In this document: one piece after another, positions 1 to 64,000 of the stretch | Layout of the letters: each line of letters starts with the position of its first letter | How positions within the stretch are numbered: position 1 is the first letter of the stretch | The notes under the pieces: model-generated | What the model was told of the DNA's origin: nothing | Seen by the model: the letters and a program-made list of their open reading frames with translations, nothing else | Databases searched by the model: none | Position numbers and translations under genes: made by a program | From: Frigoribacterium sp. PhB160 | GTDB lineage: Bacteria > Actinomycetota > Actinomycetes > Actinomycetales > Microbacteriaceae | NCBI RefSeq assembly: GCF_003751785.1 | Contig: NZ_RKIE01000002.1 | Coordinates: 434,001 to 498,000, forward strand | DNA: 64,000 nucleotides | Reading direction: 5' to 3'

Positions 1-347
1 TAGAGCAGGGCGATGCCGCCGACGACGGGCGGCAGCACGAGCGGCACGGTGACGACGGCGCGCAGCAGGCGCCGTGCCGGGGCCGGCCAGGCGTCGCTGG
101 CCGTCAGCAGCCACGCGAGGGGGACCCCCAGCAGGAGGCTCGCGACGGTCGCCAGCACCGCGCTCGTCACCGAGACCCGCAGCGCCTCCACCACGGTCTC
201 GCTGGCGAGCCGCGGCGCGAGCGTGGTCCACGGGGCCCGGGCGAGGAGCGCGACCGCGGGCAGCACGAGGAGGGCCAGCCCGAGCAGCGCCGGCACGAGC
301 ACGGCGACGGGCAGACGGGTGTCGCCCGGGGCGCGGGTCCGGGCCAC
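1..347 (-). CDS. modB: Molybdate ABC transporter permease ModB (N-terminal part, cut by window edge)
   Basis: About 115 N-terminal residues of an inner-membrane permease are visible; the rest lies left of base 1. Residues about 12-35 form a hydrophobic helix, followed by ALRVSVTSAVLATVASLLLG and a TVPLVLPPVVGGIALL stretch typical of the CysT/ModB permease fold. It lies 7 nt downstream of modA on the same strand, so it should be the membrane channel working with the ModA binding protein. The start chosen is the GTG at 347, just after the modA stop. A ModC ATPase is not visible; it may follow outside the window or be fused. Assignment rests on the fold-typical sequence and the modA linkage. Confidence 0.85.
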   Translation of the reverse strand, partial: MARTRAPGDTRLPVAVLVPALLGLALLVLPAVALLARAPWTTLAPRLASETVVEALRVSVTSAVLATVASLLLGVPLAWLLTASDAWPAPARRLLRAVVTVPLVLPPVVGGIALL

Positions 348-354
348 GGCGTGC

Positions 355-1188
355 TCAGCCGACCGTGAAGCCGGCGGCGGCGAGGGCGTCCTGGCCGGTC
401 GACGACAGCACGTGCTGCAGGAAGGCGTCGGCGAGCGCCGGGTTCGGCGCGTCGACGAGTCGGCCCGCGAGGTACGACGTCGTCGGGGTGGAGTCGTCGC
501 CGACCTCCACGCCCTCGACCGCGTCGCCCGCGGCCTCGACGTCGGTCCGGTAGACGAGGGCGGCGTCGACCTCGCCGAGCTCGACCTTGGTCAGGGCGCT
601 CTTCACGTCGGGCTCGAGGGTCGCGGGCGTCACGCTGACGCCCGCGGCGTCGAGCACGGTCGTCGCGAGCGCGCCGCACGGCACCTCGGCGGCGCAGAGC
701 GCGACGGTGACGTCGGGCGAGGCGAGATCGGCGAGCGAGGCGACGTCGGCGGGGTTGCCCGGCGGCACCGCGATCTCGAGGCGGTTGCGCGCGAACGTGG
801 CGGGCTCGCCCTCGACGAGCCCGGCGTCGGTCACGGTCGTCATCGTCGCGGCGCTGGCGCTGAAGAAGTCGTCGACGGGGGAGCCCGCGGTGATCTGCTG
901 GGCGAGCGCGGAGCTGCCGCCGTAGCTGAGGGTGACCGTCGTGCCGGGGTTCGCGGCCTCGAAGTCGGCCGCCAGGGCGTCGAAGGTCTCGGTCAGCGAC
1001 GCGGCCGCGAGCACGGTGATCTCGCCGGTGAGGCCCGGCGTGGCGCTCGCGCCCACCGTGCCGTCGGCGGTCGCGTCGTCGCCGGCGCCGCTCGACGAGC
1101 ACGCGGCCAGCGTCAGCGCCGCGACCGCCCCGAGCGCGGTCAGGGCGGTGCGGGAGGAGGAGGCGCGGGTGCGGCGCAGGGTCGTCAT
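355..1188 (-). CDS. modA: Molybdate ABC transporter substrate-binding lipoprotein ModA
   Basis: This 277-residue secreted lipoprotein binds molybdate (or tungstate) outside the membrane and delivers it to ModB. The N-terminus has arginines, a hydrophobic helix and a lipobox LAAC with the lipidated Cys at about residue 30, then a low-complexity Ser/Gly/Ala linker. The mature domain begins with ITVLAAASLTETFDAL and continues with TLSYGGSSALAQQI and GSPVDDFFSAS, the usual ModA oxyanion-site segments; length fits the family. The ATG at 1188 overlaps the stop of the upstream MerR/TOBE gene by 4 nt (ATGA), so translation is probably coupled. A much longer in-frame extension exists upstream but lacks signal-peptide logic, so it was discarded. 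Confidence 0.93.
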   Translation of the reverse strand: MTTLRRTRASSSRTALTALGAVAALTLAACSSSGAGDDATADGTVGASATPGLTGEITVLAAASLTETFDALAADFEAANPGTTVTLSYGGSSALAQQITAGSPVDDFFSASAATMTTVTDAGLVEGEPATFARNRLEIAVPPGNPADVASLADLASPDVTVALCAAEVPCGALATTVLDAAGVSVTPATLEPDVKSALTKVELGEVDAALVYRTDVEAAGDAVEGVEVGDDSTPTTSYLAGRLVDAPNPALADAFLQHVLSSTGQDALAAAGFTVG

Positions 1189-1694
1189 CGGTCGTCCTCG
1201 GTGTCGGTGTCGGTGGTGGTGCCGGTGCCGGTGCCCGTGCCGGTGGTGGTCGGTCCGGCCTCGCCGAGCCGACCGAGCGTCACGCTGACGTTCGTCGCCT
1301 TGGCGCTCGCCACGACCGGGCTGCCGATCTCGAGCCCGAGCTCGTCGGCGGCCTCGCGGCTGATCAGCGACACCACGCGGAACGGGCCGGCCTGCACGTC
1401 GACCTGGGCCATGACCGCGTCGCGGACGATCGCGGTGACGACCCCGGTGAAGCGGTTGCGCTCGGAGACCGTGGCCCCCGAGTCGTCGCGGTGCGCGGCC
1501 GCGGGGGCGGCGGCCCGCGCGGCGTCGGCCTGCTCGCGGGCGAGCCGGGCGAGCTGGCCGCCGGCCACCACGAGACGCCCCCCGGCGCCGGCGACGAGGT
1601 CGAGGCGGCCGGAGTCGGCCCAGCGGCGGATCGTGTCGTCCGAGACGCCGACCAGCGCGGCGGCCTCGCTCACGCGGTACCAGGTCTCGGGCAT
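1185..1694 (-). CDS. MerR/excisionase-type HTH regulator with molybdate-binding TOBE domain
   Basis: A 169-residue protein with two parts. Residues 1-50 (YRVSEAAALVGVSDDTIRRW) form a MerR/excisionase-like helix-turn-helix. Residues about 75-145 (FTGVVTAIVRDAVMAQVDV, LISREAADELGL, SAKATNVSVTL) form a TOBE/Mop molybdate-binding domain. By family knowledge such proteins are ModE-like sensors or molybdate carriers; as first gene of the operon with modA and modB it probably autoregulates uptake. The tail is a simple Gly-Thr/Asp-Thr repeat encoded by GGTGCCGGTG-type DNA (about 1197-1260), just ahead of modA. A -10 box TAGGAT lies 6 nt before the ATG, suggesting a leaderless message. Confidence 0.85.
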   Translation of the reverse strand: MPETWYRVSEAAALVGVSDDTIRRWADSGRLDLVAGAGGRLVVAGGQLARLAREQADAARAAAPAAAHRDDSGATVSERNRFTGVVTAIVRDAVMAQVDVQAGPFRVVSLISREAADELGLEIGSPVVASAKATNVSVTLGRLGEAGPTTTGTGTGTGTTTDTDTEDDR

Positions 1695-1700
1695 GCCTCG

Positions 1701-1729
1701 ATCCTACGTGCAGCACCGCACATGCGGTG
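1701..1729 (-). promoter_or_regulatory. mod operon promoter (-10) with adjacent inverted repeat
   Basis: On the minus strand a TAGGAT -10 box (1706 to 1701) precedes the ATG at 1694 by 6 nt. Just upstream lies a perfect 6-bp inverted repeat CACCGC-acat-GCGGTG (1714-1729), placed in the -20 to -30 region. It is a plausible binding site for the MerR/TOBE regulator encoded immediately downstream; this is inference from position only. Confidence 0.45.
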
Positions 1730-1738
1730 ACGTGTGGC

Positions 1739-3226
1739 CTATCGCTCCGCGGCTGCGGCCGTTGTCGACCGTGGTCGTCGGACGGAGCTCGGCAGCTCGC
1801 GCACGCGCCCCGGCAGCTGCCGGATCCGTCTTCCCTCGTCGAGCACGACGTCGGCGAGGCGGTCGAGCCACCCCGGCCCCGACCGCACGATCGACGCGAG
1901 CACGATGACGAGCACCGCCGCCGCGAGCGACGACTTCTGCAGGGCCATGCCGGGCTGCAGCTGCCGGACGAGCAGGGCGACGGGGATCGCGAGCCACTCC
2001 CACCGTCCGGTGAGCGCGACGAACGGCACGAGCAGCAGGGCGTACCAGGGGTAGCGCGGACTCACCGCGACGAGCGTCACGCCGATCATGACGAGCTGGC
2101 CGAGCCACGGGTCGGCCGGGGGCGTGCGCCGCCAGACGACGACGGCCGTGACGAGCAGCACGAGGGCGACGACGGGCGTGGCGACGGCCTCGGGCACGAA
2201 GGCCGAGGCGAAGACGAAGCGGCTGCCGTCCTCGTAGCCCTCCTCCGTGAGGTAGCCCGGCAGGTAGCCGAGCACGCCGAGGCCGGTCGACAGCACGTAC
2301 GGCACGTAGAGCAGCAGGAATGTGACGATCGACGCCACGACGACCTTCCACGGCTGTCGGCGCAGCAGGGCCGGCGCCGCGATCACGGGGATGAGCTTCG
2401 TGGCGATCGCCGCCCCGAGCGCGACGCCGCCCCGCCAGCGCTGTCCGGTCGCGACGAAGAGGGTCGCCGCGACGACGAGCACCGCCCCGAGCAGGTCGAC
2501 GTGGGAGTTGGTGACGCCCTCGCTCATGACGAGCGGGCACCAGCCCCACAGGGCGGCCCAGCGCGGGTCGAGCCCGCGGCGGCGGAGGGTGACGAGCAGC
2601 GCGATCGTCGTGCCGAGCACGAGCAGCGCGCCGGTCAGCTGCAGCGGGAAGAACTCGGCGTCGGGTCCGACGACCGCGCGCACGCCCCAGAAGTACAGCT
2701 CGGCGGCCGGCGGGTAGATCGTCGGCACCTCGGGCCGGTTGATCGCCGTGCAGACCACGTCGCCCGTCTCGGTGTCGTACGCCCGGTGGATCTGCCGGTC
2801 GGGCCGACTGCAGCGCTGCCCGATCGTGCCGTCGTCGCGCGTGAAGTCGGCCGCGGGCGGGAAGATCCACTCCGGCCGCAGGTCGCGCAGCTCGCCCGCG
2901 TCGGGCGTGTAGGCGTAGGGGGAGGTGCCGTCGACCTGCACGATGCCGTCCCAGGCGTAGCGCGCCGGGTCGGTGCTCGTGTTCGGCGGGCCGGTGAGGG
3001 CCGCGGCGCCGACCAGCGCGGTGCCGGCCAGCACGAGCGCCGTGACGGCGCGGGCGGGCACCCGGCGCAGCAGCAGCACCGCGAGGGCGAAGAAGCCCCA
3101 GCACACGGCCGTCCAGACGAGGTAGTCGCCCCGCAGGTCCTTCTCGAGGAACCCGATGCTCGCGATGCCCCAGGCCACCGAGACCGCCAATCCGGCGACG
3201 GCCACGGCCGCGAATAGAGTACGCAC
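1739..3226 (-). CDS. GT87-like (DUF2029) integral membrane glycosyltransferase
   Basis: A polytopic membrane protein of about 495 residues with roughly ten or more hydrophobic helices. The N-terminus (VRTLFAAVAVAGLAVSVAWG) is a membrane anchor. A periplasmic-type loop holds WIFPPAADFT and EVPTIYPPAAELYFW, and the middle has SEGVTNSHVDLLGAVL and GAAIATKLIPVIAAPALL. This pattern fits the GT-C type, polyprenyl-phosphate-sugar dependent GT87/DUF2029 family, which transfers sugars to cell-envelope glycans; acceptor and donor cannot be inferred. The GTG at 3226 was chosen because a CAGACT -10 box lies 6 nt upstream; an in-frame start at 3274 is possible. Divergent from the molybdoenzyme gene. Confidence 0.75.
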   Translation of the reverse strand: MRTLFAAVAVAGLAVSVAWGIASIGFLEKDLRGDYLVWTAVCWGFFALAVLLLRRVPARAVTALVLAGTALVGAAALTGPPNTSTDPARYAWDGIVQVDGTSPYAYTPDAGELRDLRPEWIFPPAADFTRDDGTIGQRCSRPDRQIHRAYDTETGDVVCTAINRPEVPTIYPPAAELYFWGVRAVVGPDAEFFPLQLTGALLVLGTTIALLVTLRRRGLDPRWAALWGWCPLVMSEGVTNSHVDLLGAVLVVAATLFVATGQRWRGGVALGAAIATKLIPVIAAPALLRRQPWKVVVASIVTFLLLYVPYVLSTGLGVLGYLPGYLTEEGYEDGSRFVFASAFVPEAVATPVVALVLLVTAVVVWRRTPPADPWLGQLVMIGVTLVAVSPRYPWYALLLVPFVALTGRWEWLAIPVALLVRQLQPGMALQKSSLAAAVLVIVLASIVRSGPGWLDRLADVVLDEGRRIRQLPGRVRELPSSVRRPRSTTAAAAER

Positions 3227-3232
3227 GCGACC

Positions 3233-3238
3233 AGTCTG
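3233..3238 (-). promoter_or_regulatory. -10 box of the GT87-like gene
   Basis: CAGACT on the minus strand ends 6 nt before the GTG at 3226, matching the leaderless spacing seen at many genes of this window. Confidence 0.4.
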
Positions 3239-3292
3239 GACGACGCCGCCCGAGAGGGCTCGTCGCGGCACCACGATCAGGACGAAGCACCC

Positions 3293-4672
3293 ATGAGACA
3301 GCTGCTCTTCACCCTCCGCACGGCGGTCTCCTCACCGACCCGGAACGCGCGCACCGCGACGGTGCTCGGCCGGCTGCTCGGCGCCCTCTTCGTCGTCTGC
3401 CTGCTGACCGGCCTCTACAGCCACTTCCTCCAGGAGCCCGCCGCCTGGATGCGCTTCCCGACCCGGCCGACCTGGCTCTACCAGGTGTCGCAGGGCGTCC
3501 ACATCACGGCGGGCATCGCCTGCATCCCCCTGCTGCTCGGCAAGCTGTGGGCCGTCTTCCCCCAGCTCTTCCAGTACCCGTTGGTGCGGCACCCCGTCCA
3601 GCTGCTGGAGCGCGCCTCCATCGCCCTCTTCGTCGCGTCGTCGCTGCTGCAGCTCGTCACGGGACTGCTCAACACGTACCAGTGGTACCCCTGGCCCTTC
3701 CCGTTCAAGCAGGTGCACTTCGCGCTGTCGTTCGTCATCATCGGCTCGCTCGCGGTGCACATCGCCGTCAAGCTGCCGCTCATCACGCGGTACTGGCGAG
3801 CGCGCGACAGCTACGACGAGCGCGGCGTGTTCGTCGAGCCCGACGGCGCGCTCGACCCCGCGCGGGCCGAGCACACGGCGACGCGTGAGCTCGCCGCCCT
3901 CCGGGGCCGGCAGGAGGCGCGGGTCGCGTCCCGACGACGCCCCGCCCCTGAGGCGCCCGCCCCCGCGCCCGCTGCCCGGGCCTCGACGCCGGCCCCGGGC
4001 CTCCGCGGCCTCGTCGGCCGGGTCGCCCGGTGGATCGACACGGCCCGCGAGGGCGACGGCGAGCCCGCCCGGGTGCGCGTCTCGCGTCGCGGCTTCTTCG
4101 GCGCGATCGGCGTCGCGACCGGCGGCGTCGTCGCGCTCACCGCGGGGCAGTCGTTCGCCGTGCTCTCGCCGCTCAACGCCTTCGGCCCGCGACAGGCGGG
4201 CCTCGGCCCGAACGACCTCCCGATCAACCGCACGGCCGCCGCGGCGAAGGTGCTCGAGACCGCGATGGACCCCGACTGGCAGCTGACGGTGTCGAACGGC
4301 TCGCGGTCGCGGGCGTTCACCGCGGCCGACCTCGAGGGGATGACGCAGGGCGACGAGCGCCTCCCCATCTCGTGCGTCGAGGGGTGGAGCCAGACCGCGT
4401 CGTGGCGCGGCGTGCGGCTCGTCGACCTCATGGCGCTCGTCGGGGCGCCGGCGGACGCCCGCCTGAAGATGACGAGCCTCGAAGAGCGAGGAGGCTACCG
4501 CGTGATGCTCATGGGCCCCGAGTACGCCACCGACCCCGCGACGCTCGTCGCGCTCGAGCTGAACGGCGAACGGCTCGACATCGAGCACGGGTACCCGGCG
4601 CGGATCATCGCGCCCGGGCGGCCCGGGGTGCTGCAGACGAAGTGGCTGAGCACGATCGAGGTCGTCCGATGA
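3293..4672 (+). CDS. Membrane molybdopterin-dependent oxidoreductase (sulfite-oxidase fold) with four-helix cytochrome b-like N-terminus
   Basis: A 459-residue polytopic molybdoenzyme. Residues about 22-160 contain four hydrophobic helices with histidines (YSHF, GVHITAG, QVHFALSF, AVHIAVK) that could bind heme b. A charged, Ala/Pro-rich cytoplasmic linker follows (about 165-255). A fifth helix is preceded by an internal twin-arginine motif SRRGFF (about residue 265). The C-terminal domain is of the sulfite-oxidase molybdopterin type, with ISCVEGWSQ providing the likely Mo-ligating Cys and ARIIAPGRPG near the end. Five-helix proteins with an internal Tat signal are a known actinobacterial family using both Sec and Tat. 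The substrate is unknown. Molybdenum uptake and cofactor genes flank it. Confidence 0.88.
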   Translation: MRQLLFTLRTAVSSPTRNARTATVLGRLLGALFVVCLLTGLYSHFLQEPAAWMRFPTRPTWLYQVSQGVHITAGIACIPLLLGKLWAVFPQLFQYPLVRHPVQLLERASIALFVASSLLQLVTGLLNTYQWYPWPFPFKQVHFALSFVIIGSLAVHIAVKLPLITRYWRARDSYDERGVFVEPDGALDPARAEHTATRELAALRGRQEARVASRRRPAPEAPAPAPAARASTPAPGLRGLVGRVARWIDTAREGDGEPARVRVSRRGFFGAIGVATGGVVALTAGQSFAVLSPLNAFGPRQAGLGPNDLPINRTAAAAKVLETAMDPDWQLTVSNGSRSRAFTAADLEGMTQGDERLPISCVEGWSQTASWRGVRLVDLMALVGAPADARLKMTSLEERGGYRVMLMGPEYATDPATLVALELNGERLDIEHGYPARIIAPGRPGVLQTKWLSTIEVVR

Positions 4673-5142
4673 CCGCCCCCGGCGTGCCCGCCTCGACGGG
4701 CCGCGGCGTCCGCGTCGCGCGCGCCGTGCTGGTCGTCGTCGGCGTGCTGCTCATCGCGCTCGGCGGCTACGTGCTGACCCAGACGGTGCGTCCGAACCGC
4801 TACGGAGGACTCCTCGTCTGGCTGATCGGCTCGGTGATCGTGCACGACGCGATCCTCGCCCCGCTCGTGGCCGGCGTCTCGCTCGTCGTCCGCCGTGCAG
4901 GGCGCCGCGTCCGGCCGGCCGTGCTCGCGATCGTGCAGACCGCCGTCGTCGTGGGGGCGATCCTGTCGATCGTCGTCGTGCCCGAGATCATCGCGAAGGC
5001 CCGCGGCACCAAGAACGACACCGTGCTGCCCTTCGACTACGGCGCGCGCCTCGGCGTCATGTGGCTCGTGATCGCCGTGCTCACGGCGCTCGTCGCGACG
5101 GCCTGGGTCGTGCTCGCCCGCCGCCGCGAGGCCCGGCGCTAG
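4669..5142 (+). CDS. Small integral membrane protein, partner of the molybdoenzyme
   Basis: A 157-residue protein with four predicted helices (about 15-38, 45-70, 80-105, 130-152), beginning VARAVLVVVGVLLIALGGYVL and carrying VWLIGSVIVHDAILAPLV. I do not recognise a named family. The ATG at 4669 overlaps the molybdoenzyme stop (ATGA), so the two are almost certainly co-translated and this may be a membrane subunit or an assembly factor. The His-Asp in VHDAIL sits inside a helix and is worth noting. A long upstream in-frame extension is only a shadow of the molybdoenzyme gene. Confidence 0.8.
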   Translation: MTAPGVPASTGRGVRVARAVLVVVGVLLIALGGYVLTQTVRPNRYGGLLVWLIGSVIVHDAILAPLVAGVSLVVRRAGRRVRPAVLAIVQTAVVVGAILSIVVVPEIIAKARGTKNDTVLPFDYGARLGVMWLVIAVLTALVATAWVVLARRREARR

Positions 5143-5223
5143 GACGCGACTCGGCGCGGTCCGCCGCCAGACGGCCCCCCGCGCGCGGCGAGCGAGGCCC
5201 ACCGCGTGCGGCGAGGCCCGCCG

Positions 5224-5970
5224 CTAGCCGCGGACGATGCGACAGAAGGTGCGCTCGCCGACCGACCAGGTCTGCGAGACGCGCAGGCCCGCGGTCGCGG
5301 CGTGCCGGCCGAGCGCCTCGCGCCCGACCTCGGCCCACGGGAAGGTCGCGCTGGCGCGGCCCTGCTCGTCGACGACCTGGGCGTCGTAGACGACGTCCGT
5401 CTCGGCGTCGGGGGCCGTCTCGACGACGACCGAGCCCGAGCGGGCCACGACGGCGGAGGCGCGGGCCACCAGGGCTCCCGGGTCGCCCCCGATGCCGATG
5501 TTGCCGTCGAGCAGGAGGGCGACGTCCCACGTCCCCTCGCCGGGCACCGCGTCGAAGACCGAGCCGGCGACGACGGGCAGGCCCGCGTCGGCGGCCATGG
5601 CGACCGCCGTCGTCGAGACGTCGACCCCGAGGGCGTCGAGGCCGCGCTCGACCGAGGCGCGGACCATGCGGGCAGGGCCGCAGCCGATGTCGAGCACCGA
5701 GGTCGCGCCGAGGATCGTGCTGAGGTCGGCGGCGTCGGCGCCGCGGCTCCACCGGGCCACGTCGAAGGCGTCGGCGGCGGGCGTGGCGAGGGCGGGGGCG
5801 GCCGGGCCGGCGAGGAGGGCGCCGCCGTGGGCACCCCGCGAGGGGGCGGCCGGGCGGGCGCTGCCCGGTGAGCGGACGAGCTGGAGTCGTCCCTCACGGC
5901 GGAGGGCGCGGGCGTAGGGCTCCGCGCCTCCGGAACCGAAGGTGGGCTGGGGGTCGGTCGCGATGGTCAC
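5224..5970 (-). CDS. Class I SAM-dependent methyltransferase
   Basis: A 248-residue Rossmann-type methyltransferase. Motif I VLDIGCGPARM is at about residues 92-102 and the acidic ribose-binding motif LGVDVS at about 115-120; AADAGLPVVAGSVFD and WDVALLLDGNIGIGGD follow as motifs III-IV. The first 60 residues are less conserved in look and may form a cap. Its GTG start overlaps the stop of the DUF2064 gene upstream (GTGA), placing it last in the operon GT2-DUF2064-methyltransferase. The acceptor is unknown; the neighbours suggest a sugar or lipid-linked glycan. The molybdoenzyme pair converges on it with an 81-nt gap. Confidence 0.85.
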   Translation of the reverse strand: MTIATDPQPTFGSGGAEPYARALRREGRLQLVRSPGSARPAAPSRGAHGGALLAGPAAPALATPAADAFDVARWSRGADAADLSTILGATSVLDIGCGPARMVRASVERGLDALGVDVSTTAVAMAADAGLPVVAGSVFDAVPGEGTWDVALLLDGNIGIGGDPGALVARASAVVARSGSVVVETAPDAETDVVYDAQVVDEQGRASATFPWAEVGREALGRHAATAGLRVSQTWSVGERTFCRIVRG

Positions 5971-6638
5971 GAGCGGGCCTCCTCTGTCGTGGTGCGGGTT
6001 CGGGGCGCGTCGCCCGAGGACTCGGGATCGACCCGGCGCAGCGTCGCCGCGAACGACGAGCCGGGGGCGGCCGCGGCGGCGAGGCGGGCGTCGTCGATGG
6101 TGTCGACGTCGACGAGCTCGGGGAGGCGGCCGACGCGGAGGCCGGCGGAGGCGAGGCGGGCGAGCTGGTGGGCGCCCGTGTCGTCCTGCGACATCGGCAC
6201 GCCGCGCAGCAGGTCTCCGGTCGGCCGGGCGAGCGCGAGCGCCCACCAGCCGCCGTCGTTGGCCGGGCCGAACCAGGCGTCGACGTCGTCGGTCCACGCG
6301 TCGAAGACGGGGGCGACGTCGGCGACGGTCAGCTGCGGGGTGTCCATGCCGACGAGCAGCGTCGGGCCCTCGACCTCGTCGAAGAGGGCTCCGAGCCGGG
6401 CGTCGAGGCCGCCGCCGATCTGGGTGATCACATCGAAGTCTTCGGAGCCGGGCGGTGTTCGGTTGCCGTCGAAGAGCAGCACCCGGCGCGTCGCCGGCAG
6501 GGCGCGCACGACGGCGAGGGTGTCCTGCACGGCTGCGGCGGCCACCTCGGCGGCCTGCTCGAGGCTGAGCGGCGGGTGCAGGCGGGTCTTGACCTTGCCG
6601 GGCAGGGTCTCCTTCGCGATCACGACGACGGTCGTCAT
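5967..6638 (-). CDS. DUF2064 / TIGR04282-type nucleotide-sugar transferase-like protein
   Basis: A 223-residue GT-A-fold protein. The start TTVVVIAKETLPGKVKTRL matches the N-terminal nucleotide-binding loop of the TIGR04282/DUF2064 family, with GGGLDARLGALFDEV and LVGMDTPQLTVADV (the Asp likely metal-binding) and WFGPANDGGWWALAL further on. Family members are annotated as rSAM/selenodomain-associated or cofactor guanylyltransferase-like proteins; the reaction is not established. It overlaps the GT2 gene upstream (ATGA) and the methyltransferase downstream (GTGA), so the three are one tightly coupled transcription unit. Confidence 0.85.
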   Translation of the reverse strand: MTTVVVIAKETLPGKVKTRLHPPLSLEQAAEVAAAAVQDTLAVVRALPATRRVLLFDGNRTPPGSEDFDVITQIGGGLDARLGALFDEVEGPTLLVGMDTPQLTVADVAPVFDAWTDDVDAWFGPANDGGWWALALARPTGDLLRGVPMSQDDTGAHQLARLASAGLRVGRLPELVDVDTIDDARLAAAAAPGSSFAATLRRVDPESSGDAPRTRTTTEEARS

Positions 6639-7303
6639 CGGCCGGCCTCCCGCAGCAGGCGCGACATGTCCTGGATCGCCCGGCGGGTGCCGCGGATCGT
6701 GCCGGTCACCTTGCTGCGGCCGACGCGCGGGGCGTACGGCGCGTCGAGCTCGCGGATGCGCCAGCCCGCCTCCGACGCCCGCAGCACCATCTCGAGGGGG
6801 TAGCCGCTGCGGCGGTCGCGGAGGTCGAGGCCGAGCAGGCCCTCGCGGCTGGCGACCCGCATCGGGCCGAGGTCGTGGAGGCGCACGCCGGAGGCGCGGC
6901 GCATGAGGTGCGCGAGGGCCACGTTCGCGAGGCGCGCGTGCAGGGGCCAGGCACCGCGGGTCGTCGGGCGGCGACGGCCCAGCACGAGCTCGGCGTCGCC
7001 GCGGAGCACCGGCTCGGCGAGGGCGACGAGGTCGGCGGGGTCCATCGACGCGTCGGCGTCGCAGAAGGCGACCCACGGGGCGGTCGCCGCCTCGAGGCCG
7101 GCGTGGGCGGCCGCGCCGAAGCCGCGACGCGCCTCCGTGACGACGAGGGCGCCGTGCTCGGCGGCGACGCGGGCCGAGGCGTCGGTCGACCCGTTGTCGA
7201 CGACGATGGCCCGCCAGCCCTCGGGCAGGCGTCCCAGCACCCAGGGGAGGGCGCCCTCCTCGTCCAGGCACGGGAGCACCACGTCGACCAGTGCTGTGCT
7301 CAT
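6635..7303 (-). CDS. GT2 family glycosyltransferase (dolichyl-phosphate mannosyltransferase-like)
   Basis: A 222-residue cytoplasmic GT-A enzyme without a membrane tail. Typical motifs: VVLPCLDEEGALPWVL (nucleotide-binding start), VVDNGSTDASARVA, and the metal-binding FCDADASMDPADL at about residues 80-95. The C-terminal part DRRSGYPLEMVLRA and GTIRGTRRAIQDM resembles polyprenol-phosphate glycosyltransferases. The product may be a lipid-linked sugar used by a GT-C enzyme such as the GT87-like protein nearby; that link is inference. A TACGGT -10 box ends 6 nt before the ATG, so this gene starts its own operon. Confidence 0.85.
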   Translation of the reverse strand: MSTALVDVVLPCLDEEGALPWVLGRLPEGWRAIVVDNGSTDASARVAAEHGALVVTEARRGFGAAAHAGLEAATAPWVAFCDADASMDPADLVALAEPVLRGDAELVLGRRRPTTRGAWPLHARLANVALAHLMRRASGVRLHDLGPMRVASREGLLGLDLRDRRSGYPLEMVLRASEAGWRIRELDAPYAPRVGRSKVTGTIRGTRRAIQDMSRLLREAGR

Positions 7304-7309
7304 GGGACG

Positions 7310-7315
7310 ACCGTA
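7310..7315 (-). promoter_or_regulatory. -10 box for the GT2-DUF2064-methyltransferase operon
   Basis: TACGGT on the minus strand is 6 nt upstream of the ATG at 7303, which predicts a leaderless transcript for this operon. Confidence 0.45.
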
Positions 7316-7356
7316 CTGACGCCGTCCTGGGAACGACCGCCGCCGCCCCGGACTGG

Positions 7357-7414
7357 GGTCGGGCCCCTCGCGGGACGGCCAGGCGGGGTCGGGCGCGGTC
7401 GGGCCCCTCGCGGG
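7357..7414. repeat. Direct repeat pair, 18 bp, in a GC-rich spacer
   Basis: The 18-mer GGTCGGGCCCCTCGCGGG occurs at 7357-7374 and again at 7397-7414, a 40-bp period, inside the 171-bp gap between the GT2 and epimerase genes. The block is almost pure G/C. No gene is seen here; the repeat could be a slippage product or a protein site. Confidence 0.6.
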
Positions 7415-7474
7415 CCGGCTGGGGCGGGCGCGGTCGGGCGCGAGCGTGCCCCGGTCGACGGCGCCCGCTCGTCG

Positions 7475-8557
7475 CTAGCTCGTCACGGCCGCCCGGAGCG
7501 GGGCCGTCGCGAACTCGCGCATGCCCTCCTCGAAGCTCATGCTCGGCTCCCAGCGCAGCTCGGTGCGGAGCCGCTCCGACGAGGCGGTGACGTGGCGCAC
7601 GTCGCCGGCGCGGTACTCGCCGGTGACGACGGGCTCGGGTCCGCCGGCCTCGCGGGCCAGCGCCTCCGCCATCTCGCCGATGGTGTGCACCGTGCCGCTG
7701 CCGACGTTGAAGGCGCGGGACGTGTCGGGCGGCTGCTCCGCCGTCCAGTCGAGGGCGGCGAGGTTGGCCGCGGCCACGTCGCGCACGTGCACGAAGTCGC
7801 GGCGCTGGGCGCCGTCCTCGTAGACGCGGGGGGCCTCGCCGCGCTGCAGCGCCGAGCGGAACAGCGAGGCGACGCCGGCGTAGGGCGTGTTCTGCGGCAT
7901 GCCCGGCCCGTAGACGTTGTGGTAGCGGAGCGCCGCCGCCCGGCCGCCCGTGCTGCGCGCCCACGACGTCGCGAGATGCTCCTGCGTCAGCTTGGTGATG
8001 GCGTAGACGTTGCGCGGGTCGAGGGGCGCCTCCTCCGAGATGAGCTGCGGCTCGAGCAGCTCGCCGGCGGCGTCGCGAGGGTCGAAGACGCCCGCGTCGA
8101 GGTCGGCGATGCGGCGCGGTGCGGGCCGCTCGGTCTCGCCGGTGCTCGTGCGGTAGCTGCCCTCGCCGTAGACGACCATCGACGAGGCGACGACGAGTCG
8201 GTCGACGCCGGCGCGGTCCATCGCGGCGAGCAGCACGGCCGTGCCGTGCTCGTTGCTGTCGACGTAGTCGGGGGCGTCCTGGAAGTCGACGCCGAGGCCG
8301 ACCTTCGCCGCCTGGTGGCAGACCGCGTCGACCCCGGCGAGTGCCGCGTCGACGACGGCGGCGTCGCGGACGTCGCCCCGGACGAAGTCGACCCGGGGGT
8401 CGACGTCGGGCTCTCCGCCGTGCACGTCGGCGCGCAGAGAGTCGAGCACCCGCACCCGCCAGCCGGCCTCGAGGGCGCCGGCCACGATGGCCGAGCCGAT
8501 GAACCCGGCGCCGCCCGTGACGAGCAGCAGCCCGCGGTCGCCCGTCCCGCCGCTCAT
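7475..8557 (-). CDS. NAD-dependent sugar epimerase/dehydratase (extended SDR)
   Basis: A 360-residue extended short-chain dehydrogenase. The NAD-binding motif VTGGAGFIGSAIV is at about residues 12-25, the SSMVVYGEG serine segment near 130, and the catalytic YxxxK as YAITK near 205; RDFVHVRDVAAANLAAL and FNVGSGTVHTIGEM are the C-terminal substrate-side motifs. Family knowledge points to NDP-sugar 4-epimerase or reductase activity; the sugar is unknown. The ATG overlaps the mtnP stop by 4 nt, so it is read through from the mtnP promoter. It lies directly upstream of the GT2 operon and may supply its nucleotide sugar. Confidence 0.88.
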   Translation of the reverse strand: MSGGTGDRGLLLVTGGAGFIGSAIVAGALEAGWRVRVLDSLRADVHGGEPDVDPRVDFVRGDVRDAAVVDAALAGVDAVCHQAAKVGLGVDFQDAPDYVDSNEHGTAVLLAAMDRAGVDRLVVASSMVVYGEGSYRTSTGETERPAPRRIADLDAGVFDPRDAAGELLEPQLISEEAPLDPRNVYAITKLTQEHLATSWARSTGGRAAALRYHNVYGPGMPQNTPYAGVASLFRSALQRGEAPRVYEDGAQRRDFVHVRDVAAANLAALDWTAEQPPDTSRAFNVGSGTVHTIGEMAEALAREAGGPEPVVTGEYRAGDVRHVTASSERLRTELRWEPSMSFEEGMREFATAPLRAAVTS

Positions 8558-9459
8558 GCGCCCACCCCGCGCACCGGCCGCGCCAGCACCTCGGCGACGG
8601 CCGCGGCCGGGATCAGCTCGCGCGGCTCGTAGTCGTGGGGCAGCCCGGCGACGATCGACTCGATGGCCGCGACGATGCGGGGCTGGGCCGCGGCGAGGCG
8701 CTCCATGACGAGCTGGTGGCTGACCGCGTCGTCGTCGGTGCCCTCCTCCGGCGAGATGCCCGCGTCGCTGTCGGTGACGAACGAGATGTTGACGGCGCCC
8801 ATGCCGAGCTCGAGGGTGAGCGGCACCTCCGGGTACATCGTCATGTTGATCGTGTGCGCCCCAGCGGCGCGGAACCAGAGCGACTCGGCGCGGGTCGAGA
8901 ACCGCGGCCCCTGGATCACGACGCACGTGCCGGTCGGCGCGAAGGGCTCGCCCTGCGCCTCGAGCGCGGCGACCGCCGCCGCGCGCAGCGTCGGGTCGAA
9001 CGGGTCGGCGGCGACGAGGTGCTGCACCGAGCCCGGCTCGTCGTAGAAGGTGTCGACGCGGCCCCAGGTGCGGTCGATGAACTGGTCGGTGACGACCATC
9101 GTGCCCGGCGGGTACTCCGGGCTGACGCCGCCGACGGCCGACGACGAGACGACGGCCCTCGCGCCCAGCGACGCGAGCGCCCAGACGTTCGCGCGGAAGT
9201 CGATGCGGTGCGGCGGCACCGAGTGGCCCTTGCCGTGCCGGGTGAGGAACGCGACGGTCTTGCCGCCCATCTCGCCGACGGTCACCTCGCTCGAGGTGGG
9301 GCCGTAAGGCGTCTCGACGACGTGGCTCGTCGCCGTGCCCGGGGCGAAGAGCGAGTAGAGGCCCGAGCCGCCGATGACGGCGACGTCGACGCGGGGCAGG
9401 CCCCCGTCGACGGGGGCGGAGGACGAGGAGGCGCGCTGCGGGAGATCGGTGTCGGTCAC
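8554..9459 (-). CDS. mtnP: S-methyl-5'-thioadenosine phosphorylase
   Basis: A 301-residue purine-nucleoside-phosphorylase-fold enzyme that cleaves methylthioadenosine (a polyamine/SAM by-product) to adenine and methylthioribose 1-phosphate in methionine salvage. Family motifs: VIGGSGLYSLF, FLTRHGKGHSVPPHRI, VVSSSAVGGVSPEY, GPRFSTRAES and NMTMYPEVPLTLELG, then VTDSDAGI. A methylthioinosine-type substrate cannot be excluded. The GTG at 9459 follows a TAGCGT -10 box by 7 nt. The gene is divergent from moeA and the two -10 boxes overlap. Confidence 0.9.
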   Translation of the reverse strand: MTDTDLPQRASSSSAPVDGGLPRVDVAVIGGSGLYSLFAPGTATSHVVETPYGPTSSEVTVGEMGGKTVAFLTRHGKGHSVPPHRIDFRANVWALASLGARAVVSSSAVGGVSPEYPPGTMVVTDQFIDRTWGRVDTFYDEPGSVQHLVAADPFDPTLRAAAVAALEAQGEPFAPTGTCVVIQGPRFSTRAESLWFRAAGAHTINMTMYPEVPLTLELGMGAVNISFVTDSDAGISPEEGTDDDAVSHQLVMERLAAAQPRIVAAIESIVAGLPHDYEPRELIPAAAVAEVLARPVRGVGA

Positions 9460-9465
9460 CCTGGG

Positions 9466-9472
9466 TACGCTA
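9466..9472. promoter_or_regulatory. Overlapping divergent -10 boxes for moeA (+) and mtnP (-)
   Basis: The heptamer TACGCTA reads as TACGCT on the plus strand (9466-9471) and TAGCGT on the minus strand (9472-9467). The minus box is 7 nt before the mtnP GTG; the plus box is about 26 nt before the moeA GTG. Both promoters would share the same melting bases. Confidence 0.5.
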
Positions 9473-9497
9473 CTGGCGACCGCAGTGAGAGGGATCC

Positions 9498-10748
9498 GTG
9501 CGCACCATCGAGCAGCACCAGGCCGACGTCCGAGCCCTCGTCGAGGCAGCGCTCCGCTCCCGTCCCGCGGAGTCGCTCGTCGTCGACCCGGCCCGCCTCG
9601 TCGCCGAGCCGGACCACTACCGGCGCCGGGTGCTCGCCGCCGACCTCGTCGCCCCGATCGACCTGCCGCCGTTCGCCAACTCGCAGATGGACGGCTACGC
9701 GCTCACCGCCGCCGACGCCGCGGGCGAGGGCGACCTCGACCTCCGGGTCGTCGGGCGCATCCCCGCCGGGCGCACCGGGCCCGAGCTCCTGCCGGGCACG
9801 GCGGCCCCGATCATGACGGGCGCCGCGGTGCCCGAGGGCGCGTCCGTCGTCGTGCCGATCGAGCGGGCGACCCCGCCCGCCTTCCCCGCCGAGTCGGCCG
9901 AGGCCCGCGTCACCGTGGCCGGGCCCGTCGAGCCCGGCACCTACGTCCGCCCGGCCGGCAGCGACGTCGCCGCCGGCAGCACCTTGTTCACGGCCGGCAC
10001 GGTGCTCACCCCCGCGCGGTGGGGCGTGGCGGCGGCGTCCGGCATCGCGAGCGTCGACGTGGTCCGTCGCCCGCGCCTCCTGCTCGTGTCGACGGGGGAG
10101 GAGCTCGCGGCCCCGGGCAGCGAGCTCGCGCCGGGCCTGATCCACGACGCCAACGGGGCGAGCCTCGCGGCGGCCCTCGTCGACGTCGGCGTCGAGGTCG
10201 TCGTCGAGCGGGTGTCGGACGACGCGGCCGCCCTGCTCGCCGTCGTCGCACGCCACGCGGCCGACGTCGACCTCGTCGTCACCACCGGCGGCGTCAGCGC
10301 GGGCGCGTACGAGGTCGTGCGCGACGCCTTCGAGGACGCCGGGGTCACGTTCGGGTCGGTGGCGATGCAGCCGGGCGGTCCGCAGGGCTGGGGCACGGTC
10401 GGCGTGCACGGTCGGTCGCTCGCCGCCGTCTGCTTCCCGGGCAACCCGGTCAGCGCGCTCGTGTCGTTCGAGGTCTTCCTGCGGCCCGTGCTGCAGGCGT
10501 TCACGGGCGTCGGCGGTGCCCGTCGCGAGCGGACGGCGCCCATGGGCGAGTCCGCCGACTCGCCGGTCGGCAAGCACCAGCTGCGCCGGGGCAGGCTCGA
10601 CGTCGACGGCCGGGTCGTGCTCGTCGGCGGGCCGAGCTCGCACCTGCTCGCGGCGCACGCCGCGGCGACGGTGCTCGTCCACGTGCCGGTCGGCGTCGAC
10701 CGCCTCGACGAGGGCGACCAGGTCGTAGTGTGGGCGCTCGATGAGTGA
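9498..10748 (+). CDS. moeA: Molybdopterin molybdotransferase MoeA
   Basis: A 416-residue cytoplasmic enzyme that inserts molybdate into adenylylated molybdopterin, the last step of Mo-cofactor synthesis. Motifs: LPPFANSQMDGYAL near the start, PIMTGAAVPEGA, the MPT-binding VTTGGVSAGAYEVV at about residues 257-270, and CFPGNPVSALVSFEVF at about 314-330. Length is normal (about 400). The GTG start has a purine-rich ribosome site GAGAGGGA 3 nt upstream. First gene of the operon moeA-moaC-mogA-moaE, overlapping moaC by 8 nt. Confidence 0.95.
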   Translation: MRTIEQHQADVRALVEAALRSRPAESLVVDPARLVAEPDHYRRRVLAADLVAPIDLPPFANSQMDGYALTAADAAGEGDLDLRVVGRIPAGRTGPELLPGTAAPIMTGAAVPEGASVVVPIERATPPAFPAESAEARVTVAGPVEPGTYVRPAGSDVAAGSTLFTAGTVLTPARWGVAAASGIASVDVVRRPRLLLVSTGEELAAPGSELAPGLIHDANGASLAAALVDVGVEVVVERVSDDAAALLAVVARHAADVDLVVTTGGVSAGAYEVVRDAFEDAGVTFGSVAMQPGGPQGWGTVGVHGRSLAAVCFPGNPVSALVSFEVFLRPVLQAFTGVGGARRERTAPMGESADSPVGKHQLRRGRLDVDGRVVLVGGPSSHLLAAHAAATVLVHVPVGVDRLDEGDQVVVWALDE

Positions 10749-11232
10749 CACGAGCCCCGCGGCCCCGGAGGGCCTCACCCACGTCCGCGCCGACGGCTCC
10801 GCCCACATGGTCGACGTCACCGGCAAGGCGGAGACGAGCCGCGAGGCGGCTGCCCAGGCGGTCGTCACCACCCGCCCCGACGTCGTGGCCCGGCTCGCCG
10901 ACGGCACCCTGCCGAAGGGCGAGGCGCTCGGCACGGCCCGCATCGCCGGCATCATGGCGGCGAAGCAGACCCCGGCCCTCATCCCGCTCTGCCACCCGCT
11001 GCCGCTCGGCGCGATCACCGTCGACTTCGAGGTCGCCGAGTCGTCGGTGACCATCGTCGCCCGCGTCGCCACCCGCGGGGCGACCGGCGTCGAGATGGAG
11101 GCGCTGACCGCGGCCACCGTCGCGGCCCTCACCCTGTTCGACATGATCAAGGCCGTCGACCACCTCGCCGTCATCGGCGACGTCAAGGTGCTCGAGAAGA
11201 GCGGCGGCAAGAGCGGGGCCTGGTCGCGATGA
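10741..11232 (+). CDS. moaC: Cyclic pyranopterin monophosphate synthase MoaC
   Basis: A 163-residue enzyme converting the 3',8-cyclo-GTP intermediate made by MoaA into cyclic pyranopterin monophosphate. The family signatures are intact: HMVDVTGKAETSREA, TPALIPLCHPLPLGAI, GVEMEALTAATVAAL and FDMIKAVDHLAVI. The ATG lies inside the end of moeA (8-nt overlap) and its stop overlaps the mogA start (ATGA). MoaA is not in the window. Confidence 0.96.
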   Translation: MSDTSPAAPEGLTHVRADGSAHMVDVTGKAETSREAAAQAVVTTRPDVVARLADGTLPKGEALGTARIAGIMAAKQTPALIPLCHPLPLGAITVDFEVAESSVTIVARVATRGATGVEMEALTAATVAALTLFDMIKAVDHLAVIGDVKVLEKSGGKSGAWSR

Positions 11233-11720
11233 GCGACCCGCAGCGCCGCCGCACGGCCGTCGTGGTCGTCGCCTCGACCCGGGCCGCGGCCGGTCGCGCC
11301 GACGACCTCACCGGGCCGGTCCTCCACGACTGGTTCGCGGCCCGCGGCTGGCAGGTCGACCCGCCCGTCGTCGTCCCCGACGGCGACCCGGTGGGAGCGG
11401 CGCTCGCCGCGGCCGTGGCCGCCGGCGTCGACGTGGTCGTCACGACCGGCGGCACCGGCCTCACCCCGACCGACCTCACGCCCGAGCAGACGCGGCCGCT
11501 GCTCGACCGCGAGATCCCCGGCATCGCCGAGGAGCTGCGTCGTCGCGGCACCGCCGCCACCCCGACCGCCGTCCTGTCGCGCGGCCTCGCGGGCGTCGCC
11601 GGCCGCACCGTCGTGGTCAACCTGCCCGGGTCCCGCGGGGGAGTCCGCGACGGGCTCGACGTCCTCGACCCGCTCCTCGACCACCTCGTCGACCAGATCG
11701 CCGGAGGCGCGCATGACTGA
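11229..11720 (+). CDS. mogA: Molybdopterin adenylyltransferase (MogA/MoaB family)
   Basis: A 163-residue protein of the MoaB/Mog fold that adenylylates molybdopterin for MoeA. Visible motifs: VVVASTRAAAGRADD, VVTTGGTGLTPTDLTPE (MPT-binding loop with the conserved TTGGTG) and VVNLPGSRGGVRDGL. Start ATG overlaps the moaC stop, and its end overlaps the moaE start by 8 nt. MogA and MoaB are hard to separate by sequence alone; in actinobacteria this position is usually filled by the adenylyltransferase. Confidence 0.92.
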   Translation: MSDPQRRRTAVVVVASTRAAAGRADDLTGPVLHDWFAARGWQVDPPVVVPDGDPVGAALAAAVAAGVDVVVTTGGTGLTPTDLTPEQTRPLLDREIPGIAEELRRRGTAATPTAVLSRGLAGVAGRTVVVNLPGSRGGVRDGLDVLDPLLDHLVDQIAGGAHD

Positions 11721-12264
11721 CCCCGTCGCCCACGACCCCGTCGCCCACGACCCCGAGGCGCACGACCCCGGGGCGCCCGACCCCGCCGCCGCGGCCCTCG
11801 AGGCGTCGCCCGACGCGGTCCCGCCGGCGGACGGCCCGAGCGGACGCGTGCTGCTCGCCGAGGTGGTCTCGACGGCCCTCTCGGCGACCGAGTGCTCGGT
11901 GATCGTCGCGAGCCGCGCCTCCGGGGCGGTCGTGACCTTCGAGGGCGTCGTGCGCGACCACGACGACGGGCGCGGCGTGACGGCCCTGCACTACGAGCGG
12001 CACCCCTCGGCCGGCGACGTCATGCGCGAGGTCGCCGAGCAGATCGCGTCCGAGCACCCGGCGGTGCTCGTCGCCGTGCAGCACCGGGTCGGCGACCTCG
12101 GCATCGGCGACGTCGCCCTCGCCTGCGCGGTCTCGTCCGCCCACCGCGCCGAGGCCTTCGCGGCCTGCTCGGCGCTCGTCGACCTCGTCAAGGAGCGCCT
12201 GCCGATCTGGAAGCGGCAGGAGTTCACCGACGGCACCGACGAGTGGGTCGCCTCGCTCGGCTGA
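11713..12264 (+). CDS. moaE: Molybdopterin synthase catalytic subunit MoaE, with HDP-repeat N-terminal extension
   Basis: A 183-residue subunit that, with thiocarboxylated MoaD, makes the dithiolene of molybdopterin. The core is intact: VVTFEGVVRDHDDGRGV, LHYERHPSAGDVM, HRVGDLGIGDVAL, VSSAHRAEAFAAC and KERLPIWKRQEF. The first about 45 residues are unusual for the family, with short repeats of the type VAHDP/EAHDP/APDP, encoded by a near-perfect direct DNA repeat around 11720-11790. The true start could lie downstream if the extension is not translated, but the ATG overlaps mogA as in the rest of the operon. Confidence 0.93.
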   Translation: MTDPVAHDPVAHDPEAHDPGAPDPAAAALEASPDAVPPADGPSGRVLLAEVVSTALSATECSVIVASRASGAVVTFEGVVRDHDDGRGVTALHYERHPSAGDVMREVAEQIASEHPAVLVAVQHRVGDLGIGDVALACAVSSAHRAEAFAACSALVDLVKERLPIWKRQEFTDGTDEWVASLG

Positions 12265-12318
12265 CGCCCGTCGCCGGAGCCGAGGGAACCCGCGACCGAG
12301 GCCCACCCGTGCGTCGCC

Positions 12319-12324
12319 TACGCT
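12319..12324 (+). promoter_or_regulatory. -10 box of the ABC-F gene
   Basis: TACGCT ends 6 nt before the GTG at 12331, giving a predicted leaderless mRNA and supporting this GTG as the true start. Confidence 0.45.
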
Positions 12325-12330
12325 CGTCGG

Positions 12331-14145
<1,815 letters not shown>

Positions 14146-14185
14146 CGGCGGCCCTCAGCGGCCACCCGCCGCCGCCGCGGTGCGC

Positions 14186-14707
14186 TCAGCCGCCGAGCGT
14201 GAGGCTCAGCGTGCGCAGCAGCGACGCGAGGCGGCGCCGGTCGTCGTCGTCGAGGTCGCCGAGCAGCTCGCGCTCGGCGCCGACCAGGCGCTCGATGGCG
14301 TCGTCGACGACGCGTCCGCCGTCGCGGGTGAGCTGCACGAGCACGCCCCGCCCGTCGTTCGGGTCGGTGCGCCGCTCGACGAGCCCGCGGGCGACGAGGC
14401 GGTCGATGCGGTTCGTCATGGCGCCGCTCGAGACGAGCGTCTGCTGCAGCAGGGCCTTCGGGCTCAGCCGATAGGGCGAGCCCGCCCGACGGAGGGCCGA
14501 GAGGACGTCGAACTCCCACTGCTCGACGTCGCCGGCGACGAACGCGTCGCGGCGGGCGCGCTCGAGGTGCTTGGCGAGCCGGTCGACGCGCGAGAGGACG
14601 TGCAGGGGCGCGAAGTCGAGGTCGGGTCGCTCCCGCGTCCAGGCGTCGACGATGCGATCGACCTCGTCGTGCGGGTCGACCTCGCCGTGGGCGCCGGGAG
14701 CGGACAT
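14186..14707 (-). CDS. MarR family transcriptional regulator
   Basis: A 173-residue winged-helix regulator. The N-terminal helix (LDFAPLHVLSRVDRLAKHLE) is followed by VEQWEFDVLSALRRAG, the recognition region LQQTLVSSGAMTNRIDRLVARGLVERR at about residues 85-115, the wing DPNDGRGVLVQLT, and C-terminal dimerisation helices. The effector and targets are unknown. A CATGAT box ends 6 nt before the ATG at 14707. A 32-bp palindrome sits 74 nt upstream and may be an operator. It converges on the ABC-F gene with a 40-nt gap. Confidence 0.88.
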   Translation of the reverse strand: MSAPGAHGEVDPHDEVDRIVDAWTRERPDLDFAPLHVLSRVDRLAKHLERARRDAFVAGDVEQWEFDVLSALRRAGSPYRLSPKALLQQTLVSSGAMTNRIDRLVARGLVERRTDPNDGRGVLVQLTRDGGRVVDDAIERLVGAERELLGDLDDDDRRRLASLLRTLSLTLGG

Positions 14708-14780
14708 CCCCTCATCATGGCACCGCGCCTCCCGTCGCCCCGGGCCGCGCCCCCACACGACCGAGGGCGGGCATCCGTGC

Positions 14781-14812
14781 TCGAGGGCGGGTCGCCCGCG
14801 ACCCGCCCTCGA
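14781..14812. promoter_or_regulatory. 32-bp near-perfect palindrome between marR-type gene and tRNA-Gln
   Basis: Arms 14781-14795 and 14798-14812 are perfectly complementary (15 bp, TCGAGGGCGGGTCGC) with a 2-nt centre. The sequence CGAGGGCGGG of the left arm also occurs 20 bp upstream (14762-14771). It lies in the divergent gap, 74 nt from the MarR start and 59 nt before the tRNA. Candidate MarR operator or cruciform; function unproven. Confidence 0.5.
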
Positions 14813-14871
14813 CGGCAGGGACGGCTCGCGCCGCGCGCCGTCTGGCAGAATCGACCCGCGCGCGAGCGCGG

Positions 14872-14943
14872 TCCGCCATGGTGTAACGGCAGCACGACAG
14901 CCTTTGGAGCTGTTAGGTCCAGGTTCGAATCCTGGTGGCGGAG
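14872..14943 (+). tRNA. tRNA-Gln (anticodon UUG)
   Basis: A 72-nt cloverleaf: acceptor arms TCCGCCA (14872-14878) and TGGCGGA (14936-14942) pair perfectly, the anticodon loop CTTTGGA gives anticodon TTG, and the T-arm holds GGTTCGAATCC. CCA is not encoded; G follows as discriminator. A CAGAAT box at 14846-14851 is a possible -10 element. Confidence 0.95.
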
Positions 14944-15034
14944 CCCTCGCGGCCCCGTGCGTCGGCCCGGCCTCCGACCCGCCCTCGCCGTGGGAGGATC
15001 GGCTGGTCACGCGCCCGCCTCACCAAGGAGTCCC

Positions 15035-16468
15035 ATGCCCGAACGCAGCCTCGCCGTCGTCGTCCTCGCCGCAGGTCAGGGCACGCGCATGAAGTCGTCG
15101 ACGCCGAAGGTGCTGCACCGCCTCGCGGGCCTGCCGCTGATCCAGCACGTGCTCGAATCGGCCGCCGCCCTCGAGCCCGAGCACCTCGTCGCGGTCGTCC
15201 GGCACGAGCGCGACCTCGTCGTCACGAGCATCGTCGAGACGGCGCCCGGCGCCCTCATCGTCGACCAGGACGACGTGCCCGGCACCGGCCGCGCCGTCGA
15301 GCAGGCCGTCGAGGCCCTCCCCGCCGACTTCGACGGCGACGTCGTCGTCGTCAGCGCCGACGTGCCGTTCCTCGACCACACGACGCTCGGCGCGCTCCTG
15401 CAGCAGCACCGCGAGGAGGCGCTGGCCGCCACGCTGCTCTCCGCCGTCCTCCCCGACGCCACGGGCTACGGTCGCGTGCTCCGGGCCGCGGGCGGCGACG
15501 TCGAGCGCATCGTCGAGCACAAGGACGCCAGCGACGACGAGCGCGCCGTGCGCGAGGTCAACAGCGGCACCTACGCCTTCACCGTCGCCGCGCTGCGCAC
15601 CCACCTGCCCCGCGTCGGCTCGGCCAACGCGCAGAACGAGAAGTACGTCACGGACGTCGTCGGCCTCCTCACGGGCGCCGGCGAGCGGGTCGGCGCCCGT
15701 GCCGTCGAGGAGGCCTGGCGGCTCGAGGGCATCAACGACCGCGTGCAGCTCGCCGTGGCCGCCCGTCGCCTCAACGACCGCATCGTCGAGCACTGGCAGC
15801 GTGAGGGCGTCAGCATCGTCGACCCGCAGACCACCTGGATCGACCGCGACGTGTCGCTCAGCCCCGACGTCGAGCTCCTCCCCGGCACGCAGCTCCGGGG
15901 CGCGACGTACGTCGCGTCCGGCGCCGTCGTCGGGCCCGACACGACGCTCGTCGACACCGAGGTCGGCGAGGGCGCGGTCGTGAAGCGCACCGACGCGACC
16001 CTCGCGGTCATCGGGGCCCGCGCCTCCGTCGGCCCGTTCTCGTACCTGCGACCCGGCACGACCCTCGGCGAGGGCGGCAAGATCGGCACGTTCGTCGAGA
16101 CGAAGAACGTCGAGATCGGCGCGGGCTCGAAGGTGCCGCACCTCAGCTACATCGGCGACACCGAGGTCGGCACCGACTCGAACATCGGGGCCGGCACGAT
16201 CACCGCGAACTACGACGGGGTCCACAAGCACCGCACGACCGTCGGGTCGAACGTGCGCACCGGGTCGCACAACGTCTTCGTCGCCCCCGTTAGGATTGGC
16301 GACGGAGCCTACTCAGGGGCCGGGACCGTCGTGCGGAAGGACGTGCCGGCGGGTGCCCTGGCCCTGAGCATCGCTCCACAGCGCAATGCGAGCGGATGGG
16401 TCGAGGCGAACCGCCCCGGCACCGCGGCTGCCGAGGCCGCGGCTCGTGCCGAACGAACGACCGACTGA
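15035..16468 (+). CDS. glmU: Bifunctional UDP-N-acetylglucosamine pyrophosphorylase / glucosamine-1-phosphate acetyltransferase
   Basis: A 477-residue cytoplasmic enzyme making UDP-GlcNAc for peptidoglycan. The N-terminal uridylyltransferase domain has VVLAAGQGTRMKS (about residues 8-20) and VVVSADVPFLD; the C-terminal left-handed beta-helix acetyltransferase part begins near residue 255 and contains PFSYLRPGT, FVETKNVEIG and GAGTITANYDG. Length is normal. The ATG at 15035 has the ribosome site AAGGAG 7 nt upstream; a longer reading frame upstream runs through the tRNA and was rejected. prs follows after 41 nt, as in other actinobacteria. Confidence 0.97.
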   Translation: MPERSLAVVVLAAGQGTRMKSSTPKVLHRLAGLPLIQHVLESAAALEPEHLVAVVRHERDLVVTSIVETAPGALIVDQDDVPGTGRAVEQAVEALPADFDGDVVVVSADVPFLDHTTLGALLQQHREEALAATLLSAVLPDATGYGRVLRAAGGDVERIVEHKDASDDERAVREVNSGTYAFTVAALRTHLPRVGSANAQNEKYVTDVVGLLTGAGERVGARAVEEAWRLEGINDRVQLAVAARRLNDRIVEHWQREGVSIVDPQTTWIDRDVSLSPDVELLPGTQLRGATYVASGAVVGPDTTLVDTEVGEGAVVKRTDATLAVIGARASVGPFSYLRPGTTLGEGGKIGTFVETKNVEIGAGSKVPHLSYIGDTEVGTDSNIGAGTITANYDGVHKHRTTVGSNVRTGSHNVFVAPVRIGDGAYSGAGTVVRKDVPAGALALSIAPQRNASGWVEANRPGTAAAEAAARAERTTD

Positions 16469-16509
16469 ACCCGGTCGGGTTGGCCCCTCGGGGCCGGAGA
16501 GCGAGTGAC

Positions 16510-17487
16510 GTGTCCGGAATCAAGATCACCGGCGAGAACCGACTCGTCCTGATCTCGGGGCGTGCGCACCCCGAGCTCGCGAACCAGATCGCGAGCGAGC
16601 TCGGCTCCGAGCTCATCCCGACCGACGCGCGCACCTTCGCGAACGGCGAGCTGTACGCCCGCTTCGACGAGAGCGTCCGCGGCTCGGACGCGTTCGTCAT
16701 CCAGTCGCACTCGGCGCCGATCAACGAGTGGCTCATGGAGCAGCTCATCATGGTCGACGCCCTCAAGCGCGCCTCCGCCAAGCGCATCACCGTCGTCGCG
16801 CCGTTCTACCCGTACGCCCGGCAAGACAAGAAGGGCCGCGGTCGCGAGCCGATCTCGGCCCGCCTCGTCGCCGACCTCTTCAAGGCCGCCGGCGCCCACC
16901 GCATCATGAGCGTCGACCTGCACGCGCCGCAGATCCAGGGCTTCTTCGACGGCCCCGTCGACCACCTGTTCGCCATGCCGGTGCTGCTCGAGCACTTCCG
17001 CGCCAAGCTCGACAACTCGACCCTGACGGTCGTCTCGCCCGACATGGGCCGCGTCCGCGTCGCCGACATCTGGAGCGAGAAGCTCGACGCCCCCCTCGCG
17101 ATCATCCACAAGCGCCGCGACCCGCTCGTGCCGAACCAGGTGACCGTGCACGAGATCGTCGGCGATGTCGAGGGCCGTGTCTGCCTGCTCGTCGACGACC
17201 TCATCGACACCGGCCGCACCATCGTCAAGGCCGCCGAGGCCCTCAAGGCCTCCGGCGCGATCGGCGTCGTCGTCGCGGCGACGCACGCGGTGTTCAGCGA
17301 CCCTGCGCCCGAGATCCTCAACAGCGAGTTCATCGACTCGGTCGTCGTCACCGACACCCTGCCGCTGACCGAGCACCAGAAGTTCCCCAAGCTCGAGATC
17401 CTCCCGATCGCCCCGCTGATCGCCCGGGCGATCCACGAGGTCTTCGACAACGGGAGCGTCACGTCGATGTTCGACGGTGCCGCGTAG
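16510..17487 (+). CDS. prs: Ribose-phosphate pyrophosphokinase
   Basis: A 325-residue enzyme that makes PRPP from ribose 5-phosphate and ATP, feeding nucleotide, His and Trp synthesis. Motifs: LISGRAHPELANQIA, DARTFANGELYARFDE, PYARQDKKGRGREP (ATP site) and the PRPP loop CLLVDDLIDTGRTI at about residues 223-236. The GTG at 16510 was preferred because the GGAGAG ribosome site lies about 9 nt upstream and the encoded N-terminus fits the family; the frame is open further up. Ends at a strong hairpin shared with gnd. Confidence 0.96.
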   Translation: MSGIKITGENRLVLISGRAHPELANQIASELGSELIPTDARTFANGELYARFDESVRGSDAFVIQSHSAPINEWLMEQLIMVDALKRASAKRITVVAPFYPYARQDKKGRGREPISARLVADLFKAAGAHRIMSVDLHAPQIQGFFDGPVDHLFAMPVLLEHFRAKLDNSTLTVVSPDMGRVRVADIWSEKLDAPLAIIHKRRDPLVPNQVTVHEIVGDVEGRVCLLVDDLIDTGRTIVKAAEALKASGAIGVVVAATHAVFSDPAPEILNSEFIDSVVVTDTLPLTEHQKFPKLEILPIAPLIARAIHEVFDNGSVTSMFDGAA

Positions 17488-17551
17488 CGGCTCCGTCGAA
17501 CCGACAGGCACAGCCGACGGGGCCCCCGAGGACTGTCGCACCTGCGCGAAC

Positions 17552-17592
17552 AGAACGGCCGTGACCGGGTTGCACCCGACCACGGCCGTTCT
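17552..17592. terminator. Bidirectional hairpin between prs and gnd
   Basis: Arms AGAACGGCCGTG (17552-17563) and CACGGCCGTTCT (17581-17592) are fully complementary, with an inner CGGGT/ACCCG stem. It is followed by CGTTCGTTC rather than a T-run. Placed between the convergent ends of prs and gnd, it should terminate both. Confidence 0.75.
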
Positions 17593-17616
17593 CGTTCGTT
17601 CAGTCCCCCCGCACCC

Positions 17617-19089
17617 TCAGTGCGTCGACGGCTCCGTCTCGATCTCCGACCGGTCGCCCGACCAGAGGGTGTGGAACACGCCCTCCTCGCCGACGCGCTC
17701 GTACGTGTGGGCGCCGAAGAAGTCGCGCTGCCCCTGGATGAGGGCGGCGGGGAGGCGCTCCGACGCGAGCGAGTCGTAGTACGACAGCGCCGACGCGAAC
17801 CCGGGCACGGGGATGCCCGAGAGGGCCGCCTTCGCGACGATGCGGCGCCAGGCCTGTTCGCCGTCGCGGACGGCGGCGGCGAAGTAGTCGTCCTCGAGCA
17901 GCGTCGCGATCGTGGAGTCCTTCTCGTACGCCTCGACGATGCGGTTGAGGAACTGGGCGCGGATGATGCAGCCGCCGCGCCAGATCTTCGCGACCGCGCC
18001 CTTGTCGATGTCCCACCCGTACTCGAGCGCGCCCGCGACGATGGCGTCGAACCCCTGGGCGTAGGCCACGATCTTGGAGGCGTAGAGCGCCTTCTGCACG
18101 TCGTCCTCGAAGCCGTCGCCCGCCTCCTGCACCTCGGGGCGGCCCTGCAGCGTGGCCTGCACCGCCGCGCGTTGATCGGGCTTCGACGACACGGCCCGGG
18201 CGAAGACGGCCTCGGCGATGCCGCCGACGGGCACGCCCAGCCCGACGCTGTTCTGCACGGTCCAGACGCCGGTGCCCTTCGACCCGGCCGCGTCGACGAT
18301 CGAGTCGACGAGCGGGCCGCCGGTCTTCGCGTCGACCTGGCGCAGCACCTCCGCCGTGATCTCGATGAGGTACGACTCGAGCTCGCCCTCGTTCCACGTC
18401 TCGAACACGGCCGCGATGTCGGCCGGCTCGTGGCCGCCGACGCGGCGGAGCAGGTCGTACGACTCGGCGATGAGCTGCATGTCGGCGTACTCGATGCCGT
18501 TGTGGATCATCTTGACGAAGTGGCCGGCCCCGTCCGAGCCGATGTGCGTGACGCAGGGCTCGCCCTCGGCGACCGCGGCGATCGACGAGAGGATCGGGCC
18601 CAGCGTCTCGTAGGCCTCCTTCGACCCTCCCGGCATGATGGACGGCCCCTTGAGCGCGCCCTCCTCGCCGCCGGAGATGCCCGCGCCGACGAAGTTCAGG
18701 CCCCGCTCCTTGAGGGCCGCCTCGCGCCTCCGGGTGTCCTGGAAGTTGGCGTTGCCGCCGTCGACGATGATGTCGCCCTCCTCGAAGAGGTCGGCGAGCT
18801 GGTCGATGACGGCGTCGGTGCCCTTGCCCGCCTGCACCATGATGATCGCGGTGCGCGGCTTCTCGAGCGACGCGGCGAAGTCCTCGATCGACCTCGAGGC
18901 CACGAAGCCGGCGTCGCCGTGCTCGCTCATGAGGGTGTCGGTGCGCTCGGGGGAGCGGTTGTACACCGCCACGGTGTTGCCCTCGCGGCCGGCGAGGTTG
19001 CGGGCGAGGTTCGAGCCCATGACGGCCAGGCCGACGACTCCGATGTTCGCCTGGGCGGTGGGGGTGGACTGTTCTCCGTGGTCGGTCAC
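17617..19089 (-). CDS. gnd: 6-phosphogluconate dehydrogenase, decarboxylating
   Basis: A 490-residue enzyme of the oxidative pentose phosphate pathway: 6-phosphogluconate to ribulose 5-phosphate, CO2 and a reduced nicotinamide. NAD(P)-binding motif GLAVMGSNLARNLA (about residues 22-36) is followed by VYNRSPERTD (the Arg suggests NADP), GISGGEEGALKGPSIM, and the catalytic region GSDGAGHFVKMIHNGIEY at about 185-203. Length is normal for the long homodimeric type. The GTG has a perfect GGAGG ribosome site. Divergent from gntK, which makes its substrate. Confidence 0.96.
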   Translation of the reverse strand: MTDHGEQSTPTAQANIGVVGLAVMGSNLARNLAGREGNTVAVYNRSPERTDTLMSEHGDAGFVASRSIEDFAASLEKPRTAIIMVQAGKGTDAVIDQLADLFEEGDIIVDGGNANFQDTRRREAALKERGLNFVGAGISGGEEGALKGPSIMPGGSKEAYETLGPILSSIAAVAEGEPCVTHIGSDGAGHFVKMIHNGIEYADMQLIAESYDLLRRVGGHEPADIAAVFETWNEGELESYLIEITAEVLRQVDAKTGGPLVDSIVDAAGSKGTGVWTVQNSVGLGVPVGGIAEAVFARAVSSKPDQRAAVQATLQGRPEVQEAGDGFEDDVQKALYASKIVAYAQGFDAIVAGALEYGWDIDKGAVAKIWRGGCIIRAQFLNRIVEAYEKDSTIATLLEDDYFAAAVRDGEQAWRRIVAKAALSGIPVPGFASALSYYDSLASERLPAALIQGQRDFFGAHTYERVGEEGVFHTLWSGDRSEIETEPSTH

Positions 19090-19271
19090 GGTGCCTCCTT
19101 GCGGTCGATGACGCTCGCACCCTATTCCTCGGCCCTGCGCTCCTGACAGGCCCCGTCGAGGCAGGTCGCCGCCGCGGCGCCGGGGGCTCGCGGGGCCCCG
19201 CCCCGGACGACACGAGGAGGCGCGTCTACGGTGGTCGGGACCGCCGCCGTCCCCGACACCGAGAGGTCCCC

Positions 19272-19793
19272 GTGCCCGAGACCCCGCTGCCCGCGTCCAT
19301 CCCGCCCGTCGTCGTCATGGGGGTGTCCGGCTCCGGCAAGTCCACCGTCGGCGAGCTGCTCGCCCGGACGGCCCGCGTGCCGTTCGTCGACGCCGACGAC
19401 CTGCACCCGCAGGCCAACCGCGACAAGATGGCGGCCGGCCACGCCCTCGACGACGACGACCGTGCTCCCTGGCTCGAGATCGTGGCGCAGCGGATCCGCG
19501 ACGCCGGCACGGACGGCGTCGTCGTGGCGTGCTCGGCGCTGAAGCGCTCGTACCGCGACGTGCTCCGGGGCGGCGACCCGCGCCTCCGGTTCGTCCACCT
19601 CACGGGGGTGCGCGAGCTGGTCGCCGAGCGCCAGAAGGCCCGCAAGGGGCACTTCATGCCGCCCGGGCTGATGGAGTCGCAGTTCGCGACCCTCGAGCCG
19701 CTCGGCGACGACGAGCCCGGCTTCGGCGTCGACGTGTCGGCCGGGCCCGACGAGATCGTGGCCGAGGCGCTCGCCCGGCTCGGCGGGCGCTGA
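19272..19793 (+). CDS. gntK: Gluconokinase
   Basis: A 173-residue P-loop kinase converting gluconate to 6-phosphogluconate. Walker A VMGVSGSGKSTVGELL is at about residues 16-31; FVDADDLHPQANRDKMAAGHAL and VVACSALKRSYRDVLR are characteristic of the GntK family, and GHFMPPGLMESQ is the usual C-terminal motif. GTG start with GAGAGG upstream. Divergent to gnd, 182 nt apart; together they route gluconate into the pentose phosphate pathway. No gluconate permease is visible. Confidence 0.94.
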   Translation: MPETPLPASIPPVVVMGVSGSGKSTVGELLARTARVPFVDADDLHPQANRDKMAAGHALDDDDRAPWLEIVAQRIRDAGTDGVVVACSALKRSYRDVLRGGDPRLRFVHLTGVRELVAERQKARKGHFMPPGLMESQFATLEPLGDDEPGFGVDVSAGPDEIVAEALARLGGR

Positions 19794-19828
19794 CCGGTCC
19801 GCCGCCGCCGTCGGCCCGCGCCGGCGGG

Positions 19829-19858
19829 TTGGCGACACGCCCGGGCGACCTGTAGCCT
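19829..19858 (+). promoter_or_regulatory. Probable promoter of rplY
   Basis: TTGGCG (19829-19834) and TAGCCT (19853-19858) with an 18-nt spacer form a good housekeeping-sigma promoter. The resulting leader to rplY is about 170 nt, with a GGATGC/GCATCC hairpin (19878-19893). The leader might regulate rplY, but I cannot match a known class. Confidence 0.45.
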
Positions 19859-20034
19859 GGGTGACGACTTCGGCGAGGGATGCTCCGGCATCCGTTATCG
19901 ACGCGGTAGGCAGGCACTCGGTCTCGTGACATTCGTCCCCACTGCTGCGAGGTCCCTCCTCACGCGATCTGCGTTCGAGTTGACATCGACCCACACACCC
20001 CCGGGCCGCCAGGCCCGCAGAAACGGAGACACCC

Positions 20035-20670
20035 ATGGCTGACGACACCACCCTGTCCGCTCTCGTCCGCACCAGCTTCGGCAAGGGCGCGGCCCGCAAG
20101 ATCCGCGCGAAGGACCAGATCCCCGCGGTCATCTACGGCCACGGCACCGACCCCCAGCACGTCACCCTGCCCGGCCACGAGACGATGCTCATCACGCGTC
20201 GCTCGAACGCGCTGATCACCCTCGACATCGAGGGCACCCAGCAGCTCGCCCTCGTCAAGGACATCCAGCGCGACCCGGTGAAGCAGGTCATCGAGCACAT
20301 CGACCTCATCGTCGTCCGCCAGGGCGAGAAGGTCACCGTCGACGTGCCCGTTCACATCGAGGGCGAGTCGGCTCCCGGGACGATCCACGTCGTCGAGCTC
20401 AACGTCATCTCGCTCGAGGTGTCGGCCACCGACATCCCGCAGTCGGTCGTCGTGTCAATCGAGGGCCTCGAGGAGGGCGCGCAGGTCCAGGCCTCCGACG
20501 TCGTCCTGCCGTCCGGCGCGACGCTCGTCACCGAGCCCGAGACGCTCGTCACGAGCGTGTCGGTGCCCCAGCTCGACCTCACCACCGACGCCGTCGACGA
20601 CGAGTCGGGCGAGGCCGCCGAGGCCGAGGGCGACGTGCCCTCGATCGAGGACGAAGAGCGCTCCGAGTAA
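20035..20670 (+). CDS. rplY: 50S ribosomal protein L25 (general stress protein CTC type)
   Basis: A 211-residue two-domain L25. The N-terminal 5S-rRNA-binding domain starts [20 protein letters not shown] and contains [15 protein letters not shown] and [18 protein letters not shown]. The C-terminal CTC/TL5 beta domain has [14 protein letters not shown] and [14 protein letters not shown]. An acidic tail (about 185-211) is common in actinobacteria. ATG with GGAGA upstream. pth follows 64 nt later. Confidence 0.96.
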
Positions 20671-20734
20671 CACCCGCTCCACCGCCCCACGACCGTCCGT
20701 CAGCGCCGCTGCGTCCCCCGAGGAGGAACACCCC

Positions 20735-21322
20735 GTGGACGACTCGCAGTGGCTCGTGGTCGGGCTCGGCAACCCCGGGCCCGGCTACGCCGGCAACCGG
20801 CACAACGTGGGGCAGATGGTGCTCTCCGAGCTGGCGGGCCGCATGTCGGCCCGCTTCACGAAGCACCGCACCCCGTCGCGCGTCGCGGAGGGCCGCCTCG
20901 TCCCGGGCGGCCCCCGCTTCGTGCTGGCGGCACCCGACAGCTTCATGAACCTGTCCGGCGGCCCGGTCTCGGCGCTGCTGCGGTTCTACGGCCTCGACGT
21001 CTCACGGCTGATCGTCGTCCACGACGAGCTCGACATCGACTTCGACACGGTGAAGCTGAAGCAGGGCGGCGGCCACGGCGGCCACAACGGCCTGCGCGAC
21101 ATCATCGCCGCGGCGGGATCGAACGACTTCACCCGGGTGCGGGTCGGCATCGGCCGCCCCCCGGGTCGACAGGACGCCGCCGACTTCGTCCTGCGCGACT
21201 TCTCGTCGACCGAGCGGCGCGACCTGCCGGTCCTGCTCGCCGACGCGGCCGACGCCGTCGAGATGATCGCCACCGACGGCCTGACCGCCGCGCAGCTCAA
21301 GTTCCACACCTCGAAGGCCTGA
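20735..21322 (+). CDS. pth: Peptidyl-tRNA hydrolase
   Basis: A 195-residue enzyme releasing tRNA from prematurely dropped peptidyl-tRNA. Family motifs: [21 protein letters not shown] with the catalytic His near residue 23, [28 protein letters not shown] (catalytic Asp) and [12 protein letters not shown]. Length is standard. GTG start with the ribosome site GAGGAGG about 8 nt upstream. Confidence 0.96.
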
Positions 21323-21405
21323 CGGCCCGACGGCCTCCGGGCTCAGCCCGGTCCTGTCCGGCCTCGCGCTCAGCGAACGGCGAGCCCGTTGTCGGTGGTG
21401 CCAAG

Positions 21406-21411
21406 TAGCCT
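21406..21411 (+). promoter_or_regulatory. -10 box of mfd
   Basis: TAGCCT ends 6 nt before the GTG at 21418; predicted leaderless start. Confidence 0.45.
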
Positions 21412-21417
21412 TGTCGG

Positions 21418-24400
21418 GTGATACTCGCGGGCTTGATCCCGGCGCTCTCGCGCGCCTCCACGTTCTCTGCTGCCCTCGAGAGGGCAGGTCGCAGCACCGA
21501 CTTCAGTCTCGTCGACGGTCTGCGCGTCCCCCTGCTCGCCGGGCTGCTCGCCCGCCGCGAGGGCCCCCAGGCGATGCTCGTCGTGACGGCCACGGGTCGC
21601 GAGTCGGAGGCCGTCCGCGGCTCGCTCGCGAGCTACGTGCCCGGTGCCGAGGTGATCGAGTTCCCGGCGTGGGAGACCCTGCCGCACGAGCGCCTCAGCC
21701 CCGGCGCCGAGACGGTCGGCAAACGCATCCACGCCCTGAGGCGGCTCGCGGCCTGGGCCGCCGAGGCCGAGGCGTCGCCCGCCGAGGTGCGGCCGATCGT
21801 CGTCGTCGCGGGTGTGCGGGCCGCGCTGCAGCCGCTCTCCGACAACCTCGCCGACATCGACCCGGTGTCGCTGGTCGTCGGCGACCGTGGCCACGACCTC
21901 TCGGCGATCGCCGGTCGTCTCGTCGACCTGGCCTACGCCCGGGTCGACATGGTCACCCGGCGGGGCGAGTTCGCCGTCCGCGGCGGCATCCTCGACGTCT
22001 TCGCCCCGACGGCCGAGCACCCGGTCCGCGTCGACTTCTTCGGCGACGAGGTCGACCAGATCCGGCGCTTCTCCGTCGCCGACCAGCGCAGCCTCGACGG
22101 CGAGGTGCCCTCGGTCGAGCTCCCGCCGAGCCGCGAGATGCTGCTCACCGACCAGGTGCGTCAGCGCGCGCGCGAGATGCAGCACGAGTTCCCGAGCCTG
22201 GCGCAGATGCTGGCCAAGATCGCGGAGGGCATCCCCGTCGAGGGCATGGAGTCGCTGGCGCCCGCGCTCGTGCACGGCCTCGTGCCGCTGACGCACTACC
22301 TGCCGGCCGGCGCCTCCGTCGCCGTCCTGTCGCCCGAGCGCGTGAACTCGCGCGCCCAGAGCCTGGCCGAGACGAACCGCGAGTTCCTCTCCGCGGCGTG
22401 GAGCGCCGCGACCGCGGGCGCCGAGGCCCCCATCGACCTCGACGCCGGCGACTTCATCACGCTCCGCGAGCTGCGCGAGTCGGCGGGCGATCGTGCCTGG
22501 TTCACCGTCAGCGGCTTCGACTCGGGCGAGGTGCTCACCGACGACGAGGCGGCGCAGTCGGCGGGCGACTACGTCCGGGTCGACGCGGCCCCCGTCCCGA
22601 GCTTCAGCGGGCACGCCGAGGGCGCGCTCGAGCACGTCGTCGGCCGCGTGCACGACGGCTGGCGGGTCGTCGTCACGGCCCGCGGCACCGGCCTCGTCGA
22701 GCGTGCCCGCGACGTGCTCTCCGAGCGCGGCGTCGCCGCGCGCCTCGAGGACGCCCTGCCCGACGAGCTCGAGCCGCGCGTCGTCCACCTCGTCGCCGGC
22801 GGCGTCGAGGCCGGCTTCGAGCTGCCCGAGGCGAAGATCGCCGTGCTCGGCGAGAGCGACTTCTACGGCCGGTCGGCGAACTACGACTCCCGTCAGGTCA
22901 AGAAACTGGCCAGCCGCCGCAAGGCGGTCGTCGACCCGCTGCAGCTCAAGACGGGCGACGTCGTCGTGCACCAGACGCACGGCATCGGCAAGTTCCTCGA
23001 GCTGACGAGCCGCGAGGTGAGCTCCGGCGGCAAGAACGCCGTGAAGAACAGCCGCGAGTACCTCGTGCTCGAGTACGCGCCGTCCAAGCGCGGCTACCCG
23101 GGCGACAAGCTCTACGTGCCGACCGACCAGCTCGACCTCCTCAGCCGCTACGTCGGAGGCGAGGCCCCCACGCTCAGCAAGATGGGCGGCAGCGACTGGG
23201 CCTCGGCGAAGAGCAAGGCGCGTCGCGCCGTCCGTGACATCGCGGTCGAGCTCGTGAAGCTCTACTCGGCGCGCATGGCGTCGAAGGGCCACGCCTTCCC
23301 GCCCGACACCCCGTGGCAGCGTGAGCTGGAGGAGGCCTTCCCGTTCGCCGAGACGCCCGACCAGCTGACGACGATCGACGAGATCAAGGCCGACATGGAG
23401 CGGCCGATCCCGATGGACCGCCTGCTCTCGGGCGACGTCGGCTACGGCAAGACCGAGGTCGCCGTGCGGGCCGCTTTCAAGGCGATCCAGGACGGCAAGC
23501 AGGTCGTCATGCTCGTGCCGACCACGCTGCTCGTGAAGCAGCACACCGACACGTTCGCCGACCGCTTCGCCGGCTTCCCCGTGCACCTCCGCAGCCTCAG
23601 CCGGTTCCAGAGCGCGAAGGAGAGCCGCGAGACGATCGCTGGCCTCGCCGACGGGACGGTCGACATGGTCATCGGCACGCACCGCCTGCTGAGCGAGAGC
23701 CTCGTCTACAAAGACGTCGGGCTCGTCATCATCGACGAAGAGCAGAGATTCGGCGTCGAGCACAAGGACGCCCTCAAGAAGCTCAAGACCAACGTCGACA
23801 TCCTCGCGATGTCGGCGACACCCATCCCGCGCTCCCTCGAGATGGCGGTCACGGGCATCCGGGAGATGTCGACCCTGGCGACCCCGCCGGAGGACCGCCA
23901 CCCGATCCTCACGTTCGTGGGTCCCGAGAGCGACCGGCAGAAGGCCGCGGCGATCCGTCGGGAGCTGCTCCGCGAGGGGCAGATCTTCTACGTGCACAAC
24001 CGCGTGTCGAGCATCAACCGCGTCGCGGCGCAGATCGCCGAGCTCGTGCCGGAGGCCCGCGTCGCCGTGGCGCACGGCCAGATGGCCGAGTCGACCCTCG
24101 AGCAGGTCATGGTCGACTTCTGGGAGCGCAAGTTCGACGTGCTCGTCTCGACGACCATCATCGAGACCGGTCTCGACATCGCCAACGCGAACACGCTGAT
24201 CATCGACCGCGCCGACAAGTACGGGCTCAGCCAGCTGCACCAGCTCCGCGGTCGCGTCGGACGTGGTCGCGAGCGGGGCTACGCGTACTTCCTCTACGAC
24301 GCCGAGAAGCCGCTCAGCGAGACCGCCCAAGACCGGCTCGAGACGATCGCGGCCAACAACGAGCTCGGGGCCGGCATGCAGGTCGCCCTAAAGGACCTGG

Positions 24401-25032
24401 AGATCCGCGGCGCCGGCAACCTGCTCGGAGGCGAGCAGTCGGGCCACATCGCCGGGGTCGGCTTCGACCTCTACCTGCGCATGATCGGCGAGGCCGTGGG
24501 CACGTTCCGCGGCGACGTGGCGGAGGGCCAGACCGAGCTCCGGCTCGAGCTGCCGGTCGACGCGCACATCCCCGAGGAGTACGTCGAGAGCGAGCGCCTC
24601 CGGCTCGAGGCCTACCAGAAGCTGTCGACCGCGAGCTCGCCGACGTCGAGCGACGAGCAGATCGACTCGGTGCTCGACGAGCTCACCGACCGGTACGGCA
24701 CGCCTCCCGAGTCGGTCCTCGCCCTCATCGAGGTGTCACGCCTCCGGCGCGCGGCCGTGAAGGCGGGCCTCAGCGAGGTCGTCGTCATGGGCAGCAACCT
24801 CCGCGTCGCCGGGGTCGACCTGCCCGACAGCATGCAGGTGCGGCTGCAGCGCATGTACCCGGGGTCGCGCTGGTTCGGCCAGACGAACTCGGTGAGCGTG
24901 CCGCTGCCTCGTCGCCACGGCGAGGCGCTGCCCGACGGCGAGCTGATCAGCTGGGTCGAGCAGCTGATGAGCGCGATCTACTCGGCCGAGGTGCCGCGGC
25001 CCGCCGCCGATGCCTCCGCGCCTGCGAGCTGA
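21418..25032 (+). CDS. mfd: Transcription-repair coupling factor Mfd
   Basis: A 1204-residue DNA translocase that displaces RNA polymerase stalled at lesions and recruits UvrA. N-terminal UvrB-homology region (EVIEFPAWETLPHERLSP, VRGGILDVFAPT), CarD-like RNA-polymerase interaction domain (TGDVVVHQTHGIGKFLEL, about residues 515-530), then RecG-like helicase motifs: RLLSGDVGYGKTEVAVRAAF (Walker A, about 670-685), IIDEEQRFGVEH (DEEQ box), MSATPIPRSLEM and ETGLDIANANTLII, and a C-terminal TRCF domain. Length is normal. Its last 86 nt overlap the convergent nhaA gene. Confidence 0.97.
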   Translation: MILAGLIPALSRASTFSAALERAGRSTDFSLVDGLRVPLLAGLLARREGPQAMLVVTATGRESEAVRGSLASYVPGAEVIEFPAWETLPHERLSPGAETVGKRIHALRRLAAWAAEAEASPAEVRPIVVVAGVRAALQPLSDNLADIDPVSLVVGDRGHDLSAIAGRLVDLAYARVDMVTRRGEFAVRGGILDVFAPTAEHPVRVDFFGDEVDQIRRFSVADQRSLDGEVPSVELPPSREMLLTDQVRQRAREMQHEFPSLAQMLAKIAEGIPVEGMESLAPALVHGLVPLTHYLPAGASVAVLSPERVNSRAQSLAETNREFLSAAWSAATAGAEAPIDLDAGDFITLRELRESAGDRAWFTVSGFDSGEVLTDDEAAQSAGDYVRVDAAPVPSFSGHAEGALEHVVGRVHDGWRVVVTARGTGLVERARDVLSERGVAARLEDALPDELEPRVVHLVAGGVEAGFELPEAKIAVLGESDFYGRSANYDSRQVKKLASRRKAVVDPLQLKTGDVVVHQTHGIGKFLELTSREVSSGGKNAVKNSREYLVLEYAPSKRGYPGDKLYVPTDQLDLLSRYVGGEAPTLSKMGGSDWASAKSKARRAVRDIAVELVKLYSARMASKGHAFPPDTPWQRELEEAFPFAETPDQLTTIDEIKADMERPIPMDRLLSGDVGYGKTEVAVRAAFKAIQDGKQVVMLVPTTLLVKQHTDTFADRFAGFPVHLRSLSRFQSAKESRETIAGLADGTVDMVIGTHRLLSESLVYKDVGLVIIDEEQRFGVEHKDALKKLKTNVDILAMSATPIPRSLEMAVTGIREMSTLATPPEDRHPILTFVGPESDRQKAAAIRRELLREGQIFYVHNRVSSINRVAAQIAELVPEARVAVAHGQMAESTLEQVMVDFWERKFDVLVSTTIIETGLDIANANTLIIDRADKYGLSQLHQLRGRVGRGRERGYAYFLYDAEKPLSETAQDRLETIAANNELGAGMQVALKDLEIRGAGNLLGGEQSGHIAGVGFDLYLRMIGEAVGTFRGDVAEGQTELRLELPVDAHIPEEYVESERLRLEAYQKLSTASSPTSSDEQIDSVLDELTDRYGTPPESVLALIEVSRLRRAAVKAGLSEVVVMGSNLRVAGVDLPDSMQVRLQRMYPGSRWFGQTNSVSVPLPRRHGEALPDGELISWVEQLMSAIYSAEVPRPAADASAPAS

Positions 25033-26143
25033 CCACCACCACCGACGCCACGACCGAGACGCCCGACCCGATCAGCACGGCGAGGGTGCCCTCGTCGACG
25101 ACTTCGGGCGAGCGGGCGAAGGCCAGCTCGTTCATGAGCAGCGACACGGTGAAGCCGATGCCGCCGAGGACGCCGACCAGGGCGACGTCCGCGAGCCGCA
25201 GGGTCGGTCTCGCGGGCGAGCGGGCCACGTGCGCCGCGATGCCGCCGAACAGCGTGATGCCGACGAGCTTGCCGACGGGCAGCGCCAGGACGATGCCCCA
25301 GAACGCCGGGCGCAGCTCGGAGACCCCGACCGACGGCACGACCACGGCCGCGGCCGAGAACGCGAAGAGCGGGAGCACGACGCCGGCGACGGCGGGCTCG
25401 AGCGCGTGCTTCGCGCGACCGGCCGGGCGCCGGGGGAGGACGAGGCCGACGGCCACGCCCGCGATGGTCGCGTGCACGCCGCTCTGCAGCACGAGGTACC
25501 AGGTGACGACGGCCAGCACGATGACGAGTGCGACCGCTGCGCGACCCGAGGTCCCGCCGCGACCGAGCAGCCGACCGGCGAGCGCCGTGGCGGCGACCCC
25601 GACGACGGCCGCGAGGAGCCAGCCGAGCTCGGTGCCCTGCGTGAAGAACACCGCGATGATGACGATGGCGATCAGGTCGTCGAGCACCGCCAGCGCCAGC
25701 AGGAAGATGCGGATGCCGCTCGGCAGCCCCCGCCCGAAGAGCGCCAGCACACCGAGGGCGAAGGCGATGTCGGTCGCGGTCGGGATCGGCCAGCCGCCGG
25801 TGAACGGCGTCCCCGCCGTGACCGCGAGGTAGAGGCCGGCGGGCACGACGACGCCGCCGACGGCCGCGATCGCCGGGACGAGCGCCCGGCTCGGCGAGGC
25901 GAGCTCACCGGCCACGAGCTCGTGCTTGAGGTCGACCGCGACGACGAAGAAGAAGACGGCGAGCAGCCCGTCGCTGATCCAGTGCGCGACGGACAGGTCG
26001 AGGCCGAGCAGGGGGACGGCGAGGTGCGCCGCACGGAGGTCGAGCAGCCCCGGCCCCAGCGCGCTGTTGGCGAGGACGAGGCCGAGCAGCGCGGCCCCCA
26101 GCAGGATGACGGCGGAGGCACGTTCGGATCGGAGCAGGCTCAC
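24947..26143 (-). CDS. nhaA: Na+/H+ antiporter NhaA
   Basis: A 398-residue membrane antiporter with about 12 helices. Conserved parts: SDGLLAVFFFVVAVDLKHELVAGE split here as VFFFVVAVDLKHEL, PTATDIAFALGVLALFG and LALAVLDDLIAIVIIAVFF with the ion-binding Asp residues, and GGIGFTVSLLMNELAF near the end. The C-terminal tail is very basic (RRHRRRAAA) and lies antisense to the last codons of mfd. GTG at 26143 with AAAGG upstream. A 10-bp inverted repeat lies in the leader. The protein imports protons for sodium export in salt and pH homeostasis. Confidence 0.93.
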   Translation of the reverse strand: MSLLRSERASAVILLGAALLGLVLANSALGPGLLDLRAAHLAVPLLGLDLSVAHWISDGLLAVFFFVVAVDLKHELVAGELASPSRALVPAIAAVGGVVVPAGLYLAVTAGTPFTGGWPIPTATDIAFALGVLALFGRGLPSGIRIFLLALAVLDDLIAIVIIAVFFTQGTELGWLLAAVVGVAATALAGRLLGRGGTSGRAAVALVIVLAVVTWYLVLQSGVHATIAGVAVGLVLPRRPAGRAKHALEPAVAGVVLPLFAFSAAAVVVPSVGVSELRPAFWGIVLALPVGKLVGITLFGGIAAHVARSPARPTLRLADVALVGVLGGIGFTVSLLMNELAFARSPEVVDEGTLAVLIGSGVSVVASVVVVSSQARRHRRRAAAPRPSRSRSSAARPS

Positions 26144-26157
26144 GGAGGCCTTTCAGG

Positions 26158-26180
26158 GGTCGACGACGGGGTCGTCGACC
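26158..26180. promoter_or_regulatory. 10-bp inverted repeat in the nhaA-mazG divergent region
   Basis: GGTCGACGAC (26158-26167), GGG, GTCGTCGACC (26171-26180): perfect arms. It begins 15 nt upstream of the nhaA start, so it could be an operator or, in the nhaA mRNA, a leader hairpin just before the ribosome site. Confidence 0.45.
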
Positions 26181-26250
26181 AGACTTCCCGACACGCCTAC
26201 GCTCGATGGTACGGCACCGCACCGGGAGCGGACCGACACGAGGAGGCGCG

Positions 26251-26955
26251 GTGGACGACGACGCACGAGGCCCCGTCGCGAGACGTGCAGCGGACGAGCT
26301 CGCGGGGCTGGTCGGGGTCGTCGAGGCCCTGCTCGCGGAGCGCGGCGGCTGCGAGTGGAACCGGGCGCAGACCCCCGAGTCGCTCGTGCCGTACCTCGTG
26401 GAGGAGTCGTTCGAACTGGTCGAGGCCATCGAGGTCGGCTCCGCCGCCGACCGGCGGGAGGAGCTCGGCGACGTGCTCTACCAGGTCGTGCTGCATGCGG
26501 CGTTGGCCGCCCGGGAGGACCAGGCGGCCTTCGACCTGGCCGACGTCGTCCGCGACGTCGCCGAGAAGGCCGTTCGCCGGCACCCGCACGTCTTCGGGGG
26601 CGAGACCGCGGACGACCTCGGCGACGTCGTCCGCCTCTGGTCGGAGGCCAAACGGGTCGAGAAGTCCTCGCGCCGGAGCGCCTACGACGGCATCGCCGTG
26701 GGGTTGCCCGCGCTCGCCCGCGCGGCCAAGATCGACGACCGGCGCGCGGCGGCGGGGCACCTGCCCGTCGGGGACGCCCTGGCCTCCCGCGCAGCGGACG
26801 GCGAGCTGGCCTGGGGGCGTTCCGTGCTCGCCGCGATGGACGCCGCGATGGACGCCGCGGGCCCCGAGGGCATCGACGCGGAACGCGCGGTGCGCCGGGC
26901 CGTCCGCGAGCGGGAGACCGCGCTGCGAGCCACCGAGAACGGCACCACGGGGTAG
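26251..26955 (+). CDS. mazG: Nucleoside triphosphate pyrophosphohydrolase MazG
   Basis: A 234-residue house-cleaning enzyme hydrolysing aberrant NTPs to NMP and pyrophosphate. The MazG metal-binding helices are seen as VEESFELVEAIEVG and REELGDVLYQVVLHAALA (about residues 50-85), with DVVRDVAEKAVRRHPHVFG further on; a weaker second half follows. The GTG at 26251 was chosen because of the strong ribosome site GAGGAGG 5 nt upstream; an ATG at 26206 is in frame but lacks one. In other actinobacteria mazG also follows mfd. Ends at a strong hairpin. Confidence 0.92.
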   Translation: MDDDARGPVARRAADELAGLVGVVEALLAERGGCEWNRAQTPESLVPYLVEESFELVEAIEVGSAADRREELGDVLYQVVLHAALAAREDQAAFDLADVVRDVAEKAVRRHPHVFGGETADDLGDVVRLWSEAKRVEKSSRRSAYDGIAVGLPALARAAKIDDRRAAAGHLPVGDALASRAADGELAWGRSVLAAMDAAMDAAGPEGIDAERAVRRAVRERETALRATENGTTG

Positions 26956-26987
26956 CGGAGCGACAGGGCCCAGCTCGGAGAGAAGGG

Positions 26988-27024
26988 CCGGGGTGCCAGT
27001 CGACCCGAACGACTGACACCCCGG
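26988..27024 (+). terminator. Hairpin after mazG
   Basis: Arms 26988-27002 and 27010-27024 pair over 15 bp with one mismatch around a 7-nt loop (ACCCGAA). No T-run follows. It lies 33 nt after the mazG stop. The rest of the 410-nt gap to the TetR gene holds an AT-rich pocket (27181-27220) and the small upstream ORF described below. Confidence 0.7.
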
Positions 27025-27196
27025 CGGATCGCGGCGCCTCACCGACCCGAACGACGAGGCGTCGCCCACGTGCAGCTCGATCGCGCCGGACCTGGGCCAG
27101 CAGCGCGGACGAACCGTGATCACGTGTCGTCGGCGACCTAGGCCCTCGAAGGATCAGATCCGGGGGACGCGACCACCGACTCATTAAATGTAGAGG

Positions 27197-27209
27197 TTCA
27201 CGTGGTGAA
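27197..27209. promoter_or_regulatory. TTCAC-GTG-GTGAA inverted repeat in an AT-rich pocket
   Basis: A perfect 5-bp inverted repeat around GTG, within about 40 bp that are clearly AT-richer than the surroundings (TCATTAAATG nearby). Candidate regulator site upstream of the TetR gene; no direct evidence of function. Confidence 0.3.
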
Positions 27210-27284
27210 ATGTCAACGTCGGTCTTCCAGGATCTCGCCCAGCGGAGCACGCTGCGGGCGACTCGACCTCGCCGGTCGGCCAGC

Positions 27285-27302
27285 ACAGACGTCTGTTATG
27301 GT
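27285..27302 (+). promoter_or_regulatory. 12-bp palindrome abutting the -10 box upstream of the TetR gene
   Basis: ACAGACGTCTGT (27285-27296) is a perfect palindrome that directly abuts a TATGGT -10 box (27297-27302). A bound regulator there would block RNA polymerase, so autorepression by the TetR protein downstream is plausible. Confidence 0.45.
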
Positions 27303-27307
27303 GCGAC

Positions 27308-27382
27308 ATGGCTGTCGGTGAGGCGCAGGGCTGTGCCGACTCGTCCGTGCGAAGGAGGGGCTCCGATGCCTCGCAGACCTGA
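27308..27382 (+). CDS. Possible 24-residue leaderless upstream ORF overlapping the TetR start
   Basis: An ATG lies 5 nt after a TATGGT -10 box and opens a 24-codon frame (starting MAVGEAQG, ending SDASQT) that stops at 27380-27382, 17 nt inside the TetR gene in another frame. The TetR ribosome site (GAAGGAGGGG) lies within it. Such an arrangement could couple translation of the regulator to the small ORF. There is no homology evidence, so this is a weak call. Confidence 0.35.
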   Translation: MAVGEAQGCADSSVRRRGSDASQT

Positions 27383-27953
27383 TCCGACCCGCAAGCCCGA
27401 GCTGCTCGGGCAGATCCTCGAGCACCTCCGCGGTCGCTCCCTCGCCACCGTGTCGTTCCGCACCCTCGCCGAGGCCCTCGGCGTCAGCACCTACGTCTTC
27501 GTCTACCACTTCGGCAACCGCGCCCAGCTGATCGGCGAGATCGTCCGCGCCGTCGTCGGGCGCAACGACGCCCTGCTCGAGGTCGACCCCGCCGGTCTCG
27601 ACGAGGCGGCGTTCTCGAAGCACGTCGGCAAGCTGTGGGCCGAGGCGTCGAGCGAGCGAGGCCGCGACATGCAGCGCCTCGCGTTCGAGGCCGCCTTGCT
27701 CGAGGTCGTGGCCGCCGACGACGAGGGCACGGCTCGGGGGGCGGTCTCGCGGTGGCACGAGTTCGTGACGGCGTGGCTGACGTCCCGCGGCGTGCCCGCC
27801 GCCCGGGCCAAGACCGAGGCTCGCGCGTTCGTCGACGGCCTGCACGGCCTGCAGTACGACGCTGTCGTCGGCCGCGACGTCAAGCCCGTCTCGACGGCGT
27901 TCAAGACCCATCTCGAGTCGTTCGTCTCGAAGGTGCCGACGCTGGCCCGGTAG
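27366..27953 (+). CDS. TetR family transcriptional regulator
   Basis: A 195-residue regulator. The N-terminal helix-turn-helix is LATVSFRTLAEALGVSTYVFVYHFGNRAQLIGEIV broken here as VSFRTLAEALGVS and TYVFVYHFGNRAQL (about residues 28-60); the rest is a ligand-binding helical domain with no recognisable specificity. The start PRRPDPTRKPELLGQIL and the ribosome site GAAGGAGGGG 6 nt upstream fix the ATG at 27366. The same chromosomal spot in mycobacteria also carries a TetR gene near mfd. Target genes are unknown. Confidence 0.88.
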   Translation: MPRRPDPTRKPELLGQILEHLRGRSLATVSFRTLAEALGVSTYVFVYHFGNRAQLIGEIVRAVVGRNDALLEVDPAGLDEAAFSKHVGKLWAEASSERGRDMQRLAFEAALLEVVAADDEGTARGAVSRWHEFVTAWLTSRGVPAARAKTEARAFVDGLHGLQYDAVVGRDVKPVSTAFKTHLESFVSKVPTLAR

Positions 27954-28083
27954 CAGCACCACTCGAGCACGCCCTCGGTCACGTCTCCGTGCCCCTCCGT
28001 CCGTGCCCCTCCGGGGTGCTGGTGTCTCGCCCTCCGTCCCTCGTGTGCCGCCCCGGCGACTGATGGGGTGCGCCGGTGGTGCG

Positions 28084-28112
28084 GCGGGTCAGCTGCTGGG
28101 CAGCTGACCCGC
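28084..28112 (+). terminator. Perfect 12-bp hairpin between the TetR gene and hisS
   Basis: GCGGGTCAGCTG (28084-28095), loop CTGGG, CAGCTGACCCGC (28101-28112). It lies 130 nt after the TetR stop and could be a terminator or an operator. The 332-nt gap holds no other gene that I can see. Confidence 0.55.
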
Positions 28113-28273
28113 CTCGGCCCCCTCACCGCAGGGAAGGGAGGGCGCCTGCGTCGGCGGCGTGCAACCCGATCCACGACGACGACTCGTTCACGGTACATGG
28201 AATGTCACATGGACCACAAGGCCTTCCTCGTGCGGTCTCCGGCACCGGCCGTCGAGGCCGCCCGCGGCTCTGG

Positions 28274-28279
28274 GATGAT
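28274..28279 (+). promoter_or_regulatory. -10 box of hisS
   Basis: GATGAT ends 6 nt before the ATG at 28286; predicted leaderless start. Confidence 0.4.
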
Positions 28280-28285
28280 GGGCAG

Positions 28286-29533
28286 ATGCCCTCACACGTG
28301 ACCCCGCCGCGCGGGATGCGAGACTTCCTGCCCGCCGAGAAGCGTCGACGCGAGCGGGTGCTGTCGACGATCCGCGACGTCTACCGGTCGTTCGGCTTCG
28401 ACGAGATCGAGACCCCGGTCGTCGAGGGCACCGAGTACCTCCACTCCGGCCTCGGCGGCGACAACGAGAAGCAGGTCTTCGCGGTGCTCCGCCGCGGCCT
28501 CGACGTCGAGGCGCTGCGCGCGGCCGGCTCGCCCCTCGACCTGGCCGACCTCGGCCTGCGCTTCGACCTCACGGTGCCGCTGGCCCGGTTCTACGCCTCG
28601 CACCGCGGCGAGCTGCCGACGGTCTTCCGCGCCGTGCAGGTGGCGCCCGTGTGGCGGGCCGAGAAGCCGCAGAAGGGCCGGTATCGCCAGTTCGTCCAGT
28701 GCGACATCGACATCCTCGGCGAGGCCGGGCCCCTGGCCGAGATCGAGCTGATCTCGGCCACCACGGCGGTCCTCGCGCAGCTCGGCCTGACCGAGACGAC
28801 CATCCGCGTCAACGACCGCCGCGTGCTCCTCGGCGTCCTGGCGCACTGGGGCGTGCCCGCCGAGCTGACCGACCGGGCCCTCGTCGAGCTCGACAAGCTC
28901 GACAAGATCGGGGTCGAGGGCGTCGTCGCCCAGCTCGCCGCCCTCGGCGTCGAGGGCGGCGACCTGGCGGCGCAGCTGGGGCAGCTGGGGGAGGCGACCT
29001 GGCAGTCGGTGACCGACGCCGCGCCTCCGGCCTGGCTCGACCGCGAGGCGTTCGGCGACCTGCTCGCCCTCCGGGCGGCCCTCCCCACGGCGACCCTGGT
29101 CTTCGACCCGACCCTGGTGCGCGGCATGGGCTACTACACCGGCACGATCTTCGAGGTGGCGCACCCCGACTTCGCCTACTCGCTGGGCGGCGGCGGGCGG
29201 TACGACGGCATGATCGGCCGCTTCCTCGGCACCGACGTGCCGGCGGCGGGATTCTCGCTGGGCTTCGAGCGCATCGTCGACCTGGTCGAGCTCGGCGAGC
29301 ACGACGACGACGGGCTCGCGCTCGTCCACGACCGGGGCGTTCCCGCGGTCGAGCTCGTCTCGCTCCAGCGCGAGCTGCTGGCCGCGGGAGAGTCGCGGGT
29401 GCGTCTCGTGAAGCGGGCCAAGAACCTCTCGAACCAGCTCGACGGGCTCGCCGCCGCCGGCTTCCGCCGCTTCGCGAGCGTCCGCGGCGGCGAGGCGGCC
29501 GCCGACCTCTCGATCCGTCCCGTCGGCGACTGA
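28286..29533 (+). CDS. hisS: Histidyl-tRNA synthetase
   Basis: A 415-residue class II synthetase charging tRNA-His. Motif 1 region PPRGMRDFLPAEKRRRER, motif 2 FRAVQVAPVWRAEKPQKGRYRQF (split: VWRAEKPQ, KGRYRQFVQCDIDILG), the histidine-binding GMGYYTGTIFEVAHPDF and motif 3 AAGFSLGFERIVDLVE are all present. The anticodon-binding C-terminus (about 330-415) is short but present (RLVKRAKNLSNQL). The ATG at 28286 is supported by a -10 box 6 nt upstream; the upstream in-frame extension was rejected. Confidence 0.95.
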   Translation: MPSHVTPPRGMRDFLPAEKRRRERVLSTIRDVYRSFGFDEIETPVVEGTEYLHSGLGGDNEKQVFAVLRRGLDVEALRAAGSPLDLADLGLRFDLTVPLARFYASHRGELPTVFRAVQVAPVWRAEKPQKGRYRQFVQCDIDILGEAGPLAEIELISATTAVLAQLGLTETTIRVNDRRVLLGVLAHWGVPAELTDRALVELDKLDKIGVEGVVAQLAALGVEGGDLAAQLGQLGEATWQSVTDAAPPAWLDREAFGDLLALRAALPTATLVFDPTLVRGMGYYTGTIFEVAHPDFAYSLGGGGRYDGMIGRFLGTDVPAAGFSLGFERIVDLVELGEHDDDGLALVHDRGVPAVELVSLQRELLAAGESRVRLVKRAKNLSNQLDGLAAAGFRRFASVRGGEAAADLSIRPVGD

Positions 29534-29647
29534 CCCGCCGCGGGGCGGACGGCCGGCGGGCCCCGGGGGCCCGCCTCGCGACGAGGGCCGGAGGCGCGGC
29601 TAGGATCGACCCTGGACCTCGCGTCCCGAAGACCTGACGACTACTGA

Positions 29648-30940
<1,293 letters not shown>

Positions 30941-30969
30941 GCAGCGCCCCGCCGGCCCCGCCGGCGCAT

Positions 30970-31006
30970 GAGAGGCCCGCTCCCCCTCCGGGGGAGCGGG
31001 CCTCTC
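30970..31006 (+). terminator. Strong hairpin after eno
   Basis: A perfect 17-bp stem (30970-30986 with 30990-31006) around a 3-nt loop TCC, 30 nt after the eno stop. No T-run follows it. Confidence 0.8.
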
Positions 31007-31040
31007 GGCGTTCCGTGACCGCGGTGTCGGATGCGTCGTC

Positions 31041-31046
31041 TACCCT
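31041..31046 (+). promoter_or_regulatory. -10 box of the FtsB-like gene
   Basis: TACCCT ends 7 nt before the ATG at 31054; predicted leaderless start. Confidence 0.4.
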
Positions 31047-31053
31047 CGGGTGC

Positions 31054-31593
31054 ATGCCTCGCGAGTCCCAGAACCGACGTGTGCCGGTGACGCTCCCGGC
31101 GACCGAGACCGTGACCGGCGGGTGGCTCCGCAGCCTCCGCTTCTCCGGCTTCAGCCTGCTCATGCTCGTGATCCTCGTGCTGTTCGTCGTCGTGCTCGCG
31201 CCGTCGCTCAAGACCCTGATCCAGCAGCAGCAGCAGATCGCCGCCCTGCAGGACGAGGTCGTCGACCAGCAGGACGACGTCGACGCCCTCCAGGGCGACG
31301 TCGCGCGCTGGAGCGACCCGGCCTACATCGAGGCACAGGCCCGAGACCGACTGCTCTACGTCTACCCCGGCGAGTACAGCTACCTCGTGATGGGCGACAG
31401 CGCCGACGACGCCGGCCCCGGTGCCGCGCCGATCAGCGACACGCTCCAGATGCCGCAGGTCGACTGGGTCGCGGCGATGACGTCGTCCGTCCTCGACGCC
31501 GGCCTCAGCGACGCCCCCGCGACCGAGCTGGTCGCCCCCGACATCAGCGGCGCCCCGGTGCCGTCCTCCTCCCCGACAGGCGGCACCCCGTGA
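31054..31593 (+). CDS. FtsB/DivIC-type septum formation protein
   Basis: A 179-residue single-pass membrane protein. A basic cytoplasmic N-terminus is followed by one helix (GFSLLMLVILVLFVVVLAPSL, about residues 27-50 when read across) and a coiled coil rich in Gln/Asp (LIQQQQQIAALQDEV). The DivIC-like motif WSDPAYIEAQARDRLLYVYPGE is split here as DPAYIEAQARDRL and LYVYPGE. A low-complexity tail follows. It should join the FtsL/FtsQ divisome complex. Neighbours eno and DUF501 match the conserved actinobacterial order. Confidence 0.9.
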   Translation: MPRESQNRRVPVTLPATETVTGGWLRSLRFSGFSLLMLVILVLFVVVLAPSLKTLIQQQQQIAALQDEVVDQQDDVDALQGDVARWSDPAYIEAQARDRLLYVYPGEYSYLVMGDSADDAGPGAAPISDTLQMPQVDWVAAMTSSVLDAGLSDAPATELVAPDISGAPVPSSSPTGGTP

Positions 31594-32144
31594 CGACCCC
31601 TCCCTTCGACCCCGTCTCCGACGACGACGTCCGCATCGTCACCGCGCAGCTGGGCCGCCCCGCTCGCGACGTCATCGGCATCGCCGCCCGCTGCGTGTGC
31701 GGCTCGCCGACCGTCGTGTCGACGAAGCCCCGGCTCGGCGACGGCACGCCCTTCCCGACGCTCTACTACCTGTGCCACCCGGGGGCCACGGCGGCCGTGT
31801 CGACCCTCGAGGCGACCGGCGTCATGGCCGAGCTGACCGACCAGCTCGCCGCCGACGACGAGCTCCGTGCCGGCTACCACCGCGCCCACGAGGCCTACCT
31901 CGACGATCGCGAGGGCGTCGAGCACGTCGACGAGATCGCGCACGTGACCGCGGGCGGCATGCCCGAGCGCGTCAAGTGCCTCCACGCGCTGGTCGGGCAC
32001 TCGCTGGCGGCCGGCCCCGGGGTGAACCCCGTGGGCGACCTCGCCCTGGCCCGCGCGGCCTGGAGCCCCGACGTGTGCCGGTGCCCCGACTGGCTGGCGG
32101 GCGACGCCGACGACGCGACCCGCGCCTCCGGCCGGGTCTCCTGA
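31590..32144 (+). CDS. DUF501 domain protein
   Basis: A 184-residue cytoplasmic protein of the DUF501 family, conserved beside eno and ftsB in actinobacteria; its function is not known. It holds several cysteines (ARCVCGSPTVV, YYLCHPGATAA, DVCRCPDWL) that could bind metal, and AHVTAGGMPERVKCLHALVGHSLA in the C-terminal half (split: GGMPERVKCLHALVGHSLA). The GTG start overlaps the FtsB-like stop (GTGA), so the genes are coupled. Confidence 0.9.
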   Translation: MTTPPFDPVSDDDVRIVTAQLGRPARDVIGIAARCVCGSPTVVSTKPRLGDGTPFPTLYYLCHPGATAAVSTLEATGVMAELTDQLAADDELRAGYHRAHEAYLDDREGVEHVDEIAHVTAGGMPERVKCLHALVGHSLAAGPGVNPVGDLALARAAWSPDVCRCPDWLAGDADDATRASGRVS

Positions 32145-32149
32145 GCGGC

Positions 32150-33409
32150 GTGGGGCGCGGTCGCGCGACGGTCGCCGCGGGCGCCACCGCCCTCGCGGCG
32201 CTCGCGCTGGTCGTCGTGCCCGGCGTGCCCGCGTCGGCCGACGCCATCCGCGACCAGCAGTACTGGCTCGCCGACTACGGCATCGAGCAGGCCTGGCAGA
32301 CCACGCGCGGGGCGGGGGTCACCGTCGCCGTCATCGACACCGGCGTCGACGGGTCCGTGCGCGAGCTGCAGGGCGCCGTCGTGGGAGGCACGGACGTCAG
32401 CGGGGTCGGCGCCGCCGACGGGCAGACCCCGGTGGGCACGGACGACCCGGCGCACGGCACCCTCGTCGGATCGATGCTCGCCGGGCGCGGCACCGGCTCG
32501 GGGGAGGGCGTCGTCGGCGTCGCGCCCGAGGCGTCGCTGCTGTCGGTCTCCGTGGGCTTCGGCACCGCGGCGGTCGACTCGGACACGCAGATCGCCGAGG
32601 CGGTCCGCTGGGCGGTCGACAACGGGGCCGACGTCATCAACATGTCGCTGACGCGCAACACGCTCGACTGGCCGACGAGCTGGGACGACGCGTTCCTCTA
32701 CGCGATGCAGAACGACGTCGTCGTGGTCGCCGCCGCCGGCAACCGGGGCAGCGGCACGACCGAGGTCGGCGCGCCGGCGACGATGCCGGGAGTGCTCACC
32801 GTGGCCGGGGTCGACCGGTCGGGGACCGCGAGCTTCGACGCCTCGAGCCAGGGCATCTCCATCGGCGTCGCGGCGCCCAGCGAGGGGCTCGTGGGCGTCG
32901 GGCCCGGCGACGTGCACTACAGCTGGAACGGCACGAGCGGCGCCACGCCCCTCGTCGCCGGCATCGTGGCGCTGGTCCGCAGCGCGCACCCCGAGCTCGA
33001 CGCCGACGACGTCATCAACCGCGTCGTCTCCACGGCGACGCCGAAGGGCTCGTCGCGTCCCGACCCGCTCTACGGCTACGGGCTCGTCGACGCCGCCGCG
33101 GCGGTCACGCGGGCCGTGCCGTCGGTGTCGGCGAACCCGATGGGCGACCTGCAGGCGTGGATCACCCTGCACCGTCGAGCAGCCGCCCCCGAGCCCTCGG
33201 CCGCGGCGTCGGTGCTGCCCGAGGGCCCGGCCCCGGTGCCCACGCCCGAGACGCGCGAGGGCGAGCGGCTCTCCGCGCTGCTGCCGACCGTCGAGACGAT
33301 GAGGTCGACGGGCATCCCGCTGATCGTGTTCGGCGTCTTCGGGGGCGCTATGGTCGTGATCGCGGTCGGTGCAGCCCGTCAGTTCAGGCGACGGCACGAC
33401 CGAGGGTAA
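32150..33409 (+). CDS. Secreted S8 (subtilisin-like) serine protease with C-terminal membrane anchor
   Basis: A 419-residue exported protease. Signal peptide at residues 1-30 (LAALALVVVPGVPASADA). The catalytic triad is visible: Asp in VAVIDTGVDG (about residue 60), His in DDPAHGTLVGSMLAG (about 103), Ser in WNGTSGATPLVAGI (about 265). A Pro/Ala-rich stretch leads to a terminal helix (IPLIVFGVFGGAMVVIAVG) and a basic tail, so the enzyme is anchored outside. This is the layout of mycosins of type VII secretion, but no ESX genes are visible here. GTG start 5 nt after DUF501. Confidence 0.9.
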   Translation: MGRGRATVAAGATALAALALVVVPGVPASADAIRDQQYWLADYGIEQAWQTTRGAGVTVAVIDTGVDGSVRELQGAVVGGTDVSGVGAADGQTPVGTDDPAHGTLVGSMLAGRGTGSGEGVVGVAPEASLLSVSVGFGTAAVDSDTQIAEAVRWAVDNGADVINMSLTRNTLDWPTSWDDAFLYAMQNDVVVVAAAGNRGSGTTEVGAPATMPGVLTVAGVDRSGTASFDASSQGISIGVAAPSEGLVGVGPGDVHYSWNGTSGATPLVAGIVALVRSAHPELDADDVINRVVSTATPKGSSRPDPLYGYGLVDAAAAVTRAVPSVSANPMGDLQAWITLHRRAAAPEPSAAASVLPEGPAPVPTPETREGERLSALLPTVETMRSTGIPLIVFGVFGGAMVVIAVGAARQFRRRHDRG

Positions 33410-33448
33410 AGTCGTCGCGACAACCCCACCACAAGGAGATCGTTCACC

Positions 33449-35002
33449 GTGCCCAGAATCCTGATCGTCGGCGGCGGCTACGCCGGTTTCTACACCGCCT
33501 GGAAGCTCGAGAAGTGGCTGCGCGCGGGCGAGGCCGAGGTCACCGTGGTGGACCCGCTGCCCTACATGACGTACCAGCCCTTCCTCCCCGAGGTCGCCGC
33601 GGGGTCGATCGAGCCGCGTCACGCCGTCGTCTCGCTCCGTCGCCACCTCAAGAAGACGACCGTCGTCACGGCCGCCGTCACCAAGGTCGACCACGCGACG
33701 AAGACCGCGACCATCACGCCCGCCGTCGGCGACGCCTGGACGATGGAGTACGACCAGGTCGTCATGACCGCCGGCGCCGTCTCGCGCACCTTCCCGATCC
33801 CCGGCGTAGCCGACGAGGCCATCGGCCTCAAGACCATCGAGGAGGCCGCGGCGATCCGCGACAAGCTCCTCACGAACTTCGCCGCGGCCGCGAACCTGCC
33901 CGCGGGCCCGCAGCGCGACCGCCTGCTGACCGTCACGGTCGTCGGCGGCGGCTTCGCCGGCATCGAGATCTTCGCCGAGCTGCGCAGCTTCGCCAGCGAC
34001 CTGCTCAAGAAGTACCCGACTCTGACGATCGACGACACGCACTTCCACCTCGTCGAGGCGATGGGCCGCATCATGCCCGAGGTGTCGCTCGAGACCAGCC
34101 ACTGGGTGCTGAAGAACCTGGCCGAGCGCCAGGCGACCGTCCACCTCGACACGCAGCTCAAGTCCGCCGTGGGCGGTCTCATCGAGCTGTCGACGGGCGA
34201 GTCGTTCGAGTCCGACCTCATCGTCTGGACGGCCGGCGTCATGGCCAACCCCATGGTCCGCTCGACCGACTTCCCCCTCGAGGAGCGCGGCCGGATCACC
34301 GTCCGTCCCGACCTGCGCATCGTCGACGGCGAGACCGTCGTCCCCGACGCCTGGGCCTGCGGCGACGTCGCAGCCACTCCCGACCTCACCGGCAAGGGCG
34401 TCGGCGGCATGTGCGTCCCGAACGCGCAGCACGCCGTGCGCATGGGCAAGCAGCTCGCCAAGAACATCACCGCGTCGCTGCGCGGCGAGAGCACGACCGA
34501 CTACAAGCACGAGAACCTCGGCGCCGTCGCGGGCCTCGGCATCGGCACCGGCGTCTTCCAGAGCGGCAAGATCGTGCTCAAGGGCTTCCCGGCCTGGGCC
34601 GCCCACCGTGGCTACCACGGCATGGCGATGCCGTCGTTCGAGCGCAAGTTCCGGGTCGTCACCGGCTGGTGGAACAACATGTGGCTCGGTCGCGACATCG
34701 TCTCGCTCGACGACCGCGAGAAGCCCCGTGCGGCCTTCGAGAAGTTCGCGTCGCGCCCCAAGCCGCCCGTCGCCGAGGCTGCACCGGCTGCAGCCCCCGC
34801 GCCCGAGATCGGCCAGCCCGCCGGCGAGCCGGGACCGGCCTACGCGAACCCCGTCGACGACGAGGGCGCGAAGGCCGAGGGCGACGCGGCCTCGAAGCCC
34901 GCTCGCAAGGCCCCTGCGCGCAAGCGCGCGACGACGACGAAGGCCCAGGAGGCGCCCGTCGACGAGAAGGCCCCCGCCGCCGACAAGGCGACCGCCGAGT
35001 AA
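33449..35002 (+). CDS. NDH-2-type NAD(P)H dehydrogenase with Lys/Ala-rich tail
   Basis: A 517-residue FAD enzyme. FAD-binding motif ILIVGGGYAGFYTAWKLE (about residues 4-21), second Rossmann motif VTVVGGGFAGIEIFAELR (about 155-172), and DAWACGDVAATPDLTGKG with CVPNAQHAVRMGKQLAKNI as in type II NADH dehydrogenases. The part about 385-430 (GFPAWAAHRGYHG, RVVTGWWNNMWLGRD) would form the membrane-binding end. A tail of about 75 residues rich in Ala, Pro and Lys (KPARKAPARKRATTTKAQ) is unusual for the family. It feeds electrons to menaquinone without pumping protons. Ribosome site AAGGAGA upstream. Confidence 0.92.
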   Translation: MPRILIVGGGYAGFYTAWKLEKWLRAGEAEVTVVDPLPYMTYQPFLPEVAAGSIEPRHAVVSLRRHLKKTTVVTAAVTKVDHATKTATITPAVGDAWTMEYDQVVMTAGAVSRTFPIPGVADEAIGLKTIEEAAAIRDKLLTNFAAAANLPAGPQRDRLLTVTVVGGGFAGIEIFAELRSFASDLLKKYPTLTIDDTHFHLVEAMGRIMPEVSLETSHWVLKNLAERQATVHLDTQLKSAVGGLIELSTGESFESDLIVWTAGVMANPMVRSTDFPLEERGRITVRPDLRIVDGETVVPDAWACGDVAATPDLTGKGVGGMCVPNAQHAVRMGKQLAKNITASLRGESTTDYKHENLGAVAGLGIGTGVFQSGKIVLKGFPAWAAHRGYHGMAMPSFERKFRVVTGWWNNMWLGRDIVSLDDREKPRAAFEKFASRPKPPVAEAAPAAAPAPEIGQPAGEPGPAYANPVDDEGAKAEGDAASKPARKAPARKRATTTKAQEAPVDEKAPAADKATAE

Positions 35003-35016
35003 CGTCCCGACCCCAC

Positions 35017-35061
35017 CACGACGACGCCCGTCCGCTGCCTCAGCGGGCGGGCGTCGTCGTG
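35017..35061 (+). terminator. Long hairpin after the NDH-2 gene
   Basis: A 21-bp stem with one G-T pair (35017-35037 with 35041-35061) around loop CCT, 14 nt after the stop. It separates the gene from the tRNA downstream. Confidence 0.8.
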
Positions 35062-35081
35062 CGCCGAGGGGGCGCTTCTCG

Positions 35082-35087
35082 TAGGCT
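35082..35087 (+). promoter_or_regulatory. -10 box of the tRNA at 35097
   Basis: TAGGCT lies 9 nt before the tRNA 5' end, at a usual distance for tRNA promoters. Confidence 0.4.
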
Positions 35088-35096
35088 GACCGGGGC

Positions 35097-35171
35097 GCCC
35101 CCGTGGCCCAAATGGATAGAGGCAAGCGACTTAAAATCGCTGAGATCAGGGTTCGAGTCCCTGCGGGGGCA
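35097..35171 (+). tRNA. tRNA-Leu (anticodon UAA) with short variable loop
   Basis: Acceptor arms GCCCCCG and CGGGGGC pair perfectly; D-stem GCC/GGC; anticodon stem AGCGA/TCGCT with loop CTTAAAA, giving anticodon UAA (Leu, codon UUA); T-arm CAGGG-TTCGAGT-CCCTG; discriminator A at 35171. The variable loop is only GAGAT (5 nt), whereas bacterial tRNA-Leu usually has a long arm. The gene is a good cloverleaf, but its amino-acid identity is assigned by the anticodon only. A repeat array starts right at its 3' end. Confidence 0.85.
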
Positions 35172-35504
35172 CTCCGGACGCCAGGGCACTCCGGACGCCA
35201 GGGCACTCCGGACGCCAGGGCGTCCTCCGGCCCCCACAGGGACTCGAACCCGAGCGGCTCGACGATGCTTCGCCTCGTCCCCATGCGGGGGCACTCCGGA
35301 CGCCACAGGGCGTCCTCCGGCCCCCACAGGGACTCGAACCCGAGCGGCCCGAGGATGCTTCGCCTCGTCCCCGTGCGGGGGCACTCCGGACGCCAGGGCA
35401 CTCCGGACGCCAGGGCACTCCGGACGCCAGGGCGTCCTCCGGCCCCCACAGGGACTCGAACCCGAGCGGCCCGACGATGCTTCGCCTCGTCCCCGTGCGG
35501 GGGC
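35165..35504. repeat. Three tandem units (122, 90, 122 bp) carrying antisense tRNA-like sequence
   Basis: Units run 35165-35286, 35287-35376 and 35377-35498, ending in a partial new start (to 35504). Each begins with GGGGGCACTCCGGACGCC, a copy of the 3' end and flank of the tRNA. Units 1 and 3 then carry two further 17-nt copies of AGGGCACTCCGGACGCC. All three continue with the inverted partner GGCGTCC, a segment equal to the reverse complement of a tRNA T-arm and acceptor (CCCCCACAGGGACTCGAACC), and a small hairpin region around GATGCTTCGCCTCGTC. On the minus strand each unit can be drawn as a degenerate tRNA. This fills the 365-nt gap before the next gene; no protein is supported. Confidence 0.85.
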
Positions 35505-35536
35505 ACGGCGGCACGACAGTCGTCAGCGAGGCAGGG

Positions 35537-37834
35537 CTAGGCGTCGTCGCGGGCCGGCTCCACGACCCGCACCCACAGCCACGCCGCCACGGCGGCGAGT
35601 GCCCCCACCAGGCACGCGGCGAGCAGCGTCGGCAGCGGGAAGGCCGAGGCCGGGTCGCCGATGAACACGACCGCCGCGACCGTGACGCCCACGACGGCGA
35701 CCCCGACCAGCGTGACGGGAGACCAGCCCCACACGCGCCGGCCGGGCAGGGGCCCGACCGGCAGCAGCGCGACGACGAGCGAGCCGAGCCCCGCGAGGCA
35801 CACCGTGGCGAGCGTCTCTCGGCCGAGCTGCGCCCAGAAGCCCGAGCCCGCGACGAGCCCGTGCACGATCCAGGCGGCGAACGGCAGGGCGATGAGCGCG
35901 GCGAGCTGAGCCAGGGCGGCGATGCCCTGCTCGCGGGCGGCAGGCTCGTCCGTCGGTCGCGCCAGATCAGCGGTCGAGTGCGACGGGTGGCGTGCGTCGG
36001 CGTCGGTCGTCGCGGCGACCGTGAGCGTGCCCACGAGCAGGGCCCCGAGCACCAGCGGAGGATCGAGCGAGAGGAGGCGCGTGGCCGTGCACGCGACGAC
36101 GGCCGCCAGCAGCAGCCCCGGCGACACGCGCACCCGCACGGCGCGGCCGAGGCGCTTCGCGACGAGCACGGTCGGCAGGACGACCGCGAGGCCGTTGAGG
36201 AGGATGAGCCCGAGGGCGATGCCCGCGAACAGCCGGGCGTACTGCACCTGGTCGTCGACGCCGGCGGCGAGGGCGGTGACGGCCGCGCCCGCGACGATCG
36301 TGGCGCCCACGGCCACGCGGAGGTCGATCGTGCCGCCGCTGAAGGAGGTCGGCAGCTCGACCCCGCGGTTCCGACCGGTGATCACGGCGCCGGGCGACCG
36401 ACGCCCGCGGCCCCGGACGGCACCAGCGGCGAGGCGCGCCGGTCCCACGACGAGCGCGACGAAGGCCAGGCCGACGAGCGCCGCCAGCGGCCAGGACGGG
36501 CCGCCCAGGGTCTGCGAGAGCGTCGGCAGGTCACGACCGAAGGTCGTGGCCGTGGCCCAGCCGCCCTCGGTCCCGCCGCCGGTGGACGGGACGCCTCCCG
36601 CGCCTCCTGCCCCGTGGTCGCCCCCGTCGTCGGAGGGGGCGCCGGGCACGCCCGGAGCGGCGGTGGCGCTCGGGCCGGGCTCGACGGGCGCGGTGGGCCC
36701 GGGGGTCGGTCGCGGAGGCGGCGTGGCGGACGGGGACCGGGTCGGCGAGGGCGTCGGGCCCGACACGGGAGGCGCGGCGGACGCGGTCGCTCCGCCCACG
36801 GTCACCGAGAAGGCCGCCGACGGCGGGCCGAAGTTGCCCGCCGCGTCGACGAGGGACGCCTGCACGACGCGACTGCCGGTCGGGAAGGTCGAGCCCTCCG
36901 AGCGGCACGACCACCGACCGGAGACGACGGTGGACTGGCAGACGGGGGAGCTGTCGACGTAGACCGTGGCTCGGGCGCCCTCGTCGCCGGTCCCTGCGAA
37001 CGTGACGGGCTGGGTCGTGACCCGCTGACCGGGCGAGGGGCTGACGACGACCGGTGCCGCCGGGGCGGCCCGGTCGATCTGCACCGAGACCCGGGCCGAG
37101 GCGGCCGACGTGGGGACGGCGGGCACCGCGCTCGACGACTGGCTGGCCGTCATGGTCGGGCTGCCCGTGGGGAAGGCGTCGGCCGGGAGGACGGCGACCC
37201 AGGAGCCGTCGGCGGCGGCGGTCGTGGTCGCCCGGGCGCCGGCGGAGCTCGTGACGGTCACCGTCGCGCCGGGGAAGGCGGTGCCGGTGAGCTTCGCCCC
37301 GACGAGGAGGCCGCCGTCGACGGTCGGCGGCGCGAGCACGGAGAAGGCGGATGAGGAGACGTCGGCGAGGTCGGGGTGGTCGAGGTCGCGCACGACGGCC
37401 GTCCAGTCGGCACCGCTCGGGACGGCGGCCCGGCAGCTCCACCGCCCGTCGACGCCCGTGACGACGCCGTCGCAGAGGGCGCGGTAGCTGCCGTCGCCGG
37501 TGAGGGCGACCTTGACCCGGGCGCCGGGCTGCGCGGTGCCCCCGACGCTGACCGTGCCGGTGGCGCTGTCGGCGACACGGGCGACGGTCGGCTCGGCGAC
37601 GGTCGGGTCGGGCGTGGGGGAGGGGGCGCCGAGGGCGGGCGACGGCGTGGGCGTCGGCGCGCCCGCGGCGGAGGCGGCGAGGGCGCCGCCGGAGGCCGCG
37701 AGGACGAGGGCGAGCACGACCGCGGCGACGGCGTGGGCCGATCGGCGTGCCGTCACGGCGCGCCGACCCGCGCGACCGGCGGCGGAGGCCGAGGACCGCG
37801 ACGGGGGCAGGGTCAGGAGATCGAGCACTGTCAC
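35537..37834 (-). CDS. Exported Ig-like repeat protein with C-terminal multi-pass membrane domain
   Basis: A 765-residue protein. An N-terminal signal or anchor helix (about residues 32-55) is followed by Pro/Thr linkers and three Ig-like or carboxypeptidase-regulatory-like beta domains (about 75-350), with phrases such as GTVSVGGTAQPGARVKVAL, LTGTAFPGATVTVTSSAG and VTFAGTGDEGARATVYV. A long Pro/Ser/Gly-rich linker leads to about eight membrane helices (about 440-760). I know no named function; the shape suggests a surface sensor or adhesion protein. The GTG at 37834 is the first possible start; one within the next 30 codons is also possible. Confidence 0.75.
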   Translation of the reverse strand: MTVLDLLTLPPSRSSASAAGRAGRRAVTARRSAHAVAAVVLALVLAASGGALAASAAGAPTPTPSPALGAPSPTPDPTVAEPTVARVADSATGTVSVGGTAQPGARVKVALTGDGSYRALCDGVVTGVDGRWSCRAAVPSGADWTAVVRDLDHPDLADVSSSAFSVLAPPTVDGGLLVGAKLTGTAFPGATVTVTSSAGARATTTAAADGSWVAVLPADAFPTGSPTMTASQSSSAVPAVPTSAASARVSVQIDRAAPAAPVVVSPSPGQRVTTQPVTFAGTGDEGARATVYVDSSPVCQSTVVSGRWSCRSEGSTFPTGSRVVQASLVDAAGNFGPPSAAFSVTVGGATASAAPPVSGPTPSPTRSPSATPPPRPTPGPTAPVEPGPSATAAPGVPGAPSDDGGDHGAGGAGGVPSTGGGTEGGWATATTFGRDLPTLSQTLGGPSWPLAALVGLAFVALVVGPARLAAGAVRGRGRRSPGAVITGRNRGVELPTSFSGGTIDLRVAVGATIVAGAAVTALAAGVDDQVQYARLFAGIALGLILLNGLAVVLPTVLVAKRLGRAVRVRVSPGLLLAAVVACTATRLLSLDPPLVLGALLVGTLTVAATTDADARHPSHSTADLARPTDEPAAREQGIAALAQLAALIALPFAAWIVHGLVAGSGFWAQLGRETLATVCLAGLGSLVVALLPVGPLPGRRVWGWSPVTLVGVAVVGVTVAAVVFIGDPASAFPLPTLLAACLVGALAAVAAWLWVRVVEPARDDA

Positions 37835-37963
37835 CCATTCAGCACGGTCGCGGGGGACAAGTCAATCGGTTGCGCGGACGATGTCCGCCTCGGTCGCCCG
37901 GCGGGCGGGCGTCGGCCGGCTGCGAGAACACCCAGTCACCGCCAAGGTGCCACCCGGCACATT

Positions 37964-37969
37964 TATAGT
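37964..37969 (+). promoter_or_regulatory. -10 box upstream of lemA
   Basis: TATAGT inside ATTTATAGTG, the most AT-rich spot of the gap, about 88 nt upstream of the lemA ATG. The -35 region is not obvious. Confidence 0.4.
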
Positions 37970-38056
37970 GTCCCTCGGACCGAGACGACCCGACGACGTC
38001 CCCTGAGCGGCCGTGCGGCCGGGGTCGACGGTCAGATCCCCAAGGAGTCCCACGCC

Positions 38057-38638
38057 ATGCAACCGGCCCTCATCAACGCCCTCATCGTCGTCGGCATCGT
38101 CGTCGTGGTGGCCGTCATCGTCGGAGCCGTCCTCTGGTCGGCCCGCAAGTCGCTCGCCGGTCGGGCGCACCGGGTCGACGAGTCCTGGCAGCGCATCGAG
38201 GCGCAGCTGAGGCGACGGGCCGAGCTCGTCCCGCGCATCGTCGAGGCCGTCGAGGGCTACGCCGGGCACGAGAAGGCGGCCTTCCAGCAGGTCGTCGTCG
38301 CCCGTGACGAGACCGTCGCCGCCCGCACGCCCGCCGAGGCCTCGGCGGCCGAGGCGCACATGCAGACCTCGTTGAAGGCCGTCTTCGCCGTGGCCGACTC
38401 CTTCCCCCAGCTGCAGGCGAGCCAGTCCTTCCTCGCGCTGCAGACCGAGCTCGTCGACTCGGAGGACGCCCTGCAGGGCGCCCGGCGCTCCTACAACGGC
38501 GGGGTCCGCGAGTTCAACACGAAGCGTCGCTCTTTCCCGGGGTCGGTCTACGCCCGCAAGTCGCAGTTCGCCGAGCGTGACTTCTTCGAGGTCTCCGAGC
38601 CGTCGTCGATCGCCGAGCCGCCGCGGGTGCAGTTCTAG
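38057..38638 (+). CDS. lemA: LemA family membrane protein
   Basis: A 193-residue protein with one N-terminal helix (NALIVVGIVVVVAVIVGAVLW, about residues 6-27 when read in full) and a helical-bundle domain. LemA signatures: VDESWQRIEAQLRRRAELVPRIVE, split here as ESWQRIEAQLRRR and AELVPRIVEAVEGYAGHE; ALQTELVDSEDAL and RRSYNGGVREFNTKRRSFPG at the end. Function is unclear in the family; it is often found with a TPM-domain protein, which is absent here. The ATG has AAGGAG upstream. Its end overlaps the convergent glycosylase gene by 4 nt. Confidence 0.9.
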   Translation: MQPALINALIVVGIVVVVAVIVGAVLWSARKSLAGRAHRVDESWQRIEAQLRRRAELVPRIVEAVEGYAGHEKAAFQQVVVARDETVAARTPAEASAAEAHMQTSLKAVFAVADSFPQLQASQSFLALQTELVDSEDALQGARRSYNGGVREFNTKRRSFPGSVYARKSQFAERDFFEVSEPSSIAEPPRVQF

Positions 38639-39909
38639 TCGTCCGCGCCAGCGGGCTCGACCTCGTCGTCCGGGTCTGACCCCGGCCCCGACGACCCCGG
38701 CCCCGGCCCCGCGCTCGCCCGGACCGCCGGGGCCAGCTCGTCGGCGAGGTCGCCACGACCCACCACCTCGACGCGGTCGAGGCCCTGCCAGGCCGCGGCG
38801 CGGTCGAGCAGGCCGGCCAGGCGGTCGACGTCGACCGGCAGGTCGCGCTCGTGCCACGACGCCTGGACCCTCAGCACCCCGGCCTGGCGGTCGCTCTTGA
38901 GGTCGACGCGGGCGACGAGCTGGTCGTCCTGCAGCACCGGCAGAACGTAGTAGCCGTGCACCCGCTTCGGGGCCGGGGTGTAGATCTCGATCCGGTAGCG
39001 GAACCCGAAGAGGCGTTCGGCCCGCGGGCGGTACCAGACGACGGGGTCGAACGGCGAGAGGAGGGCGTCGGCCCGCACCGAGCGCGGCACCGCCGCGTCC
39101 CGGTGGAGCCAGGCGGCCGCCGACCAGCCGGGCACGGTGACGGGGACGACGACGCCCTGGTCGCGCAGCTCGGCGAGGGCCGGTCCGACGTCGACGGCCT
39201 TGAGGCGGAAGTAGTCGGCGAGGTCGGAGGCGGTGCCCACCCCGTGCGCCCGGGCCGCATGGGCCACCAGCTGCACGTGCGCGTCGTGGCGACCGATCTC
39301 GACGTCGAGCACCTCGCGCGGCAGGACCTGCTCGGGCAGCGCGTAGACGCGCTCGAAGCGGCGTCGCCCCGCGCTGACGACGTCGCCGACGCGGAAGAGC
39401 GACTCGAGGCCGCGCTTCACGTCGCTCCAGCCCCACCAGGGCCCGGTGCGGACGTTCGCGTCGTGCTCGACGAGGCTCGCGGGCTGGGGGCCCTTCTCCC
39501 TCAGCTCGTCGAGGAGCCAGCGAGCCATGCGGGGGTTGGCCGCCAGCCAGGAGCCGTCGTCGGCGTGGGCCCGCCGTCGGTGGTCGTCCATGCGCCAGCG
39601 GAGCAGCGGCCAGCTCGAGACGGGCACGAGCGCCGCCTCGTGGGCCCAGTACTCGACGTACCGGCCCGGGGGAGCCAGGGTCAGCCGGTCGAGGGCCCCG
39701 CGGTCGTACTCGCCGAGGCGCGCGAAGACGGGCAGGTAGTGGCTGCGCTCGAACACGTTCACCGAGTCGATCTGCAGCAGGCCGAGCCGGTCGACCAGGC
39801 CGTTCAGCTGGCGCGTGCCCACGGTGCCGGCGACAGCGGCACGGCCGAGCCCCTGGGCCGTCAGCGCGACGCGTCGCGCCTGGGCGGGGGAGAGGCTGTC
39901 ACGGGGCAC
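38635..39909 (-). CDS. YcaQ/AlkX-type winged-helix DNA glycosylase
   Basis: A 424-residue protein of the HTH_42 family (AlkZ/YcaQ), which unhook interstrand crosslinks and remove alkylated bases. The catalytic QxD motif typical of the YcaQ/AlkX branch is seen in GLLQIDSVNVFERSHY (about residues 44-60), with WEHEAALVP replaced here by EYWAHEAALVPVSSW. Winged-helix parts follow, and the C-terminal half has SPFDPVVWYRPRAERLFGF and HGYYVLPVLQDDQLVARVD. A disordered Gly/Ser/Pro-Asp tail ends it. A TAGGGT -10 box lies 6 nt before the GTG at 39909. Confidence 0.88.
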   Translation of the reverse strand: MPRDSLSPAQARRVALTAQGLGRAAVAGTVGTRQLNGLVDRLGLLQIDSVNVFERSHYLPVFARLGEYDRGALDRLTLAPPGRYVEYWAHEAALVPVSSWPLLRWRMDDHRRRAHADDGSWLAANPRMARWLLDELREKGPQPASLVEHDANVRTGPWWGWSDVKRGLESLFRVGDVVSAGRRRFERVYALPEQVLPREVLDVEIGRHDAHVQLVAHAARAHGVGTASDLADYFRLKAVDVGPALAELRDQGVVVPVTVPGWSAAAWLHRDAAVPRSVRADALLSPFDPVVWYRPRAERLFGFRYRIEIYTPAPKRVHGYYVLPVLQDDQLVARVDLKSDRQAGVLRVQASWHERDLPVDVDRLAGLLDRAAAWQGLDRVEVVGRGDLADELAPAVRASAGPGPGSSGPGSDPDDEVEPAGADD

Positions 39910-39915
39910 GGGACG

Positions 39916-39921
39916 ACCCTA
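39916..39921 (-). promoter_or_regulatory. -10 box of the YcaQ/AlkX-type gene
   Basis: TAGGGT on the minus strand ends 6 nt before the GTG at 39909; predicted leaderless start. Confidence 0.4.
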
Positions 39922-40056
39922 GCGACGGCCACCGACAGGCGGGGCCGACCCGCGCCTCCCCGGCCGTCGCCGCCGACGCCGGACCGCCGCCGCCGGCGAC
40001 GAGGCACATGCCCCGGGAGGCATGCGAGGGCGGGCGTCACACCCCGCGCGGCCACT

Positions 40057-40062
40057 TACACT
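40057..40062 (+). promoter_or_regulatory. -10 box of the AI-2E transporter gene
   Basis: TACACT ends 6 nt before the ATG at 40069; predicted leaderless start. Confidence 0.45.
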
Positions 40063-40068
40063 GAGCGC

Positions 40069-41265
40069 ATGATCCGGCTCCGGAGGCCCTCGCGCGACCG
40101 CGCCGCCGTCGTCGACCCCGCGTCGTCCCCGCCCGGCCCCGAGGGCCTCCCGGCACCCGCCGCCGACCCTGCCGTCCCACGCGGCATGCTGATCGCGGGC
40201 GCCTGGTCGTGGCGCCTGCTGGCGGTCGTCGGGGTGCTCGCCGTCTTCGTCTGGCTGGTCATCCAGCTGCGCATCATTGTGATCCCGTTCATGGTCGCGC
40301 TGCTCGTGTCGGCCTTGCTCGTGCCCCTGTCGTCGTGGCTGCAGCGCCACGGCTGGCCGCGCTGGCTCGCCGTCGTCGTGAGCCTCGTCGGCTTCGTGGT
40401 GGTCGTCGTCGGGCTCCTGTACCTCGTCGTCCTGCAGATCATCGACGGCTGGCCGGCGCTCCGCGACCGGTCGGTGGCCTCGTACGTCGAGCTCAAGGAC
40501 GTCCTCCTCGCCTCCCCGCTCCACCTCACCGAGGCGCAGCTCAACGGCTACCTCGGCGACGCCGTGGCGGCCCTGCAGCAGGACAGCCAGCCCCTCCTCC
40601 GCGGCGCGCTGTCGGTCGGGGCGACGGCGGGCCACGTCGGCGCGGGCCTGGTGCTCGTGCTGTTCTCGACGATCTTCATCCTCGTCGGCGGGCGCGACAT
40701 CTGGGCCTGGGTCGTCCGCATCTTCCCGCGCCGGGCGCGCACCGCGGTCGACGGGGCCGGTCGAGCCGGGTGGCTGACGCTCACGAACTTCGTCAAGGTG
40801 CAGATCCTCGTCGCCGCCGTCGACGCGGTCGGCATCGGCCTCGGCGCGCTCTTCCTGGGCCTGCCGCTGGTCGCGCCGATCGCGATCGCCGTCTTCCTCG
40901 GCTCGTTCGTGCCGGTCGTCGGCGCCGTGGCCACGGGCACGATCGCCGTGGTCGTCGCGCTCGTCTACGACGGCTGGGTCGTCGCCCTGCTCATGCTCGC
41001 CGTCGTGATCGTCGTGCAGCAGATCGAGGGCCACGTCCTGCAGCCGTTCGTCATGGGCGGTGCCGTCAAGGTCCACCCCCTCGGGGTCGTCTTCGCCGTC
41101 GCGGCGGGCGCCCTGCTCGCCGGCATCCCCGGCGCCCTCTTCGCCGTGCCCGTCGTCGCCGTGCTGAACGTCATGGTCGGCTACGTCGCGAGCGGCCGCT
41201 GGCGCGACCTGCCGCGCCCCGCCGGGCCCGACGCCCCCTCCCCGAGAAAGGCCGCCGATGTCTGA
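40069..41265 (+). CDS. AI-2E family (UPF0118) transporter
   Basis: A 398-residue membrane protein with about eight helices. A Pro-rich N-terminal tail is followed by paired helices (LLAVVGVLAVFVWLVI; IVIPFMVALLVSALLVPL), a periplasmic-type segment about 140-200, and the family-typical IAIAVFLGSFVPVVGAVATG, VVIVVQQIEGHVLQPFVMGG and VHPLGVVFAVAAGALLAGIPGA (split). Family members export AI-2 or ions; substrate not predictable here. A -10 box 6 nt upstream fixes the ATG. The end overlaps ilvA by 8 nt. Confidence 0.9.
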   Translation: MIRLRRPSRDRAAVVDPASSPPGPEGLPAPAADPAVPRGMLIAGAWSWRLLAVVGVLAVFVWLVIQLRIIVIPFMVALLVSALLVPLSSWLQRHGWPRWLAVVVSLVGFVVVVVGLLYLVVLQIIDGWPALRDRSVASYVELKDVLLASPLHLTEAQLNGYLGDAVAALQQDSQPLLRGALSVGATAGHVGAGLVLVLFSTIFILVGGRDIWAWVVRIFPRRARTAVDGAGRAGWLTLTNFVKVQILVAAVDAVGIGLGALFLGLPLVAPIAIAVFLGSFVPVVGAVATGTIAVVVALVYDGWVVALLMLAVVIVVQQIEGHVLQPFVMGGAVKVHPLGVVFAVAAGALLAGIPGALFAVPVVAVLNVMVGYVASGRWRDLPRPAGPDAPSPRKAADV

Positions 41266-42496
41266 GACCACGCTCGCCGGACCCACCCTGGCCGAGATCG
41301 AGGAGGCGCGGGGCCGCGTCTCGAAGGTCGCCCGCGTCACCCCGATGGAGAGCTCCCGCTTCCTGGCCGACGTGCTGGGCTCGCCGGTGTACCTCAAGTG
41401 CGAGAACCTGCAGCGCACGGGCTCGTACAAGATCCGGGGCGCGTACAACCGGCTGACGCAGCTGACGGCGGAGGAGCGCGCGCACGGCGTCGTCGCGGCG
41501 TCGGCGGGCAACCACGCGCAGGGCGTCGCCTTCGCCGCCCGTGAGCTCGGCATCGCCGCGACCATCTTCATGCCGGTCGGGGTCGCGCTGCCGAAGCTGC
41601 AGGCGACCCGCGACTACGGCGCCGACGTCGTGCTGAGCGGACACGCGGTCGAGCAGTCGCTCGTGGCCGCGAAGGAGTTCGCGGCGTCGACGGGCGCCGT
41701 CTTCATCCCGCCGTTCGACCACCCCGACGTCGTCGCGGGGCAGGGGACGGTCGGCCTCGAGATCCTCGAGCAGGTGCCCGACGTCGACACGGTCATCGTG
41801 CCGATCGGCGGCGGCGGCCTCATCTCGGGCGTCGCGAGCGCCCTGAAGCAGTCGTCGGCGATCACGGGCAAGAAGATCCGCGTGATCGGGGTCCAGGCCG
41901 TGAACGCCGCGCCCTACGCCGTCTCGATGAAGCGCGGCATCCGCACCGACATCGAGGCCCTGCCGACGATCGCCGACGGCATCGCGGTCGCCAAGCCGGG
42001 CGTGCTCAACTTCGAGATCGTCCGCGAGACGGTCGACGAGGTCGTCACGGTCGGCGACGACGACACCGCGCGGGCGATGCTCGTCATGCTCGAGCGGGCC
42101 AAGCTCGTCGTCGAGGCGGCGGGGGCGGTCGGCGTCGCGGCGGTGCTGACCGAGCAGGTCCGCGACCTGGGGACGACCGTCGTCGTGCTGAGCGGGGGCA
42201 ACATCGACCCGCTGATGATGGAGCGCATCATCGGGCGCGGCCTCGCCGCCGCCGACCGGTACCTCAAGCTGCGCGTCGGGCTGCCCGACCGGCCGGGGCA
42301 GCTCACCCGGGTCTCCGAGATCTTGTCCGACGCCAACGCGAACGTGGTCGAGGTGCTGCACACACGGCACGGCAGGGGGCTGCAGATCAGCGAGGTCGAG
42401 CTCGAGATCAGCGTCGAGACCCGCGGGCCGGACCACGTCGAGGAGGTCCTGCAGCGCCTCCGCGACGCGGGCTTCCAGCCGAACGTCGACTTCTGA
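41258..42496 (+). CDS. ilvA: Threonine ammonia-lyase with C-terminal ACT domain
   Basis: A 412-residue PLP enzyme deaminating threonine to 2-oxobutyrate, the entry to isoleucine synthesis. PLP lysine in TGSYKIRGAYNRL (about residue 58), SAGNHAQGVAFAARELG, the phosphate-binding GGGGLISGVASAL (about 185) and LSGGNIDPLMMERI. The last about 80 residues (YLKLRVGLPDRPGQLTRVS onward) form one ACT domain, as in the short feedback-regulated type. Start ATG overlaps the transporter gene, so the two are co-transcribed. Terminator follows. Confidence 0.95.
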   Translation: MSETTLAGPTLAEIEEARGRVSKVARVTPMESSRFLADVLGSPVYLKCENLQRTGSYKIRGAYNRLTQLTAEERAHGVVAASAGNHAQGVAFAARELGIAATIFMPVGVALPKLQATRDYGADVVLSGHAVEQSLVAAKEFAASTGAVFIPPFDHPDVVAGQGTVGLEILEQVPDVDTVIVPIGGGGLISGVASALKQSSAITGKKIRVIGVQAVNAAPYAVSMKRGIRTDIEALPTIADGIAVAKPGVLNFEIVRETVDEVVTVGDDDTARAMLVMLERAKLVVEAAGAVGVAAVLTEQVRDLGTTVVVLSGGNIDPLMMERIIGRGLAAADRYLKLRVGLPDRPGQLTRVSEILSDANANVVEVLHTRHGRGLQISEVELEISVETRGPDHVEEVLQRLRDAGFQPNVDF

Positions 42497-42510
42497 GCCG
42501 CCGCCGCACC

Positions 42511-42552
42511 ACGACAGGGGCCCCCGTCCGATCGGACGGGGGCTCCTGTCGT
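42511..42552. terminator. Hairpin between ilvA and greA
   Basis: Arms 42511-42530 and 42533-42552 pair over about 20 bp (one mismatch), centred on CCGATCGG. Serves the convergent ilvA and greA ends. No T-run. Confidence 0.8.
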
Positions 42553-42596
42553 GCTCGCGGCGGCCGTGGCAGCGGCCACGGGCGTCGTCGCCGCTG

Positions 42597-43088
42597 CTAC
42601 GGCGTGTAGGTCTCGACGGCGGTGATCTCGACCGCGATCTCCTTGCCGTTGGGGGCCGTGTAGCTCGTCGAGGTGCCGACCTTGAGGCCGTTGATGGCCT
42701 CGCCGAGCGGGCTGGTCTCGCTGTACACCGAGAGGTCGCTGCCGGGCGCGATGATCTCGCGGTTGCCGAGCAGGAAGGTGCTGGGGTCGCCCGCGATCGT
42801 CGCGGTGACGACCGTGCCGGGGCCGACGATGCCGTCGGCGGCGGTGGACTCGCCGACGGTGGCGTGCTTCAGCAGGTTGGTGAGCGTGCGGATGCGCGCC
42901 TCGATCTTGCCCTGCTCGTCCTTCGCGGCGTGGTAGCCGCCGTTCTCCTTGAGGTCGCCTTCCTCGCGGGCGGCCTCGATGCGGCCCACGATCTCGGCGC
43001 GGCCCTCGCCGCTCAGGGTGGCGAGCTCGGCCTGCAGCCGGTCGCGGGCGTCGGTGGTCAGCCACGTGGTGGCGTTGTCGTTGCTCAT
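42597..43088 (-). CDS. greA: Transcription elongation factor GreA
   Basis: A 163-residue factor that rescues backtracked RNA polymerase by stimulating transcript cleavage. The N-terminal coiled coil contains RLQAELATLSGEGRAEI and EGDLKENGGYHAAKDEQGK with the two acidic tip residues; the C-terminal FKBP-like domain has VYSETSPLGEAINGLKVG. Length is normal. GGAG ribosome site upstream of the ATG. In many actinobacteria it adjoins a DUF4307 gene and mca, as here. Confidence 0.96.
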   Translation of the reverse strand: MSNDNATTWLTTDARDRLQAELATLSGEGRAEIVGRIEAAREEGDLKENGGYHAAKDEQGKIEARIRTLTNLLKHATVGESTAADGIVGPGTVVTATIAGDPSTFLLGNREIIAPGSDLSVYSETSPLGEAINGLKVGTSTSYTAPNGKEIAVEITAVETYTP

Positions 43089-43174
43089 GGTGTCTCCGTC
43101 CGTGGGGGTCCGCCCGTGTCCGGCGACCCGTCCCGCGTCTGCGAGGGTCGCGGCCCGGTCGAGGCGCGCCCACC

Positions 43175-43206
43175 GAAAAAAGGAGACCGGCCGATCGGCC
43201 GGTCTC
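43175..43206 (-). terminator. Intrinsic terminator with U-tract for the DUF4307 gene
   Basis: A perfect 24-nt palindrome GAGACCGGCCGA.. (43183-43206) followed on the minus strand by C and six T (43181 to 43176). It lies 18 nt after the DUF4307 stop. It is the only hairpin in the window that I found with a clear T-run. Confidence 0.85.
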
Positions 43207-43223
43207 GTGGTGATCGGGTCAGT

Positions 43224-43697
43224 CTACGGAAGCCAGCACTCGTAGATCAAGCCCGTGACGGCCGGTTCCGACGTCACGAGCGACGTCGTGTAGGTCGTCG
43301 AGTGCTGCGTCGCGGCGGGCAGGTGGACGATCTTCCAGCCGACGATGGCGAACTTCTCGCTCTGCGCCTGGACGGCGCAGCTGACCGGCGTGCCGGGCGC
43401 GACGCTGATCGTGTACTGCACGTCGAGGCTGCGGTCGCTCGTCTGCGTGTAGCCGACGTCGGTCGACTCGAGCTTCGAGCCCGAGCCGTCGAAGGCGGCG
43501 AAGACGACCCAGGCGGCGAAGACCACGACGAACGAGGCGGCGACGGCGATCGCGGTCACCTTCCCGCGGCGGCGCGAGCCGGGCGACCGGCCGTACCGGG
43601 CGTCGAGCCGGGAGGAGGCCGGGTCGTCGACGGGCGCGCTCGGCCCCTCCGCCGCGGGTGCGGCGGAGGGTAGTGCTGCCGGGGGCTTGGACGCCAC
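43224..43697 (-). CDS. DUF4307 membrane-anchored protein
   Basis: A 157-residue protein of the actinobacterial DUF4307 family, function unknown. A disordered N-terminus (about 1-45, with LDARYGRSPGSRRRGK) is followed by one helix (VTAIAVAASFVVVFAAWVVFAAF, about 50-72 in full), then an exported beta domain with DVQYTISVAPGTPVSCAVQAQ and GLIYECWLP at the end; the two Cys could form a disulfide. GTG at 43697 with GGAG upstream. Divergent from mca. Confidence 0.85.
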   Translation of the reverse strand: MASKPPAALPSAAPAAEGPSAPVDDPASSRLDARYGRSPGSRRRGKVTAIAVAASFVVVFAAWVVFAAFDGSGSKLESTDVGYTQTSDRSLDVQYTISVAPGTPVSCAVQAQSEKFAIVGWKIVHLPAATQHSTTYTTSLVTSEPAVTGLIYECWLP

Positions 43698-43766
43698 GCT
43701 CGACTCCGTCCGTTTATCCTGGTGCGAGGGTAGCAACGTCTGCCCTGCACGATTTGTGAGGAACCC

Positions 43767-44657
43767 GTGACCCTGCGCCTCTTGGCCGTCCACGCCCATC
43801 CCGACGACGAGTCCAGCAAGGGCTCGGCGACGTACGCCCTCTACCGCTCCCTCGGCGTCGAGGTGCTGGTGGTCAGCTGCACCGGGGGCGAGCAGGGCTC
43901 CGTGCTCAACGAGGCCCTCGAGGCCCGTCACCACGCCGAGCGCGACATCGCCGGCCTGCGCGTGCACGAGATGGCCCGCGCCCGTGAGGCGATGGGCGTC
44001 GACCACCTGTGGCTCGGCTACGCCGACTCCGGCCTGCCCGCCGAGGGCGAGGCCGTCGCCGTCAACGGCTTCGCGACGATCCCGGTCGAGACGAGCGCCG
44101 AGCCGCTCGTGGCCGTCATCCGACGCTTCCGCCCGCAGGTCCTCGTCACGTACGACGAGAACGGCGGCTACCCGCACCCCGACCACATCCGCACCCACGA
44201 GGTGTCGATGGAGGCGTTCCGTGCGGCGGCCGACCCCGCCCGCTACCCGACCGCGGGCGAGCCCTGGCAGATCGACAAGGTCTACTACGACCGCATGTTC
44301 AGCACCGGCCGCATCTCCGCCATGATCGCCTACCTGCGCGTGCACGACCCGGAGTCCGACCTCATCGAGCGGCTCACGGAGATGCTCGAGCGCTTCGGCG
44401 ACCGGCCCGACCTCGTTACGACGCACGTGCCGGCGTCCGACTTCTTCCCGGTGCGCGACGCCGCCCTCCGCGCGCACGCCAGCCAGGTCCCGCTCGACAG
44501 CGCCTTCTTCTTCTGGCCGAACGACCTCCAGGTCGCGGCCTGGCCGACGGAGGACTTCCAGCTGATCGAGTCGCGCGTCACGTCGGAGACGCCCGAGACC
44601 GACCTCTTCGCGGGCGTCGTCGATCCCGACACGGGTCTCGTCGGGGCGCTGCGCTGA
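43767..44657 (+). CDS. mca: Mycothiol S-conjugate amidase
   Basis: A 296-residue zinc hydrolase of the PIG-L/LmbE family that splits mycothiol S-conjugates during detoxification. The zinc motif is LAVHAHPDDESSKGS (about residues 5-20), then VVSCTGGEQGSVLNEAL, VDHLWLGYADSGLP and the second metal region YPHPDHIRTHEVSMEAF. The length and the GGEQGS segment favour Mca over the related deacetylase MshB. GTG with GAGGA upstream. Its presence implies a mycothiol-using cell. A small membrane gene is coupled downstream. Confidence 0.92.
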   Translation: MTLRLLAVHAHPDDESSKGSATYALYRSLGVEVLVVSCTGGEQGSVLNEALEARHHAERDIAGLRVHEMARAREAMGVDHLWLGYADSGLPAEGEAVAVNGFATIPVETSAEPLVAVIRRFRPQVLVTYDENGGYPHPDHIRTHEVSMEAFRAAADPARYPTAGEPWQIDKVYYDRMFSTGRISAMIAYLRVHDPESDLIERLTEMLERFGDRPDLVTTHVPASDFFPVRDAALRAHASQVPLDSAFFFWPNDLQVAAWPTEDFQLIESRVTSETPETDLFAGVVDPDTGLVGALR

Positions 44658-45004
44658 TGGGCCTCGTGACGGGGGCGGTCGTCGAGGCGACCACGCGCCT
44701 CCTCGCCCAGCAGTCCACGCCCGACGCCACGCTGCCGCCCTCGACGGTGCCCGACGTCGACGTCACGCCCGGCGTCTGGGGCTTCGTCGCGATCGCGTTC
44801 GTCGCGATCGCGACCGTGCTGATCATCGTCGACATGACCCGACGCGTGCGCCGGACGCGCTACCGGGGCGAGGTGCGCGAGCGCATCGAGGCCGAGCGCG
44901 CCGAGGCGGCCGAGGCGTCGGCCGGCATCGACGACGAGATGCGGCCCGGCGACGAGAGGCCCGGCGACGACCGGGGCACCCGGGAGCCGGACGCCGACCG
45001 CTGA
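44657..45004 (+). CDS. Small single-pass membrane protein after mca
   Basis: A 115-residue protein: short exported N-terminus (PDATLPPSTVPDVDV), one helix (GVWGFVAIAFVAIATVLIIV, about residues 40-60), then a charged cytoplasmic helix (RYRGEVRERIEAERAEAAE) and an Asp/Arg-rich tail. I recognise no named family, but a small membrane protein follows mca in other actinobacteria. The ATG shares one base with the mca stop. Function unknown. Confidence 0.8.
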   Translation: MGLVTGAVVEATTRLLAQQSTPDATLPPSTVPDVDVTPGVWGFVAIAFVAIATVLIIVDMTRRVRRTRYRGEVRERIEAERAEAAEASAGIDDEMRPGDERPGDDRGTREPDADR

Positions 45005-45029
45005 GCGCTGAGCGTGATGCCGACCGCCG

Positions 45030-45764
45030 CTAGAAGGTGGGCGCGTGGAGGGCCAGCACGAGGATGCCGCTCCAGTGGCAGAGGTACGCCGCGACCGTGC
45101 AGGCGTGGAACAGCTCGTGGAAGCCGAAGCGGCCCGGGGCCGGGTTCGGCCGCTTGATCGCGTAGAAGACGGCCCCGACGACGTAGAGCAGGCCGCCGAC
45201 GAGCACGAGCACCGTCATGGCGACGCTCGCGGCGACGAGGTCGGGCAAGAACCCGAGCGCCCCGACGCCCATCAGCACGTAGAGCGGCACGTAGAGCCAC
45301 CGCGGCGCGTGGATGAAGAAGACGCGGAAGGCGATGCCGAAGGCCGCCGCCGTCCAGACCATCACCAGCAGCAGGGTCGACTTGCCGGGCGGCAGCGCGA
45401 TGGCGGCGATGGGCGTGTAGGTGCCCGCGATGAGCAGGAAGATGTTCGAGTGGTCGAGCCGCTTCAGGAAGATCTTCGCCCCCGGGCTCCACGGGAAGCG
45501 GTGGTACGTGGCCGAGATGCCGAAGAGCAGCAGCGACGTCGTCATGAAGACGGCGCAGGCCCAGGTCGCCCCGACGCCCTGCGCGAGGCTGACGAGCACC
45601 ACGCCCGTGGCGATCGCGACGGGGAACGTGCCGGCGTGGAGCCAGCCGCGCCAGGTGGGCTTGCGCTCGATGTGCGGGTACGACAGGGCGTCCTCGAGGA
45701 GCGGCAGGGACGGCAGGTCGGTCCCGCCGTCGGAGGCCGCGGCGCCGGGCACGGGTGAGCTCAT
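45030..45764 (-). CDS. Hemolysin III / TrhA family membrane protein
   Basis: A 244-residue protein with seven helices, of the TrhA/YqfA (PAQR-like) family; the old name hemolysin III is not a proof of toxicity. Motifs: GWLHAGTFPVAIATGVVL, FGISATYHRFPWS with the conserved His, NIFLLIAGTYTPIAAIAL and RFGFHELFHACTVAAYLCHW near the end, with histidines that may bind a metal. The family is linked to membrane fluidity homeostasis. A TACGCT -10 box lies 6 nt upstream of the ATG. Confidence 0.9.
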   Translation of the reverse strand: MSSPVPGAAASDGGTDLPSLPLLEDALSYPHIERKPTWRGWLHAGTFPVAIATGVVLVSLAQGVGATWACAVFMTTSLLLFGISATYHRFPWSPGAKIFLKRLDHSNIFLLIAGTYTPIAAIALPPGKSTLLLVMVWTAAAFGIAFRVFFIHAPRWLYVPLYVLMGVGALGFLPDLVAASVAMTVLVLVGGLLYVVGAVFYAIKRPNPAPGRFGFHELFHACTVAAYLCHWSGILVLALHAPTF

Positions 45765-45770
45765 GCCCCG

Positions 45771-45776
45771 AGCGTA
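45771..45776 (-). promoter_or_regulatory. -10 box of the hemolysin III-like gene
   Basis: TACGCT on the minus strand ends 6 nt before the ATG at 45764; predicted leaderless start, back to back with that of uppS. Confidence 0.45.
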
Positions 45777-45826
45777 GGGGAGGCGCCGCGCGGCACCGCT
45801 GGGAATCCTCCGCTCGCACGGTGGGC

Positions 45827-45832
45827 TACCGT
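45827..45832 (+). promoter_or_regulatory. -10 box of the isoprenyl transferase gene
   Basis: TACCGT ends 6 nt before the GTG at 45839; predicted leaderless start. Confidence 0.4.
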
Positions 45833-45838
45833 AGGCAC

Positions 45839-46627
45839 GTGAAACCCCGCTGGTCCTCCCCGTTCGCCGGGGGCGTCCTCTACGGTCTCTACCAGCGCCG
45901 CCTGCGGCGCGAGCTCGAGGGCGCCGAGGTGCCCCACCACGTGGCGATGATCGTCGACGGCAACCGGCGCTGGGCGAAGCTGCGCATGCTCGAGACCGCG
46001 GCGCACGGCCACCGGGCCGGGGCCGCCAAGATCAGCGAGTTCCTCACCTGGTGCGACGACATCGGCATCCGCGTCGTCACCCTCTACCTGCTCTCGGCCG
46101 ACAACCTCGGCAACCGCGAGTCGGCCGAGCTCACCGAGCTCTTCGGCATCATCGGCGACGTCGCCGACGAGCTCTCGCGTCAGCGCGACTGGAAGGTGCA
46201 GCACGTCGGGGCGACCGACGACCTGCCCGCGGAGCTCTGCGCCTCGCTCGAGGGGGCCGAGGCGCGCACGCGCGACCACGCCGGGCTGCACGTCAACCTC
46301 GCGGTCGGCTACGGCGGGCGGCGTGAGATCGCGGACGCCATGCGCAGCATCGTCCGCGCCCACGACGCCGCGGGCGGCACGCTCGACGCGCTCGCCGAGG
46401 TCCTGACGCCGGAGCTCATCGCCGAGCACCTCTACACGGGCGGCCAGCCCGACCCCGACCTCGTCATCCGCACGTCCGGCGAGCAGCGGCTCAGCGACTT
46501 CATGCTCTGGCAGAGCGCCCACAGCGAGTTCTACTTCGTGGAGGCGTTCTACCCCGACCTCCGTGAGGTCGACTTCCTCCGGGCGGTCCGCGACTTCGCC
46601 CTCCGGCACCGCCGCTACGGCGGCTGA
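45839..46627 (+). CDS. cis-Prenyltransferase (isoprenyl/undecaprenyl diphosphate synthase family)
   Basis: A 262-residue Z-prenyl diphosphate synthase making polyprenyl carriers for cell-wall sugars. Motifs: VAMIVDGNRRWAKLRM with the catalytic Asp (about residues 37-52), TLYLLSADNLGNRESAEL, HVNLAVGYGGRREI, and RTSGEQRLSDFMLWQSAHSE split as RTSGEQRLSDFML and WQSAHSEFYFVE. By neighbourhood (hemolysin III-like, mca) it matches the short-chain Z-farnesyl diphosphate synthase type of mycobacteria; chain length cannot be read from sequence with certainty. GTG supported by the -10 box 6 nt upstream. Confidence 0.92.
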   Translation: MKPRWSSPFAGGVLYGLYQRRLRRELEGAEVPHHVAMIVDGNRRWAKLRMLETAAHGHRAGAAKISEFLTWCDDIGIRVVTLYLLSADNLGNRESAELTELFGIIGDVADELSRQRDWKVQHVGATDDLPAELCASLEGAEARTRDHAGLHVNLAVGYGGRREIADAMRSIVRAHDAAGGTLDALAEVLTPELIAEHLYTGGQPDPDLVIRTSGEQRLSDFMLWQSAHSEFYFVEAFYPDLREVDFLRAVRDFALRHRRYGG

Positions 46628-46745
46628 CGCCCCCGACGCCCGACCGCCCGCCGCGCGTCCCCGCGTCGCGACGGGGCCCGGCGAGGCCCCGGATCGCCGT
46701 GCCCCGGTACGGTGGACCCCGACCCACCCACCCGAGGAGCCGACC

Positions 46746-47873
46746 GTGACCACCATCGACGAGTTCGCCGCCGGCTTCGCCGACGAGCCCGGCTACTTCG
46801 ACTTCGGCCGCTTCGGCCCGATGGCCACGGCCGTCGCCGACGAGCAGCGCGGGCTCGTCGACCTGCAGGCGCGCTCGCGCTTCGGCTCCGAGGTGGCCCT
46901 CGACGAGCAGGCCGGGCGCGTGCTCAGGGCCGTGTCGTCCCTGACCGGCTTCCCGACCGACCAGGTCGTCTTCCAGCCGAACGCCAGCGCCGGCCTGCAG
47001 CACACGATGTTCGGGCTCACGGGGCAGGTGCTGCTGTCGCCCTTCGAGTACCCGAGCCTCCCGCTCGCGGTGACGCGCGCCTCCTCGGCCCTCCGCGTCG
47101 TCGAGCCACGCTGGATGGAGCCGAGCTGGGGCGCCGTCACGCCCGCGCTGGTGCAGGAGCACCTCACCGACTCGACCGTCGCCGTCGCGGTGAGCGCCGT
47201 CGACTACCGCACGGGGTACCTGGCCGACCTCGAGGGCATCCGCCAGGTGATCGGCGACCGCCTGCTGATCGTCGACGCGATCCAGGGCATGGGCGTCGTC
47301 GACGCGCCCTGGTCGCTGGCCGACGTCGTCGTGGCCGGCGGGCAGAAGTGGCTGCGCGCCGGGTGGGGAACGGGCTTCCTCGCGCTGAGCGAGCGGGCGG
47401 CCGCCGAGCTGATCCCCGTGTTCGGCGGGGTGGCGGGCGCCGACCTGACCCTCGGCGGCCGCTACGACGGGCCCGTGCCGCCGGCGGAGGGCGCGCGGGC
47501 GTTCCAGGTGACGAACCCCGACCCCATCGCGCAGGCCCGCCTGGCGACGGCGATCGAGGGCGTCGTCGAGGTGGGGGTGCCCACGATCGCGGCCGCCGTC
47601 GCCGACCGCGCGGCCCGCGTCATCGACCTCGCCGACGAGTTCGCCGTGCCGGTCGTGTCGTCGCGCGACGAGTCCGAGCGAGCTGGCCTCGTCGTGCTCG
47701 AGCCCGAGCGCCAGCACATGACCACCCTGACCGCGTCGCTCATCAACCACGGGGTGACGGTCACGGTGCGCGACGCGACGGTGCGCGTCAGCACCCACGT
47801 CTCGAACGACGACGACTCGTTCGACATGCTGCGGGCCGCCTTCACCTCGTTCAGCAGCGCCGCCACGTACTGA
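46746..47873 (+). CDS. Class V aminotransferase (PLP-dependent)
   Basis: A 375-residue fold-type I PLP enzyme. VVFQPNASAGLQHTMFGL, VAVSAVDYRTGYLADLEGI, DAIQGMGVVDAPW and the PLP-lysine motif VVAGGQKWLRAGWGTGFL (about residue 200) are typical of class V enzymes such as kynureninase-like, isopenicillin epimerase-like or cysteine desulfurase-like proteins. No Cys in the desulfurase loop is evident, so a desulfurase role is unlikely; the substrate is open. GTG with GAGGAG upstream. Confidence 0.82.
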   Translation: MTTIDEFAAGFADEPGYFDFGRFGPMATAVADEQRGLVDLQARSRFGSEVALDEQAGRVLRAVSSLTGFPTDQVVFQPNASAGLQHTMFGLTGQVLLSPFEYPSLPLAVTRASSALRVVEPRWMEPSWGAVTPALVQEHLTDSTVAVAVSAVDYRTGYLADLEGIRQVIGDRLLIVDAIQGMGVVDAPWSLADVVVAGGQKWLRAGWGTGFLALSERAAAELIPVFGGVAGADLTLGGRYDGPVPPAEGARAFQVTNPDPIAQARLATAIEGVVEVGVPTIAAAVADRAARVIDLADEFAVPVVSSRDESERAGLVVLEPERQHMTTLTASLINHGVTVTVRDATVRVSTHVSNDDDSFDMLRAAFTSFSSAATY

Positions 47874-48000
47874 GCGGGCGGCGGTGCCCGGGGGACGCCC
47901 TCACCGGCCGTGCCCAGGTCTCGACCACGACCTGAGGCCTGTTCACGCGATCGTCACACGACACGGCGCGACACGGGTCGCGGATGTCGGCGGCGCGTCG

Positions 48001-48109
48001 TAGGTTCGCCTCACCGGGCAAGGCGCCCGGTCGAGCCGGCCACGAAAGTTCGCCTCGCAACTGCTCCGCGGCCGTCTCAGCCGAAGGTACCGAGCGTTCA
48101 GGCGCTCGG
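48001..48109 (+). promoter_or_regulatory. Putative promoter and structured leader of phoH
   Basis: TAGGTT (48001-48006) is a possible -10 box. The leader of about 110 nt has two hairpins: CCGGGC-GCCCGG (48014-48030) and CCGAGCG-TTCAGG-CGCTCGG (48090-48109), the latter 14 nt before the GTG and next to the ribosome site GGAG. I cannot match it to a known riboswitch. The rest of the 249-nt gap (47874-48000) shows no gene. Confidence 0.4.
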
Positions 48110-48122
48110 AGATGGAGTGGTC

Positions 48123-49490
48123 GTGACCGCGCTTGACAACCCTCAGACCCAACAGCCCCGCACGACGAGCACGACGGGGCGGGTGGCCGCGTCGTCGGTG
48201 GCCCAGCGCACGTACGTGCTCGACACGTCGGTGCTCCTCTCCGACCCCCAGGCGCTGTTCCGGTTCGCCGAGCACGACGTGGTGCTGCCCGTCGTGGTCG
48301 TCAGCGAGCTCGAGGGCAAGCGGCACGACCCCGAGCTGGGCTACTTCGCCCGTCAGGCCCTGCGCCTCCTCGACGACCTGCGGGTGGAGCACGACCGGCT
48401 CGACTTCCCGGTCGAGGTCGGCCAGGGCGGGTCGTTCCGGGTGGAGCTGAACCACTCGAACATGAGCGTGCTGCCCTCGGGGCTGCAGCTCGGCGACAAC
48501 GACTCGCGGATCCTCGCCGTCGCCTGCAACCTCGCGAACGACGGCCTGGCCGTGACGGTCGTCTCGAAGGACCTGCCGCTGCGCGTCAAGGCCGCGTCGG
48601 TCGGCCTCGCCGCCGAGGAGTACCGGGCCGAGCAGGTCGTCGACAGCGGCTACACCGGCCAGCTCTCGCTCGACGTCTCGAGCGAGCAGATGGCGACCTT
48701 CTACGAGACCGAGAAGATCAGCTCGCGCGCCCTGGGCGACGTGCCGGTCAACACCGGCGTCGTGCTCCACTCCGACCGCGGGTCGGCGCTCGGCCGGGTC
48801 ACGGCCCGGGGCGAGGCCCGCCTGGTGCGCGGCGATCGCGACGTCTTCGGCCTGCACGGTCGCTCGGCGGAGCAGCGGCTCGCCATCGACCTGCTGCTCG
48901 ACCCCGAGGTGGGCATCGTGTCGCTCGGCGGCAGCGCCGGCACGGGCAAGTCGGCCCTCGCCCTGTGCGCCGGCCTCGAGGCGGTGCTCGAGAAGCAGCA
49001 GCACAAGAAGATCATGGTGTTCCGGCCGCTCTACGCGGTGGGCGGCCAAGACCTCGGCTTCCTGCCGGGCGACGCCGGCGAGAAGATGAACCCCTGGGGC
49101 CAGGCCGTCTTCGACACGCTCGGCGCCCTCGTCTCGCAGAACGTGCTCGACGAGGTGGTCGAGCGGGGGCTGCTCGAGGTGCTGCCGCTCACCCACATCC
49201 GCGGCCGTTCGCTGCACGACGCCTTCGTGATCGTCGACGAGGCGCAGTCGCTCGAGCGCAACGTGCTGCTCACCGTGCTCAGCCGCATCGGGCAGAACTC
49301 GCGGGTCGTGCTCACCCACGACGTGGCGCAGCGCGACAACCTGCGCGTCGGGCGCCACGACGGCGTCGCCTCGGTCATCGAGACGCTCAAGGGACACCCG
49401 CTCTTCGGGCACGTCACCCTGACGCGGTCCGAGCGCAGCGCCATCGCAGCCCTCGTGACCCAGCTGCTCGAGACGAACGAGCTGAACTAG
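48123..49490 (+). CDS. PIN-PhoH ATPase (PhoH2 type)
   Basis: A 455-residue two-domain protein. The N-terminal PIN ribonuclease domain has [32 protein letters not shown] and [14 protein letters not shown] with the acidic metal ligands (about residues 32-155). The C-terminal PhoH-type P-loop domain has [19 protein letters not shown] (Walker A, about 262-280), [15 protein letters not shown] and [13 protein letters not shown] (Walker B). The mycobacterial homologue is an RNA helicase/RNase, there paired with a small antitoxin (PhoAT); no convincing antitoxin gene is seen here. GTG with GGAG upstream. Confidence 0.93.
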
Positions 49491-49559
49491 CGGGGTCGCC
49501 GCGCGTCGACCGCCGGCGAGGCGCCGGCGAGGGGCGCGAGGCGAGCGAGGCGCGAGCGC

Positions 49560-49591
49560 AGGAGGCGCGGGTCAGCCGATCCGCGCCTCCT
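49560..49591 (+). terminator. Hairpin after phoH
   Basis: AGGAGGCGCGG (49560-49570), 10-nt loop, CCGCGCCTCCT (49581-49591). It lies 70 nt after the stop in a GC-rich gap that also holds GCCGGCGAG repeats (about 49513-49531). The arm contains the motif GGAGGCGCG that recurs over the window. Confidence 0.6.
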
Positions 49592-49691
49592 CGCGTCGTC
49601 CCGTCCCTCCCCACGGGCGCCTCGGGGTCCGTCGTCCCCGTCGCGGCGAGCACCTCGGGGCGACGCCCGCGGGGCCGGGCAGGGTCGGACG

Positions 49692-50339
49692 ATGATCCTC
49701 CTCGTCGCATCCGCCCTCGTCGCATCTGCTCTCGCCGTCTCCGCTCACGTCCCCTCCGCCCTGGCCGTCGCCTGCGGCGCCTCGGCCCCCGTCGCCGTGC
49801 TGGCCGGCGTCGCCCTCGTGACGCCCGGGCTCGTGCGCTCCGACCTCCGGCACCGGCGGCTGCCGAACCGGCTCGTCGGACTCGCCGGCGCCGCGGTCGT
49901 GCTCGGGATCGTCCTCCGGGTCGTGCCGCACGCGGCGGGGCGGTCCCCGGGCGCGCTGCCGCCCGGGTCCGCGGCTGCCGTGGTCGCCGTGGCCACGGCG
50001 GCCGCCGTCGCGGTCGTCCTCGCCGCGGGGGGCGGTCTCGGGATGGGCGACGCCAAGCTCGCAGTCGTGCTGACGGCCGCTGCGGCCGTGCTCTCACCCG
50101 GGGCCACGCTGGTGCTCGGCGCCGCGGTCGGCGTCGGAGCCGGCCTCGTCGGCGGGTGGGAGATCCGGCGTCGGGCGGTCGGGGGCGACCGCGGCGTGGT
50201 GGGTGACGGGGAGGGCGGGCAGGCCGTCGGTGCCGACCCCGGCGTCCCGTTCGGCCCCGTGCTCCTCGCGGCGTTCTGGACCGCGGCGGCGGTGACCGCG
50301 GCCGCCGACGTGTTCGCGACGACGTCGGGCGTCCGGTGA
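49692..50339 (+). CDS. A24 family prepilin peptidase
   Basis: A 215-residue membrane aspartyl protease that trims (and may methylate) type IV prepilin-like proteins. Several helices; the two active-site aspartates are in VRSDLRHRRLPNRLVG (about residue 55) and GGLGMGDAKLAVVL (about 118, the GxGDxK motif). No methylation-domain Cys cluster is seen, as in Flp/Tad-type peptidases. No pilin or Tad genes are in the window, so its partners lie elsewhere. The ATG is the first Met of a hydrophobic start (MILLVASALVASAL). Confidence 0.85.
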   Translation: MILLVASALVASALAVSAHVPSALAVACGASAPVAVLAGVALVTPGLVRSDLRHRRLPNRLVGLAGAAVVLGIVLRVVPHAAGRSPGALPPGSAAAVVAVATAAAVAVVLAAGGGLGMGDAKLAVVLTAAAAVLSPGATLVLGAAVGVGAGLVGGWEIRRRAVGGDRGVVGDGEGGQAVGADPGVPFGPVLLAAFWTAAAVTAAADVFATTSGVR

Positions 50340-50455
50340 CGCCACACCGGCCGGGCGGTCAGGACGTCAGGTGGACGACGACGACGCGGGACCCGCCTGC
50401 CGGCCGGTCCCGCGTCGTCCGGGGGGTGGTGCGTCGGCCCGAGGGCCCGTCGAGG

Positions 50456-51850
50456 TCAGCCCGGGTGCGTCATGCTCAGCACGTCGAGCGCCGAGTCGAG
50501 CTGCTCGAGCGTGACCTCGCCCCGTTCGACGAAGCCGAGGTCGACGACCGCCTCGCGGACGGTCAGCTTCTGGGCGACGGCGTGCTTGGCGACCTTGGCG
50601 GCGGCCTCGTAGCCGATGACGCGGTTGAGCGGCGTCACGATGGACGGCGACGACTCGGCGAGGGCGCGGGCGTGCTCGACGTTGGCCTCGAGGCCGTCGA
50701 CGGTCTTGTCGGCCAACGCACGGACGCCGTTCGAGAGGAGGCGGATCGACTCGAGCAGGGCCGTGCCCATGACGGGGATCGCGACGTTGAGCTCGAACGC
50801 GCCCGACGCCCCGGCCCACGCGATGGTCGCGTCGTTGCCGATGACCCGCGCGCCGACCATGAGCACGGCCTCGGGGATCACCGGGTTGACCTTGCCCGGC
50901 ATGATCGACGACCCGGGCTGCAGGTCGGGGATGTGCAGCTCGCCGAGGCCCGTGTTCGGGCCCGAGCCCATCCAGCGGATGTCGTTGTTGATCTTGGTGA
51001 GGCTGACGGCGATGACGCGCAGCGCTCCCGAGGCCTCGACGAGGGCGTCGCGGGCGCCCTGCGCCTCGAAGTGGTCCTCCGCCTCGGTGACCGGCAGGCC
51101 GCTGTCGGCGGCGAGGGCGGCGATGACTCGCTGCGGGAAGCCCACGGGCGTGTTGATGCCGGTGCCCGTGGCCGTGCCGCCGAGCGGCACCTCCGCGACG
51201 CGGGGGAGCGTCGAGCGGACCCGCTCCACGCCGAGGCGGATCTGGCGGGCGTAGCCGCCGAACTCCTGGCCGAGCGTGACGGGCGTGGCGTCCATCAGGT
51301 GGGTGCGACCCGACTTGACGACCTCGGCCCACTCCGTCGACTTGCGCTCCAGCGACTCGGCGAGGTGCTCGAGGGCGGGGATGAGGTCGTGCAGCAGGGC
51401 CCCCGTGACGGCGACGTGCACCGAGGTCGGGAAGACGTCGTTCGACGACTGCGAGGCGTTCACGTGGTCGTTCGGGTGCACGGCCGTGCCGTCGACCGTG
51501 CCGGCCAGGGTCGCGAGCACCTCGTTCATGTTCATGTTCGACGAGGTGCCGCTGCCGGTCTGGTAGACGTCGACCGGGAACTGGTCGTGGTGCTCGCCGC
51601 CGATGACGGCGTCGGCCGCGGCCACGATCGCGTCGGCGAGGGCCGGGGCGACGATGCCCATCTCGCCGTTGACGACGGCGGCCGCGCGCTTGATGCGGGC
51701 GAGGGCGACGATCTGGGCCGGCTCGAGGCCGGCGCCCGAGATCGGGAAGTTCTCGACCGCCCGCTGGGTCTGGGCACGGTAGAGCGCGGACGCGGGGACC
51801 CGCACCTCGCCCATCGTGTCGTGCTCGATGCGGTACTCCGGTGTGGTCAC
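50456..51850 (-). CDS. fumC: Fumarate hydratase class II
   Basis: A 464-residue TCA-cycle enzyme interconverting fumarate and malate. Motifs: [12 protein letters not shown]-like start ([17 protein letters not shown]), [27 protein letters not shown], and the superfamily signature [15 protein letters not shown] at about residues 310-325. Length is normal. GTG at 51850. It is last in the minus-strand run DUF4245, carbonic anhydrase, fumC. Confidence 0.96.
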
Positions 51851-51953
51851 GACGTCATCGTCCTTCCATGGCCCTCGTGGGGCGCGTTCGTTGCGGTCTC
51901 GCAGGTGGTGTGGTGGTCGCCGGCGTCGGGCCGGACGGGTCAGAGCTGACGGG

Positions 51954-52649
51954 TCAGAGCCTGCCGACGACGACGGACTCGTCGACGCGGCCGTACGCGA
52001 GGGCGTAGTTGGCCCCGACGACCGCCAACCTACCCTCGGCGACGGCGGTGGCGATGAGGGCCGACCGCCCGATGAGGGCCTCGACCGAGGCCTCGATGTG
52101 CAGCTTGCCGACCGAGCGCGGGTCGAGCGTCGCCCCGGGCTCGAGGTCGATCGTGGCCCGGCGCACCGACGGCACGATCATGTCGACGAGGTCGCCGAGG
52201 AAGCGCGACCCGGGAGGCGCGGTCGAGGTCATCGAGTCGATGGCCGTCGCGACCGCCCCGCAGCTGTCGTGGCCGAGCACGACGATCAGCGGCACGTCGA
52301 GCACCGACACGGCGTACTCGAGGGACGCGATCACCGTGTCGCCGACGACCTGGCCGGCGTTGCGGACGACGAAGAGGTCGCCGAGCCCGACGTCGAAGAT
52401 GATCTCGGCGGCCAGTCGCGAGTCGGCGCAGCCGAAGAGGGCCGCGACGGGCGTCTGTCCGCCCGCGAGCAGCGAGCGGCGGTCGGCGTCCTGGTGGGGG
52501 TGCTGCGGGGCGCCGGCGACGAAGCGCTCGTTGCCGTCGCTCATGCGCTGCCAGGCCTCACCGGGCGTCAGGCGGTCGACCGGCGCGGCGGCGACCGGGG
52601 TCGTCGTCACGTCGGGGGCGGTCGTCGGGGCGGCGTCGGGTGCGGACAC
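51954..52649 (-). CDS. Beta-class carbonic anhydrase
   Basis: A 231-residue zinc enzyme interconverting CO2 and bicarbonate. Zinc ligands are visible: Cys and Asp in [13 protein letters not shown] (about residue 72) and His-x-x-Cys in [15 protein letters not shown] (about 125). A low-complexity Thr/Ala/Pro N-terminus of about 25 residues precedes [17 protein letters not shown]. It sits 3 nt after DUF4245 and 103 nt before fumC. Bicarbonate supply for carboxylation near the TCA genes is a reasonable inference. Confidence 0.93.
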
Positions 52650-52652
52650 GGC

Positions 52653-53324
52653 TCAGCTCTCTTCTTCGGCGGCGATCTGCTCGGCCAGGGCCGTGGCGAG
52701 GGTCTCGAACTCGGCGTCGTCGGCCGTGCCGTGCAGCACGTACGAGCTCTCGCCGACGGTCGTGGTGAGCGAGTAGGCGTAGTTGCCCGGGTCGTCGGCG
52801 TCGCGTCGGTCGTACACGCGCCAGTCGAGGCCGGCGATCGTCGTCTCGCCCGTCGAGGGCTGCGCCTCGACGGCGTTGCTGACCCAGGTGTCGTTGGCGT
52901 CGATGCCCTGCTGGATCGCGATGTACTGCTCGGCCGGGGTGATGAGCCCCACGTCCCAGGTCGAGACGCCGTCGGCAGCGCCGGTGTCGATCTCGGCCCG
53001 GTTGGAGGTCCAGCCGCCGGGCAGCTCGGGCGCGGCCAGGGGCACCGACACGCTGGCCTCGGCGTTCTGCGCGACCGCCCGGTAGTCGATCTCTTGCCGG
53101 TTGACGGTGCCGTCGGGACGCACCACCACCAGCACGAGGAAGAGGACGACCGCGAGCGACGCCACGATCGAGAGCGTCAGGTTCACCGCGGTCTGGTTGG
53201 CGTAGTGCTTGCGGGTGTTCTCGGCCTTGCGCCGTGCGGTCTCGTCGGGCGTCTCGGGTCGACCGAGCTCGGCGACGACGCGCGGCGGCTTCGACGGCCG
53301 GGGAGGAGGGGCCTGCTCGGTCAT
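52653..53324 (-). CDS. DUF4245 membrane-anchored protein
   Basis: A 223-residue protein of the actinobacterial DUF4245 family, function unknown. A Pro-rich cytoplasmic N-terminus ([16 protein letters not shown]) leads to one helix ([19 protein letters not shown], about residues 50-70), then an exported domain with [36 protein letters not shown] and [14 protein letters not shown]. The ATG at 53324 overlaps the xseB stop (4 nt), so it is part of the xseA-xseB-DUF4245 operon, the order also seen in other actinobacteria. Confidence 0.88.
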
Positions 53325-53560
53325 TCGGCGGGCACCTGCCGTCGGGCGGCCTCGAGGCGCTCGCGGGCGCCCATGAGCCACTCCTCGCAGCGTCGGGCCA
53401 GGGCCTCGCCCCTCTCCCACAGGGCGAGGGACCGCTCGAGGGTGGAGGCGCCCTGCTCGAGCTCGGAGACGACCTGCACGAGCTCGTCGCGTGCCTGCTC
53501 GTAGCTGAGCGCGGAGACGTCGGCGGGCGTCGAGCCGGTGTCGGGAGAGGTCTTGTCCAC
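53321..53560 (-). CDS. xseB: Exodeoxyribonuclease VII small subunit
   Basis: A 79-residue helical protein that binds Xse[21 protein letters not shown] and [21 protein letters not shown] (split) are the standard XseB helices. GTG start, 10 nt after the xseA stop; its own end overlaps DUF4245. Confidence 0.93.
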
Positions 53561-53570
53561 GGGTTCGATC

Positions 53571-54860
53571 CTAACGAGCGGAGCTGGCGGCGGCGTCAGC
53601 CGTCGCGGGGCCGGGGGAGGCGGGGGAGGGGGCGGAGCCTGGGGAGGGGGCGCCCGTGCTGACGGCCCCCACCGCGCCTCCGTCGAGGGTGACGAGCAGC
53701 GGCGTGGACTCGGGCGCCTCCGCCGGGTCGCGGAGCACGGCGCCCGACGGCAGCTGCACGATCGAGTAGCCGCGGCGGAGCGTGCCCTGCGGCGAGAGGG
53801 CCCGCAGCTGGGCGGTCAGCTCGGAGACGCGCGTGTGGGCCCGTTCCACGGCGCGCCCGAGCAGCTCCTCGCCGCGCGCGACGGCCCGGACGACCTCGTC
53901 GGCCCGCACGTCGACGAGGGTCTGCGGGGAGGCGAGCACCGGGCGGCTGCGGACCTGGTCGAGCCGGTCGATCTCGGTCGCGACGAGGTTCGTCAGCCGC
54001 ATGCGGATGCGCGCCCGGGCCTGCTGCACCCGCGAGAGCTCTTCCGTCACGTCGGGCACGACGCGCTTGGCGGCGTCGGTCGGCGTCGACGCCCGGAGGT
54101 CGGCGACCTCGTCGAGCAGCGGCCGGTCGGCCTCGTGCCCGATCGCGGAGACGACGGGGGTCGTACAGGCCGCGACGGCGCGCACGAGGCCCTCGTCGCT
54201 GAAGCCGAGCAGGTTCTGGAAGTCGCCCCCGCCGCGGGCGACGATGATCACGTCGACCTCGGGGTCGGCGTCGAGCCGCTGGATCGCCGCCGTCACCTCG
54301 CCGACCGACCGGTCGCCCTGCACGGCCGCGTGGACGACGCGGAAGGCCACCGACGGCCAGCGCAGCTGCGCGTTGCGGAGGACGTCCTTCTCGGCGTCGC
54401 TGTCCTTGCCCGTCACGAGCCCGATGCACTGCGGCAGGAAGGGCAGCGGACGCTTGCGGTCGGGGGCGAAGAGACCCTCCGAGGTCAGCTGCCGACGGAG
54501 CCGTTCGAGCCGCTCGAGCAGGTCGCCGAGGCCGACGTGGCGCATGTCGAAGACCTGCATCGTGAGCGAGCCGCCCTTGACCCAGTAGTTCGGCTTCACC
54601 GCCGCGATGACCCGGTCGCCCTGCTTGAGGTCGGACGGCACGCGCGACTTGACGCTCGACCAGATCGAGAACGACACGGTGGCGTCCTGTTCGAGGTCGC
54701 GCAGCTTGCCGTAGACGTTGCCGCCCGAGACGTTCCACTGCGTGATCTCGCCCTCGACCCACGCCGTGCCGAGGCGGTCGATCCAGTCGCGCACCTTGGC
54801 GGCCAGCAGGCCGACGGGCCAGGGCGACTCGGCGGTGGGCGGCGGGGGGACGATGGTCAT
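53571..54860 (-). CDS. xseA: Exodeoxyribonuclease VII large subunit
   Basis: A 429-residue nuclease degrading single-stranded DNA. N-terminal OB-fold: [20 protein letters not shown] and [12 protein letters not shown] (about residues 33-75). Catalytic core: [36 protein letters not shown] and [30 protein letters not shown] (split as [16 protein letters not shown] and [15 protein letters not shown]). A coiled-coil C-terminus ends [18 protein letters not shown] plus a short Ala/Pro tail. ATG at 54860, first gene of the operon; divergent from ispH. Confidence 0.95.
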
Positions 54861-54973
54861 GCGGCTCCGGTGGTCGTGGGCGGACGGTCGGCGGGGACGA
54901 CGAGGCGGGACGAGGAGGCGCGGCGACGGCCGGCGAGACCGGCGCCTCCCAGTGGGTGGCCAGTCCGCGCCCT

Positions 54974-54979
54974 TAGACT
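54974..54979 (+). promoter_or_regulatory. -10 box of ispH
   Basis: TAGACT ends 6 nt before the GTG at 54986; predicted leaderless start and support for that GTG. Confidence 0.45.
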
Positions 54980-54985
54980 CGACGG

Positions 54986-56059
54986 GTGGCTCACATCACC
55001 AACGGCGCCATCGCCGTCGACCTCCCGACACCGCGCGTCCCCGCGGTGCGTAACAGGCTAAGGGATGCCCCCGTCACCGGGGCGAAGAAGGTGCTGCTCG
55101 CGGCGCCTCGCGGGTACTGCGCCGGCGTCGACCGGGCGGTGGTCGCGGTCGAGAAGGCGCTCGAGCACTACGGCTCTCCGGTCTACGTGCGCAAGCAGAT
55201 CGTGCACAACGTCCACGTCGTCTCGACGCTCGAGAGCCAGGGCGCGATCTTCGTCGACGAGGTGGAGGAGGTCCCCGAGGGCTCGCACGTCGTCTTCAGC
55301 GCGCACGGCGTCTCCCCGGCCGTCGTCAAGGGCGCCGCCGACCGCGGCCTGCAGGCGATCGACGCGACCTGCCCGCTCGTCACCAAGGTGCACCGCGAGG
55401 CCGTCCGCTTCGGCTCGCAGGGCCGCCACATCATCCTCATCGGCCACGCGGGCCACGAGGAGGTCGAGGGCACGATGGGCCACGCGGCCGACCGCACCAC
55501 GCTCGTCCAGAACCCGGCCGAGGTCGACGACCTCGTCATCGACGACCCGGAGAACCTCGTCTGGCTCTCGCAGACCACGCTGAGCGTCGACGAGACGATG
55601 GAGACCGTCCGCCGGCTGCGCGAGCGCTTCCCCTCCATCCAGAACCCGCCGAGCGACGACATCTGCTATGCCACGCAGAACCGTCAGGTCGCCATCAAGA
55701 AGGTCGCCGCCGAGGCCGAGCTCGTCATCGTCGTCGGGTCGGCGAACAGCTCCAACAGCGTGCGCCTCGTCGAGGTCGCGCTCGAGCACGGCGCGAAGGC
55801 CGCCTACCGCGTCGACTACTCCAGCGAGATCCAGCAGGAGTGGCTCGACGGCGTCGCGACGGTCGGCGTCACCTCGGGTGCCTCCGTCCCCGAGGTGCTC
55901 GTGAAGGAGGTCCTCGACGACCTCGCGGACGCGGGTTACATCGACGTCGCCGAGGTCGTCACGGCCGAGGAAGACCTCATGTTCTCGCTGCCCAAGGAGC
56001 TCCGCAAGGACCAGAGCGGGCAGGCCGACTCCCGCGCCCTCGGCGGTCGCGTCCGGTGA
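54986..56059 (+). CDS. ispH: 4-Hydroxy-3-methylbut-2-enyl diphosphate reductase
   Basis: A 357-residue iron-sulfur enzyme, last step of the MEP pathway, giving IPP and DMAPP. The three cluster-binding cysteines are in [17 protein letters not shown] (about residue 43), [17 protein letters not shown] (about 130) and [17 protein letters not shown] (about 230). [15 protein letters not shown] and [16 protein letters not shown] are conserved as well. A N-terminal extension of about 25 residues precedes the core; the -10 box supports this start. The stop overlaps the next gene (GTGA). Confidence 0.96.
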
Positions 56060-56634
56060 CCGACCCCCGACCGGAGTCGACGCCCCGTCGCGACCCTCGG
56101 CCTGCGCCGCGGTACGGGGAGTACGCCCCCGAGGGGTGGGTGAGCCCCGTCCCCGACCCCGCGCCTCCTCGCGAGGGGCCGGCCGACGTCCCGACTCTCA
56201 TCGGCAAGGACGCGTCGACCTCCCGCCCCGGCACCGCCGCGGCTCCGGTCAGCACGGGCCGCCGCGTGGACCGCGTCGTCACCTTCGTGCTGCTCGGCCT
56301 CGCGGTGTACAACGTGGTCAGCGCCCTCGTGCTCGTGCCGAGGTTCTCGACGACCCTGCTCGACACGCTCCGTCGGGGCGGGTACGACGTGTCGTCGTTC
56401 TCGGGCGAGGCCGACCTGCAGCGGGCAGGCACGACCATCGCGATCGTGTCGGTCGTCGTCTTCGCCCTCATGATCTGGTGGACGCTCCGCCGCCTGCGCG
56501 CCGGCAAGGTCACCTTCTTCGTGCCCCTCGTCGCCGGCATCGTGGTGTCGGTGGTGCAGCTCGTGCTCGTCTTCTCGATCTTCCTCGCAGACCCCGCGTT
56601 CGTGCAGGCGATCCTCGACTCCGGCGCCGGCTAG
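56056..56634 (+). CDS. DUF6264-type small membrane protein
   Basis: A 192-residue protein with a Pro-rich cytoplasmic start containing [15 protein letters not shown], typical of a small Microbacteriaceae family (DUF6264-like), then four helices ([37 protein letters not shown]; and [20 protein letters not shown] with VFSIFLADP). Function unknown. GTG overlaps the ispH stop, so it is translated with it. A strong hairpin follows. Confidence 0.8.
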
Positions 56635-56647
56635 ACCAGCAGCCTCG

Positions 56648-56690
56648 ACGACGACGGCCCCGCAGCGACTCGCTGCGGGGCCGTCGTCGT
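56648..56690. terminator. 20-bp hairpin between the DUF6264-like gene and fba
   Basis: A perfect 20-bp stem (56648-56667 with 56671-56690) around loop ACT, between two convergent genes. No T-run. Confidence 0.85.
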
Positions 56691-56708
56691 CCGACGAGGA
56701 GGCGCGGG

Positions 56709-57737
56709 TCAGCTGCCCGACTGACCGAACGAGCCGAGCTGCCGGGTCGCCTCCACCACGCGGGCGGCCATGGCGGACTCGGCGACCTTGCCCCAGGCGC
56801 GGGGGTCGTACTGCTTCTTGTTGCCGACCTCGCCGTCGGCCTTGATGAAGCCGTCGTAGTTCTTGAGCACGGTGTCGGCGATCGAGCGGCTGAACGCGTA
56901 CTGCGTGTCGGTGTCGAGGTTCATCTTCACGACGCCGTTCGAGACGGCCTCGCTGATCTCGGCGTCGGAGGAGCCAGAGCCGCCGTGGAAGACGAGCTCG
57001 AGGGGCTTCTCGGCCGTGCCGAACCGCTCCTGGATGCCCTGCTGGATCTCGCCGAGCAGCTCGGGACGGAGCTTGACGTTGCCGGGCTTGTAGACGCCGT
57101 GGACGTTGCCGAAGGTCAAGGCGGCGATGTAGCGGCCCTTCTCGCCGAGGCCGAGGGCCTCGACCACGCGCGTCACGTCGCCGACGGTCGTGTACAGCGC
57201 GTCGTTGGTGCCTTCGTGCTCGACGCCGTCCTCCTCGCCGCCGACGACGCCGATCTCGACCTCGAGGATGGCGTTGATGGCGGCGGTGCGCTTGAGCATC
57301 TCTCCTGCGATCGAGATGTTCTCGTCGAGCGGCACGGCCGAGCCGTCCCACATGTGCGACTGGAAGAGCGGGTTGCGGCCCGCCTTGACCTCTTCTTCGG
57401 AGGCGGCGATCAGCGGGAGGACGAAGCCGTCGAGGGCGTCCTTGGGGCAGTGGTCGGTGTGGAGCGCGACCGTGATCGGGTAGTTCTTGGCGACCTCCGT
57501 GGCGAACTTCGCGAAGGCGATGGCGCCCGCGGCGCGGTTCTTGACGGTGTGACCGGCGAAGTAGTCGGCGCCGCCGGTCGTGACCTGGATGATGCCGTCG
57601 CTGCCGGCCTCGGTGAGGCCCTGGAGGACCGAGTTGATCGTCTGGGACGACGAGACGTTGACGGCGGGGTAGGCGAACCCCTTCTTCTTCGCCTTGTCCA
57701 GCATCTCGGCGTACTGCTCGGGGGTGGCGACGGGCAT
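56709..57737 (-). CDS. fba: Class II fructose-bisphosphate aldolase
   Basis: A 342-residue zinc aldolase of glycolysis and gluconeogenesis. Motifs: FAYPAVNVSSSQTINSVL, VALHTDHCPKDALDGF (zinc His), QSHMWDGSAVPLDENI, EVEIGVVGGEEDGVEHEG, FGNVHGVYKPGNVKL and LVFHGGSGSSDAEI (phosphate and zinc site). The ATG at 57737 has GGAG 9 nt upstream; a TAGTCT box (57780 to 57775) could be the -10. glpX lies nearby, so both gluconeogenic steps around fructose 1,6-bisphosphate are linked. Confidence 0.96.
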   Translation of the reverse strand: MPVATPEQYAEMLDKAKKKGFAYPAVNVSSSQTINSVLQGLTEAGSDGIIQVTTGGADYFAGHTVKNRAAGAIAFAKFATEVAKNYPITVALHTDHCPKDALDGFVLPLIAASEEEVKAGRNPLFQSHMWDGSAVPLDENISIAGEMLKRTAAINAILEVEIGVVGGEEDGVEHEGTNDALYTTVGDVTRVVEALGLGEKGRYIAALTFGNVHGVYKPGNVKLRPELLGEIQQGIQERFGTAEKPLELVFHGGSGSSDAEISEAVSNGVVKMNLDTDTQYAFSRSIADTVLKNYDGFIKADGEVGNKKQYDPRAWGKVAESAMAARVVEATRQLGSFGQSGS

Positions 57738-57812
57738 TGCATCTCCTTCGATCATCGCGTTCAGGCTTCCGATCAGACTAGTCAGCGCCTGCGACGCGCT
57801 GCCCAGGAAGGC

Positions 57813-57875
57813 GGCGGGGCCGACCTCGTCGAGATCGGCCCCGCCAGGGGAGCGAGGCGGGGTGCCCCGCTCCCC
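57813..57875 (-). terminator. Two hairpins after the LAXTG protein gene
   Basis: Stem 1: 57813-57823 with 57835-57845 (11 bp, GGCGGGGCCGA). Stem 2: GGGGAGCG (57847-57854) with CGCTCCCC (57868-57875). They lie between the surface-protein stop and fba, on the minus strand. Confidence 0.65.
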
Positions 57876-57882
57876 GGACCGC

Positions 57883-60800
57883 TCAGTCGTCCGTCGGGAC
57901 GAGCGCGACCGCTCGCCGACGCAGGACGCCCATGACCCCGAGGGTGAGGAGGGCGGCGGCGAGCACTCCGAGCCCGGCGACCCCGGCGCCGGTGAAGGCG
58001 AGACGGCGGGGCGTCGCCACGGTGCCAGCGCCAGCGACGTCGCTGCTGGGGCCGGTGCCGGTGCCGGTGCCGGCATCGCCGGGGGTGGGCGGTGCGGGAG
58101 TCGACCCGTCGCCCGGCTCGCCGGGGCCGTCCGGATCGGGGAGGGCACCTGCGTCGACGTGGTCGTCGCGGTCGACGTCGACGGTCTCGCCGGCATCGCC
58201 CGTCACGCGCTCGAGCACGACGCTCGCCGTGCCGGTCTCGTCGACGTCGGAGTCGAGGGCGTCGTCGTCACCGACGTGGCTGACGGTCCACCCGCCCGGC
58301 ACGGTGCCGAACGCGACGTCGTAGCTGCCGGGGCGGAGTCCGGTGAACGAGTAGCTGCCCTCGGCGTCGGTCTCGGTCGACCGGGAGACGGGCTCGCCAC
58401 GGTCGTCGGTGCCCGAGAGCTGCACGGGGTGTGCGGGGCGACCGGGCTCGTCGGTGCCCTGCAGGCCGTCGCCGTCGAGGTCCGTCCACACCGTGTGGCC
58501 GACCGAACCCGCCACGGCGCGACTGGTCACGACCTCGGACGAGGCCGTCAGGTCGATGCCGGCGACGCGGATCGCGAAGCGTGACGCCCACACGTCGCCG
58601 TCGGACTGACCGTCTCCGCCGACGAGGACGAGGTCGTGCTCGACCTCGCCCCCGCTCGGGACGGCGACGTTGCGGTCGACGCGCACCGCGGTCACGGCCG
58701 CGAGGTCACGCGGGCAGCCCGGCGCGCCGAACTCGGCCTCGGTGCACCAGCGGGTGCGGCCTCCGGGAGCGTTGGAGGCGTCGGCCGGGTCGTGGGAGAC
58801 GCTCGCGGACTCGGCCGACGTGTACAGCACCGTCTCCGACCCGTCCGCGACCACCGGTGCGTCGAGCCTCGGGCGCGCAGCGGTCGTCGTGCCGGCGGCG
58901 TCGCCGTCGAAGGGCAGCACCGAGATGAGGGACGTCGACTCGAGGGCCTCGGACCCGACGTTGCCGTAGGTGAGCGTCAGGACGACGCGGTCGCCGACCA
59001 CGTGGACGGGGGCGTCGACCCGTTCGCGGGCGTCGAAGCCGCTGCCGGCGAGCACGCGCAGGGCCCGGTGCGTCGTCCGGTTCACCTCGGCGGAGACGTC
59101 GCGGCTCGACTCGATCGTCGCCGTGTTGATCGCCTCGGCCCCCACGACGGCGCGGACGAACCGGGCGTCGAAGGTGAGGGGAGGGAGGTCGTCGTTGACG
59201 TCGACGCGCTCGAGTGACCAGGTGAGGCGCTGGCGGGTGACGCCGTCGACCTCGACCTCGTCGATCGTGGGCGTGAGCGAGCCCGAGCCGTCGACGTAGG
59301 CCGCCCCGGCCGGCAGCACGTCGCGGACGACGACCGTCTCGGGGAGTTCGTCGTCGGAGGCGTTCGTGACGGAGGGGTAGAGCGCGTACCGGATGGTGCC
59401 GCCCGCCGTGACGAAGCTGGTCTCGTCCGGGGTGTCGTGGGCGTCGTGGCCCGGGTCGACCACGGCGCTCCGGATGCGGGCGGTGTTGCTCGTGACCGTC
59501 AGGAAGTCGGACCAGGCGCTGTTGGCGCTGTGCGCGTCGCCCGGGGTGTGGACCCACTCGCCGTCGGGGGCCGTGCGGAGGCTGGCGAAGGTGCGCATGC
59601 GCGTGTAGTTCTCGAGCCGGGACGAGGCGGTCAGGTGGACGTGGAACCCGAGGGAGACGGTGGCGGGGTGGTCGTAGGTCCAACGGACGGCGCCGACGGC
59701 GGACGGCCCGCCCTCGACCTGCCGGGGGTCCTCGGACCAGGCGAGGTCGTCGTCCTCACAGGTCTGCTCCTTCGCCCGCTCGGGGTCGGAGCCGTCGAAC
59801 GCGGCGAACTGCGGGCGGCCGGTCGTGCCGGGGCGGTTGGACGCCGCCCACGAGCCGGGGCTGCTCTCCCGCAGCCGCTGCACGGAGTTGTCGAAGACGC
59901 TGCACACGACGGTGCCGGTCCAGTCGGCGGTGCCGCGGTTGTTCAGCGTCGTGGTGGCGAGCAGGGTCTGCCCGGGCGTGACGTAGGGCTCGTCGTTCTT
60001 GCCGGAGAGGGGGAACGACGACCGCGACGCGGTGTCCCACCCGGCGTAGCTCTGCGAGCCGGTGACGCCCGGCTTGTCGCTGATGTTGCGGTCGGCGACG
60101 TTGTTGGCGAGGGGCTCGCCCTCGCCGTCGTAGTTCGCCCGCCCGCTGACCGACGTGGCGTCGAGGTCGCGGTAGACGTTGCGGGCCGTGAACGACGTGC
60201 TCTCGGGAGGCTGCGGGACCCACAGGCTGACGTAGCCCGAGACCACGTACGGCTCGACGCCGCCGGGGATCGGGCCCCCGGAGACGTTCTTGGTCGGCGT
60301 CGACGCCATGCTCGTGTCGGTGCCGCGGATCTGGACGGTCACCGGTTCGCCCGGGGCGCTCTGCTCGCAGGTCACGGTGCCGGTGTCGACGACGGCGCGC
60401 TCGCCGCCGCCGCTGCCGCCCGGGGCGGTGGGCATCTGACCGGTGTTGACGCCGCACGCCGGAGCTCCGTCGACGGGCAGCAGCACCGCCGGGCTGTCTT
60501 CTCGGCCGTACATCCGCGAGACGTCGTCGACGAAGCTGATGCCGTCGCGCAGGCGCTCGTAGCCGAGCAGCCCGCCGTCCTCGGCCAGTGACTCGAAGTG
60601 CATGAGGATCGGGTAGACGATGCGGAAGCCCGGGCTCGTGCCGTCGGGTCCCACGGCCGCGCTGAAGACGGGCAGCACCCGGTTCATCGAGAGGTCGAAG
60701 CGAGGAGCGGCCGAGACCGTCACGGCGGGCACGACGGCCTCGACGGGGCCGACGCCCTCGGCGTCGGCGGTCACGGCCGGGCGGAGGAGGGTGCCGTGGG

Positions 60801-61242
60801 TGAGCGAGGTCGAGGCGGTGCCCACGACGCTCACCGTGCGGGCGCCGCTCGTGATGGTGCCGAGCTCGCAGCGGAGGTCGCGGCCCGAGACGACCGAGCC
60901 GGGGAGGCACTCGTCGGGCAGCCGGGACCACGTCATGCCCTCGGGCGCGACGGCGTCGAAGCCCCCGTCGGCCGCCTGGCCGTCGGTGGTGCCGACCGTG
61001 ACGGCGTACACGATCGAGTCGGCCGTGCGCACGATGCCGTTGCGACCGGAGCTGTCACCGCCCGGCCGGTCGTCGTCGGTGAAGAGGCCGAGGCCGTCGG
61101 AGGTGACCGCGACGGCGATGCGGAGGTCGGTCGCGGCAGGCGACACGGCGACTGCGGCGGGCGCGGCGTCGACGGCGACGAGGCCGGCGGCCGCCAGCAA
61201 CGACGCCGCGACGGCGGCCGCCCGGGGACGGGGGAGTCTCAT
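57883..61242 (-). CDS. Large cell-wall-anchored surface protein with LAXTG sorting signal
   Basis: A 1119-residue secreted protein. Signal peptide at residues 1-33 (PRAAAVAASLLAAAGLVAVD). Long beta-rich region with DUF11-like repeats about conserved phrases such as PETVVVRDVLPAGAAYVDG and VVLTLTYGNVGSEALESTSL (split: LTLTYGNVGSEAL). A SdrD B-like domain at about 912-1025 (HTVWTDLDGDGLQGTDEPG; GSYSFTGLRPGSYDVAFG). A Pro/Gly-Thr linker, then LAFTG (about 1081-1085), a hydrophobic helix and RRR: the layout recognised by class E sortases of high-GC actinobacteria. No sortase gene is in the window. ATG at 61242 has AAGGA upstream. Confidence 0.88.
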   Translation of the reverse strand: MRLPRPRAAAVAASLLAAAGLVAVDAAPAAVAVSPAATDLRIAVAVTSDGLGLFTDDDRPGGDSSGRNGIVRTADSIVYAVTVGTTDGQAADGGFDAVAPEGMTWSRLPDECLPGSVVSGRDLRCELGTITSGARTVSVVGTASTSLTHGTLLRPAVTADAEGVGPVEAVVPAVTVSAAPRFDLSMNRVLPVFSAAVGPDGTSPGFRIVYPILMHFESLAEDGGLLGYERLRDGISFVDDVSRMYGREDSPAVLLPVDGAPACGVNTGQMPTAPGGSGGGERAVVDTGTVTCEQSAPGEPVTVQIRGTDTSMASTPTKNVSGGPIPGGVEPYVVSGYVSLWVPQPPESTSFTARNVYRDLDATSVSGRANYDGEGEPLANNVADRNISDKPGVTGSQSYAGWDTASRSSFPLSGKNDEPYVTPGQTLLATTTLNNRGTADWTGTVVCSVFDNSVQRLRESSPGSWAASNRPGTTGRPQFAAFDGSDPERAKEQTCEDDDLAWSEDPRQVEGGPSAVGAVRWTYDHPATVSLGFHVHLTASSRLENYTRMRTFASLRTAPDGEWVHTPGDAHSANSAWSDFLTVTSNTARIRSAVVDPGHDAHDTPDETSFVTAGGTIRYALYPSVTNASDDELPETVVVRDVLPAGAAYVDGSGSLTPTIDEVEVDGVTRQRLTWSLERVDVNDDLPPLTFDARFVRAVVGAEAINTATIESSRDVSAEVNRTTHRALRVLAGSGFDARERVDAPVHVVGDRVVLTLTYGNVGSEALESTSLISVLPFDGDAAGTTTAARPRLDAPVVADGSETVLYTSAESASVSHDPADASNAPGGRTRWCTEAEFGAPGCPRDLAAVTAVRVDRNVAVPSGGEVEHDLVLVGGDGQSDGDVWASRFAIRVAGIDLTASSEVVTSRAVAGSVGHTVWTDLDGDGLQGTDEPGRPAHPVQLSGTDDRGEPVSRSTETDAEGSYSFTGLRPGSYDVAFGTVPGGWTVSHVGDDDALDSDVDETGTASVVLERVTGDAGETVDVDRDDHVDAGALPDPDGPGEPGDGSTPAPPTPGDAGTGTGTGPSSDVAGAGTVATPRRLAFTGAGVAGLGVLAAALLTLGVMGVLRRRAVALVPTDD

Positions 61243-61326
61243 GGTGGTCCTTTCCAGGAGGCATGAATGCCTCATCCGATCCGCAAACATATCGCATGAC
61301 GGCCGTTCGCAGAAGGGGGCGAGAGC

Positions 61327-61332
61327 TATGCT
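61327..61332 (+). promoter_or_regulatory. -10 box of glpX
   Basis: TATGCT ends 6 nt before the ATG at 61339; predicted leaderless start. Confidence 0.45.
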
Positions 61333-61338
61333 TCAGGG

Positions 61339-62337
61339 ATGGCTGACTCGTCCTCCGGAAACCTGTACACGCACCCCGACCGCAACCTCGGCATGGAGCT
61401 GGTGAGGGCGACCGAGGCAGCCGCCATCCGCAGCGCCCCCTTCATCGGCAAGGGCGACAAGAACGCCGCCGACGGCGCCGCGGTCGACGCGATGCGCAAG
61501 TTCCTCGGCACCGTCGCCTTCGACGGCGTCGTCGTGATCGGCGAGGGCGAGAAAGACGAGGCGCCGATGCTGTTCAACGGCGAGCACGTCGGCAACGGCT
61601 TCGGCCCCGCCTGCGACATCGCCGTCGACCCGATCGACGGCACGAGCCTCACCGCCGCCGGCCGCATGAACGCCCTCTCGGTGATCGCGGTCAGCGACCG
61701 CGGCAGCATGTTCGACCCCAGCGCCGTCTTCTACATGGACAAGATCGTCACCGGCCCCGAGGGCATCGGCGTCATCGACCTCGACAAGCCGGTCGGCGAC
61801 AACATCCGCGCCCTCGCCGACGCGAAGGGCCTGTCGGTCGAGGACATCCAGGTGGCGGTCCTCGACCGTCCCCGTCACGCCGACCTGATCCAGCAGATCC
61901 ACGCCGCCGGCGCCGGCACCCGGCTGCTGCTCGACGGCGACGTCGCCGGCGGCATCAACGCCGCCCGGCCCGACTCGCGCATCGACATGTGCGTCGGCAT
62001 CGGCGGCACCCCCGAGGGCATCATCACGGCCTGCGCCGTGAAGGCGCTCGGCGGCCTGATCCTCACGCGCCTGGCCCCGAAGGACGACGCGGAGCGCCAG
62101 AAGGCGATCGACGCGGGTCACGACCTCGACCGCGTGCTCGACCAGGACGACCTCGTCAAGGGCGACAACGCTTACTTCGTCGCGACCGGTGTCACCGACG
62201 GCGCGCTCGTCGCGGGCGTCAAGCGCAAGCAGGGCATGATCCGCACGTCGAGCATCGTGCTGCGCTCGCACTCGGGCACCATCCGTCGCGTCGAGGCCGA
62301 CCACCTCGTCTCGAAGTGGTACGGCGAGGACGCCTGA
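61339..62337 (+). CDS. glpX: Class II fructose-1,6-bisphosphatase
   Basis: A 332-residue gluconeogenic phosphatase giving fructose 6-phosphate. GlpX motifs: [51 protein letters not shown] (metal site, about residues 94-110) and [22 protein letters not shown] (split: [16 protein letters not shown]). Typical class II length. The -10 box supports the ATG. The end converges on rmuC with a 9-nt gap; an 8-bp hairpin within the rmuC end (62371-62392) may terminate it. Confidence 0.96.
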
Positions 62338-62346
62338 GCCCAGTCC

Positions 62347-63633
62347 TCAGCGACCGTCGAGCGCCCCCGCCGACGACCTCTCCCGGTCGTCGTCGAGGGC
62401 GGTCGTCAGTTCGGGGGCGGTGAGGTCGCGGGGGATGTCGTCGATCAGCCCCGGGGCCGCGAGCGTCTTCGACTCGTCGAGCATGCTGAGGCGGCGGGCC
62501 GAGGGCAGCACGGTGCGCTCGAGCGACCCGACGAACCGGTTGTAGTCGGAGACGGACCCCCGCAGCGACCGGCCGAGCTTGTCGACGTGGCCCGCCATCG
62601 TCGAGAGCCGCCCGTAGAGCTCGCGGCTGAGGTCGAACAGCGTCTTGGCCTCGGCCGTGACGACGTCCTGCTGCCAGCTGAACGCGACGGTCTTGAGCAC
62701 CGACCACAACGTGACCGGCGACGCGAGGGCCACCCGCTTCTGGAAGGCGTAGTCCATGATCGACGGGTCGGCCTCGAGCGCGGAGGAGACGAGCGACTCG
62801 CTCGGGATGAACGCGATGACCAGTTCCGGGGACGACTCGAGACCGGCCCAGTAGGTCTTGGCCGACAGGGCGTCGACGTGAGCCCGGAGCGCCTTCACGT
62901 GCTGCTTCACGAGCGCGTCGCGTCGCGCGCCCTCTTCCCCGGTCGCCGTGGCGGGGATGCTGCTGGCCTCGAGGAAGGCCGTGAAGGGCACCTTCGCGTC
63001 GACCGCGATGTTCTTGCCGCCCGGCAGGTGCACGACCATGTCCGGCCGGCCGGCGCCGGCGTCGCTCGTGATGCTCGTCTGCACGTCGAAGTCGACGCGC
63101 TCGACGAGGCCGGCCGCCTGCACGACGTTGCGCAGCTGCGTCTCGCCCCAGACGCCGCGGGTGCTGTTCGAGCGGAGCGCCGACGCGAGCGACTCGGCCG
63201 TGCCGCGCAGCCGTTCCTCCGACGCGCTCGCCACGCGCAGCTGCTCGCTCAGGGCGCCGTACTGGTGCGCCCGCTGCTCCTCCAGCTCGGCGACCTTCGC
63301 CTGGACGGCGGCGAGGCTCTGCGCCACCGGGCTGAGGGCCGTCATGACGCGACCGTCGGAGCGGTCGCGCTCGGCCTCGGCGATGCGCACGTCACGCAGG
63401 CGGTCCTGGAACTCCTGGAGGCGCGCCTCCTGCCCCGCGGTCTGGCGGCGGTGGAGCTCGTCGAGCTCGACCAGGCGCTCACGCAGGCCCGCGGCGGTGG
63501 CGCGCTCGGCGGCGGCGTCGGCCGCGAGGCGCCCGGCCTGCTCGACGGCCCGGGTGCGGGCGACGAGCACGCCGAGGGCGAGCCCGAGGGCGAGCGAGAC
63601 GAGGGCGATGACGACGACGAGCGGAGGGGTCAT
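62347..63633 (-). CDS. rmuC: DNA recombination protein RmuC
   Basis: A 428-residue protein with one N-terminal helix (LVVVIALVSLALGLALGVLV), a long coiled coil (about residues 25-150, rich in Arg/Ala/Glu) and the RmuC nuclease-like domain: SNSTRGVWGETQLRNVV, RPDMVVHLPGGKNIAVDAKV (split: VVHLPGGKNIAVDAKVPF) and VIAFIPSESLVSSAL. RmuC limits DNA inversions at short repeats. A CACACT box ends 6 nt before the ATG. The gene lies 61 nt downstream of an exonuclease gene. Confidence 0.94.
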   Translation of the reverse strand: MTPPLVVVIALVSLALGLALGVLVARTRAVEQAGRLAADAAAERATAAGLRERLVELDELHRRQTAGQEARLQEFQDRLRDVRIAEAERDRSDGRVMTALSPVAQSLAAVQAKVAELEEQRAHQYGALSEQLRVASASEERLRGTAESLASALRSNSTRGVWGETQLRNVVQAAGLVERVDFDVQTSITSDAGAGRPDMVVHLPGGKNIAVDAKVPFTAFLEASSIPATATGEEGARRDALVKQHVKALRAHVDALSAKTYWAGLESSPELVIAFIPSESLVSSALEADPSIMDYAFQKRVALASPVTLWSVLKTVAFSWQQDVVTAEAKTLFDLSRELYGRLSTMAGHVDKLGRSLRGSVSDYNRFVGSLERTVLPSARRLSMLDESKTLAAPGLIDDIPRDLTAPELTTALDDDRERSSAGALDGR

Positions 63634-63694
63634 GCGAGGAGTGTGTCAGCGCCCACCGACATCGAGCGGCACCCTCGCGGGGCGCTGCCGTGGG

Positions 63695-64000
63695 TCAGCG
63701 GAAGACGACGCGGCGGCGCGGCGCCGGGGCGGGGCCGGACCCGGGCTCGGCGACGGGCGCCGCGGGCGTGAGGCGCTTCATGCCGACGCGGGCCGTGTCG
63801 GCCAGCTGCCGAAGGTCGTCGGCGCCGTGCACCTGGGCGGCGTGCACCACGATCGCGGCGCACGCCTCGGCGTCGGCGAGGGCGTCGTGGTGCGAGAAGC
63901 CGGTGAAGCCGGCGGCCGCCGCGGCGAGGGGGAGGCGGTACGAGTCGAGCGCGTAGGTCTTGCGGGCGACCTGCAGGCTGCAGAGGTAGGCCCACGACGG
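63695..64000 (-). CDS. DnaQ-like 3'-5' exonuclease (C-terminal part, cut by window edge)
   Basis: The last about 101 residues of an exonuclease are visible. The third exonuclease motif reads FSHHDALADAEACAAIVVHA, with the catalytic His and Asp of the DnaQ/epsilon fold; before it stand LDSYRLPLAAAAAGF. After it comes an Ala/Pro-rich tail ending RRRVVFR. The N-terminal motifs lie beyond base 64000, so it may be a polymerase proofreading-type subunit or a free exonuclease. Confidence 0.8.
   Translation of the reverse strand, partial: PSWAYLCSLQVARKTYALDSYRLPLAAAAAGFTGFSHHDALADAEACAAIVVHAAQVHGADDLRQLADTARVGMKRLTPAAPVAEPGSGPAPAPRRRVVFR

Follow-up and report, generated by a model that had tools for sequence, protein, structure and literature searches.

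Tandem repeats carrying inverted and direct copies of a tRNA tail behind tRNA genes of Frigoribacterium, tentatively read as RtT-like trailer modules

When the DNA behind the tRNA-Leu(UAA) gene of the window (the whole 64,000-nucleotide stretch of Frigoribacterium DNA analyzed here) was examined for direct repeats, spacings of 90 and 122 were found, which gave the boundaries of three tandem units of 122, 90, and 122 bp at 35172-35505, 3' of the gene, and confirmed the unit sizes proposed in an earlier note on this DNA. The units are RtT-like by their anatomy, and they are not members of the RtT family by homology. Our preferred, and still tentative, reading is that the array consists of RtT-type tRNA trailer modules of the sense strand, amplified in tandem. 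The interpretation given in the earlier note, which had left the sense strand out of consideration, was partly supported.

The parent tRNA-Leu(UAA) gene lies at 35097-35171 on the plus strand, does not encode CCA, and scored 56.3 bits with the tRNA model RF00005; ARAGORN placed its end at 35172. On the strand of the tRNA, each unit runs from a hairpin-forming 3' flank through an inverted copy of the tRNA T-arm and acceptor 3' strand, a short motif (GGCCCG in units 2 and 3, GGCTCG in unit 1), and a core hairpin to a closing direct copy of the tRNA tail. Unit 1 (122 bp, 35172-35293), unit 2 (90 bp, 35294-35383), and unit 3 (122 bp, 35384-35505), all on the plus strand, were delimited by sequence and repeat search and matched the covariance model R1 (see below) at 35228-35294 (83.1 bits), 35318-35384 (82.2 bits), and 35440-35506 (86.4 bits), respectively. 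The inverted-repeat search showed that the tRNA segment GGGTTCGAGTCCCTGCGGGGGC recurs three times in inverted form, each time as a 22-nt copy with 95% complementarity, on the minus strand at 35230-35251 (unit 1), 35320-35341 (unit 2), and 35442-35463 (unit 3), so that the T-arm and acceptor previously described on the opposite strand of every unit were recovered. A retroviral-type primer-binding site was considered as an idea for the inverted copy and rejected, since the inverted copies of the window units lack the complement of CCA and of A73.

The core hairpins, located by sequence and folding, are at 35261-35279 in unit 1 (GACGATGCTTCGCCTCGTC, a covarying helix), 35351-35369 in unit 2, and 35473-35491 in unit 3. 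As had been noticed before, the GACG of units 1 and 3 is replaced by GAGG in unit 2, whose hairpin pairs in a shifted register. The closing direct copy in each unit equals the last ten bases of tRNA-Leu(UAA) and is on the plus strand at 35284-35293 (TGCGGGGGCA, unit 1), 35374-35383 (unit 2), and 35496-35505 (unit 3). The 17-nt repeat CACTCCGGACGCCAGGG, which comprises the tRNA end and 3' flank, occurs three times on the plus strand at 35170-35220, and a similar stretch opens unit 3; inspection of the sequence thus agreed with the earlier description of this repeat as a feature of units 1 and 3, and unit 2 is without it.

To follow the unit beyond the window, R1 was built from an alignment of 14 units and run on 16 genomes of the genus, with up to 150 first-look candidates scored per genome. 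The search gave 39 matches at E<=0.01 in 11 of the 16 genomes, and five further matches (E>=0.35) were treated as chance and not used. Extraction yielded 40 usable hits, and 39 units remained after removal of a partial hit that adjoined an N run. All 39 matches were behind tRNA-Leu(UAA), tRNA-Arg(CCU), or tRNA-Arg(ACG) and none was away from a tRNA 3' end, i.e. in these genomes the units are not dispersed through extragenic DNA and occupy three kinds of tRNA locus only, with one to four units per locus. Their orientation was identical in all 39 cases (3' of the tRNA, on its strand). ARAGORN called a tRNA at 32 of the 37 scanned unit loci (L047-L083), and the five loci lacking a call abut either an N run (L055 and L064) or a tRNA 3' half (L079, L080, and L082). 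The units measured 66-122 bp, and no gene was found inside any of them. In the window's own genome (G000), a DNA search revealed a single unit behind tRNA-Arg(CCU) and a pair of units behind a 3' half of tRNA-Arg(ACG), two loci in addition to the array. The proposal of a tRNA-derived repeat residing at tRNA genes was thus borne out both in this genome and in relatives, where expanded, decayed, and empty sites were all present. An assembly artefact was rejected given the presence of units in 11 of the 16 assemblies. As far as the search sees, the repeats are tied to tRNA 3' ends within the genus and are not a local accident.

In a wider search, 299 genomes drawn from the family were examined with stricter filters, at most 17 candidates being scored per genome, and gave four matches, all from Frigoribacterium. 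An exact, narrow core pattern run over the 84,980 species genomes of genome_contigs matched two Frigoribacterium records and one further place (L104), which has no tRNA and was rejected as chance; this pattern is blind to the short-hairpin class, and the scan may have lacked records close to the window's genome.

We compared each unit with the tail sequences of tRNA-Leu(UAA), tRNA-Arg(CCU), and tRNA-Arg(ACG), in a test that is coarse since the two arginine tails differ by one base. The direct tail matched its own tRNA strictly best in 34 of the 39 units, with four ties and one worse match. For the inverted arm the corresponding figures were 32, three, and four, and the four units that were worse on their own tRNA are copies of one array. 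A core motif was common to units of different tRNA loci, and GGGTTCG was invariant in all 34 distinct units. Core identity was 0.66 (0.80 in the long class) between units of the same genome at different tRNAs, 0.64 (0.77) between different genomes at different tRNAs, and 0.66 (0.85) between different genomes at the same tRNA. By these identities, transfer between loci inside one genome left no clear signal, which counts against recent jumping.

The whole array folded with a z-score of -4.7 on the plus strand and -5.4 on the minus strand. The flanks of tRNA-Leu(UAA) in relatives without units at this gene served as controls (eight of the 12 such genomes were used) and gave values from +0.4 to -3.0. 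Because the array exceeded these eight control flanks and the unit recurs in the genus as described above, we regard it as more than chance. On the sense strand a single window unit (z -1.3 to -2.0) folded only mildly better than shuffled sequences; folding was better on the minus strand. In the sense-strand folds of all three Frigoribacterium units folded, the inverted tail paired with the direct tail and thereby closed the module; in the long-class alignment (minus strand) this stem had 85.7% paired cells.

Among 21 distinct long-class units, the core hairpin showed two-sided compensatory changes at five of its eight pairs. The stem between the inverted and direct tails showed such changes at two of seven acceptor pairs and at pair 10-66; arms copied from different tRNAs would be expected to covary in any case, so these changes are no proof of selection. 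The score for covariation was above that of all 500 of 500 shuffles, a result that cannot be read as a probability given the kinship among the sequences, and the number of further pair types was not above the shuffles (269 and 293 of 500 reached the observed value).

Much of the evidence for trailer modules would also be expected from quasi-neutral amplification of a hairpin. The array could be a selfish or neutral repeat with no function, formed by tandem duplication of the tRNA tail and flank, in which template switching at the T-arm palindrome would have produced the inverted tail and quasi-palindrome correction would keep it tRNA-like. This is a serious rival, which we consider possible yet rather unlikely. 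It agrees with the patchy presence of the units in the genus, where tRNA-Arg(CCU), inspected by eye, is followed by decayed remnants in two genomes (G003 and G007) and by nothing in three (G001, G006, and G010). It also agrees with the turnover of copy number between one and four units per locus, with the nested 17-nt slippage repeats seen in the window and the comparable slip in G009, and with the mixing of short and long hairpin classes inside single arrays (G015, G014, and G008). However, the core hairpin is not derived from the tRNA and keeps its pairing through changes on both sides, the GGGTTCG motif does not vary, and the same anatomy recurs in E. coli, all of which speaks against this rival.

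The earlier note had read each unit on the minus strand as a small degenerate tRNA. This description is too strong, as beyond the acceptor and T-arm a unit has one long hairpin and neither a D-arm nor an anticodon arm. On this idea, the units would be minus-strand tRNA mimics without a D-arm, made up of an acceptor, one long arm, and a T-arm, and an antisense transcript would serve as a decoy or a substrate for tRNA enzymes. The better folding of the minus strand is in keeping with this, and the units can adopt a T-arm fold in which CGG/CCG closes a middle arm; this fold is the minimum free energy (MFE) structure for one distinct sequence (L088:6856, the same as L089:6346). The mascRNA model gave 18.3-18.7 bits, which is below its threshold of 42.5. 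Against it, ARAGORN and RF00005 recognized only the parent tRNA in the array stretch and none of the units. The acceptor pair 9-67 was unpaired in nine and the T-stem pair 51-65 in 14 of the 21 long-class units, so that a 7-bp acceptor and a 5-bp T-stem are not kept in the units (the fifth T-stem pair being uncounted). In the window units the T-arm fold was 4.5-6.8 kcal/mol worse than the best fold. No sigma-70-like promoter was found in 34900-35700, in a search that covered this promoter type. The helices that discriminate between the two alternative minus-strand folds, tRNA-like and three-way junction, hardly vary. Since the T-arm fold is costly, its pairs are broken, and the tRNA models are silent, we did not accept the minus-strand mimic and regard it as very improbable. 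A convergent tRNA gene pair was likewise rejected, as ARAGORN found no minus-strand tRNA at the array.

The closest parallel for a sense-strand reading comes from E. coli. According to passages of PMC4986893, RtT repeats are known from E. coli and related bacteria as tRNA operon by-products with an unclear role, and the transcripts of these operons release RtT RNAs; an effect of these RNAs on the stringent response is credited there to Bosl and Kersten 1991. The tyrT/tyrV region of E. coli K-12 contains 178-bp repeats and the small RNA RttR, and the end of rttR as annotated in RefSeq (1287066-1287236) is the CCA of a tail copy. We examined 22 tRNA genes of K-12, taken from tyrT/tyrV and five other tRNA regions. 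An exact copy of the gene's own last 16 nt, distinct from the next tRNA, was found behind 10 of them (lysT, lysW, lysY, lysZ, lysQ, argQ, argZ, argV, tyrT, and tyrV), and in nine of these 10 modules, lysQ being the exception, an inverted segment of the own tail lay upstream and paired with the tail copy in the MFE fold. A 17-nt inverted T-arm with up to four mismatches was present behind the two tyr genes only. The family model RF00391 matched four tyr and five lys modules of K-12, with 133-138 bits on the tyr modules, and had no match on the arg modules.

RtT repeats and the Frigoribacterium units are thus alike in standing behind a tRNA gene on the tRNA's strand and in consisting of an inverted segment complementary to the own tail, hairpins, and a direct copy of the own tail; RtT copies also occur in tandem behind tyrV, as the units do in Frigoribacterium. 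The two features 'direct own tail closes the module' and 'stem between inverted and direct tail' were drawn up here from the K-12 modules. The two systems share no sequence or model similarity, however. The inverted copy comprises the whole T-arm and acceptor in Frigoribacterium, whereas it is mostly shorter in E. coli; the modules measure 90-122 bp in the window and 98-178 in the E. coli modules that were folded; and CCA is not encoded in the window's tRNA, unlike in the RtT system. In 34900-35700 of the window there was no match to RF00391 even at E<=1 (family threshold 45 bits), and common descent with RtT is therefore not supported. Nor did any Rfam family match the units in the window stretch.

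If the units are trailer modules, they would be transcribed together with the tRNA on the sense strand. In each module, (a) a segment with complementarity to the 3' part of the parent tRNA is followed by (b) at least one hairpin and (c) a direct copy of the tRNA 3' tail. A duplicate of the T-stem 3' strand within one transcript could compete with the real strand during folding of the tRNA; we infer that (a) pairs with (c), which would lock the duplicated tail in a local stem and keep it from competing with the real tail. Processing of the tRNA would then remove the modules as by-products. The array may grow through unequal exchange or slippage involving its direct tail copies, and both arms may be kept similar to the local tRNA through conversion with the tRNA gene as donor. 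No T-run intrinsic terminator was found in 34900-35700. A role as an insulator against a convergent gene was also considered; as judged by a rough GC3 gene caller, the next gene had mixed orientation.

Direct copies of a tRNA tail are also the expected trace of integration into tRNA genes. The units could accordingly be micro-integrative elements or piled-up attachment sites, with tRNA-tail ends that would be moved in trans by tRNA-specific tyrosine recombinases and with tail copies that would act as attR or decoy sites. Islands do make use of these tRNA genes, and two loci bear on this second serious rival. In the window's genome (C1, about 206 kb to 269.6 kb), 63 kb separate an intact tRNA-Arg(ACG) from a tRNA-Arg(ACG) 3' half, which is followed at the far end by two units (L085 16589); a Phage_integrase gene is situated about 2 kb from the intact tRNA (L160 1624-5068) and 63 kb from the two units, and the stretch is probably an integrated island. 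In G012 (L084 ~3700-9060), a 5.5-kb insert at tRNA-Arg(CCU) has units on both sides: the tRNA and two units on one, a tRNA 3' half and one unit on the other. At the far junction of this insert, however, the identity to the tRNA starts in the anticodon loop, which the unit tails lack. Two proteins of the insert were run against Pfam, and neither was an integrase; the integrase survey of array flanks comprised ten proteins. The units are further set apart from the attL/attR sites of tRNA-targeting integrative elements, with which they share direct copies of the tRNA 3' end, also at a far end, by the lack of cargo and recombinase, by the inverted copy of the tail, and by the conservation of the core. 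At 66-122 bp and with no gene inside, they are too short for an integrase, and such lengths are very short for circular excision. The E. coli modules, moreover, sit inside operons. We consider attachment sites an improbable explanation of the units.

REP-like elements moved by a RAYT had also been proposed in the earlier note. The Y1 transposase family PF01797 was found in none of the 16 genomes of the genus, whereas the control matched in five of 14, and a REP/RAYT element was rejected on this basis. REP/BIME and REPIN sequences resemble the units as short palindromic extragenic repeats, but the units occur only at tRNA 3' ends and in genomes that lack this transposase family. A statement in PMC2965389 assigns rtT-like elements to the BIMEs and describes BIMEs as able to act as bidirectional terminators. 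A phage or plasmid origin was rejected, as there was no blastn match at 1e-5 and the core pattern had no exact match in viral contigs.

To see how far the layout extends, the pattern 'T-arm, 25-55 nt, inverted T-arm' was searched in 199 genomes of the family and gave matches in G000, G189, and G161. The match in G161, a tRNA-Ser beside a T-arm-like stretch, was set aside as probably chance. In G189, which belongs to another genus, tRNA-Leu(CAA) is followed by two degenerate units with an inverted T-arm, a different large hairpin, and direct tails. Among 396 genomes of the phylum 15 matched, including G000, and ARAGORN found a tRNA in the first loci of 13 of the other 14 (L135 being the exception). 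From 20 further stretches 19 were read, 13 of which had a tRNA call and six of which had none (L140, L144, L148, L149, L151, and L152). At 22 scored tRNA loci the inverted T-arm, the presence of which was set by the search pattern, started 15-43 nt past the tRNA, or 15-38 nt without L125, a tRNA-Ser(GGA) locus that only just passes the cut and is probably chance. A direct tail copy was present within 420 nt at 11 of the 22 loci, some contigs being too short to tell. The own T-arm was strictly the best match at 10 loci, tied at eight, and worse at four, in a comparison where many tRNAs share T-arms. Six modules were folded (G377, G410, G646, G637, G506, and G189), and the MFE structure was closed by the arms in G377 and G506 only.

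These other Actinobacteria (G377, G410, G600, G637, G646, G189, and others) thus have the inverted T-arm and hairpin-rich core of the Frigoribacterium units, and the direct tail at half of the scored loci, but differ from them in the core, which is often GGGGGG-rich, and in an inverted copy that is mainly T-arm. The likeness is one of layout, and in structure it was only partly shown. GGGGGG-rich structured elements of about 100-200 bp were observed at L141, L142, L147, L150, and L153-L157 (G377, G637, G410, and G646), behind several different tRNA genes and in more than one actinobacterial family. When L141, L142, L147, L153, and L157 were run against Rfam at gathering thresholds, only tRNA was matched.

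One could go further and regard all of these as micro-mobile elements of tRNA 3' ends spread across bacteria, in which a portable hairpin core, on reaching a new tRNA gene, would acquire an inverted and a direct local tail as its arms; three core families would then be represented by RtT in E. coli, by the units in Frigoribacterium, and by the GGGGGG-rich modules in other Actinobacteria. We think this unlikely. As far as our limited literature search goes, the build in Actinobacteria and the rule of a mirrored own tail seem new: no title or abstract start in it described this anatomy, which may be known elsewhere, as subscription papers were mostly outside its coverage. The same anatomy with an unrelated core and locally matched arms in another phylum makes for a searchable rule (a mirrored own tail, hairpins, and a straight own tail), which can be looked for in any genome and is testable by genetics. 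It is of relevance to the folding and maturation of tRNA precursors, to what makes tRNA 3' ends such hot spots of change, and to how a repeat keeps its ends equal to a host gene.

Two minor observations were made elsewhere in the window. ARAGORN called a tRNA-Ala(GGC) at 58037-58132, inside a repetitive GC-rich stretch, and this call is probably a false positive. Between the ORF at 33449-35002 and the leucine tRNA gene there is a 21-bp inverted repeat (35017-35061, 95% complementary, with a 3-nt loop), which may be the terminator of that upstream ORF.
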